From assembly GCA_017449765.1 (NCBI GenBank), contig JAFTFE010000167.1, forward strand, positions 1-33,152: DNA of 33,152 bases, in the 5' to 3' direction. Below, piece by piece: positions 1 to 33,152 of this stretch; position 1 is the stretch's first letter; every line of letters starts with the position of its first letter. Source of the stretch: Lachnospiraceae bacterium (GTDB taxonomy: Bacteria; Bacillota; Clostridia; Lachnospirales; Lachnospiraceae). The position numbers and the translations under genes are program-made. The notes below the pieces were generated by a model. It saw nothing but the letters and a program-made list of their open reading frames with translations. It was not told where the DNA came from and ran no database searches.

Positions 1-2
1 AC

Positions 3-428
3 AATCCTGTATTAAATGCAGTCCTGTCAGGGAAGAATGCTGAGGCAGAAAATGTGGGAGTGGAGCTGGATATATATGTGGAGCCCGGAACAAACATGAA
101 GATGGTATCGGATGCAGACTTAATAGCAATGATGGGAAATCTGTTAGATAATGCCGTACGGGCAGCCAAAGAAACGGATGATAAAAAAGTAACCATTCGG
201 ATATTTACCGATAATGATGGGAGTTTCAATATTGTAAAGATAACAAATCATTATAAGGGAGAACTCAAAAAAGAAAATGGTAAATATCACACAACCAAAA
301 AGGAAAAGGGTTTACATGGAATAGGTTTAAAAAGTGTAGATAAGATAGCAGAAAAGTATGGAGGATATATGGAAAGCTTTGTAGAAGATGGGATATTTAC
401 ATCGGTATTGACAATATTAAAAATATAG
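3..428 (+). CDS. GHKL-type sensor histidine kinase, AgrC-like (C-terminal part, 5' end outside window)
   Basis: The reading frame is open from the first bases, so only about 141 C-terminal residues are present. The fragment begins with NPVLNAVLSGK, the segment that precedes the N box in AgrC/GHKL kinases. It then has the N box (MMGNLLDNAVRAA) and a glycine-rich ATP-lid segment ending in GLHGIGLKSV. This is the ATP-binding domain of a peptide-pheromone sensor kinase that would phosphorylate a LytTR-type response regulator. The membrane sensor half must lie upstream of the window. A terminator-like hairpin follows at 441-468. agrD and agrB further downstream fit an agr signalling role, but the cognate peptide cannot be proved from the sequence. 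Confidence 0.85.
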   Translation, partial: NPVLNAVLSGKNAEAENVGVELDIYVEPGTNMKMVSDADLIAMMGNLLDNAVRAAKETDDKKVTIRIFTDNDGSFNIVKITNHYKGELKKENGKYHTTKKEKGLHGIGLKSVDKIAEKYGGYMESFVEDGIFTSVLTILKI

Positions 429-440
429 AAGAATAACAGA

Positions 441-468
441 ATGCCATCCGAGTAGGGTGGTGTTTTTT
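441..468 (+). terminator. Rho-independent terminator after the histidine kinase
   Basis: A nine-pair stem (441-449 with 455-463, several G-U pairs) encloses a five-base loop and runs into a T tract at 463-468. It sits 12 bases after the kinase stop codon. Confidence 0.6.
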
Positions 469-478
469 GCAAAAAGGT

Positions 479-513
479 GCACTTAAAACGACAAAAATCG
501 ACATTCGTATTGA
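479..513 (+). promoter_or_regulatory. agr-type promoter repeat, copy 1 (before the radical SAM cassette)
   Basis: A 35-base block matches 4607-4641 at 31 of 35 positions, and its last 23 bases (491-513, acaaaaatcgacattcgta plus ttga) are identical. Copy 2 lies 43 bases before the agrD start, so the block is probably the binding site of the response regulator partnering the adjacent GHKL kinase. AT-rich -10-like sequence (tatata, about 543-548) follows it. The regulator's identity is inferred. Confidence 0.6.
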
Positions 514-567
514 ATGTGGGTTAGAAAAGATTTACAATTTGTATATATATGTAAAAATTATACATGT

Positions 568-711
568 ATGAAGGGTAATAGCCAATTATCGGTTAAAAAA
601 TTATTCAAAAATTTATCAGTAATGGATATTGCAAGAGACAAGTTTTTTAGCTTTAACCCAATTATAAGTTATTGCTTTAATATGAAACGGTCCGAAAATA
701 CAGGAGGATAG
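568..711 (+). CDS. Candidate 47-aa peptide preceding the radical SAM cassette (possible RiPP precursor)
   Basis: A small ORF of 47 codons starts at ATG 568; the frame is open back to an ATG at 514. It ends exactly over the Shine-Dalgarno of the next gene (aggaggatag), an arrangement that allows translational coupling. The peptide is basic at its N-terminus (SVKKLFKNLSV) with a C-terminal segment rich in F, N, S and Y and one cysteine (FFSFNPIISYCFNMKR). Position between an agr-type promoter element and a cassette with a SPASM radical SAM enzyme makes a modified-peptide precursor conceivable. Against this, no clear ribosome binding site precedes either start, and I recognise no leader family. 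It could simply be an untranslated leader. Confidence 0.3.
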   Translation: MKGNSQLSVKKLFKNLSVMDIARDKFFSFNPIISYCFNMKRSENTGG

Positions 712-715
712 TACT

Positions 716-2761
716 ATGAATAATTATGAACCGACCAAAAGACAACAAAATCAATTTATATGGAAAGATCCGCTACCGTGTATCATTGATTTCGGATACG
801 AATTGCGCCGAATTGGATTAAATGTCGTTGTTGACTTGGGATGTAGAGTAGGAGGAAATTCAATTGCTTTAGCTGAATTAGGTCTAGAGGTTATAGCTTA
901 TGATTCTTCTGAATTGCATTTAGAAACTGTAGAAGGACGTGCATATGATAAACATCTCGATATCAAAACGGTTCATCAAACATCAAATAATCTCCCGTTT
1001 GAAGACGAAAGCATACACGCATTTGTAACTGCTACAGCGATCCATCATGCCCGACCGTGTGAATCGAAGGAACTAGTAGAGCAAATATATAGGGCGTTGA
1101 TTCCTGGGGGGAGAGTTTTAGTAGCTGTTCTATCAACAGATGATTATAGATATGGAACAGGAACTATGATAGATGATAATACTTTTTTAGATACAACAGG
1201 ACCAGAAGTGAAAAATGTTCATCAATTCTTTACTAGTGAAACTTTGTTATCTTTATTTGACAAATTTACACCGGAATGTGAACCGTATATTGTACCGAGT
1301 ACATACGTTATGGACACTAACGATAAGAAAAAACAAGGGAAACTTCTTGTGGGTAAATTTTTAAAGGGATATTCTAAAGATAGTATTTTTTCAACTACTG
1401 TTAAGTCGTTTAATAACGTTTTTAATGCTAAAAGAAGCGTTGAATTATTATTTTTTTATTCTGATAGTAATAAACTTTGCTCTGCATGTATTGAATATCT
1501 TAACTGTTTAACACCAGATATGCTAAGAAACATTTATTGTCAGTGCGTGATTGTAGGAAATTATCCAATTAGTATGGTTACAGTATTAGATGAATTAAGA
1601 AGATTTGAAGGAAATATACATTTTTCGTTAGCATATTCTGAACAGACTAATGAAGCCCAATCTTTAGACATGGTTATAATTGATGGAATAACAGTATTTA
1701 CAAGTATACATTCCGGTTTGTCCTCTGATTATATTGTGACTGACAATAATCCTGTATATGTAAATTATTTCCGTCAACAATTAATATCATGTTGGAAAAA
1801 AGCAACTGTATTACTTGATAATGGTAAAAAGATACAAAATAATATATTTCCTGGCGCTTCAGATGCATTGAATGTTGCCAAAGAATCTAATGTAAAAGTT
1901 ATTGATTTTGCAGAGAAGAAAAAGGACCATATTCGTGTAGGTATAACCCAATTAGATTTAAATGGCATTTTGACTATGAACGAAAAACAACTATATAAGC
2001 CTGATTTGTTGAAACTTCCTAATGTTCTAGATCATGTGTTTTTGAAAGCATCAAAGTATAATTTAAATTTTCTTATAATGCCAGAACTTTCAGGGGATGA
2101 GTCGTTAAATGAACATCTCCAACAGATTGCAAATGCAAATAATATGGTAATAATTGGTGGTAGCTATTATGACAAAAGGCGAGTAAATTGTTGTCCGGTT
2201 GCCTTTCCTGGTAGAGATAAACCGTATATCATAGAAAAGATACATCCCTCGCCATTTGAAATATCACCGAATAAAGATACTGGAATCGTTAAAGGTTCAG
2301 AGGTTACTGTCTTTTTGAATACTGTTGTGGGTAGCTTTGGAGTTTTGATTTGTGCTGATTTTTTGAATGATTCATTGGTAGAGGACGTATGTAATAGTGA
2401 TATTGATTTCCTTTGTGTCGTAAGCATGAATGGTGATTCTCCTCGATTTTTTGAAAAAATGAATTTAAAGTGCCAAAATTGTCAGAGAGGTATATATATA
2501 CTTTATTCTAACTGCCTATTTTCAACGGATGGGTTTTATACTGATGGTCTATCTAGCATTTTTGGGTTTATGGATAGGATATACTTAACTAAATTAAAAC
2601 GGGTTGAAAATAAATACCAATATCAAATTATATCTTTCAATAATGAAGAACAGGAGGGGATGCTTATAGCAGATATCAATTTAAAAGAAAGGCGTCCGGT
2701 AATTCGGAGCCCTGAATCAAAACCTAATATAACAGAGTTAGAAAAAGTAATTTTTGATTAG
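716..2761 (+). CDS. SAM methyltransferase - nitrilase (carbon-nitrogen hydrolase) fusion protein
   Basis: This is a three-part protein of 681 residues. Residues about 35-145 form a class I methyltransferase: motif I VVVDLGCRVGGN (38-48), the acidic end of the second strand (AYDSSE), and an LPFEDESI...TATAIHHA...LIPGGRVLV core like Methyltransf_11 enzymes. Residues about 240-370 form a middle domain I cannot name; its MVIIDGITVFTS and following DNNP segment resemble inactive PLD-like sensor domains. Residues about 405-655 are a carbon-nitrogen hydrolase domain with the nitrilase triad Glu457 (MPELS), Lys508 (EKIHP) and Cys546 (LICADF). It should methylate one group and hydrolyse or form an amide or nitrile bond on the same or a related substrate. 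Start is supported by aggagg at 701-706. It is first in a cassette with a flavoprotein and a radical SAM enzyme. Confidence 0.8.
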   Translation: MNNYEPTKRQQNQFIWKDPLPCIIDFGYELRRIGLNVVVDLGCRVGGNSIALAELGLEVIAYDSSELHLETVEGRAYDKHLDIKTVHQTSNNLPFEDESIHAFVTATAIHHARPCESKELVEQIYRALIPGGRVLVAVLSTDDYRYGTGTMIDDNTFLDTTGPEVKNVHQFFTSETLLSLFDKFTPECEPYIVPSTYVMDTNDKKKQGKLLVGKFLKGYSKDSIFSTTVKSFNNVFNAKRSVELLFFYSDSNKLCSACIEYLNCLTPDMLRNIYCQCVIVGNYPISMVTVLDELRRFEGNIHFSLAYSEQTNEAQSLDMVIIDGITVFTSIHSGLSSDYIVTDNNPVYVNYFRQQLISCWKKATVLLDNGKKIQNNIFPGASDALNVAKESNVKVIDFAEKKKDHIRVGITQLDLNGILTMNEKQLYKPDLLKLPNVLDHVFLKASKYNLNFLIMPELSGDESLNEHLQQIANANNMVIIGGSYYDKRRVNCCPVAFPGRDKPYIIEKIHPSPFEISPNKDTGIVKGSEVTVFLNTVVGSFGVLICADFLNDSLVEDVCNSDIDFLCVVSMNGDSPRFFEKMNLKCQNCQRGIYILYSNCLFSTDGFYTDGLSSIFGFMDRIYLTKLKRVENKYQYQIISFNNEEQEGMLIADINLKERRPVIRSPESKPNITELEKVIFD

Positions 2762-2869
2762 TATAGTACTTATTTAATCAACTTATGATATTTATTACCA
2801 AATATTGATCTTTTAAATTTAATATTTGCGCATTAAAGCGGTTAGAGTTGTAAAAAGGCAAGTTCTCAA

Positions 2870-2897
2870 TATAATTCTAAAGCAAAAAGAATTATAA
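2870..2897 (+). promoter_or_regulatory. Inverted repeat in the gap before the flavoprotein gene
   Basis: Perfect nine-base arms (tataattct at 2870-2878 and agaattata at 2889-2897) lie about 32 bases before the next start codon. No T tract follows, so this is more likely an operator or mRNA hairpin than a terminator. The rest of the 2762-2929 gap is plain AT-rich DNA. Confidence 0.35.
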
Positions 2898-2929
2898 ATA
2901 ATGAGTTTATTTAAAGAATGGAGGTAAGT

Positions 2930-3508
2930 ATGAAAGTATTAGGAATTGTTGGTTCTTTAAGAAAAGGTGGTAACACAGAGTTTGCAGTTCAATCTGCATT
3001 GAAATCTGCTCAAGATTTAGGTGCTGACGTTGAGGAGATATGTTTGACTGATTACAAAATATATCCATGCGATGGGTGTGGGAAATGTAAAACAGCAGTA
3101 TGTCATCTTGATGATGGAATGAAAAAGCTGTTACCTAAAATAGCAGAAGCAGATGCTTTAATTATAGGAAGCCCTGTATATTATGGCGGTATTTCTGGTG
3201 GACTAAAATGTTTACTTGATCGGTGTCGTCCATTAAAACTACAAGGAAATCAATTGAGTGGGAAAATAGGGGGAGCTATAGCTGTAGGTAAGGTTTGGGG
3301 ACATGCTAATGTTATCGATACTATACTCCATTTTTTTGGCTCACAAGGAATGATTGCTGTGCCTATCAAATCAAATCCTGGTATTGGCGCGCAAATTATA
3401 GCAACTAAATATGGGGATGCTGAAAAGGATATAAATGGGATCAAAGCGGTTCAGGAATTAGGAAAACAAATTGTTGAGAATACCATACGGTTAAAGGAGG
3501 ATAAATAG
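2930..3508 (+). CDS. Iron-sulfur flavoprotein / NADPH-dependent FMN reductase family protein
   Basis: A flavodoxin-like protein of 192 residues. The N-terminal strand-loop GIVGSLRKGGNTE is the FMN phosphate-binding loop, and GSPVYYGGISGGLKCLLDR contacts the flavin ring in this family. Cysteines 47, 50, 53 and 58 form a CxxCxxCx4C cluster, the compact motif of archaeal and clostridial iron-sulfur flavoproteins (Isf), so a [4Fe-4S] cluster plus FMN is expected. ATG 2930 is chosen over ATG 2918 because ggaggt at 2920-2925 is a good ribosome binding site for the former. The stop overlaps the next gene's GTG by one base, implying coupled translation. It could donate electrons to the radical SAM enzyme. 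Confidence 0.85.
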   Translation: MKVLGIVGSLRKGGNTEFAVQSALKSAQDLGADVEEICLTDYKIYPCDGCGKCKTAVCHLDDGMKKLLPKIAEADALIIGSPVYYGGISGGLKCLLDRCRPLKLQGNQLSGKIGGAIAVGKVWGHANVIDTILHFFGSQGMIAVPIKSNPGIGAQIIATKYGDAEKDINGIKAVQELGKQIVENTIRLKEDK

Positions 3509-4521
3509 TGAGGCAGGTTGTATATACTTCAGATCCCTGGTTTCCTTCTTGTAAAAATACTTTTACCTTATTTGCCGCAATAACGCATGACTGCAACCAG
3601 AAATGTCGGCATTGTTTTGCAACAGAAGATATTTCGGGGGAAAAACTTGATGATAAATGGTGGTACAATCTATTTGATCAACTTGCTGAATTAGAAGCTC
3701 CTCGTTTGTTTTTCACAGGTGGAGAACCTTTAACACACCCCTCTTTATTAGAATACGCATCATACGCATCAAAAAAATCAATACCCATCATTATAGGAAC
3801 AAATGCAACACTTATTACATCATCGCTTTCCCAAAAAATGCTAGATTCAGGAATTAAAGAGGCAAGAGTTTCTTTAGATGGTGCTAATTCAGTTTCCCAC
3901 GATTTGTTAAGAGGTGAAGGATCTTTTAAAAAAACTTTAAATGGTATCCGTTTTTTGATTGAAACGGGAATTGTAGTTAGCATTAGAACGACAGTAAATA
4001 AGCTAAACTTTCAGGAATTAAAAGAAATAGCGGAAGTTGTTGTAGAACTGGGTGTATATGATTGGGAGATAAAACATATTATACCAGCGGGTAATTCATT
4101 AAAACATACTGAATTATTTACAAATATAGCAGAACGCTCAGAAGCGCTACAATCTATTTTAGATATAGAAAACTCTAATATGTTTCCCGGCTTGAAAATA
4201 AAACTAATGGAAGGTACAGTAAATCCAAATTCCACAATCCCTGATTCTATTAAAGTTGCATCTTGTCCAGCTGGTTCCAGAATGATGGTAGTTCAACCTA
4301 CAGGAGCTGTTATTCCTTGCGGTTATCTTACAACACATGTAATGGGGAATATTACATGTGATTCCATTGATGAGATAAGAAAAAGATGGTTAAACGAAAC
4401 AATAAAAGAAAAAAGATTTTTAGTGTCTAAGAATTGTAAAAAATGTAAGAATATACAACAATGCATGGGAGGATGTCCTGCTTTTAATTTTTGCGAGGAG
4501 GTTGTTACTAACGGTCAATAG
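3508..4521 (+). CDS. Radical SAM / SPASM domain enzyme
   Basis: A protein of 337 residues. Cys29, Cys33 and Cys36 (CNQKCRHC) form the radical SAM CxxxCxxC [4Fe-4S] site; FFTGGEP at 68-74 is the SAM-binding GGE motif. The C-terminal half has the seven cysteines of a SPASM domain: Cys253, Cys271, then CxxCx5CxxxC at 310-323, then Cys329, normally holding two auxiliary clusters. SPASM enzymes act mainly in peptide or RiPP maturation. GTG at 3508 is the start, preceded by aaaggagg at 3493-3500. It is the last gene of the cassette and is followed by a strong terminator. Substrate unknown; the partner flavoprotein and methyltransferase-nitrilase suggest a multistep modified peptide or small molecule. 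Confidence 0.9.
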   Translation: MRQVVYTSDPWFPSCKNTFTLFAAITHDCNQKCRHCFATEDISGEKLDDKWWYNLFDQLAELEAPRLFFTGGEPLTHPSLLEYASYASKKSIPIIIGTNATLITSSLSQKMLDSGIKEARVSLDGANSVSHDLLRGEGSFKKTLNGIRFLIETGIVVSIRTTVNKLNFQELKEIAEVVVELGVYDWEIKHIIPAGNSLKHTELFTNIAERSEALQSILDIENSNMFPGLKIKLMEGTVNPNSTIPDSIKVASCPAGSRMMVVQPTGAVIPCGYLTTHVMGNITCDSIDEIRKRWLNETIKEKRFLVSKNCKKCKNIQQCMGGCPAFNFCEEVVTNGQ

Positions 4522-4549
4522 TTTACTGATATGTGCTATAAAAGTAAGT

Positions 4550-4590
4550 AAGAACACTATTTAATTATTAAATAATAGTGTTCTTTTTTT
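4550..4590 (+). terminator. Terminator of the radical SAM cassette
   Basis: A perfect 12-base stem (4550-4561 with 4574-4585) around a 12-base AT loop is followed by seven T residues. It is near-palindromic enough to work on both strands and closes the cassette 28 bases after its last stop. Confidence 0.85.
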
Positions 4591-4606
4591 AATGTTAGCA
4601 AATATT

Positions 4607-4641
4607 GTACTTTAAATTACAAAAATCGACATTCGTATTGA
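4607..4641 (+). promoter_or_regulatory. agr-type promoter repeat, copy 2 (before agrD)
   Basis: Second copy of the 35-base block at 479-513 (31 of 35 identical; 4619-4641 identical over 23 bases). A -10-like tataaa or tataaaat follows at about 4645-4668, before the agrD ribosome binding site (ggaggtg, 4672-4678). Probable LytTR-family regulator site, by context. Confidence 0.6.
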
Positions 4642-4684
4642 TGTTATAAATAATTAATATAAAATGAAGATGGAGGTGAGTCTA

Positions 4685-4837
4685 TTGAAAAAATTCAATT
4701 TATCTAACAAGGCTTTAGCAGCGATTAATGTATTAGCAATGATATTAGTAATCCAAACATCAAATGCTGCATGCCTTTGGATGTTTAACCAGCCGGAATA
4801 TCCTGAAGAGGCAAAGAAATATAGCAGAATAAGATAG
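4685..4837 (+). CDS. agrD: AgrD-like cyclic lactone autoinducer precursor peptide (50 aa)
   Basis: A 50-residue ORF with a TTG start, preceded by ggaggtg six bases upstream. It has the AgrD layout: an amphipathic, hydrophobic N-terminal helix (KFNLSNKALAAINVLAMILV), the core AACLWMF, and an acidic C-terminal recognition tail NQPEYPEEAKK. The core aligns with the known Clostridium perfringens AIP, whose ring is CLWFT and whose tail begins YQPE. By analogy AgrB would cut after Phe34 and form a five-residue thiolactone CLWMF (Cys30-Phe34); the ring is inferred. Its processing partner agrB lies 9 kb downstream rather than adjacent. A copy of the agr-type repeat precedes it. Confidence 0.92.
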   Translation: MKKFNLSNKALAAINVLAMILVIQTSNAACLWMFNQPEYPEEAKKYSRIR

Positions 4838-4880
4838 TATTAATGTTTGAGAAATAGAATGCTATCAAATGTATTCTGCT
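4823..4880 (+). other. Long imperfect hairpin overlapping the agrD stop codon
   Basis: Two nested complementary pairs, agcagaat/attctgct (4823-4830 and 4873-4880) and gatagtatt/aatgctatc (4833-4841 and 4858-4866, one G-U pair), can fold the end of the agrD message into one long hairpin. It could stabilise the short agrD transcript or hide its 3' end. Confidence 0.4.
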
Positions 4881-4890
4881 ATATATACTG

Positions 4891-4931
4891 AAAATCAACG
4901 TACTTTTGTTGGATGGCACGTTGATTTTTTT
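4891..4931 (+). terminator. Terminator after agrD
   Basis: Perfect 11-base stem (4891-4901 with 4918-4928) running into a T tract at 4925-4931. It separates agrD from the TIR operon, whose first start codon is 34 bases further on. I see no convincing separate promoter for that operon, so read-through is possible. Confidence 0.75.
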
Positions 4932-4964
4932 ATCTATTAATATGTATGAAGGGGGTCAATTGAT

Positions 4965-5447
4965 ATGGCAGATGAAAAGAAAAATATTTTTGTATCACAT
5001 TATCACGCAGATGCTGACAAAATAGAGGGGTTAAAAGATTTGATTGGAAGACATGGAGTGGATATGAGGGATAGCTCTATATATGAAGCAAAACTTAAGA
5101 ATAACGCAACTAATGAGAATTACATCAAATATGAACTCATAAAACCTCAAATACAGTGGGCAGGTACCGTAGTGGTCTTGATAGGTGATAAGACAGCCAA
5201 TAGTGATTATGTAGATTGGGAGATAAAGACTGCAGCAGAAATGGATAAAAATATAGTGGGAGTTTTCCTTCCGGGTGCAAAGGAGGAGGATGTTCCGCCA
5301 GCATTAAATGAGTATGGCAGTAATTTAGTGGGATGGAATGGTGAAAAGATCGTCGATGCTATTAATGGTGAAGAATTAGAATGGGAAAAGGCAGATGGTA
5401 CACCCAGACCCAATAATCCGGACGGAATTGATCACTATGAATGTTAG
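4965..5447 (+). CDS. ThsB-like TIR domain protein (MTH538/DUF1863 type)
   Basis: A stand-alone domain of 160 residues. It opens with NIFVSHYHADADKIEGLKDL, the first strand and BB-loop region of ThsB-type TIR-like proteins. It continues with a VVVLIGDKT strand and DWEIKTAAEMDKNIVGVFLPG, in which Glu86 is at the place of the conserved catalytic glutamate. In Thoeris systems ThsB proteins sense phage and make a cyclic ADP-ribose-type signal from NAD+. Here it is the first gene of a six-gene operon containing a TIR-SLOG protein, fitting a sensor plus signal-receptor pair. Purine-rich agggggt at about 4950-4956 precedes the start. A signal-making role is inferred from the family. Confidence 0.8.
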   Translation: MADEKKNIFVSHYHADADKIEGLKDLIGRHGVDMRDSSIYEAKLKNNATNENYIKYELIKPQIQWAGTVVVLIGDKTANSDYVDWEIKTAAEMDKNIVGVFLPGAKEEDVPPALNEYGSNLVGWNGEKIVDAINGEELEWEKADGTPRPNNPDGIDHYEC

Positions 5448-5459
5448 GAGATGGTGTTA

Positions 5460-6077
5460 ATGAAATTGTATTCGTATATTATAACAAGAGATTATGGTTT
5501 TGCACCAAATCCTTATGGGGGAATGTGTACACTGGCGACTTGTAAGCCTGTTATCAGGAGAAAAGCACAGATAGGTGATTGGGTTGCTGCAATAGGTGGT
5601 TCTTCAACACCGGTAAGCGGTAAAGTTGTGATGCTTATGCAGGTCCAAGATGCTTGTTCTTATGATGAATACTGGATGAATGAACAATACCGAAAAAAGA
5701 AGCCGGTTTTTAACAGAAGTATGAACGAAGCATATGGTGATAATATTTATCATCATGTTGATGGAAAATGGTACCAGGAATTGTCGCATCATAGTAAAGA
5801 TGATGGGAGTGTCAATTATGTAAATCTGGATCATGATACAGGTACAGACAGAGTTTTAATATCGGATAATTACTATTATTTTGGTAATAATGCAATTGAT
5901 ATTCCTGATGAGTTTTCAGCACTATTTAGGTGTGGTAGAGGTCATGGTGTTAATGAAGATACAGCTCTGATTAACGATTTTATCAGATACGTTCATAATA
6001 ATTACTTATGTGGCATTAATGGTACTCCGTTTAACAGACGTATAGGTGAGTTTGCACATTATAAAGGAGAACAATAA
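5460..6077 (+). CDS. Nmad2-like nucleotide-modification-associated domain protein
   Basis: About 205 residues beginning LYSYIITRDYGFAPNPYGG, followed by CTLATCKPVIRRKAQIGDWVAAIGG and a second strand block (GKVVMLMQV). This pattern, with a conserved early RDYGFAPNPF/YGG-type motif and paired strands, matches Nmad2, a domain predicted from association with DNA base-modification genes; its biochemistry is unknown to me. I chose ATG 5460 over ATG 5451 because taggag at 5445-5450, overlapping the previous stop, is correctly spaced for it. The two downstream genes related to thymine hypermodification support the call. Confidence 0.7.
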   Translation: MKLYSYIITRDYGFAPNPYGGMCTLATCKPVIRRKAQIGDWVAAIGGSSTPVSGKVVMLMQVQDACSYDEYWMNEQYRKKKPVFNRSMNEAYGDNIYHHVDGKWYQELSHHSKDDGSVNYVNLDHDTGTDRVLISDNYYYFGNNAIDIPDEFSALFRCGRGHGVNEDTALINDFIRYVHNNYLCGINGTPFNRRIGEFAHYKGEQ

Positions 6078-6079
6078 TA

Positions 6080-7927
6080 ATGAAATTTATATTTATTAAT
6101 CCTAAAATTACCATGAGTATAAATGATAAGGCAAAGGATTTTTATAATGGGGCTAAAGAGATATTTGATGAATATTTGACATCATACGTATATGTTGATT
6201 CTTTGATGCAATTTAATCAGATTTGTGCAGGAGCTATAGATAAAGATGATATAGTTGCTTTTTTTACATCTGAGACAGGAGAATATTCTAAGACAGCCAT
6301 CGATTTTTTTGAAAAATGTAAAAGGTCACAATGTAGAGTGTGGGCTATTGCAACGGAGGGAAATACTGAGTGCAGAACACCGCCAAAACCTATTGATAAA
6401 TATCAGAGTTTTGATGTAGCAAGCCGCAATGAAAATAGAAATCCTTTAAAAAATAATATGCGTGCTATTGCACAGATTTTTGCACGAAAAGTAATATCTC
6501 AGACATTATCTCCTTTTTATAGGGATGAAGTGTTGTATTTTATCTCTCATAAAAGAAGTGATGGAGAACATCTCGCTGCAAGATTGGCAGATGCTCTTAG
6601 AAACTTGACTCGAGAAAGAAATGTATACAGAGATGTTGTTAATGTTGAAGTGGGACAGGAAGCCCAAGAGGATATTGATAAACATCTATCGGTTAGTGAT
6701 GTATTGATTTTTTTGCAGACCGAAGAATCCTCAGAATCCTGCTGGATTATCAAGGAATTAAGTTATGCGCTATTGAATGATATCCCAGTGTTATGGATAC
6801 AGATAGATGATGCACCATATAAGAAATTGGATATTATTCCAGGAGAAAAGCCAAGTTTGAGATATTCAAGAGAAGAATTTGATGATGCGAATAGACTTGA
6901 AGAGATTGTTAATGAAGTGGAAGAAATGTGCTTTCAATTGATAATGCAGTCATCGGATCAAGTTTTTACATATATTGAGTATCTTAGTGATATGGATAAA
7001 TGCAATAAAATACAGATGATACCAGATGAAAAATCTATATTATCATATAATATCCAATATAAATCTGATTCTGTGGATTTGTATGCTGATAATATTAAGC
7101 ATTATATACAATGTTTTGGTAGGAATCCCCAAAAAAATGATGTAGATATTTTTTTGCAGCGAATGGAAGATGTTGAATTTTGTAAGAATGCCGATAATAT
7201 TTTCCTGTTATCAAATCACGGAAAAAGAAAAGACAAGTATGAGAATGGGAAGTTTATTGAAGAAAACTATGATGATTACATCATGAATTTGGAAAACGTT
7301 ACCGGAACAAAAAGGGATTTTTTAAACAGGAAGATAATAATTTCAGGTGCATTTCCAGATTGTGATGAGATATATAAGAATTCATTGCTAGAAGCACTGA
7401 TTGTCTATTCGCGAGAGATAATAAAAAATGGTTATACATTGGTGTTTGGTGCACATCCAACTTTTCAGAATTTGATTTTCGATATAGGCAGATTATATTC
7501 GCGAGATGTTAGAAAATCTATCGAGATGCATATGGATAGTATACATATGAATGAATATCGTAACACGGGTATAGAAGATAAATGTACTTTGATCATATCA
7601 GACGGATTAGATAATATGCGTAAAAAGATGATATCCGATAACGCTGCGGATATGCTTATTTGCATGGGTGGTAAGATAAAAGAAGATATTAGACAACAAG
7701 GCGTTGATGATGAGGTTAAGAAGGCGAAGGACGCTGGGATACCAGTTGCGCTTGTTGGGACGGTAGGCGGAAGATCCAGTGAAATGGCGCATGAGATTAT
7801 TACTAATTCAAGCAAATATGAATGGGATGATTTAAATTCATGGGGTAAAGATTTTAATGAAATGCTGTTTTATAATATCAATCACAGACTAATGATTAAG
7901 AAATTGTTGGAAAAGATTAGTATGTGA
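6080..7927 (+). CDS. TIR - SLOG fusion protein
   Basis: 615 residues. Residues 1-140 are an alpha/beta region I do not recognise (FIFINPKI...; DIVAFFTSETGEYSKTAIDFF). Residues about 150-290 are a TIR domain: VLYFISHKRSDGEHLAARL, VYRDVVNVEVGQE, DVLIFLQTEES, and CWIIKELSYAL with Glu226 as the likely catalytic glutamate. Residues about 415-575 are a Rossmann-like SLOG domain (KIIISGAFPDCDEIYKNS; NGYTLVFGAHPTFQ; ADMLICMGG; GIPVALVG), a fold that binds nucleotide signals such as cyclic ADP-ribose isomers in Thoeris ThsA. The likely mode is signal binding by SLOG switching on NAD+ cleavage by TIR. It follows the Nmad2 gene after two bases. Domain identity is firm; mechanism is inferred. Confidence 0.85.
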   Translation: MKFIFINPKITMSINDKAKDFYNGAKEIFDEYLTSYVYVDSLMQFNQICAGAIDKDDIVAFFTSETGEYSKTAIDFFEKCKRSQCRVWAIATEGNTECRTPPKPIDKYQSFDVASRNENRNPLKNNMRAIAQIFARKVISQTLSPFYRDEVLYFISHKRSDGEHLAARLADALRNLTRERNVYRDVVNVEVGQEAQEDIDKHLSVSDVLIFLQTEESSESCWIIKELSYALLNDIPVLWIQIDDAPYKKLDIIPGEKPSLRYSREEFDDANRLEEIVNEVEEMCFQLIMQSSDQVFTYIEYLSDMDKCNKIQMIPDEKSILSYNIQYKSDSVDLYADNIKHYIQCFGRNPQKNDVDIFLQRMEDVEFCKNADNIFLLSNHGKRKDKYENGKFIEENYDDYIMNLENVTGTKRDFLNRKIIISGAFPDCDEIYKNSLLEALIVYSREIIKNGYTLVFGAHPTFQNLIFDIGRLYSRDVRKSIEMHMDSIHMNEYRNTGIEDKCTLIISDGLDNMRKKMISDNAADMLICMGGKIKEDIRQQGVDDEVKKAKDAGIPVALVGTVGGRSSEMAHEIITNSSKYEWDDLNSWGKDFNEMLFYNINHRLMIKKLLEKISM

Positions 7928-7936
7928 GGAGCCGCA

Positions 7937-8911
7937 ATGGATTTAAATGAATTAAAACCAACCAAAGTTTATGATACATATTGGGAGTTTGCTTATAAAA
8001 GGCAAGAGATATTTTTTAACAGATATAATAATATGCCTTCACCATGGACAAATGATCCGATTTTACAAAAATATAAGTTTACTAATGTTTATAGGGCGTC
8101 TGATCGTGTGAGTCAGTACTTGATAAAAAATGTTATATATAGCAATAAGCAGTATAGTCCTGAAGATATGTTATTCCGTATTTTACTGTATAAAATATTT
8201 AATAAGATTGAAACATGGGAGTATTTGGAAAAAAGGCTCCAGGATATATCATATAAATCTTTTAATAAACAATCATACGATATATTGTTGGATGAGTTGT
8301 TGAAGAATGGGATTTCGATATATTCAGCTGCTTACATTATGCCATCCGGAAAAAGCAGTTTTGGATATGGCAAAAAACACAAGAATAATCTTGAACTTCT
8401 CGAGTTTATAATGAAGGATGGTCTGTCAATTAAAATTGCCAAAGCAAAATCTATGCAGGAGATATATGATCATTTAAAGGATTATCCCATGTTGGGTGAT
8501 TTTCTGTCGTTTCAATATTTAATAGATATTAATTATAGTGAACTGTGCGATTTTAGTGAGATGTCGTTTGTTGTAGCTGGACCTGGGGCTAAAAGAGGGA
8601 TACGAAAATGTTTTGAAAATGCTGATAATTATCTTGAAGAGGATATCATCCGATTAGTATGTGAAAGACAGAAGCAGGAGTTTAATGAACGAGGATTAAA
8701 ATTTAGAGATTTATTTGGAAGACAAATGCAGTTGATTGATTGCCAGAATCTTTTTTGCGAGATTGATAAGTATGCAAGGGTGGCGTATCCGGAATTTTGT
8801 CAAGTGAAGGGTAAAAGAATAAAGCAGCAATATAAAAATAGAAGTTTGCCTCAGATTCAATACTACTTTCCGCCAAAGTGGGAAATAAATCAAAACATGG
8901 AGAAAGGTTGA
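7937..8911 (+). CDS. Alpha-glutamyl/putrescinyl-thymine pyrophosphorylase or 5-hmdU DNA kinase-like helical protein
   Basis: 324 residues, predicted mostly helical. Features resembling the HhH-glycosylase-like aGPT-PPlase/HMUDK helical family are LLYKIFNKIETWEYLE (83-98), the hairpin VAGPGAKRGIRKCF (213-226) and the C-terminal motif QLIDCQNLFCEIDKYARVAYPE (split at 265-286). Characterised relatives in phages activate 5-hydroxymethyluracil in DNA before hypermodification. Here the gene lies seven bases before a thymidylate synthase/hydroxymethylase homologue, exactly the expected source of a hydroxymethylated pyrimidine. Start ATG 7937 has gaggag nine bases upstream. Whether it works on DNA or on free nucleotides in this bacterial operon is not known. 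Confidence 0.7.
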   Translation: MDLNELKPTKVYDTYWEFAYKRQEIFFNRYNNMPSPWTNDPILQKYKFTNVYRASDRVSQYLIKNVIYSNKQYSPEDMLFRILLYKIFNKIETWEYLEKRLQDISYKSFNKQSYDILLDELLKNGISIYSAAYIMPSGKSSFGYGKKHKNNLELLEFIMKDGLSIKIAKAKSMQEIYDHLKDYPMLGDFLSFQYLIDINYSELCDFSEMSFVVAGPGAKRGIRKCFENADNYLEEDIIRLVCERQKQEFNERGLKFRDLFGRQMQLIDCQNLFCEIDKYARVAYPEFCQVKGKRIKQQYKNRSLPQIQYYFPPKWEINQNMEKG

Positions 8912-8917
8912 TGTTAT

Positions 8918-9910
8918 ATGGCAAATGCTTTCTGTGGATTAACAGCAAATGATGTCTGGAAGGATGCGTTCGCTTACTTAAAGGCAAAAGGGAAACAAAG
9001 TATTAGTAGAGAAGGAGATACACAGGAAATACTGCATGTTCTTATGACGATTGAAGATCCACGACAAAGATGGGTATATGACAGATTTCCATCCATGAGT
9101 ATCGCTTTTGCCCTTGCTGAAATAATATGGATATTGAATGGAACGGATGAATCAGAAGTTATTAACGAATGGAATCCATTATTATCTAGTTATGCGGGTA
9201 ATGGTGATAGATATTATGGTGCTTACGGGAAACGAATAAGAAAACATTATGGATTTGACCAATTAGAACGTACATATTATGCACTACAATCTGTTCCGGA
9301 AAGCAGACAAGTAGTGATACAGATTTATGATACAGAAATTGATATGCCATTAGATGATGGAAAACCAAGAAGCCAAGATATTCCATGCAATATATGTTCC
9401 ATGCTCAAGATACGGGATGAAAAACTTGAATGGTCTCAAATAATGAGAAGTAATGACATATTTAGAGGTATGCCATATAATTTTATTCAATTTACAACAA
9501 TTCAGGAAATAATGGCAGGATGGCTTGGGTTGGATGTTGGAGCATATAGCCATTACTGTGACAGCTTACATTTGTACGAAAAGGATTATGCCAGAATATC
9601 CAATAATGGATTAGATGCAAACAACGATATTTTGGGTATTAATAAGTTGGAGACGGATCAGCTTATCAAAGAAATATATGAAAGAATGAAATGCCTGTGT
9701 AATAAAAAAGTTGATGAAAAAACTATTGCCAAATTAGCATTCTTGAATTCTGAGCATGTAGCATACAACAATATGATGTTGATTATTGCAGCATATATTG
9801 CCCAGAGAAGAAAATTTAATGTTCTGGCCGAGGAACTTGTTCATAAATCGACTAATGTGTTGTACCAAGGAATGTGGCAAAGATGGAAAGAAGACAGAGG
9901 TTATAGCTAA
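8918..9910 (+). CDS. Thymidylate synthase / deoxypyrimidine hydroxymethylase family protein
   Basis: 330 residues of the ThyA superfamily. Visible active-site elements: Glu68 in ALAEIIWILNGTDE, Arg130 in ESRQVVIQI, nucleophile Cys157 in SQDIPCNI, MRSNDIFRGMPYN (176-188) and SHYCDSLHLYEKD with His218 and Tyr220. Asn188 aligns with the uracil-binding asparagine of thymidylate synthase, suggesting dUMP rather than dCMP as substrate. The sequence diverges from housekeeping ThyA, resembling phage dUMP hydroxymethylases that make 5-hydroxymethyl-dUMP, but methylation versus hydroxymethylation cannot be decided by eye. It sits in a TIR operon directly after an aGPT-PPlase-like gene, so a specialised base-modification role is more likely than dTMP supply. 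Confidence 0.85.
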   Translation: MANAFCGLTANDVWKDAFAYLKAKGKQSISREGDTQEILHVLMTIEDPRQRWVYDRFPSMSIAFALAEIIWILNGTDESEVINEWNPLLSSYAGNGDRYYGAYGKRIRKHYGFDQLERTYYALQSVPESRQVVIQIYDTEIDMPLDDGKPRSQDIPCNICSMLKIRDEKLEWSQIMRSNDIFRGMPYNFIQFTTIQEIMAGWLGLDVGAYSHYCDSLHLYEKDYARISNNGLDANNDILGINKLETDQLIKEIYERMKCLCNKKVDEKTIAKLAFLNSEHVAYNNMMLIIAAYIAQRRKFNVLAEELVHKSTNVLYQGMWQRWKEDRGYS

Positions 9911-9951
9911 TTGTATTGATAGTAAAAGTCTATAGCAGGAGGGAGATAAAG

Positions 9952-10758
9952 ATGTTTGCTGGGTTTAATGTTCTTGTAGATGATAAAGATGGTTTTCGGA
10001 AATATTATAAAGTTGGTGATGAAATGTATACTAATCAAAAAAAGGCTATTAATGAGAGTTTGGGCAAATATATTAATCCTGATGGATCATTATGCGAGAG
10101 GATAATTGAAGAAAAGTGGTTTCCGGACATAAATGCACATGTTTTTCTTTCGCACTCACACAACGATTTGGATTTCGTTATATCTTTTGCCGGCTGGTTG
10201 TATGAAAAATTTGAAATAGAGGCATTTATAGATTCAGGAGTGTGGCATAATTCCGATGATTTACTCAGGAAAATTGATAATAGGTACTGTGTATCTTTGC
10301 GTGATGAAAATGGTAATATTAAATCATATGATTACAAAACAAGGAACAGATCAACAAGTAATGTTCATATGATATTGTATACAGCTTTGATGAAAATGAT
10401 CGATAGAACAGAGTGTCTGATGTTTATTAATACTCCGTCATCCTTAAAATGGGTTGATATGATCACTGATGATTCAGCGACTACATCGCCATGGATTTAT
10501 GGTGAGCTCCTTGCTTCAAAGCTTATAAGAAACAGATCAAGGAAAGAGCACAGGGCCCAGCATAATTTGTTTTTTGAGCATGCTGATGAAAATTATCAAA
10601 ACCTTGAGATAGAATATAATATTAATACAAAACATTTAATAGATATTAATGATTACAATTTAAAACTGTTTGAAGAATCAGCGTATGAATATAAAGATGC
10701 ATATGATGCTTTGGACAATTTTTATTTACAAAATAATATAGATACCAGAAATCTGTAA
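9952..10758 (+). CDS. TIR domain protein, third TIR of the operon
   Basis: 268 residues with start ATG 9952, set by aggaggg at 9937-9943; the frame is open further upstream without good initiation signals. After a 60-residue N-terminal segment comes a TIR fold: HVFLSHSHNDLDFVISFAGWL, a shortened-helix segment EAFIDSGVWHNSDDLL, CLMFINTPSS, and SPWIYGELLASKLI with Glu185 as the expected catalytic residue. The TIR is drawn out by an insertion (about 110-140) and the tail is acidic and helical. It closes the six-gene operon. The family predicts NAD+ hydrolysis or cyclisation; its division of labour with the other two TIR proteins is unknown. Confidence 0.75.
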   Translation: MFAGFNVLVDDKDGFRKYYKVGDEMYTNQKKAINESLGKYINPDGSLCERIIEEKWFPDINAHVFLSHSHNDLDFVISFAGWLYEKFEIEAFIDSGVWHNSDDLLRKIDNRYCVSLRDENGNIKSYDYKTRNRSTSNVHMILYTALMKMIDRTECLMFINTPSSLKWVDMITDDSATTSPWIYGELLASKLIRNRSRKEHRAQHNLFFEHADENYQNLEIEYNINTKHLIDINDYNLKLFEESAYEYKDAYDALDNFYLQNNIDTRNL

Positions 10759-10843
10759 CATCATTACTCAAAAGATGATAGTGATTTTTAAATTATTAGA
10801 TAGAAGTTTCAAGATATTAGCTGGTTGTACAGAGTAGTAATAA

Positions 10844-10868
10844 AGGATAATTGATGATTATCTTATAA
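10844..10868 (+). repeat. 25-bp inverted repeat, left copy, with internal dyad (operator-like)
   Basis: Identical to the reverse complement of 13717-13741. It contains the dyad GATAAT-tgatg-ATTATC (10846-10862) and overlaps a TATAAT (10864-10869) 33 bases before the DUF4062 start. The remaining gap after the TIR operon (10759-10843) shows nothing else clear. Confidence 0.7.
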
Positions 10869-10902
10869 TCAAAATTCATTTATTTTTAGGAGGCTATACA
10901 AC

Positions 10903-11904
10903 ATGGAAAAGAAATATCAAATTTTTATTAGTTCAACATTTAAAGATTTAGAAAAGGAAAGAAATTCTATTATAAAAACAACCTTAAGAGCAAATTGCTT
11001 TCCTGCAAGTATGGAGTGGTTTCCTGGAATTGATGAAGAGCAATTTGAATATATAAAACAAGTAATAGATTATTCTGACTATTATGTCATTATTCTGGGC
11101 GGATTATACGGAACAATAGCTTCAGATGGAATAAGTTATACCGAAAAAGAATTTGATTATGCAAAATCGAGAAACAAAAAAATAATTGCCTTAGTACAAA
11201 AAAACCCAATTGAAAAAGAGTCGGAAGATGAACGTATTGTAAAATACACAAATTTTCATAAAAAAGTGACAAGCGAAAGGCTTATTAGCTATTGGACAAA
11301 CCCTGAAGAACTAATATCAATATATGCAACAAGTTTAGAACAAACAATAAATAAATTCTTTTCACAAGGATGGGTCAGATGTAATGTTGCTAAGTGTAAT
11401 AAAAGATTGGAATTTGTTGATATAAATTCGAAAATAACAGCAATTCAAATCAAAAATATCAGTTCTATACATATAATGGCAAGTGGTACATTTTCATATA
11501 TTCAAATCGTTAAAAGTTTATTAAAAGCAAACAATCTTTATAATAGAACTGTTAATGTATATATCAACTTTAGACTTGGTGAAGATCAAGAAAGAATAGA
11601 GTTGTTAAAACGGCATTATAATAAATTATGGATGAATTTATTTGAGGAATTTCCTAAATTAAAATTTCATTTTTCTTGTGTAAAAAATTTTAAGGTAAGT
11701 TTTAGAGGAATTATTGTAAATAAAAAGAAAGGATTTATAGGTTTCTATGTTCGTAATAATGATAAAATATTTGGACCGCTAGATAATTGTATTTATGTAG
11801 ATACAAATACTGATATAGGTAAATATATTATTAACTATTACTTAAAATGTTTTGAAAAACAGACCTATTACTCATCATTAAAAGAATGTATTGAATCTTT
11901 TTAA
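10903..11904 (+). CDS. DUF4062 (TIR-like) domain protein with uncharacterised C-terminal domain
   Basis: 333 residues. The N-terminal 110 residues are a DUF4062 domain: YQIFISSTFKDLEKERN, then SDYYVIILGGLYGT and YTEKEFDYAKSRNKKIIALV. DUF4062 is a TIR-related alpha/beta fold frequently found at the N-terminus of bacterial conflict proteins. The remaining residues are basic and aromatic-rich (HIMASGTFSYIQIVKSLL; KKKGFIGFYVRNNDKIFG), perhaps a degenerate PLD-like sensor domain; I cannot name it. Aggagg at 10890-10895 supports ATG 10903. The stop overlaps the next ATG (TAATG), so it is translated together with the P-loop kinase. It shares an upstream inverted repeat with the convergent TIR gene. 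Confidence 0.75.
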   Translation: MEKKYQIFISSTFKDLEKERNSIIKTTLRANCFPASMEWFPGIDEEQFEYIKQVIDYSDYYVIILGGLYGTIASDGISYTEKEFDYAKSRNKKIIALVQKNPIEKESEDERIVKYTNFHKKVTSERLISYWTNPEELISIYATSLEQTINKFFSQGWVRCNVAKCNKRLEFVDINSKITAIQIKNISSIHIMASGTFSYIQIVKSLLKANNLYNRTVNVYINFRLGEDQERIELLKRHYNKLWMNLFEEFPKLKFHFSCVKNFKVSFRGIIVNKKKGFIGFYVRNNDKIFGPLDNCIYVDTNTDIGKYIINYYLKCFEKQTYYSSLKECIESF

Positions 11905-12587
11905 TGAACATATTAAAACATAAATCGGAGAATAGGCAAATGAATAGAATAGAAAAGGACTTAAGAATACCAAATGGATTTATTTTGTTTCTGTCAGGTG
12001 TTCCTGGAGTTGGAAAAACAACTATATCATATGAACTTCTTAAAAGAATTAATTCATTTAGAATTATTGAGGAAACAGATATTATAAGAGAAATACTTCG
12101 TGGATATAATCAATATTTGAAATATGATCTAAATATTGAAAAAAACATTTTCAAAGATATCAATATATCAGATCACACAGTATTGCTAGATTATGACAAT
12201 GCGAAAAAACAATGTATACTAATGAAGAAATCAATTGAACATATAATATTGAGACAACAACGAAAAGGTATTGCAACTATTATTAATGGTGTTCATGTAA
12301 TACCAGAAATATTATATGATATTATAAGTGATAATTTTGTGTTTATTAATTTGTATGTTACAGATGAAAATGAAATATACAATAGGATTGTTAACAGAAA
12401 TCCCTCATCATACATGCTTGAGCATATACCTTTTATTTATAAATCAAATACAGAATTGTTTTCCAATACAGAAAAAGTAATTTCAATGTGTAATTATAAT
12501 AATATATTCAATATTAATGTCACAAACTTATCTGTTGATGACACAATTGAATTGTGTGTTAGGAAAATAAAAAAATACCTAAAATAA
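11904..12587 (+). CDS. P-loop kinase, 2-phosphoglycerate kinase-like
   Basis: 227 residues. Walker A is GVPGVGKTT (32-40), followed by FRIIEETDIIREILRGYN, which parallels the STDxIREVLR segment of 2-phosphoglycerate kinases, and by KGIATIINGVHVIPEIL, paralleling their EGVHLVPG segment. It therefore belongs to the small-molecule kinase branch of P-loop enzymes; the substrate here is unknown and need not be phosphoglycerate. ATG 11904 overlaps the preceding stop; ATG 11940, with cggag nine bases before it, is an equally plausible start giving a 215-residue protein. Pairing with DUF4062 and the facing TIR gene suggests an immune or toxin-like function. Its end is 35 bases from the end of the convergent TIR gene. 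Confidence 0.7.
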   Translation: MNILKHKSENRQMNRIEKDLRIPNGFILFLSGVPGVGKTTISYELLKRINSFRIIEETDIIREILRGYNQYLKYDLNIEKNIFKDINISDHTVLLDYDNAKKQCILMKKSIEHIILRQQRKGIATIINGVHVIPEILYDIISDNFVFINLYVTDENEIYNRIVNRNPSSYMLEHIPFIYKSNTELFSNTEKVISMCNYNNIFNINVTNLSVDDTIELCVRKIKKYLK

Positions 12588-12622
12588 AGAAATTAAATCT
12601 ACCATTTTGTTTTTAATGATTA

Positions 12623-13702
12623 CTAAAATAAATCTTTAGCATTATCCCATACACTTTCAAATTTTTTAATGCATTCTACTCCTTTTTTTGAAGTTGCACT
12701 AAACACTTCGAACATTGTGTTAGTTATTATTTGAGGATAACCATTTTCATCAAAGTGGGGTTTTGAATAGAGAATACAATTGTCAAGACGTATTATTATT
12801 TCATCACGCCGATGTGAATATTTTCTAAAACACTTTTTTATTAATTTATTATCTCCAGTTAAATGTGCTGCCCTTTTTATAGTTGAATTAAGCTCATTAA
12901 AAAAAATATCTTGTGCTTTATGAGCAAATTTGACTTCTGGAGATGATGGGTCAAGAAAAAGGCAGCGAAAATCAATGCCATACATATCAGTATTAACAGT
13001 TTTTTCGTCTAAATAGCGAAACAATTCCTCATGGTGTAATATCAATTTCATATTTTTTCTACCATAAATCCATAAATATTTTCCAGTATACAGAAAAGAT
13101 TCAATAATATTTTTCCATAATTCAAGAGTCTCAAATCCTGTAAGAAAATATGCTGTTCTATTTTTATAAATTGGACTTTTAACCTGAAAAGCATCGTCAG
13201 AGGCAAGAGTTTCAACAAATTCTTCACATTGAATATCTATCTTTCGATATTTTTCTTTGATTTCCTCTACTTCTAATACAAATTGTTTTATTGCTTCGCG
13301 AATAAATGTGGAATCATGAAGTTCAAATCCACTAATAAATGATTCTACAAAATTAGGAGACGACATATTAATTTCACGTGCATAATTCATAGGATTGTCT
13401 ATCCATGAATCCCAACAAGGGTCTTTGTCAAATAGTATGGGAATTGTCTTTTTGTTCATGCCATGAGCCAATCCGGCTTCATATAAAAGCCATGGAGATT
13501 TTTTGTTCTCATGTGTAAAACATATTACCAATTCATTGCAGGAAGCAATTTGATCATTAATTTTTGAATGTACTTCTTCTCCTGCAATAATATCACTCTC
13601 AGAAATAAATGTCTCAATATCAAAGGACTCTAGAAAATTTTTTAATACATATGCCAAATCACAACTTTTTGATTTAGACCAACTTATAAAAATCTTTCGC
13701 AT
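12623..13702 (-). CDS. TIR domain protein with uncharacterised C-terminal sensor-like domain
   Basis: 359 residues, on the opposite strand to its neighbours. Residues 1-95 are a TIR domain: RKIFISWSKSKSCDLAYVL, ISESDIIAGEEVHSKI, ELVICFTHENKKSPWLLYEAG with likely catalytic Glu75, and KKTIPILFD. The C-terminal 170 residues (YLWIYGRKNMKLI; GIDFRCLFLDPSS; YSHRRDEIIIRLDNC) look like an inactive PLD-type or other ligand-sensing domain, not identifiable by eye. The start is placed at 13702 rather than 13750 because gcggag lies seven bases before it and the longer form would run over another ggagg. A 25-bp repeat shared with the DUF4062 gene lies 15 bases upstream of its start. Confidence 0.8.
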   Translation of the reverse strand: MRKIFISWSKSKSCDLAYVLKNFLESFDIETFISESDIIAGEEVHSKINDQIASCNELVICFTHENKKSPWLLYEAGLAHGMNKKTIPILFDKDPCWDSWIDNPMNYAREINMSSPNFVESFISGFELHDSTFIREAIKQFVLEVEEIKEKYRKIDIQCEEFVETLASDDAFQVKSPIYKNRTAYFLTGFETLELWKNIIESFLYTGKYLWIYGRKNMKLILHHEELFRYLDEKTVNTDMYGIDFRCLFLDPSSPEVKFAHKAQDIFFNELNSTIKRAAHLTGDNKLIKKCFRKYSHRRDEIIIRLDNCILYSKPHFDENGYPQIITNTMFEVFSATSKKGVECIKKFESVWDNAKDLF

Positions 13703-13716
13703 TTTTTTCTCCGCTT

Positions 13717-13741
13717 TTATAAGATAATCATCAATTATCCT
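13717..13741 (-). repeat. 25-bp inverted repeat, right copy, with internal dyad
   Basis: Exact reverse complement of 10844-10868. It lies immediately upstream of the minus-strand TIR gene, with the dyad at 13723-13739 and a TATAAA reading toward that gene. Works as an operator/promoter candidate or as a terminal repeat of the module. Confidence 0.7.
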
Positions 13742-13772
13742 CCATAACATTTGACAAAAACAACCTTTTAGA

Positions 13773-13797
13773 TTACAAAAAACAACAAGATTATTGA
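13773..13797 (+). promoter_or_regulatory. Weak third copy of the agr-type repeat before agrB
   Basis: Ttacaaaaa...ttattga matches the core at 4617-4641 at 19 of 25 positions and lies about 80 bases before agrB. It could be a diverged regulator site; the AT-rich context raises the chance of coincidence. Confidence 0.3.
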
Positions 13798-13876
13798 GTG
13801 AATTGTATTTATAAGTTTAAAATAAAGGATTATACAGAAGTAAAATGCATTTTGAAAAGGAATATGGTGATATGCG

Positions 13877-14452
13877 ATGATTGAGAAGCTGGCTGATAAA
13901 ATGATTGAATTTCAAGTGTCAAAAGGAACTATACATAGTGAGGACGCTAACATATACCGGTATGGATATATTTTGTTATTTGAAATTATTATTAATATAT
14001 TCATATCATTTTTAATGGGGATTCTGCTTGGGAAAATTCAAGAGGTTATTTTTTTTCTGCTGCTTTTTATCACACTAAGAAGTTTTTGTGGAGGATATCA
14101 TGCAAAGAGAATATGGGAATGTATTGTTTTATCAAATGCTGTTATGGCATGTGCAATAGTTATTAATATATATTTTGGCAAATATGTGCTGCCAGTTTTA
14201 TTGTATGTTACAATAGTAATTGTGTTATCGGTGATTATCTGTAGCATGGCACCTGTTGATAATAAGAATAAGAGGTTAAATGAAAAAGAGAGAATTTTTT
14301 ACAAGAAATGTTCAATAATTACGGCCATTATTGAAAATGGTATTGGGATTACTATGATATTACTAGGTCAATATAGCTTTGCTTATATTGTTATATATGT
14401 ATATATAATTCAGCTCATTTCAATTATTATCGGGAAAAGATGTAAAGGGTAA
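13877..14452 (+). CDS. agrB: AgrB-like autoinducer-processing membrane endopeptidase
   Basis: 191 residues, the normal AgrB length, with about five or six hydrophobic segments. The catalytic region RSFCGGYHAKRIWECIVLS places His75 and Cys82 at nearly the same positions as the His77/Cys84 pair of Staphylococcus aureus AgrB. The N-terminal amphipathic part (MIEKLADKMIEF...YRYG) and the mid motif APVDNKNKRLNEKE are also typical. It should cut the AgrD C-terminal tail and form the thiolactone. The only agrD in the window is 9 kb upstream, so pairing is inferred. No second agrD is visible next to it. Start ATG 13877 has only a modest ggtgat Shine-Dalgarno. Confidence 0.93.
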   Translation: MIEKLADKMIEFQVSKGTIHSEDANIYRYGYILLFEIIINIFISFLMGILLGKIQEVIFFLLLFITLRSFCGGYHAKRIWECIVLSNAVMACAIVINIYFGKYVLPVLLYVTIVIVLSVIICSMAPVDNKNKRLNEKERIFYKKCSIITAIIENGIGITMILLGQYSFAYIVIYVYIIQLISIIIGKRCKG

Positions 14453-14520
14453 CCCATATATAAGATTGTTGACGAAAAATGAAAATAAAAGTATTATTCT
14501 GATGGGAGGTGTAAGCTGTA

Positions 14521-16176
14521 ATGGAGGAAGAAGCAAATATTGGTGGATATGATAATAATGCTGTGATTGATGCGTGTGGCGTAAACATGTTTTCTGAATG
14601 GCTGATGCAGGCAGGAGGATTGTTTATGCCACATTTTGTTTATGGAGATAAGGTGCCTAATCTGGATGGACGTCTGGAAATATGTGAATTACAAAACGGC
14701 AAATACGTTCCTGTAAGAAGCTTTTATGTGCAAATAAAATCATTTGAACGCGATTATATCAATAGAAACAAGAAGAATCAATTGTCACAATATAAATACT
14801 TATGCGACACAAAGATATTTAACATTGTCAAAAGGAATGTAATTATGGATCCGGCATTGCTGGTGATGATTGATGTTAAGAAGAAAAGATTTTTCTTTAA
14901 GTACATAAGTGAGGATTATTGTGAAGAATTGAATATAAAATCAAGTATTAATAAGATGATATATTTTAATGATGACGATGAAATAGTCGATCGTAATGAA
15001 TGGTATAAGATTTTATATTCTATCCATAATAAATGTACCGAACTGAAAAAAAGGATGAAGGAAGCGCTTTATACGGAAATGAAAGATAATACATATGAAT
15101 CAACAGATCATGTGCCTGTCCAAATTATAGAGGCTTCAGAATACTATAATAGTATAATGGAAAAGGAGCTGTGGTTTATCAAACGTATGTATTTTCCTGA
15201 TGTATGGAAATTTGGTTTTGCATACGAGATGAAAAAGAATATAACAAGCATGGGAATTTATTATATATACAGGGATAAGGATGATGAACTGCTAAAAAGC
15301 TATGAGATGGATGAAGATTATCCGATGAAAATGATATATATGGGTAAGGATGAGCAGGATCCCATGAAGATGGTTAAAGATAATCTGGTAGGATATATAA
15401 AGAGATTTTTCAGCGAAATAATTGATTATACGTTATGTCCTGATGTTGTACTGGAGGAATTTTTGTATAATATATTAGATAAAAGAATAGGATTTGTACC
15501 AATAGCTGGAGAGGGAAAGAATAAAATATATCGTTATGGAACAGGAACCAATATATTGACGGAAAAGGATGTTAAGAAAATCGTAGGTAAGGGATATAAA
15601 AAATCCGAAATTATGCCGTTAGTATCACAGCTTCTAAGCAATGGAAAGGAATCGTTTGTCAGACCATTTATAGAACCGCAATCATATTATATAAAGAAAA
15701 AAACAAAAAATAGTGAACGTTTGGCATTCATTGAGGATACATATCGGATGGATCAGGAGAATATGAAAGAGTGGTTGTTAAATCTGGAGAGTTTTTTCTA
15801 TAGGTGCAAGGAATTATTTGGAGATGATTGTCTGCCGGTTTTTGATGTAACAACAAGATATGAATTGTTTTTTGATGAAAAAGATTACATCTATACAAAA
15901 AATGGAACATCATCAAATAATTATTGTTGTTGTGCGGAAGAGGTGTATGATGATGAGTCCTTTATAATTAATATTCATATTGTTAATAGCAAAAGGATGC
16001 CCTCAATTGGTAATGCTAACGACAGTAACTTTTTATTACATAGCTATGGATTGTATTCTATAAATGGTTACAGCTATATCAAATTGTGGAGATATATGCT
16101 GGAAATATTGTTTGTGAATTATATTAATGGAGAAAAAGAGCTGCTATCTCTTTCTGACTACATGAGCAGCAGATAA
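14521..16176 (+). CDS. DUF4365-like nuclease-domain protein
   Basis: 551 residues. The N-terminal 110 residues contain NMFSEWLMQAGG, PNLDGRLEI and SFYVQIKSFERDY. Spacing of Asp49, then Gln71-x-Lys73 fits the D...QxK core of the DUF4365 branch of the PD-(D/E)xK nuclease superfamily, seen in many defence-island proteins. The long remainder (about 120-551) is rich in charged and aromatic residues (LWFIKRMYFPDVWKFGFAYEM; NSKRMPSIGNAND) and I do not recognise it. A gggagg lies about ten bases before ATG 14521. It follows agrB after 68 bases without a clear terminator, so it may be co-transcribed. DNA or RNA cleavage is likely from the fold, unproven. Confidence 0.65.
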   Translation: MEEEANIGGYDNNAVIDACGVNMFSEWLMQAGGLFMPHFVYGDKVPNLDGRLEICELQNGKYVPVRSFYVQIKSFERDYINRNKKNQLSQYKYLCDTKIFNIVKRNVIMDPALLVMIDVKKKRFFFKYISEDYCEELNIKSSINKMIYFNDDDEIVDRNEWYKILYSIHNKCTELKKRMKEALYTEMKDNTYESTDHVPVQIIEASEYYNSIMEKELWFIKRMYFPDVWKFGFAYEMKKNITSMGIYYIYRDKDDELLKSYEMDEDYPMKMIYMGKDEQDPMKMVKDNLVGYIKRFFSEIIDYTLCPDVVLEEFLYNILDKRIGFVPIAGEGKNKIYRYGTGTNILTEKDVKKIVGKGYKKSEIMPLVSQLLSNGKESFVRPFIEPQSYYIKKKTKNSERLAFIEDTYRMDQENMKEWLLNLESFFYRCKELFGDDCLPVFDVTTRYELFFDEKDYIYTKNGTSSNNYCCCAEEVYDDESFIINIHIVNSKRMPSIGNANDSNFLLHSYGLYSINGYSYIKLWRYMLEILFVNYINGEKELLSLSDYMSSR

Positions 16177-16261
16177 ATATCTTATTGCTACTGTTAATTA
16201 TATAGTGCTAATTTAATTAAAAATTTGTAAAAATTGGCTTATTTTTAGTCATTATCATTAG

Positions 16262-16290
16262 TTGACGCTTTAATATTAAAGTGTTATAGT
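16262..16290 (+). promoter_or_regulatory. Sigma-A type promoter of the loaP leader
   Basis: TTGACG (16262-16267) and TATAGT (16285-16290) are spaced by 17 bases. Transcription would start near 16297, leaving a leader of about 330 bases before loaP. A second TTGACT at 16298-16303 has no well-spaced -10. Confidence 0.65.
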
Positions 16291-16474
16291 AACTTAGTTG
16301 ACTTATGAATTATGGTGAACTCATATTATACAGTAAATGAGGACAAGCCATAGCAACAATAAGTCATCGTTATAAGCTATTTAAAAGAAGGAAAATTGTA
16401 TTGAGCTAGTATATGCTGCCAGTACAGTCGGACGGTTTATATTGTGGTATTGGTCGGAACGTTTTCGTTGCGGT

Positions 16475-16605
16475 CATGGCGAAGCCATGTCTTTTTTGTC
16501 TCTTCGGCTTTGGAGGGATGATGGCGAAGCTATGCCCTTTTAAGCCTTCCCTTTTGGGAAGGTGTCGGCGTAGCCGACGGATGAGGCGTTTTGCCGAACA
16601 ACGCC
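16475..16605 (+). other. Hairpin array in the loaP leader (REP-like element and terminator-like stem)
   Basis: Four stems follow each other: CATGGC-gaa-GCCATG (16475-16489) with a T-rich tail, CCTTCCC-tttt-GGGAAGG (16545-16562), GTCGGC-gta-GCCGAC (16564-16578) and GGCGTT/AACGCC (16585-16605). A degenerate copy of the first stem is at 16521-16534. The block is distinctly richer in G+C than its surroundings, and its middle part, followed by ggatgagg, resembles dispersed REP-like repeats of clostridia. It could be a regulatory RNA leader for loaP or an inserted repeat. The rest of the 449-base gap (16177-16474) holds the promoter and otherwise AT-rich DNA without genes. Confidence 0.6.
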
Positions 16606-16625
16606 CATAAAAAAGGAGATAATCT

Positions 16626-17507
16626 ATGTGGTACGTTATCCAGACAATAAGCGGAAAAGAACATGAAGTATGCCTGTGGATCAACACATACGTTGACAAA
16701 GACAGTTATACAAGATGCTTCGTGCCCCTATATGAGGATGTCTGGAGAAAGGAAGGCATCGGTCATATAAGTATCAAAAGGCTATTTGCAGGATATATCT
16801 TCATAGAAACAGACACCCCTGATAAGGTTTACGAGGAGCTTAAGGGTCTTTCGAAAATGAGCGTACTGCTTTCGATAGAGAAAAAAACAGGCAGAGAATT
16901 CTTGTGCCTTCACAAGGAAGAGGAGGTATTCTTCGACACAATCCTTTCGGATGGACTTATGAAAGTAAGCTATATACACATGAATAAGCAGGGAAAACCG
17001 GACATAGTAATCGGACCGCTGCAATCCTACAAGGACAATATAGTAAGGCTGGATATCCCTCACAGAAGGGCAATAGTTAACATACCAATGCTAGGGGAGG
17101 AGAAACGCCTTAAGTTCGGGTTATGGCTTGATATAGATCCAAAGATATCATGGATAGAAGAAGAGAAGAATAATCGAAGAAATGACAGCACCGCTATAGG
17201 AAACCGCCCAGATAATCCGTGGGATTGGAAAGCATGGAAGCAGCATAACAAGGATAAGAAGAAATTATATATAGATAAGGATGTATTTGGTTACCGTGTC
17301 GGTGACTACATAATCAACACCACGGGAATATATGGCGATACACCCATGGAGATCACAAAGCTGCATCCTGAAAAGAACAGTGTTACGGTTAATGCGTTGC
17401 TGTTTGGAAGCATGACAGAGATCATGATGGGGATAAATGAGATAGAGGTTGTAAATGATTCGTCTGCAAGTGAAAATTGCGGGCGGTTTTATGTAAGCAA
17501 AGATTAA
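16626..17507 (+). CDS. loaP: LoaP-type processive antiterminator (NusG paralogue)
   Basis: 293 residues. The N-terminal NGN domain is clear: WYVIQTISGKEHEVCLWI, RCFVPLYEDVWRKEG and KRLFAGYIFIETDTPDKVYEEL. The C-terminal part has a KOW-like segment starting YRVGDYIINTTGIYG, ending near EIEVV. At 293 residues it is longer than housekeeping NusG (about 180) because of a basic, charged linker (about 175-220). LoaP proteins in Firmicutes control long polysaccharide and polyketide operons by letting RNA polymerase pass terminators. Aaaggag at 16612-16618 sets ATG 16626. Its base composition is less AT-rich than its neighbours. The polysaccharide locus starting 1.7 kb downstream is the likely target. 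Confidence 0.88.
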   Translation: MWYVIQTISGKEHEVCLWINTYVDKDSYTRCFVPLYEDVWRKEGIGHISIKRLFAGYIFIETDTPDKVYEELKGLSKMSVLLSIEKKTGREFLCLHKEEEVFFDTILSDGLMKVSYIHMNKQGKPDIVIGPLQSYKDNIVRLDIPHRRAIVNIPMLGEEKRLKFGLWLDIDPKISWIEEEKNNRRNDSTAIGNRPDNPWDWKAWKQHNKDKKKLYIDKDVFGYRVGDYIINTTGIYGDTPMEITKLHPEKNSVTVNALLFGSMTEIMMGINEIEVVNDSSASENCGRFYVSKD

Positions 17508-17778
17508 GAGCTAGTGGGTAATACAAGAAGATGAATCAAAGGTGTCCCTAGAGTATACAGTTATTTCGTAAAACAGAAGCTTAATAAGGAATATTATAAA
17601 GGTGATGAAGTGAAAGTTTATTATTGGATATCTTATGCGAGTAAGAAGAACGCCAAAGATGAGGTTATGAGATTTGAGATGGTGGAAGAGTAATAGAGTA
17701 ATAGACTAATAGAAATATATAGTGTGGAAGAGAGAGAAGACTTTAGGAACCGGAATGTAGAAATGTGGGGGAAATATT

Positions 17779-18399
17779 GTGAAAAAAGAATTTTTGGAAT
17801 TGTATAAAGAAGAAAAAAATAAAATCGAGGCTGATAATAAAGCATTGCTTGAGAAGATAAAAGAGAATCCTGTATTAGACAGAGTGGAATGTTTGTCCGT
17901 TCATTTTTCTTGCTGTATGTGTGAAGATATCGATTTTGTTCTCGAACTAATGGAAAAGAATTCAAAAGATAGATATATCTATAGTGTTATTAGGAATATT
18001 TGTGAGCAGGCTATTGAGTATAAATATCTATGCAAACATAACGAATATATAAAGGAATATTATGGTGGGAATATATTGGAAAAATATTCGGAAAAGACAA
18101 CAGATATAAATAAATTAAAAGCTTTAATGGGTGATGACAGATATTCAATAAAGCGAAATATTCGTGGTTGGGCTAAAGATATCGGAGAAGATGATGATAG
18201 TAACGCAAATGACGACATGTCGTTATATACAATATATCAATTATCTTCAACAGAGTATCACTAATCCTACTTTAATGAAATATCTAACTTGATTTCTGAA
18301 ATAGAAGATGAACAAGAAGAGAATTATGGAGAAATTGTATACACTATGCTGATATTTCTCTTAACAAAGTTTATGGACTCATATAATAAATGTGTATAA
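17779..18399 (+). pseudogene. DUF5677-like gene interrupted by an in-frame stop codon
   Basis: From GTG 17779 (gggggaaa upstream) the frame runs 161 codons to a TAA at 18262-18264, then stays open in the same frame for 44 more codons to TAA 18397-18399. The product would be about 206 residues. Segments such as IRNICEQAIEYKYLCKH and SLYTIYQLSSTEYH are like helical DUF5677 proteins, whose LYxxLSxxxH motif normally continues past this point. This makes a nonsense mutation likelier than a natural end. Its function is unknown. Gap 17508-17778 before it carries a short start-less open frame (about 17532-17692) ending in KNAKDEVMRFEMVEE, probably another remnant. Confidence 0.5.
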
Positions 18400-18493
18400 T
18401 CTGAAGCTTGATGTTCCCTGTGGTTAGTTTGTGTTAACTAAGATGAAGACAAGAAGACACACGAATGTGTAATAGAGGAATATAGTAAATTAG

Positions 18494-18525
18494 AGTCTGA
18501 TGCCTTTAGGGGTGTCGGACTTTTT
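18494..18525 (+). terminator. Intrinsic terminator downstream of loaP
   Basis: An 11-pair stem with several G-U pairs (18494-18504 with 18511-18521) is followed by a T run. It lies between loaP and the polysaccharide genes, the kind of barrier a processive antiterminator would have to overcome. Confidence 0.6.
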
Positions 18526-19215
18526 CATGTAGGAATGCTAATTAGAGAAAGTAATCTCTTTATCGTTTTGCACTGATAATGAATATTGTGAAAAATGTAT
18601 ATTAATACCGCAAATGTGTAATATTTTTGGGCATTTGCTTATCTGTTTATGAGCGTTTGCATATATTACGTATTCATGTAACGGATACGATTTCCTTTGA
18701 GGTATCTTATCCAAATTTTTTGTGAAAATCATCTGTAAGTTTGGTTTTAGTATATGGAGGTATATACCCATATTCTTTGAGTTTTGTCATATTCATATTT
18801 TTCAGACATCTGTATTTGAAATGACAGTTTTGTTGAATCAGTTATATGGAAAAATGATTTAATAATTGAATCGACTGCATTTGAATATATCTTTCTTAAA
18901 AGTGATAAAAGACATGAGATAAAAGATATTTTCAGTGAATATAGTTTTTACATAACGATGGAGCATTGACCACAAAGAATAGAAGCGGTATAGATGATTA
19001 TGTAGAATAAAACATTTTAACTAGTTCTTTTTGTAAATTGCAATTTATAATTGAGGATCATTATAATATGGCAATGTTTTTATACTACAAGTGTTTACAA
19101 AAATGTAACATTTATCGATAAATATTGGCTTTTTGCATGTAGAAGATGTTTTGTTATTTTATATGAGGGCATATAAAGAAAAAATCGTTGAATAATAAGG
19201 GGTGGGTTTGAGAAG
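18526..19215. other. Gene-free, probably decayed DNA before the polysaccharide locus
   Basis: About 690 bases without a convincing gene. A minus-strand frame of 77 codons (18538-18771) and a plus-strand frame of about 47 codons near 18816-18968 (no start codon) look like degraded coding remnants. A possible promoter, TTGCAA (19038-19043) with TATAAT (19062-19067) at 18-base spacing, lies 150 bases before the first glycosyltransferase. A small palindrome (atttatcgataaat) is near 19110. Confidence 0.4.
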
Positions 19216-20469
19216 ATGATGGTAAAAGGTAAGAATAAAGTCCCTACCCAACATGTGTTTATTATTGGAGCAAAGTCTATTGGACAGTATGGCGGTTATG
19301 AAACCTTTGTTGATCGTCTTATAGGAGAACACGAGCAAGAAGAATCTATTAAGTACCATGTAGCATGCAAGGCCAATGGTGATGGATATATGGATGAATC
19401 AAAGCTCGATGGGGTGAAAATTTTGAAAAAAAATAAGGGGGGGTCAATAATAGAATTTGAATATAAGAACGCACATGTATTTAAGATTCTATGCCCCAAT
19501 ATCGGCTCTGCGGTGGCTATATATTACGACATGATGTCGACACTTTATTCAATTAAGTACTGTAAGGATCATAATATTGAATATCCGATATTTTATATTT
19601 TGACATGTCGAATAGGATTGTTTATAGGTTATTTGTGCAAGAAAATGAAGGCAATTGGTGGAAAGTATTATTTAAACCCTGACGGACATGAATGGAAACG
19701 GGCAAAATGGTCTTTCCTGATAAGAAAATACTGGAAGTGGTCTGAAAAAAAGATGGTGATGCTGGCGGATTTAGTAATCTGTGATTCCGTGAATATTGAG
19801 AAGTATATTAAAAATGAATACAATATTGAGAATACCACATACATTGCGTATGGTGCTGATATTGAGAGATCATCACTTGTAGATGATGATACAAAGTTTG
19901 TAGAGTGGCTTGATAAGTATGGGCTGAAAGCTTGTCAGTATTATCTTGTGGTAGGTCGGTTCGTTCCAGAGAACAATTATGAGATCATGATAAAAGAATT
20001 CATGAAAAGTGATAGTGAACGAGACTTTGTTATAGTCACAAATATTAATGAAATATTTTTGGATGAACTTGAAAGAAAGTTAAGATGGAAGTCAGATTCA
20101 CGTATTAATTTTGTTGGAACAGTATATGACAAAGAACTTTTAAGAAAAATACGTGAGAATGCTTATGCTTATCTGCATGGACACGAGGTCGGGGGAACAA
20201 ACCCCAGTCTTTTAGAGGCTCTCGGGGCTACGGATTTAAATTTATTGTTTGATGTTGGCTTTAACCGAGAAGTTGCTGAAAATACGGCATTGTATTGGAA
20301 TAAAGATGAAGGGTGTCTTAGTAATTTGATTTCAAAGGTTGACGTTATGGATAGCGATCTGTATTCTGAATATGGTTTTAAAGCCAAAGAACGTATTAAG
20401 AGTGCATATAGCTGGTCTATTATTGGGGACAAATACAAGAGAGTGTGGAAGCAGGCAAATAAACACTAA
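19216..20469 (+). CDS. DUF1972-family glycosyltransferase (GT4, rhamnosyltransferase Cps2T/WchF-like)
   Basis: 417 residues with the two-Rossmann GT-B layout. The N-terminal DUF1972 signature is IIGAKSIGQYGGYETFVDRL, and LNPDGHEWKRAKWS follows mid-protein as in pneumococcal beta-1,4-rhamnosyltransferase Cps2T (WchF). The C-terminal half has YYLVVGRFVPENNYE and the GT4 donor-site stretch HGHEVGGTNPSLLEALG. It should add the second sugar to an undecaprenyl-linked primer on the cytoplasmic face of the membrane; rhamnose is suggested by the family only. First gene of the polysaccharide locus, with ggggtggg upstream; ATG 19219 is an alternative start. The 250-base gap after it (20470-20719) has no gene I can support. 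Confidence 0.85.
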   Translation: MMVKGKNKVPTQHVFIIGAKSIGQYGGYETFVDRLIGEHEQEESIKYHVACKANGDGYMDESKLDGVKILKKNKGGSIIEFEYKNAHVFKILCPNIGSAVAIYYDMMSTLYSIKYCKDHNIEYPIFYILTCRIGLFIGYLCKKMKAIGGKYYLNPDGHEWKRAKWSFLIRKYWKWSEKKMVMLADLVICDSVNIEKYIKNEYNIENTTYIAYGADIERSSLVDDDTKFVEWLDKYGLKACQYYLVVGRFVPENNYEIMIKEFMKSDSERDFVIVTNINEIFLDELERKLRWKSDSRINFVGTVYDKELLRKIRENAYAYLHGHEVGGTNPSLLEALGATDLNLLFDVGFNREVAENTALYWNKDEGCLSNLISKVDVMDSDLYSEYGFKAKERIKSAYSWSIIGDKYKRVWKQANKH

Positions 20470-20719
20470 AAACAAACAAAGTGAAGAGGTTATATGTAAT
20501 ACCCCAAAAGTGAAAAGTTATCCGCTATAGGCTGTTGAAACACCAAGATATCAAGTTGAAACATCAATATATAACTGATTAAAATCCGTTTTTAATAGAT
20601 TTATGAGCATTGAATGCCATGATATTCATCACTCTCGTTTCTGTTTTGAGAGGTAAAACAAATCAGAAAAACCTCAAAATCAATGATTTGGGGCTTGACA
20701 TAATAGGAAGGTGAATAAT

Positions 20720-21757
20720 GTGATAAATAAAAAAGAAGAATATGAATATATGAGGGTATTTGCTATATTAGCAGTGCTGCTTATACATTTTACTTATATG
20801 GGAATACTCCAGTACAGTGATACAGCATCTGCGGTACAACTGATAATTTATAATGGGATAAAAAATTTGATGTTGTGGGCTGTTCCGTGCTTTTTAATGC
20901 TAAGTGGGACTTTGTTATTGGATCAGAACAAGGAAATAAACTTTAAAAAGCTATACAACAAATACATAAAACGGATGTTTTTGGTATTATTAACTTTTGG
21001 ATTAGCTTTTTCGTGGCTTGAATTATATTTTGAAAGTCGAACTGTTATCAGTTTGAATCAGTTTGTAACTGCTATTATTAATGTTTTGACGGGAAATACA
21101 TGGGCACATATGTGGTATGTCTATTGCTTGATTGGATTATATTTATTGCTTCCAATGTGGAGAATAATAGCTATAAAAAGTACAGATACAGAAATAGTAT
21201 ATATTTTACTTGTTATGGCGGTATGTGAAGCAGTGTTGAGACTTCCCAATATAGTTAATGTAAATTTAGGTTTTTACAATCATATTTCCAGCATATATCC
21301 TTTTTGGTTTTTGATGGGAACAATTTGGAATAGAAAGCTTATTAATATAGCAAGAAAAACAAGCATTATGGTAATTTTTATTTCATCACTGTTGTTGCTG
21401 TTTGTGACATATATTGGAACGAAGTATTCAATAGATATAGGGATCCTTACAGGATATAATTCAATATTGGTAATTCCGCAAGCAATAGCTATTTATTCGG
21501 TAGTTGTACGTGAGAAAGCTTTTGAAAAAATAGGTGGCTTATTTATTAAAAAGTTGATGATAGAATTGGCAGATAAATCGTTTGGCATGTATCTTTTACA
21601 TATGTTTTTTATTAATTTTATATATAAAGTCATGAAAATAGATTTGTTTAAATTGAATTGGGGAGAGGTAGGTCTGATTTACTTTAGTATCGTAGTTTTA
21701 TCATATACCGCTTCAATGATTTTGAGAAAGTGCCCCTTGATAGGTAAAATTGTATAA
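20720..21757 (+). CDS. Acyltransferase family 3 membrane protein
   Basis: About 345 residues with roughly ten hydrophobic segments. The N-terminus EYEYMRVFAILAVLLIHFTY carries the His that is conserved in acyltransferase-3 (OafA/WecH type) proteins, and VPCFLMLSGTLLL and SFGMYLLHMFF are further family blocks. These transfer acetyl or similar groups to exported sugars. GTG 20720 is preferred over GTG 20711 because the latter overlaps the aggaagg site (20705-20711) that fits the former. A TTGACA at about 20696 may be part of a local promoter. It lies ahead of a GT2 gene in the same direction. Confidence 0.85.
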   Translation: MINKKEEYEYMRVFAILAVLLIHFTYMGILQYSDTASAVQLIIYNGIKNLMLWAVPCFLMLSGTLLLDQNKEINFKKLYNKYIKRMFLVLLTFGLAFSWLELYFESRTVISLNQFVTAIINVLTGNTWAHMWYVYCLIGLYLLLPMWRIIAIKSTDTEIVYILLVMAVCEAVLRLPNIVNVNLGFYNHISSIYPFWFLMGTIWNRKLINIARKTSIMVIFISSLLLLFVTYIGTKYSIDIGILTGYNSILVIPQAIAIYSVVVREKAFEKIGGLFIKKLMIELADKSFGMYLLHMFFINFIYKVMKIDLFKLNWGEVGLIYFSIVVLSYTASMILRKCPLIGKIV

Positions 21758-21769
21758 AGGTGGGCTTTG

Positions 21770-22738
21770 ATGATGGAGAGTAAGGATCTTATTAGTATTG
21801 TTATTCCGGTTTATAATGTAGAGGAATATCTTGGAAGATGTCTAGATAGTGTATTGGCTCAGACATACAAAAACACAGAGATAATTTTAGTTGATGATGG
21901 TTCCGAGGATAATAGCGGGATAATCTGTGATGAGTATAAGGAAAACAATGATAGAATAAAGGTGATGCATAAAAGTAATGGTGGCTTGTCGGATGCAAGA
22001 AATTCGGGAATAGAATTAGCTACAGGAAAGTATATAGTATTTGTTGATAGCGATGATTTTGTTGATGAGACAATGGTTGATTATTTATATAATCTTGTAC
22101 AACGAAATAATGCAGAGATTGGAATTTGTGACCCAGTTCATTGCTATCCGAATATGGAATATAAATTTGAATATCAAACAAAACAAATTTGTTATAACAG
22201 TGAAGAGGCAATAAAAGAAATGCTGTATCAGACTTCATTTCTTGTGTGTGCGTGTGGAAAAATCTATTTAAGGAGTGTTTTTGATAATATAAAGTTTACT
22301 AAGGGAATATTGTTCGAAGACAGTGCACTTATGTACCTATTGTTTGATAGAGTAGATAAAATTGTTTATGGAAATGCAAAATTATATGGATATATTCATC
22401 GGGAAAATAGTATTACAACGAATAATTTCTCTAGAAGAGACTGCGATATATTGAGTATATGTAATGAGATGGATGAATATTTTAAGAATCGTTCTTCTAT
22501 AACAAGATCATTATCTGCTTATCATATTTCTGCAGCATTGAGAATATATATGAATGCACCTCGAAATGGAAATTTCAAAAAGGAAATATCAGATTGTGAA
22601 CAGTATATTAACGATAATATAAATGATGTTTTATCAGACAAACGAATAAGAACTAAACTAAGATATGCATTAATCCTATACAAATATGCACGCTTTTTGA
22701 TGCCATATGTGTATTCTAGAGTTAACAGGTGGAAATAA
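21770..22738 (+). CDS. Family 2 glycosyltransferase (first of two)
   Basis: About 322 residues. GT-A signature blocks are ISIVIPVYNVEEYLGRCLDS, EIILVDDGSEDNS, GGLSDARNSGIELA and IVFVDSDDFVD, the last containing the DxD-type metal site. The C-terminal part holds a conserved acidic FEDSALMYLLF typical of capsular GT2 enzymes (catalytic base region). It transfers a sugar from a nucleotide donor to the growing repeat unit. Start ATG 21770, six bases after aaaggtggg; a second ATG follows immediately at 21773. Confidence 0.9.
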   Translation: MMESKDLISIVIPVYNVEEYLGRCLDSVLAQTYKNTEIILVDDGSEDNSGIICDEYKENNDRIKVMHKSNGGLSDARNSGIELATGKYIVFVDSDDFVDETMVDYLYNLVQRNNAEIGICDPVHCYPNMEYKFEYQTKQICYNSEEAIKEMLYQTSFLVCACGKIYLRSVFDNIKFTKGILFEDSALMYLLFDRVDKIVYGNAKLYGYIHRENSITTNNFSRRDCDILSICNEMDEYFKNRSSITRSLSAYHISAALRIYMNAPRNGNFKKEISDCEQYINDNINDVLSDKRIRTKLRYALILYKYARFLMPYVYSRVNRWK

Positions 22739-22840
22739 AAAAACAGTTTTTTAATATTGTGGTTATGTTGAGTTTTTGATTATCGGTTTAGTTTTGCTTC
22801 TTTGACTTGCCGAATTCAAGTTTGAAGAATAGGAGAAAAG

Positions 22841-23845
22841 ATGATGATTTCATTCATTATTCCGGTATTTAATGTAGAAAGATACTTAGAAAGATGCTTA
22901 AAGTCCATTTTAAATCAAAGTTATAAAGATTATGAAATTATTCTGGTTGACGATGGTTCGACTGATAATTCAAAGTTTATATGCGATAAGTACGAAAAAG
23001 ATAATAGCAATGTTAGGGTGATACATAAAACAAATGAAGGGTTAGGGATGACCAGAAACCGAGGAATAGAGGAATCATCTGGAGAATATTTAATGTTTGT
23101 GGATTCGGACGATTATATTGTTGAAGATGCAGTGAGTAATGTCATAGACTATGTTAGTCGGAATGACTTAGATGTATGTTTTTTTGGTAGAGTCCAGAAT
23201 TTTAAAGGTTATCAGCAGGAATATTTGGAGACTATGCCTAAAAATGTTCCCAGTTATAAGGAACTGACTTCTTTATGCTTAGGAGAACCCTTGAAGAAAG
23301 ATAAATTTGAGATTGGACCGGCATGGAAGGCTGTTTATAGAAAGGAATTTCTGGTAAAAAATGATTTGAAATTTGAATCGGAAAGAATGATATTGAGCGA
23401 AGACTATATTTTTTCTTCAAAGTTATGCATTTCAAGACCAAGAGCAGGCTTTCTAAATATTCCGGTTTACTGTTATTGTGACAATAGTGGTTCTCTTACT
23501 AATAGCTATAATCCTAAAAGGTATTACTTAGCAATGGAACTTTATAAGAGAATGACTGATATGGTAAAAGAATATGGATTAGGCGAGGAAGCCAAGTTTC
23601 GTGCTTATAATAATTATCTGATAAATTTACTGACTTCCTTTAAACATATTGTAAAAGCGAATACTATTGGACGACATCAAAAGATTATAGAGATTAGAAA
23701 TATATGTACCAATCGAGATATTAGGGAAAGTGTTATAGACTATAGCAATGTAGACACAATTAAGCTAAGAATATTACGACGATTGATTTTGCTTAGATGT
23801 AATTATTTGATTTACTGTATGGTTATGGCTAGGTATGGTCGATGA
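22841..23845 (+). CDS. Family 2 glycosyltransferase (second of two)
   Basis: 334 residues with the same architecture as the previous gene: ISFIIPVFNVERYLERCLKS, EIILVDDGSTDNS, GLGMTRNRGIEESSG, LMFVDSDDYIV, and a later LSEDYIFSSKL. The similarity is strongest in the first 110 residues and low afterwards, so the two probably use different acceptors. Ggagaa precedes ATG 22841; ATG 22844 is equally possible. A 102-base AT-rich gap without gene separates them. Confidence 0.9.
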   Translation: MMISFIIPVFNVERYLERCLKSILNQSYKDYEIILVDDGSTDNSKFICDKYEKDNSNVRVIHKTNEGLGMTRNRGIEESSGEYLMFVDSDDYIVEDAVSNVIDYVSRNDLDVCFFGRVQNFKGYQQEYLETMPKNVPSYKELTSLCLGEPLKKDKFEIGPAWKAVYRKEFLVKNDLKFESERMILSEDYIFSSKLCISRPRAGFLNIPVYCYCDNSGSLTNSYNPKRYYLAMELYKRMTDMVKEYGLGEEAKFRAYNNYLINLLTSFKHIVKANTIGRHQKIIEIRNICTNRDIRESVIDYSNVDTIKLRILRRLILLRCNYLIYCMVMARYGR

Positions 23846-23945
23846 GTCATTAAAAGAGGACTATATAGAGACTACGATTTATATATCTGATAGTTTTTAA
23901 ATGATAATTATAATAAATAATATATTCTGTTAAATGAGGAAACAA

Positions 23946-24968
23946 ATGTATAAGATTAGTTGTGTTATGAAAAATATTATTGAATGGATTCTAGCTTTAT
24001 TTATTTCAATGATGATATGTAATACAGTGTGTGTTTTTTATCATAAACCGGCAGGCTGGATTGAGAGACATAATGCATACACATCTAGTATATGGAATCC
24101 TAATTCTACTATAGTATTTGGAACCGAAGGATATGGGATTAATAAAGTAGATTCTAATGGATATGTAAATAAGGAGCTTCCATTAATAGAAAACAGCTAT
24201 GTTCTTATTTCTGGGGCATCTCATACGCAGGGATTACATGTGATGCCAAATGAAAGATATAGTGAGATTCTTAACAGAAAACTAGGTTACAAAGCAGAAT
24301 ATGGTGTATACAATGTTTCTCAGGACGGACAGGAATTCGATGAGATGATAAGTAATTTTCCGGCTTTATTAGAGGAATTTCCTAATTCAAGGGCGATAGT
24401 CTTTGAGATATATAGAACAGATTATAAAAAGTATAAATTCAACTATGACCAAAATGGTAATATAGTGCAGGTTCATTTTAATCCAGATGAGTCAGGATTA
24501 AATAAAAAAAACAGATTATCCACACTAAAGAAAATAGGAATTCGTACTAAAGAGTTGTTACCTGTAGTGAATCGAATTAAGGAACAATTAGTACAATTAA
24601 ATATGGAAGAAAATGTTATATATGAAAAAGACACCTGCTCACTAAATGAATTTAAAATGGCTTTGGCAACAATTAAAGAAGAATATGATGGAGAAATATA
24701 TATATTATATCACCCTTATTTTGAATATACCAAGGATGGTGGAATAAAGATTGAACAGGATAGTACATTGAATATATTTAGAAACTGTTGTGAGGAAAAT
24801 GACATAGTATTTGTAGATTCCACTAGAGAAATAATTTCAGGTTTTGAAGTTGATCACAAGGTTCCATATGGTTTTCAAAATACCCAAATAGGAAAAGGCC
24901 ATCTCAACTCATATGGGCATCAAATGATAGCGGATATTCTTTATGGATATTTGAAAGGAGAAAGATGA
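23946..24968 (+). CDS. SGNH-hydrolase-like membrane-anchored protein, partner of MBOAT
   Basis: About 340 residues. One N-terminal membrane segment (11-31) precedes an extracytoplasmic domain. Ser92 in LISGASHTQG is at the SGNH nucleophile site, and KGHLNSYGHQMIADIL near the C-terminus carries the His block; the usual Asp three residues before that His is Gly here. ATG 23946 is chosen over 23934 because atgagga of the latter is itself the ribosome binding site. The last codons overlap the MBOAT start by four bases (ATGA). Such pairs O-acylate exported polysaccharides, the SGNH protein acting on the outer face, as AlgX/AlgJ do with AlgI. Confidence 0.7.
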   Translation: MYKISCVMKNIIEWILALFISMMICNTVCVFYHKPAGWIERHNAYTSSIWNPNSTIVFGTEGYGINKVDSNGYVNKELPLIENSYVLISGASHTQGLHVMPNERYSEILNRKLGYKAEYGVYNVSQDGQEFDEMISNFPALLEEFPNSRAIVFEIYRTDYKKYKFNYDQNGNIVQVHFNPDESGLNKKNRLSTLKKIGIRTKELLPVVNRIKEQLVQLNMEENVIYEKDTCSLNEFKMALATIKEEYDGEIYILYHPYFEYTKDGGIKIEQDSTLNIFRNCCEENDIVFVDSTREIISGFEVDHKVPYGFQNTQIGKGHLNSYGHQMIADILYGYLKGER

Positions 24969-26410
24969 AATTTCTAAGTTTTAATTCTTTGTACTATATA
25001 TCTTTTGTTATAGTATTGCTTTTATTATTAAAATTTCAAAAGAAAGAAAAAATCAGACAAATTTTTATATTGTTTTTTTCTGTCATATTCTATTTTACAT
25101 GGGGATGGCAAAGCTTTATTGTTTTGATAGGTGAATCGATAATTTGTTTCGTTTGGTATAAATTAAGAAATTACAGTTTTTTTAAGAATATGGGCAGTGC
25201 ATATATAGTAATAACATTGCTAATTGTACTTGCATTGTTTAAATATCGTATATTCATAGATGATATTTTATTTAAAGGGGAGGGATCAACATCCTTTCAA
25301 GGGCTTGATTTTCAGCCGATAGGTATATCTTTCTTTACCTTTTCGATGATAAGCTTTGTGGTTGATGTTTCTAGGGGAAGTGTAGAGGGAGATGTTAAGG
25401 GTACTCAGTTGCTATTGTATATCCTATTCTTCCCTAAAATATTACAAGGACCAATTAATAATTCCGCTAGCTTTATCAAAGAATTACAAAAAGAACATAT
25501 TATATGCAAGGAAGATGTAATTAATGGGGCGCAAATCTTTTTGTTTGGATTGATAAAAAAGATTGTTGTCGCAGATAGATTGGCTTTGTTTGTTGATACA
25601 GTTTATAGAACGCCTAAAGTTTTTGATTCTTTAAGCATTTTAGTTTGTATTGTAGCTTATACTATTCATTTATATTGTGATTTTTCTGGATATACAGATA
25701 TGGCTATTGGAACAAGCAGAATGCTGGGGTATGATTTGGCCTCCAACTTTAATCTTCCGTTCATGTCTCAGAGCGTTTCCGAGTATTGGAGAAGATGGCA
25801 TATGTCCTTGAATGAATGGTTTAGAGAATATTTATTTTATCCGATTGTAAGAGCAAAATGGGTAAATGGATTTAGGAAAAAATGTAAGGGAAAGTTACCC
25901 AAAAATATAGTTAATATTCTTCCTTCTGCCATAGGAATGGTGTTTGTATGGCCTTTGATTGGACTATGGCACGGAGCGTCTCTAAATTATGTTTTGCATG
26001 GGTCGTTATATGGTCTTATGATGATTATAGGTCTTGTGTATGGTGCACTAATAAAGAATCGGCATGAGGGTAAAGTATTTACTGTGCTTAGGATTATAAG
26101 AACATATTTGATTACTGTTGTTATGCTGACGCTATTTAGATCGCCTGATATAGACACATTTACTACAATTTTTTCAAGGCTTTTCAATTGCGCAGGTGGA
26201 ATAAGATACATTTCAGTTTGGGCTTTAGTATATATTCCTTTAGTAATAGGATGCAATATTTTTGCTTATATTAAGAATGGTGGCAATAGCTATCATCCAA
26301 TTCTGGATTTGACATTATTCAGGAATAAAGTAATACTTCTAACTGCTGTCATACTGATGGTTATTTTTATGTATTCGGGAGAAAGCTACTTTATGTACTT
26401 TCAATTTTGA
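24965..26410 (+). CDS. MBOAT family membrane O-acyltransferase (AlgI/DltB-like)
   Basis: 481 residues with about eleven membrane segments. Family blocks are FQPIGISFFTFSMISFVVDV, FFPKILQGPI, YCDFSGYTDMAIGTSRMLGY and FNLPFMSQSVSEYWRRWHMS. His279 (RRWHMSLNEWF) and invariant His336 (GLWHGASLNY) are the two expected active-site histidines. It should pass an acyl group across the membrane to the neighbouring SGNH protein or directly to the glycan. The acyl donor is unknown; an acyl carrier protein encoded later in the same locus is an intriguing candidate carrier. Confidence 0.93.
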   Translation: MKFLSFNSLYYISFVIVLLLLLKFQKKEKIRQIFILFFSVIFYFTWGWQSFIVLIGESIICFVWYKLRNYSFFKNMGSAYIVITLLIVLALFKYRIFIDDILFKGEGSTSFQGLDFQPIGISFFTFSMISFVVDVSRGSVEGDVKGTQLLLYILFFPKILQGPINNSASFIKELQKEHIICKEDVINGAQIFLFGLIKKIVVADRLALFVDTVYRTPKVFDSLSILVCIVAYTIHLYCDFSGYTDMAIGTSRMLGYDLASNFNLPFMSQSVSEYWRRWHMSLNEWFREYLFYPIVRAKWVNGFRKKCKGKLPKNIVNILPSAIGMVFVWPLIGLWHGASLNYVLHGSLYGLMMIIGLVYGALIKNRHEGKVFTVLRIIRTYLITVVMLTLFRSPDIDTFTTIFSRLFNCAGGIRYISVWALVYIPLVIGCNIFAYIKNGGNSYHPILDLTLFRNKVILLTAVILMVIFMYSGESYFMYFQF

Positions 26411-26430
26411 TAAAAAGGAACAGTAAAGGT

Positions 26431-27510
26431 ATGAAAAATAGAAATATAAATCTGGATTATATTAGAGCGTTTGCATTAATTTTTGTGGTGTCTATTCATA
26501 GTTTTCTACATATTGATTATTATTCTCAGCCAAATGAAGGGATGTTGATGCTATTACTGTCTTGTCTGAGAATATTATTGAATACGTGTGTTCCTCTTTT
26601 TTTAATATTATCTGGTTTTCTTCAGGTTAGCAAGATTCCGACAAAAGAATATTATTTAAAATTTATATATATTTATCTTATATACATAGCATGTGGGATG
26701 GGGTGTCAAATTTATATTTTTGTTTTTCAAAATGAAAGCTTTAAACTGAGAGAAAGCATGATATCGTTTATTTCATTTAGAGCTTCGCCTTATGGATGGT
26801 ATGTAGGAATGTACTTCGGTTTATATCTTATTATTCCTTTTATTAACTTGCTATTAAAAGAACTCTCGAATAAGCAGGTGCTTGTTTTGTTGGGCAGTTT
26901 GATAATTATTACAATTTTACCTAGCCTATTTAATAATATGGATCTTGAGAATATAAAATGGTGGCAAGGGACAAAGGATCACTATTTCATGGTGGTTGAT
27001 GATTTTTGGACGGGGTTTTACCCAGTCACATTTTATATAATAGGATATGTCATAAATAAAAATAGAGAAAAAATAATAGAAAAAAGATATTTGTATTATG
27101 TTTTAGTTCCGATTCAAATGATATTATATGGGATTTATAATTATGCTAGGAATTATGGTTCCCAATTTCCATGGACAACAGAATGTACTTATAATGGATA
27201 TCAAAGCTTACTGATGTCGACCTGCGTGTTTTGTATGATAATTTCTGTTAATTTAAAAAATAATGGGTTTAGTGCTAGTGTGGTTAAATTTTTAGCAAAA
27301 CATTCTCTTTCGATATATCTGTTATCGTATGCATCGGATAGTGCAGTATATCATATTTCTGGGAGAATAGTTAATAGCTTTTGTTATCGAGCTTATACTA
27401 TTCCGATTACAGTTTTTTTAAGTATTGTTATAGCTTCTATACCAAGCGTAATAGTTGTAAAATTGGCAGCTTATTTATATGCAAAGTTTCAGAATAAGTT
27501 TTGTTGTTGA
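26431..27510 (+). CDS. Acyltransferase family 3 membrane protein (second)
   Basis: About 359 residues, ten or so hydrophobic segments. The N-terminal block NLDYIRAFALIFVVSIHSF has the conserved Arg and His of acyltransferase-3 proteins, and VPLFLILSGFL and WYVGMYFGLYLIIPF follow in the usual order. ATG 26431 (aaggaa ten bases before) gives the usual N-terminus; an upstream TTG at 26407 overlaps the MBOAT gene. It probably decorates a different sugar from the first acyltransferase-3. Confidence 0.88.
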   Translation: MKNRNINLDYIRAFALIFVVSIHSFLHIDYYSQPNEGMLMLLLSCLRILLNTCVPLFLILSGFLQVSKIPTKEYYLKFIYIYLIYIACGMGCQIYIFVFQNESFKLRESMISFISFRASPYGWYVGMYFGLYLIIPFINLLLKELSNKQVLVLLGSLIIITILPSLFNNMDLENIKWWQGTKDHYFMVVDDFWTGFYPVTFYIIGYVINKNREKIIEKRYLYYVLVPIQMILYGIYNYARNYGSQFPWTTECTYNGYQSLLMSTCVFCMIISVNLKNNGFSASVVKFLAKHSLSIYLLSYASDSAVYHISGRIVNSFCYRAYTIPITVFLSIVIASIPSVIVVKLAAYLYAKFQNKFCC

Positions 27511-27553
27511 TATTTGGCGTGATTTAAGAATTAAGATATAGCTGGAGATTAAA

Positions 27554-28819
27554 ATGAAGTATAGAATTAATTTCAAAAAAGAAGAAGCTGTTTTTGTAAT
27601 AATAACAATAATGACAATAACACGAGGCGTGTATACTTTTAATGCTAATGTGTATATAACTAATGGCTTGGCTATGGTATGGATTCTGTACAGTTATTTT
27701 TGTAAAGCTAGTAAAAACAATAAAAAGATAATAGCTCCAATCATTAAACTATATACAATACCACTTATTGGTATGATACTTTATACTATAATTTTATGGG
27801 CATTCAAGAAACCATCCGGATTGGGAAGTTCAATAGGATATTACACACGCCTTGTATCGAATTTTTTGTGGCTTTTTATTATGACATTTTATGCATATAG
27901 GGCTTTGATCGTATTTGGCATAAAAACCTTCAAATTATATCTTTTTTCTTTCGTGGCAAGTTATAGTGTTTTTTCTTTCATACCAGCACTAATTAAAGCA
28001 AGACCACTAGATATGCTAAGATATGCTTTGGGAGGTGATGGGTATGTAGAGGCTGAACGATGGTTGGAAAAAACCGACGTATTATTTGGCTTAGGTGTAT
28101 TGTTTGTTTTTTTATTTATCACCCAGAAAAGAAAAATAAATAAATATTCATTATCTTTAATGGTTACGATGATATTGTTTCTGTTTATAGGGAATAAAAG
28201 GATAGAACTAGGAGGCATCTTTGCTGTTTTGGTTTATTATTATTTAATTGATTCTAAACTAAAGAATTTCAATAGTAAGCTTTTGAGTTTAAGTATTATA
28301 CAGATGTTAGCTGCGATTATTTTTATTTATATAATATATTCAGGTTTCCTTACGGAAATTGCTTTGAAATATAATGTTAATTTTAATTTCAGAATAGATA
28401 CTTGGACATATTGGGCAGGCAGGACCAATTTCTCTTTCTTTTATCCAGGACTAGGATCTTCTTTTGTTGATAAAGAAACTTTTAATATTGTGAATGCAAA
28501 CAATGGTTTTTTATATAATGGATATATTATATTGAATGGAATGCATAGTGATTTGATGAAAAAATACGTAGAATTAGGGTTTGTTCCTTTTTTGCTTTGG
28601 ACCTGGTATATTTCGTATTATAGAATTAAGAAATTGAGTAAATGCAGAGGAAAATTTGTGGCAGATGTGTGCATGTTGGTTTCACTACTAATTTTTGTAT
28701 TGTACTATACAGATAATAGTTTTGATTATTTTGATACTGTTACATCTACTATTATTGTTGTAGGTTGTGCATGTTTTTACACAGATGATAAATTACAAAA
28801 TAAAAAAGGTGGATTGTAA
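27554..28819 (+). CDS. Wzy-like polysaccharide polymerase
   Basis: 421 residues, strongly hydrophobic, about ten or eleven membrane segments with a large outer loop between roughly 300 and 350. That loop ends in NGMHSDLMKKYVELGFVPFLLW, resembling the conserved stretch of Wzy/O-antigen-polymerase proteins. FLFIGNKRIELGGIFAVLVYYY is also typical. It should join repeat units outside the membrane. Sequence conservation in this class is poor, so the call rests on topology plus that motif plus locus context. Its stop overlaps the next ATG (TAATG). Confidence 0.78.
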   Translation: MKYRINFKKEEAVFVIITIMTITRGVYTFNANVYITNGLAMVWILYSYFCKASKNNKKIIAPIIKLYTIPLIGMILYTIILWAFKKPSGLGSSIGYYTRLVSNFLWLFIMTFYAYRALIVFGIKTFKLYLFSFVASYSVFSFIPALIKARPLDMLRYALGGDGYVEAERWLEKTDVLFGLGVLFVFLFITQKRKINKYSLSLMVTMILFLFIGNKRIELGGIFAVLVYYYLIDSKLKNFNSKLLSLSIIQMLAAIIFIYIIYSGFLTEIALKYNVNFNFRIDTWTYWAGRTNFSFFYPGLGSSFVDKETFNIVNANNGFLYNGYIILNGMHSDLMKKYVELGFVPFLLWTWYISYYRIKKLSKCRGKFVADVCMLVSLLIFVLYYTDNSFDYFDTVTSTIIVVGCACFYTDDKLQNKKGGL

Positions 28820-29940
28820 TGAAAAAATTACTGTTTTTATGCAGAACTCCAATACATGTATTACGAACTATACAGCTTAAATTTGAGTTGTATGAGCATT
28901 CCTCTGTTGACATCTGTATTTTTGATTCATTCAAAGGAAGTGATAAAATAATAGAGAGAATTAACAATAAGTCTATTTTTGATTATGTACTTTATGTTAG
29001 TGATTCGGATTATATGTATGACGGCAAGTTTTCTGACTTGGTATCATATATTAAAAAATCAAACTATAAAAAATTTCTGAAATCAAATATATATGATGAA
29101 CTATTTACTTATGATATTTTTGGCCAATTTAATGAAATAGCATACAATGTATTGAGAAAGAATAATTCAAATTTAGTATATAATATGATGGAAGATGGTC
29201 CCACATTATATTATGTAGAGAGAATAGACTCAAAAACTAAGAAATATTTGTATACATTATTTGGATTGAAGAATAGCCTAGATTATATTGATAACTGGTG
29301 GTTTAGCCGACCGGATTTAATGACTGTATTTGGTAATGGAATAAAAAAAAGTATTCCAAAAGTTGATAAGAATAATCTAGACATGATAAAGTACATGAAT
29401 TATGTTTTTGATTATAAAGATTCCGAGGATATAAGAAATGCGGATATAATGTTTATGGAAGAATGTTTTTGTAATGATGGATTATTGAAAGATAGTAAGG
29501 ATCTTAGAATCTTCAAGGGGATAAAATCTGCAATTGAAAATGTCGATTGTGTAGTTAAAATTCATCCAAGGTCTGTGGATAATAGATTTGATGGTGATTT
29601 TAAAGTTTTACCAAACGATGGAATTCCATGGGAGTTGTTTGCGCTTAATATGGATGTATCAAAAAAAATAATGGTGTCTATAGCGTGTACTACCATGATT
29701 TCTTCAAGCATGTTGTTTGGCGAAGAATCATTCTCTCTAATGTTATACCCAATGTTTATAAACGATATAATAGATTTGAGAAAGAAGACTCCTTATTTTA
29801 ATGGTGATAGAGTTGAAAAATTATTAGAACAAACTAAAGTATATAAAAATCCTGAAAGGATTCAGGTTGCTGAAAGTACTGATGAGGCAATAGAAATTAT
29901 AAAGAAGTGGATTGAAATTATTAAAAATAATAATGGGTGA
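28819..29940 (+). CDS. GT52-like glycosyltransferase (sialyltransferase/polysialyltransferase fold)
   Basis: 373 residues. The N-terminal LLFLCRTPIHVLRTIQL matches the opening of GT52 enzymes, EDGPTLYY (125-132) is their acidic signature and VKIHPR (246-251) their His-Pro nucleotide-binding motif; TTMISSSMLFG near 300 fits the donor-binding serine stretch. GT52 members move sialic acid, glucose or galactose onto surface glycans. No sialic acid synthesis gene is seen here, so the sugar is open. It overlaps the previous gene by one base and the next by a few. Confidence 0.75.
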   Translation: MKKLLFLCRTPIHVLRTIQLKFELYEHSSVDICIFDSFKGSDKIIERINNKSIFDYVLYVSDSDYMYDGKFSDLVSYIKKSNYKKFLKSNIYDELFTYDIFGQFNEIAYNVLRKNNSNLVYNMMEDGPTLYYVERIDSKTKKYLYTLFGLKNSLDYIDNWWFSRPDLMTVFGNGIKKSIPKVDKNNLDMIKYMNYVFDYKDSEDIRNADIMFMEECFCNDGLLKDSKDLRIFKGIKSAIENVDCVVKIHPRSVDNRFDGDFKVLPNDGIPWELFALNMDVSKKIMVSIACTTMISSSMLFGEESFSLMLYPMFINDIIDLRKKTPYFNGDRVEKLLEQTKVYKNPERIQVAESTDEAIEIIKKWIEIIKNNNG

Positions 29941-30889
29941 TTTAGTGAATAGTAGAATAAAGACATTTATAAAGAGATTATTTCCAGAAAAATGCATTTA
30001 TTATTACAGAGTTATGCAAGTTATGCCCCAATATTTAAGAACGGTGATTAAATTAAAACATTATACAAATGATAAAATAATAATATGCAGCGATGATGAA
30101 ACAATAAGCTTAATTACTAATCAAAGATACTCATTGTGTCGTTTTGGTGATGGAGAGTTTCAATGGATGCTAGATGAAGGGAAGCAATATTTTCAAGATC
30201 AATCCGATGGCCTTAAAATGAGACTTCAAGAAGTATTTTCATCTGAAGTAGAAAACCTGTTAATCGGAATACCAAAAGGTGTATTCGACAGTAGTAATTG
30301 TAATCTACAGGCAAAAATGTATTGGGAGATAATAAACCGTTCTCATATGCAGTGTATAATGAAAATGGCAGGTAATAATCACAAATTTGCTGACGCAAGC
30401 ATATCAAGACCGTATATAGATTATAAATCTCGTGAATATAGTAAAAGAAAATTTAAAGAGTTACAAAGAATTTGGAATAAAAGAGATTTGGTAATTGTTG
30501 AGGGCAGTGGTACAAAACTAGGAATAGGAAATGATTTGCTTGATAATGCTAATTCAATATCAAGAATAATATGCCCGCCTAAAAATGCATTTGCTCGTAT
30601 TGATGAAATTGAGGATGCAATTATAAGGTGTGTGGATAAAAGGAATCAGTTAGTTTTAGTAGCTTTGGGCCCTACAGCTACTATAATAGCCTATGATATG
30701 TGTAAAGTTGGATATCAGGTTGTTGATATCGGTCATGTAGATGTTGAATATGTATGGTATTTAAGACGTGATTTATACAGGAAGCCTATTGAAGGTAAAT
30801 CGGTTAATGAAAGTGGGAACATATCATTTTCTGACACTTATGATTGCGAGAAGAAATATATAGATTCAATACTTACAAAGATTCTATGA
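29933..30889 (+). CDS. GT-D fold glycosyltransferase (DUF1792, SP_1767-like)
   Basis: About 318 residues. Diagnostic blocks are SLCRFGDGEFQWML with the DxE motif (about 73-75), SRPYIDYKSRE, VIVEGSGTKLGIGNDLLDNA and VALGPTATIIAYDMCKVGYQVVDIGHVDVEYVW. The last segment is the hallmark of GT-D enzymes like the streptococcal adhesin glucosyltransferase dGT1. ATG 29933 overlaps the previous stop; GTG 29945 is an alternative, with gggtga just before it. Its place among polysaccharide genes suggests a repeat-unit sugar rather than a protein glycan. Confidence 0.85.
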   Translation: MGDLVNSRIKTFIKRLFPEKCIYYYRVMQVMPQYLRTVIKLKHYTNDKIIICSDDETISLITNQRYSLCRFGDGEFQWMLDEGKQYFQDQSDGLKMRLQEVFSSEVENLLIGIPKGVFDSSNCNLQAKMYWEIINRSHMQCIMKMAGNNHKFADASISRPYIDYKSREYSKRKFKELQRIWNKRDLVIVEGSGTKLGIGNDLLDNANSISRIICPPKNAFARIDEIEDAIIRCVDKRNQLVLVALGPTATIIAYDMCKVGYQVVDIGHVDVEYVWYLRRDLYRKPIEGKSVNESGNISFSDTYDCEKKYIDSILTKIL

Positions 30890-30911
30890 CGTAATTTAGA
30901 AAGGAAATGTT

Positions 30912-32705
30912 ATGAAAGAACTGGAATACCCATTTGATGGGAAGCGCATTATCGGAAAAAAATTGAAACTACGTAGATATCTATTGAAAGACGGAACAAA
31001 ACGAATTAAAAAGAAGATTGTTATACTTGGGGGATCGACCACAAATGACATAAAACTTTGCATAGAATTGTTTTTGCTTAATCAGGGTATTGAGCCTGAG
31101 TTTTATGAATCGGATTATAACCAGTATTATCAAGAAGCAATGTTTCCGTCGGAGGAATTTGTGAACTTTGCCCCTGATATTATCTATATCTATACTTCAA
31201 ACAGGAATATTAATTCATATCCCAATATGAGTGATACGGCAGAAGCAGTTGATCATCTGATAAAAACGGAGATTCAGAAATATTCATCAATGTGGGATAA
31301 TTTGAATGCTATATTTCATTGTCCTATCATTCAGAACAACTTTGAGAAGCCTGTTTATCGGTTAATGGGTAATCAGGATGTTGCAAATATTCATGGTAAA
31401 GTTAACTTTATAAACCGTTTGAATCAAAAATTTGTAGAATATGCTCAGATACATGAGAACTTTTATATTTGTGATTTGGATTATATTTCTTCCGATTATG
31501 GGCTTTCTGCTTGGCATGACCTAAATTATTGGTATATGTACAAGTATGCGATGAGTTTACAGGCAATTCCGTATTTGTCATTCAATGTCGCAAATATAAT
31601 TAAGTCTATTTTTGGCAAAAACAAGAAGGGCTTTGTGCTTGATTTGGATAATACGCTTTGGGGAGGGGTCGTCGGGGACGATGGTGCTGATAATATTGAA
31701 ATTGGACCAGAGGAGGCGGTAGGTCAGGCATATTTGGAGTTTCAACAGTATTTGAAAGAACATAAGCAACTGGGCGTTATTCTTAATGTAGATTCCAAAA
31801 ATGAGGCAGAGAACGCTATAGCTGGACTTAATCATCCGGATGGTGTGTTAAAGCCTGATGATATGATTGTCATTAAGGCAAATTGGGAGCCGAAAGATAG
31901 GAATTTTCAGACAATTGCTAATGAACTGACTCTCTTGCCTGAAAGCCTTGTTTTTGTAGATGATAATCCTGCTGAAAGGCATATAGTGTCAGAACAATTT
32001 TTTGGTGTTGCCGTACCTGATATTGGGTCTGTGCAGGACTATATCAAAGTATTAGATCGATCTGGTTTTTTTGAAACAACGGTTATTTCTAGTGAGGATG
32101 CTAAAAGAAATGATATGTATAGGCAAAATGCCGAGAGAGAACAACAAAAAGCTAAGTTTAAGAATTACACAGATTATCTCCTAAGTCTTAATATGAAAGG
32201 AACTATCAAACCTTTTGAGCCGGTGCTTATGGGTAGAATATCACAGCTTTCCAATAAGAGTAATCAGTTCAATCTTACGACACGGCGTTACACACAAGAA
32301 GAGATAGAGACTGTGGCTGCCGATAATGCTTATATTGACCTTTATGGAAGGCTTGAGGATCAATTTGGAGATAATGGTGTTGTCAGTGTAGTGATTGGTC
32401 ATCAGAATGGGAGAGTAGTAAATATAGACTTATGGATAATGTCATGCCGTGTTCTTAAGCGTGACATGGAATATGCCATGATGGATGAGTTTGTAAGAAC
32501 ATGCAAGCTACGTCAAGTGGATAAGATAATTGGTCATTATTATCCGACTTCAAAAAACGCAATGGTTAAGGATTTTTTTGGCTTGCACGGTTTTAGGAAG
32601 ATATCCGAGGATAATGAGGGAAATACAGTATGGGAATTAAATGTAATCGATTATAGGTTTCAAAATCACGTAATTGTTGTAAATGAAGAACTGATGGATG
32701 ATTGA
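30912..32705 (+). CDS. FkbH-like HAD-IIIC protein (glyceryl-ACP loading type)
   Basis: 597 residues. The N-terminal 230 residues resemble an SGNH-like domain (IVILGGSTTNDIKLC; SAWHDLNYWYMY). The HAD domain has GFVLDLDNTLWGGVVGDDG with Asp244 and Asp246, SKN at 295-297, Lys328 in NWEPKD, and LVFVDDNPAER with Asp350/351. The C-terminal 150 residues form a GNAT-like part (SQLSNKSNQFNLTTRRY...). FkbH proteins take glyceryl from 1,3-bisphosphoglycerate, remove the phosphate and load it onto an acyl carrier protein. The small ACP gene follows at 95 bases. In a polysaccharide locus this suggests a glyceryl or related three-carbon decoration. Ribosome site gaaagga. Confidence 0.88.
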   Translation: MKELEYPFDGKRIIGKKLKLRRYLLKDGTKRIKKKIVILGGSTTNDIKLCIELFLLNQGIEPEFYESDYNQYYQEAMFPSEEFVNFAPDIIYIYTSNRNINSYPNMSDTAEAVDHLIKTEIQKYSSMWDNLNAIFHCPIIQNNFEKPVYRLMGNQDVANIHGKVNFINRLNQKFVEYAQIHENFYICDLDYISSDYGLSAWHDLNYWYMYKYAMSLQAIPYLSFNVANIIKSIFGKNKKGFVLDLDNTLWGGVVGDDGADNIEIGPEEAVGQAYLEFQQYLKEHKQLGVILNVDSKNEAENAIAGLNHPDGVLKPDDMIVIKANWEPKDRNFQTIANELTLLPESLVFVDDNPAERHIVSEQFFGVAVPDIGSVQDYIKVLDRSGFFETTVISSEDAKRNDMYRQNAEREQQKAKFKNYTDYLLSLNMKGTIKPFEPVLMGRISQLSNKSNQFNLTTRRYTQEEIETVAADNAYIDLYGRLEDQFGDNGVVSVVIGHQNGRVVNIDLWIMSCRVLKRDMEYAMMDEFVRTCKLRQVDKIIGHYYPTSKNAMVKDFFGLHGFRKISEDNEGNTVWELNVIDYRFQNHVIVVNEELMDD

Positions 32706-32800
32706 GTATATATTTAGTATCAGAAGATGCTAATACATTATTTGGCACAATTATTCAATAACTGCCAGAATGGATTTTATATGAAAGGAAGTATTATAAT

Positions 32801-33040
32801 ATGACAAGGAAAGAAGTTTTTGAAAAACTCAACGAGGTTTATCGTGATGTTTTTGACAATGCAGACATAATAGTAGGTGATTCAACAACCGCTTCAGATA
32901 TTGATGGATGGGATAGCCTTATGCATATTACTCTTATTTCAGAGGTAGAAGATGCATTTGGCGTTCATTTCGAGATGAAGGATGTAACTAAGATGCAGAA
33001 TGTGGGTGAGATGGTGAATAAGATTTTAGAGCTGATTTAG
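32801..33040 (+). CDS. Acyl carrier protein
   Basis: 79 residues, the usual length. DIDGWDSLMHITLISEVE has the phosphopantetheine Ser39 in the form GWDSLMH seen in ACPs working with FkbH or dedicated synthetases (housekeeping AcpP has DSLD). A strong gaaagga precedes ATG 32801. It should carry the three-carbon unit from FkbH. What follows to the window end (33041-33152) shows no gene. Confidence 0.92.
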   Translation: MTRKEVFEKLNEVYRDVFDNADIIVGDSTTASDIDGWDSLMHITLISEVEDAFGVHFEMKDVTKMQNVGEMVNKILELI

Positions 33041-33152
33041 AGCTCCCCATAATTGGTATCAGAATATTTAATTTAAACACACATAAATAAATGGTAGTAA
33101 TGGTCTGTTATAAAGCGCATATATAGTAACTCTACACATAAAAGTAGTAAAA

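Follow-up and report, generated by a model that had tools for sequence, protein, structure and literature searches.

A six-gene TIR operon and its flanks

The window, meaning the whole 33,152 nucleotide stretch analysed, includes six co-directional genes, here g1 to g6, all of which lie at the place and on the strand given for them in the original prediction. They encode a ThsB-type TIR protein (g1, 4965..5447, + strand; 160 aa), an Nmad2 domain protein (g2, 5451..6077, +; 208 aa), a TIR-SLOG (STALD) protein (g3, 6080..7927, +; 615 aa), an HMUDK_hel protein (g4, 7937..8911, +; 324 aa), a thymidylate synthase (TS) superfamily protein that is dUMP-hydroxymethylase-like (g5, 8918..9910, +; 330 aa) and a second ThsB-type TIR (g6, 9952..10758, +; 268 aa from ATG). 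The intergenic gaps are 3, 2, 9, 6 and 41 bases, within the 2 to 41 bases predicted, when g6 is taken to start at the ATG at 9952, which is preceded by AGGAGG. A TTG start at 9916 is also possible and would leave 5 bases between g5 and g6. The interleaving of three TIR proteins with Nmad2, HMUDK_hel and a TS homologue, originally recognized from the sequence alone, was borne out by Pfam and PADLOC matches. No phage structural genes were seen around the operon when the ORF list was inspected by eye. The source of the window is a gut bacterium.

Two further genes, g8 (11904..12587, +), for a P-loop kinase-like protein, and g9 (12623..13750, −), for a TIR protein, are convergent and are possible accessory parts. 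Both have homologues in locus L004, where the g8 homologue directly follows the TS gene and the g9 homologue is in the same arrangement as in the window. The idea that g8 stands in for a missing dTMP kinase was dropped, as L004 has both. Genes g6, g7 and g8/g9 differ from locus to locus.

TIR and SLOG proteins

Both g1 (Pfam ThsB_TIR, 1.5e-21, above cut-off; PADLOC ThsB, 9.1e-52) and g6 (PADLOC ThsB, 2.7e-71; Pfam TIR_2 at just 0.0048, under its cut-off) belong to the ThsB family. In g3, which matches TIR_2 (1.2e-9) and the STALD SLOG (1.5e-8), residues R514, K532 and E545 align with the same residue types in the SLOG domain of ThsA 8wc0, and residues of this type in ThsA are presumably signal-binding. 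The TIR/SLOG part of the operon is Thoeris-like, as first proposed. Candidate catalytic Glu residues are present at E86 in g1, E226 in g3 and E185 in g6 (ATG numbering); these and Cys157 of g5 are the catalytic residues that had been singled out. Judged from its domains, g3 is likely to be the NAD+-consuming effector.

The TS homologue, Nmad2 and HMUDK_hel

The g5 protein (Thymidylat_synt, 7.2e-21) matched 7 NCBIfam TS models, in each case below the cut-off, and scores 3.6e-25 against MilA vs 2.7e-10 against the best thymidylate synthase. Among its best phage matches is SPO1 gp29 (~31% over 74% of the query), the record of which carries the annotation ‘dUMP hydroxymethylase’. In a 10-row alignment that included gp29 and the host TS, E68, C157, R177, S178, N188, H218 and Y220 of g5 were invariant; as these residues are also found in the host TS, they cannot alone separate a hydroxymethylase from a TS. 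N188 is the uracil-type Asn, and MilA has Asp there. The host genome encodes a separate TS of its own. Hence g5 is more plausibly a dUMP hydroxymethylase than a thymidylate synthase, a likeness from which a modified pyrimidine nucleotide can fairly be inferred.

The g2 protein (Nmad2, E 1.5e-63) has C31, K32, D43, D97, H114 and D129 invariant among 20 aligned sequences. In the domain scan, g4 matched HMUDK_hel (6.6e-107) plus a sub-threshold DUF772 and nothing else, and as there was no P-loop kinase match, its earlier description as 5-hmdU kinase-like is unsupported. PDB profile searches with Nmad2 and HMUDK_hel returned no credible match. In profile comparisons (hhalign), an HhH-like stretch of HMUDK aligned with that of Nth (E 0.024, probability just 2%) and MutY (0.0058, 6%); the values for AlkA and ASCH were 0.07 and 0.71. 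The Nmad2 profile gave 0.052 against ASCH (probability 1%) and 0.19–0.22 against Nth, MutY and AlkA. For these comparisons, a longer, MutY-like row was present in the Nth set and the ASCH set was short of one row. No EVE was found among 41 relatives. The comparisons make a glycosylase-like or PUA-like fold no more than a lead.

Recurrence and co-inheritance

A lack of conserved co-occurrence had been named as a refuting result, and this did not come about: the neighbourhood was found again in three more Bacillota genomes, two of them Lachnospiraceae, with the order changed and with other SLOG subtypes. The gene orders are ThsB-Nmad2-TIR-SLOG-dTMP kinase-HMUDK-TS in L006, ThsB-Nmad2-HMUDK-TS-TIR-SLOG in G498 and Nmad2-TIR-SLOG-(dTMP kinase fused to HMUDK)-TS in G319, which begins at a contig end. 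Locus L003 is a second assembly of the window locus, with g5 at 100% identity and genes 1–6 of equal lengths and scores. Gene g6, found only in these two, was dropped as a core part, and an unrelated-looking 278-aa ORF occupies the corresponding position in G498. The conserved unit does not coincide exactly with the six genes originally put forward.

HMUDK_hel was found in 2 of 398 Bacillota genomes, one of them the window's own, and Nmad2 in the same 2. Examination of 28 Nmad2 loci, a count that was made without an ORF-overlap filter and includes L063 and L067, revealed a TIR-like gene directly upstream of Nmad2 in 21 of them (22 copies, five phyla). HMUDK_hel is present in 9 and a uracil-DNA-glycosylase (UDG) relative in 12 of the 28, and none has both. 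The tailed TIR-like partner is directly upstream in 12/12 UDG loci and in 8/9 HMUDK loci; L071 is the exception, as its expected place there is beyond the contig end. All 22 Nmad2-linked TIR-like partners, degenerate TIRs included, have a Cys no more than 5 residues from the C-terminus (Cys160, the last residue, in g1), and this conserved C-terminal Cys is new in this analysis. As the Glu position has been lost from the TIR in 4 of 20 aligned partners upstream of Nmad2, the role that is conserved is not the NADase activity of g1.

SIR2-SLOG (ThsA-like), TIR-SLOG or patatin genes are present in some of the 28 loci, and in Cupriavidus L059 a SIR2-STALD gene, with the two domains of ThsA, comes immediately after ThsB-Nmad2-MazG_C-UDG. 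No TS-type gene was found in the stretch examined at the 12 UDG loci. Partner genes in the relatives (MazG_C, UDG, dCTP-deaminase-like and dTMP kinase) suggest deoxyuridine chemistry more broadly, and not the thymine hypermodification first proposed alone.

Distance matrices were correlated for the ThsB-tail and Nmad2 (r=0.79, n=14; Mantel p 0.0005) and for Nmad2 and HMUDK (r=0.82, n=8; Mantel p 0.0005), a matched divergence that partly reflects shared ancestry. Among 72,556 plasmid records, HMUDK was found in 22 and Nmad2 in 16, with 5 shared vs 0.005 expected if they were independent. We conclude that the conserved unit is a TIR-like gene, Nmad2 and either HMUDK or a UDG relative, and that the effector genes change around the TIR-like/Nmad2 core. 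Chance is a very unlikely explanation for a partnership that is found again in bacteria so distantly related.

Comparison with known systems

The locus resembles Thoeris in its ThsB-family TIRs, its SLOG effector and the presence of more than one ThsB, and in the SIR2-STALD behind the core in L059. It differs in having a TIR-SLOG effector, embedded Nmad2, HMUDK_hel and hydroxymethylase-like genes, and the C-terminal Cys tail of g1. The ThsA effectors described in the available text of PMC11204291 are SIR2-SLOG or TM-macro; an effector of the reported kind is absent from the operon, and SIR2-STALD is found only in the relative locus L059. As g3 is a TIR-SLOG protein and not a reported kind of ThsA, we use ‘Thoeris-like’ rather than placing the locus within Thoeris. 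Type III Thoeris (NCBIfam ThcA, ThcB4) also has TIR and SLOG parts, but g3 matches both models weakly (57.8 bits for ThcB4, cut-off 220; 26.7 for ThcA, cut-off 110) and is not a member by these models.

In Kongming (KomA/KomB/KomC, dITP), according to the available text of PMC12948488, NAD+ loss is driven by a deoxynucleotide with a modified base, in whose synthesis a dNMP kinase takes part, and it is this idea that the window may share. No homology is claimed: the window has pyrimidine enzymes in place of KomA and TIR-SLOG in place of KomB/KomC, and a general Pfam scan, as distinct from Kom-specific models, found no deaminase or SIR2 match in g1–g6. SPO1-type phage hydroxymethyluracil synthesis is similar in that g5 is related to gp29, but no phage structural gene was seen around the operon and Nmad2 is without a phage match.

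In 2026, a 5hmdU kinase and a TS domain were reported in validated defence systems found with DefensePredictor and assayed in E. coli MG1655; dNMP kinase and NMAD are named in a figure legend as well, and MazG, MazG-C, aGPT-Pplase and another NMAD are among predicted domains awaiting validation (available text of PMC13092281). The domain names are the same as in the window, and the comparison is by domain name; the main text of that paper never mentions TIR, and its account of these systems includes no gene layout. DNA searches of E. coli genomes for genes of this type gave no match, though their reach was probably too short for such distances. The paper cites Burroughs 2015 (gkv1267) for predicting several such domains in defence, and this earlier prediction may therefore cover these domains. 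A literature search on the combination of Thoeris-type TIR/SLOG with these enzymes found no paper describing it among the matches listed, and one on Nmad2 found nothing relevant, as judged from the listing. Novelty is lowered, not removed, by the same-named domains validated in E. coli.

Possible function

From the gene content, family assignments and co-inheritance across phyla, which are established, we infer an immune role, a signal and a modified base. Tentatively, and at somewhat less than an even chance, we favour a Thoeris-like abortive-infection system that depletes NAD+ and has a deoxyuridine-derived nucleotide as its gate, a pyrimidine version of the Kongming principle. Here, g5 would convert dUMP to 5-hydroxymethyl-dUMP, as its family and residues suggest, and a deoxynucleotide kinase would raise this to the di- or triphosphate; the kinase may be the cassette's dTMP-kinase-like gene product in some relatives and that of the host, the phage or g8 in the window. 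HMUDK_hel and Nmad2 may act on the modified nucleotide or base, or recognize it. Phage infection would alter the pool, and the Nmad2-paired ThsB TIR, switched on through its conserved C-terminal Cys tail, would make an ADP-ribose signal that TIR-SLOG would bind, destroying NAD+ as the ThsA precedent suggests. As the 12 UDG loci are without a TS-type gene in the stretch examined, not every variant can use cassette-made hmdUMP as its signal. Toxicity of hmdUTP to the host itself is a further point against this reading, which does not account for it.

A bolder proposal, which we consider rather unlikely as a whole, is an undescribed branch of immunity in which a TIR-like plus Nmad2 sensor recognizes nucleotides or bases derived from deoxyuridine, which a dedicated pair of enzymes either makes (TS/HMUDK) or releases (UDG/MazG_C). 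The TIR-like C-terminal Cys would be the site that Nmad2 modifies or binds, and NAD+ would then be depleted by SLOG effectors (TIR-, SIR2- or stand-alone), which would amount to a pyrimidine version of Kongming built into Thoeris.

It is unlikely, though still worth weighing, that g5 and g4 put low-level hydroxymethyl- or further modified uracil into host DNA as a self mark read by Nmad2, with unmarked or wrongly marked phage DNA triggering the TIRs. Phage L073 carries two annotated glycosyltransferases alongside HMUDK_hel and a TS homologue, a TS homologue is near HMUDK in 13 of 31 viral-contig loci, HMUDK and UDG exclude each other as if DNA bases were the target of both, and the alignment of the HMUDK HhH-like stretch with Nth and MutY, at the low probabilities given above, may fit with this. 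However, a route via the nucleotide pool would mark phage DNA as well, the domain scan found no DNA-recognition domain in g1–g6, and the UDG plus MazG_C loci are expected to take modified uracil out, not put it in.

A guard against hypermodifying phages, in which hmdU nucleotides or bases made by the phage are sensed by Nmad2, HMUDK and UDG and the TS homologue serves as decoy or converter, seems quite improbable. Phages do carry relatives of g4 (456 records) and g5 (1252 records), and Brig1 is a known glycosylase that attacks a modified phage base (available text of PMC11078745), but the catalytic positions kept in g5 would be needless in a decoy, and Nmad2 had no tblastn match at E 1e-3 in 50,697 phage records. 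There is little likelihood that the signal for SLOG is of a pyrimidine-ADP-ribose type, formed by the ThsB TIR with the modified base or nucleotide itself serving as acceptor or substrate: the TIR base exchange products IAD and His-ADPR are known and the active site of one ThsB subfamily resembles deoxynucleotide hydrolases (available text of PMC11204291; PMC12948488), but four upstream partners are missing the Glu position. Least probable is a Thoeris system lying next to an unrelated nucleotide-metabolism cassette as ordinary defence-island neighbours, a reading that fits the variability of g6, g7 and g8/g9 and the many loci with HMUDK but not Nmad2 (with ImmA/IrrE-type and MazG genes in L009, L010 and L012), but is already strained by co-occurrence, namely recurrence in several phyla with shuffled order, the shared plasmid records and matching divergence.

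That the partnership is spread over several phyla and is also found on plasmids indicates a working system. If our reading is correct, phage-type thymine modification enzymes would be tied to NAD+-based immunity, and there would be a second signalling route that uses a base-modified deoxynucleotide, this time a pyrimidine. The roles of Nmad2 and HMUDK_hel would become testable, and the Cys conserved near the C-terminus of the TIR-like partner would offer a new entry point.

The six-gene operon

All six genes of the original prediction (4965..10758) were present in the ORF list where it had placed them, all on the + strand. They encode a ThsB-type TIR protein (g1), Nmad2 (g2), a TIR-SLOG protein of the STALD type (g3), HMUDK_hel (g4), a thymidylate synthase (TS) homologue (g5) and a second ThsB-type TIR protein (g6), with intergenic gaps of 3, 2, 9, 6 and 41 bases when g6 is counted from the ATG at 9952. 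In Pfam and PADLOC profile searches, domain matches were strong for g1, g2, g4 and g5 and good for g3; the assignment of g6 is based on the PADLOC ThsB models. Candidate TIR catalytic Glu residues were found in g1 (E86), g3 (E226) and g6 (E185).

Downstream, a P-loop kinase-like gene (g8; 11904-12587, +) converges with a further TIR gene (g9; 12623-13750, -). A homologous convergent pair lies directly behind the TS gene of the related locus L004 (3834-5717), and the pair may be an accessory part of the operon. A DUF4062 protein (10903-11904; 1.9e-25) overlaps the P-loop gene by 1 base. The cassette looks as if it had been inserted into an agr-like locus, judging by flanking ORFs that we take from their appearance to be AgrB-like and sensor-kinase-like (13877-14452 in the window; 189-1511 in L003, the second assembly carrying this locus). 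A 681-aa ORF at 716-2761 has the look of a methyltransferase fused to a nitrilase-like domain.

The closest solved relative of g5 is the CMP 5-hydroxymethylase MilA (3.6e-25), and the top thymidylate synthase scored 2.7e-10. While g5 exceeds the general TS cut-off of Pfam, it falls below those of all seven NCBIfam TS models matched. Among its top phage matches is gp29 of the SPO1 group (~31% over 74%), labelled dUMP hydroxymethylase in its record, though certain Enterococcus phage proteins match equally well. E68, C157, R177, S178, N188, H218 and Y220 of g5 are invariant in 10/10 aligned rows, the host's own TS included; MilA has Asp at N188, the position by which TS chooses uracil over cytosine. 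The host TS is encoded separately (locus L002), beside an ORF that resembles DHFR. Given the similarity to MilA and gp29, the NCBIfam cut-offs missed, N188 and the separate host TS, g5 is an additional paralogue that probably hydroxymethylates dUMP.

Conservation of the neighbourhood in Bacillota

The genes were expected to co-occur in other genomes, and the neighbourhood was indeed recovered, in partly altered order, from locus L006 (ThsB, Nmad2, TIR-SLOG, a dTMP-kinase-like gene, HMUDK_hel, TS) and from genomes G498 (ThsB, Nmad2, HMUDK_hel, TS, TIR-SLOG) and G319 (Nmad2, TIR-SLOG, a kinase-HMUDK_hel fusion, TS). L004 and L005, truncated at the start of the locus, retain SLOG, kinase, HMUDK_hel and TS. 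The SLOG domains of G498 and G319 belong to cluster2, not STALD, and the alignment of g3 with its G498 counterpart is confined to the TIR domain and one short SLOG stretch. Thus, among these loci the effector is variable while the enzymes are constant. A 278-aa ORF adjoining the G498 TIR-SLOG gene (L070, 3002-3838, -) is placed like g6; it matches no Pfam model and is not significantly similar to g6.

HMUDK_hel was found in 2 of 398 Bacillota genomes searched, one of them the window's own, and Nmad2 in the same two. Among 299 Lachnospiraceae genomes, two had Nmad2, namely G498 and the genome of the window, and each also had ThsB, HMUDK_hel and TS.

Nmad2 and its alternative partner enzymes

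In 72,556 plasmid records, 22 contained HMUDK_hel relatives and 16 Nmad2 relatives; five contained both, with 0.005 expected if the two were independent. All 16 records with Nmad2 and 12 of the 22 with HMUDK_hel were examined. Plasmid, viral-contig and genome loci were combined into a set of 28 Nmad2 loci (E <=1e-5, all open frames searched), from which the copies L003, L020, L031 and overlapping genome stretches had been dropped. These are distinct records, some of them close kin (L060/L061, L064/L065), and are those reached by our searches, some of them in metagenome-assembled genomes and viral contigs, rather than a random sample.

HMUDK_hel was present in nine of the 28 (the window, L006, L008, L013, L055, L064, L065, L070, L071) and a uracil-DNA-glycosylase (UDG) superfamily gene in 12 (L019, L021, L022, L054, L056, L058-L063, L078), 11 of which also contain MazG. 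No locus contained both. The remaining seven (L057, L066, L067, L075, L076, L077, L079) have neither, but L057, at the end of its record, has MazG and L075 has TS. Across the set, TS-type genes occur in seven loci, patatin in four and SIR2-STALD in one (L059). Further partners also appear: L006 and L054 have a dTMP-kinase-like gene, which exists as a fusion in L071; L022 has a dCTP-deaminase-like gene, and L064 an annotated O-methyltransferase of which L065 carries a homologue. The majority of these families work on deoxyuridine-type nucleotides or bases. In L059, a TIR and SLOG cluster3 pair precedes ThsB-Nmad2-MazG_C-UDG, which is followed directly by SIR2-STALD, the ThsA architecture.

HMUDK_hel also occurs without Nmad2. 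Eight loci have it beside an ImmA/IrrE-type peptidase (L007, L009, L010, L012, L016, L023-L025), six of them with MazG or dCTP-deaminase-like genes. Annotations there include HTH genes (L009, L010, L012, L016) and a thymidylate synthase (L009, L010), which in L009 has no Pfam match. On two Sphingomonadales plasmids (L011, L015), an exonuclease/DnaQ gene is followed directly by HMUDK_hel and then dnaE. Brevibacterium phage LuckyBarnes (L073, 2846-6861) has a TS homologue, two annotated glycosyltransferases and HMUDK_hel in a row, likely a thymine hypermodification cluster. HMUDK_hel is spread over two annotated genes in the Acinetobacter plasmid L014 (7977-8929), so it has probably decayed there.

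A TIR-like partner with a C-terminal Cys

A frame ending <=12 bases from the Nmad2 start matched a g1-family profile (E <=2.5e-4) in 21 of the 28 Nmad2 loci (22 copies), most poorly in L019 and L021. As the profile was made from 10 of these proteins and took in the C-terminal tail, the weak matches may depend on it. All 22 partners have a Cys in the final five residues, and the tail is visible in an alignment of 20 of them. They accompany 12/12 UDG loci, 8/9 HMUDK_hel loci (in L071 the gene would fall off the contig) and L057. No profile match was found upstream of Nmad2 in L066, L067, L075, L076, L077 or L079: the frames in L067 and L075 are unrelated, L066 and L076 have none, and those in L077 (113 aa) and L079 (which stops 65 bases before Nmad2) happen to carry a Cys close to the C-terminus.

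As background, 84 of 1037 ORFs, some tailed partners among them, have a Cys in the last five residues; because the sequences are related, the tail counts as conservation and not as independent trials. Such an ending is lacking in nine other TIR or TIR-neighbour proteins from these loci. The SH-type TIR motif is absent from six of the 20 aligned partners (L019, L021, L022, L060, L061, L063), and the Glu position from four of these (L019, L021, L022, L063), being kept in L060 and L061. As the Cys persists where the TIR motif or Glu position has been lost, the constant feature of the Nmad2 partner is the tail, not NAD+ cleavage.

Identity-based distances were correlated between tailed partner and Nmad2 (r 0.79, n=14, Mantel p 0.0005; 14 pairs selected from 22, leaving out degenerate partners, L056 and L078), Nmad2 and HMUDK_hel (r 0.82, n=8, p 0.0005), and tailed partner and HMUDK_hel (r 0.67, n=8, p 0.0025).

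Relation to known systems and possible mechanism

PMC13092281 describes a 5-hydroxymethyluracil kinase and a thymidylate synthase domain in validated Escherichia coli defence systems, the legend of the same figure also naming dNMP kinase and NMAD. Section 8 lists MazG, MazG-C, aGPT-Pplase and a nucleotide-modification-associated domain as predictions awaiting validation, and a 2015 comparative-genomics paper is credited with earlier predictions. TIR and Thoeris are not mentioned in its main text. In the portions of the literature covered by our searches, we found no report of the link to TIR-SLOG or ThsA, the Nmad2 pair, the mutual exclusion of HMUDK_hel and UDG, or the Cys tail.

We tentatively favour a Thoeris-like system that depletes NAD+, with its trigger or signal passing through a deoxyuridine-derived nucleotide. 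There are precedents: ThsB signals switch on SLOG effectors, and base exchange by TIR is known (PMC11204291); in Kongming, NAD+ loss follows from a base-modified deoxynucleotide that dNMP kinases help to make (PMC12948488). The variant of the locus with UDG and MazG_C speaks against a single fixed signal. That the enzymes mark the host's own DNA as self is unlikely, and a guard against hypermodified phages is a more doubtful reading still. Signals made of pyrimidine-ADP-ribose are improbable.
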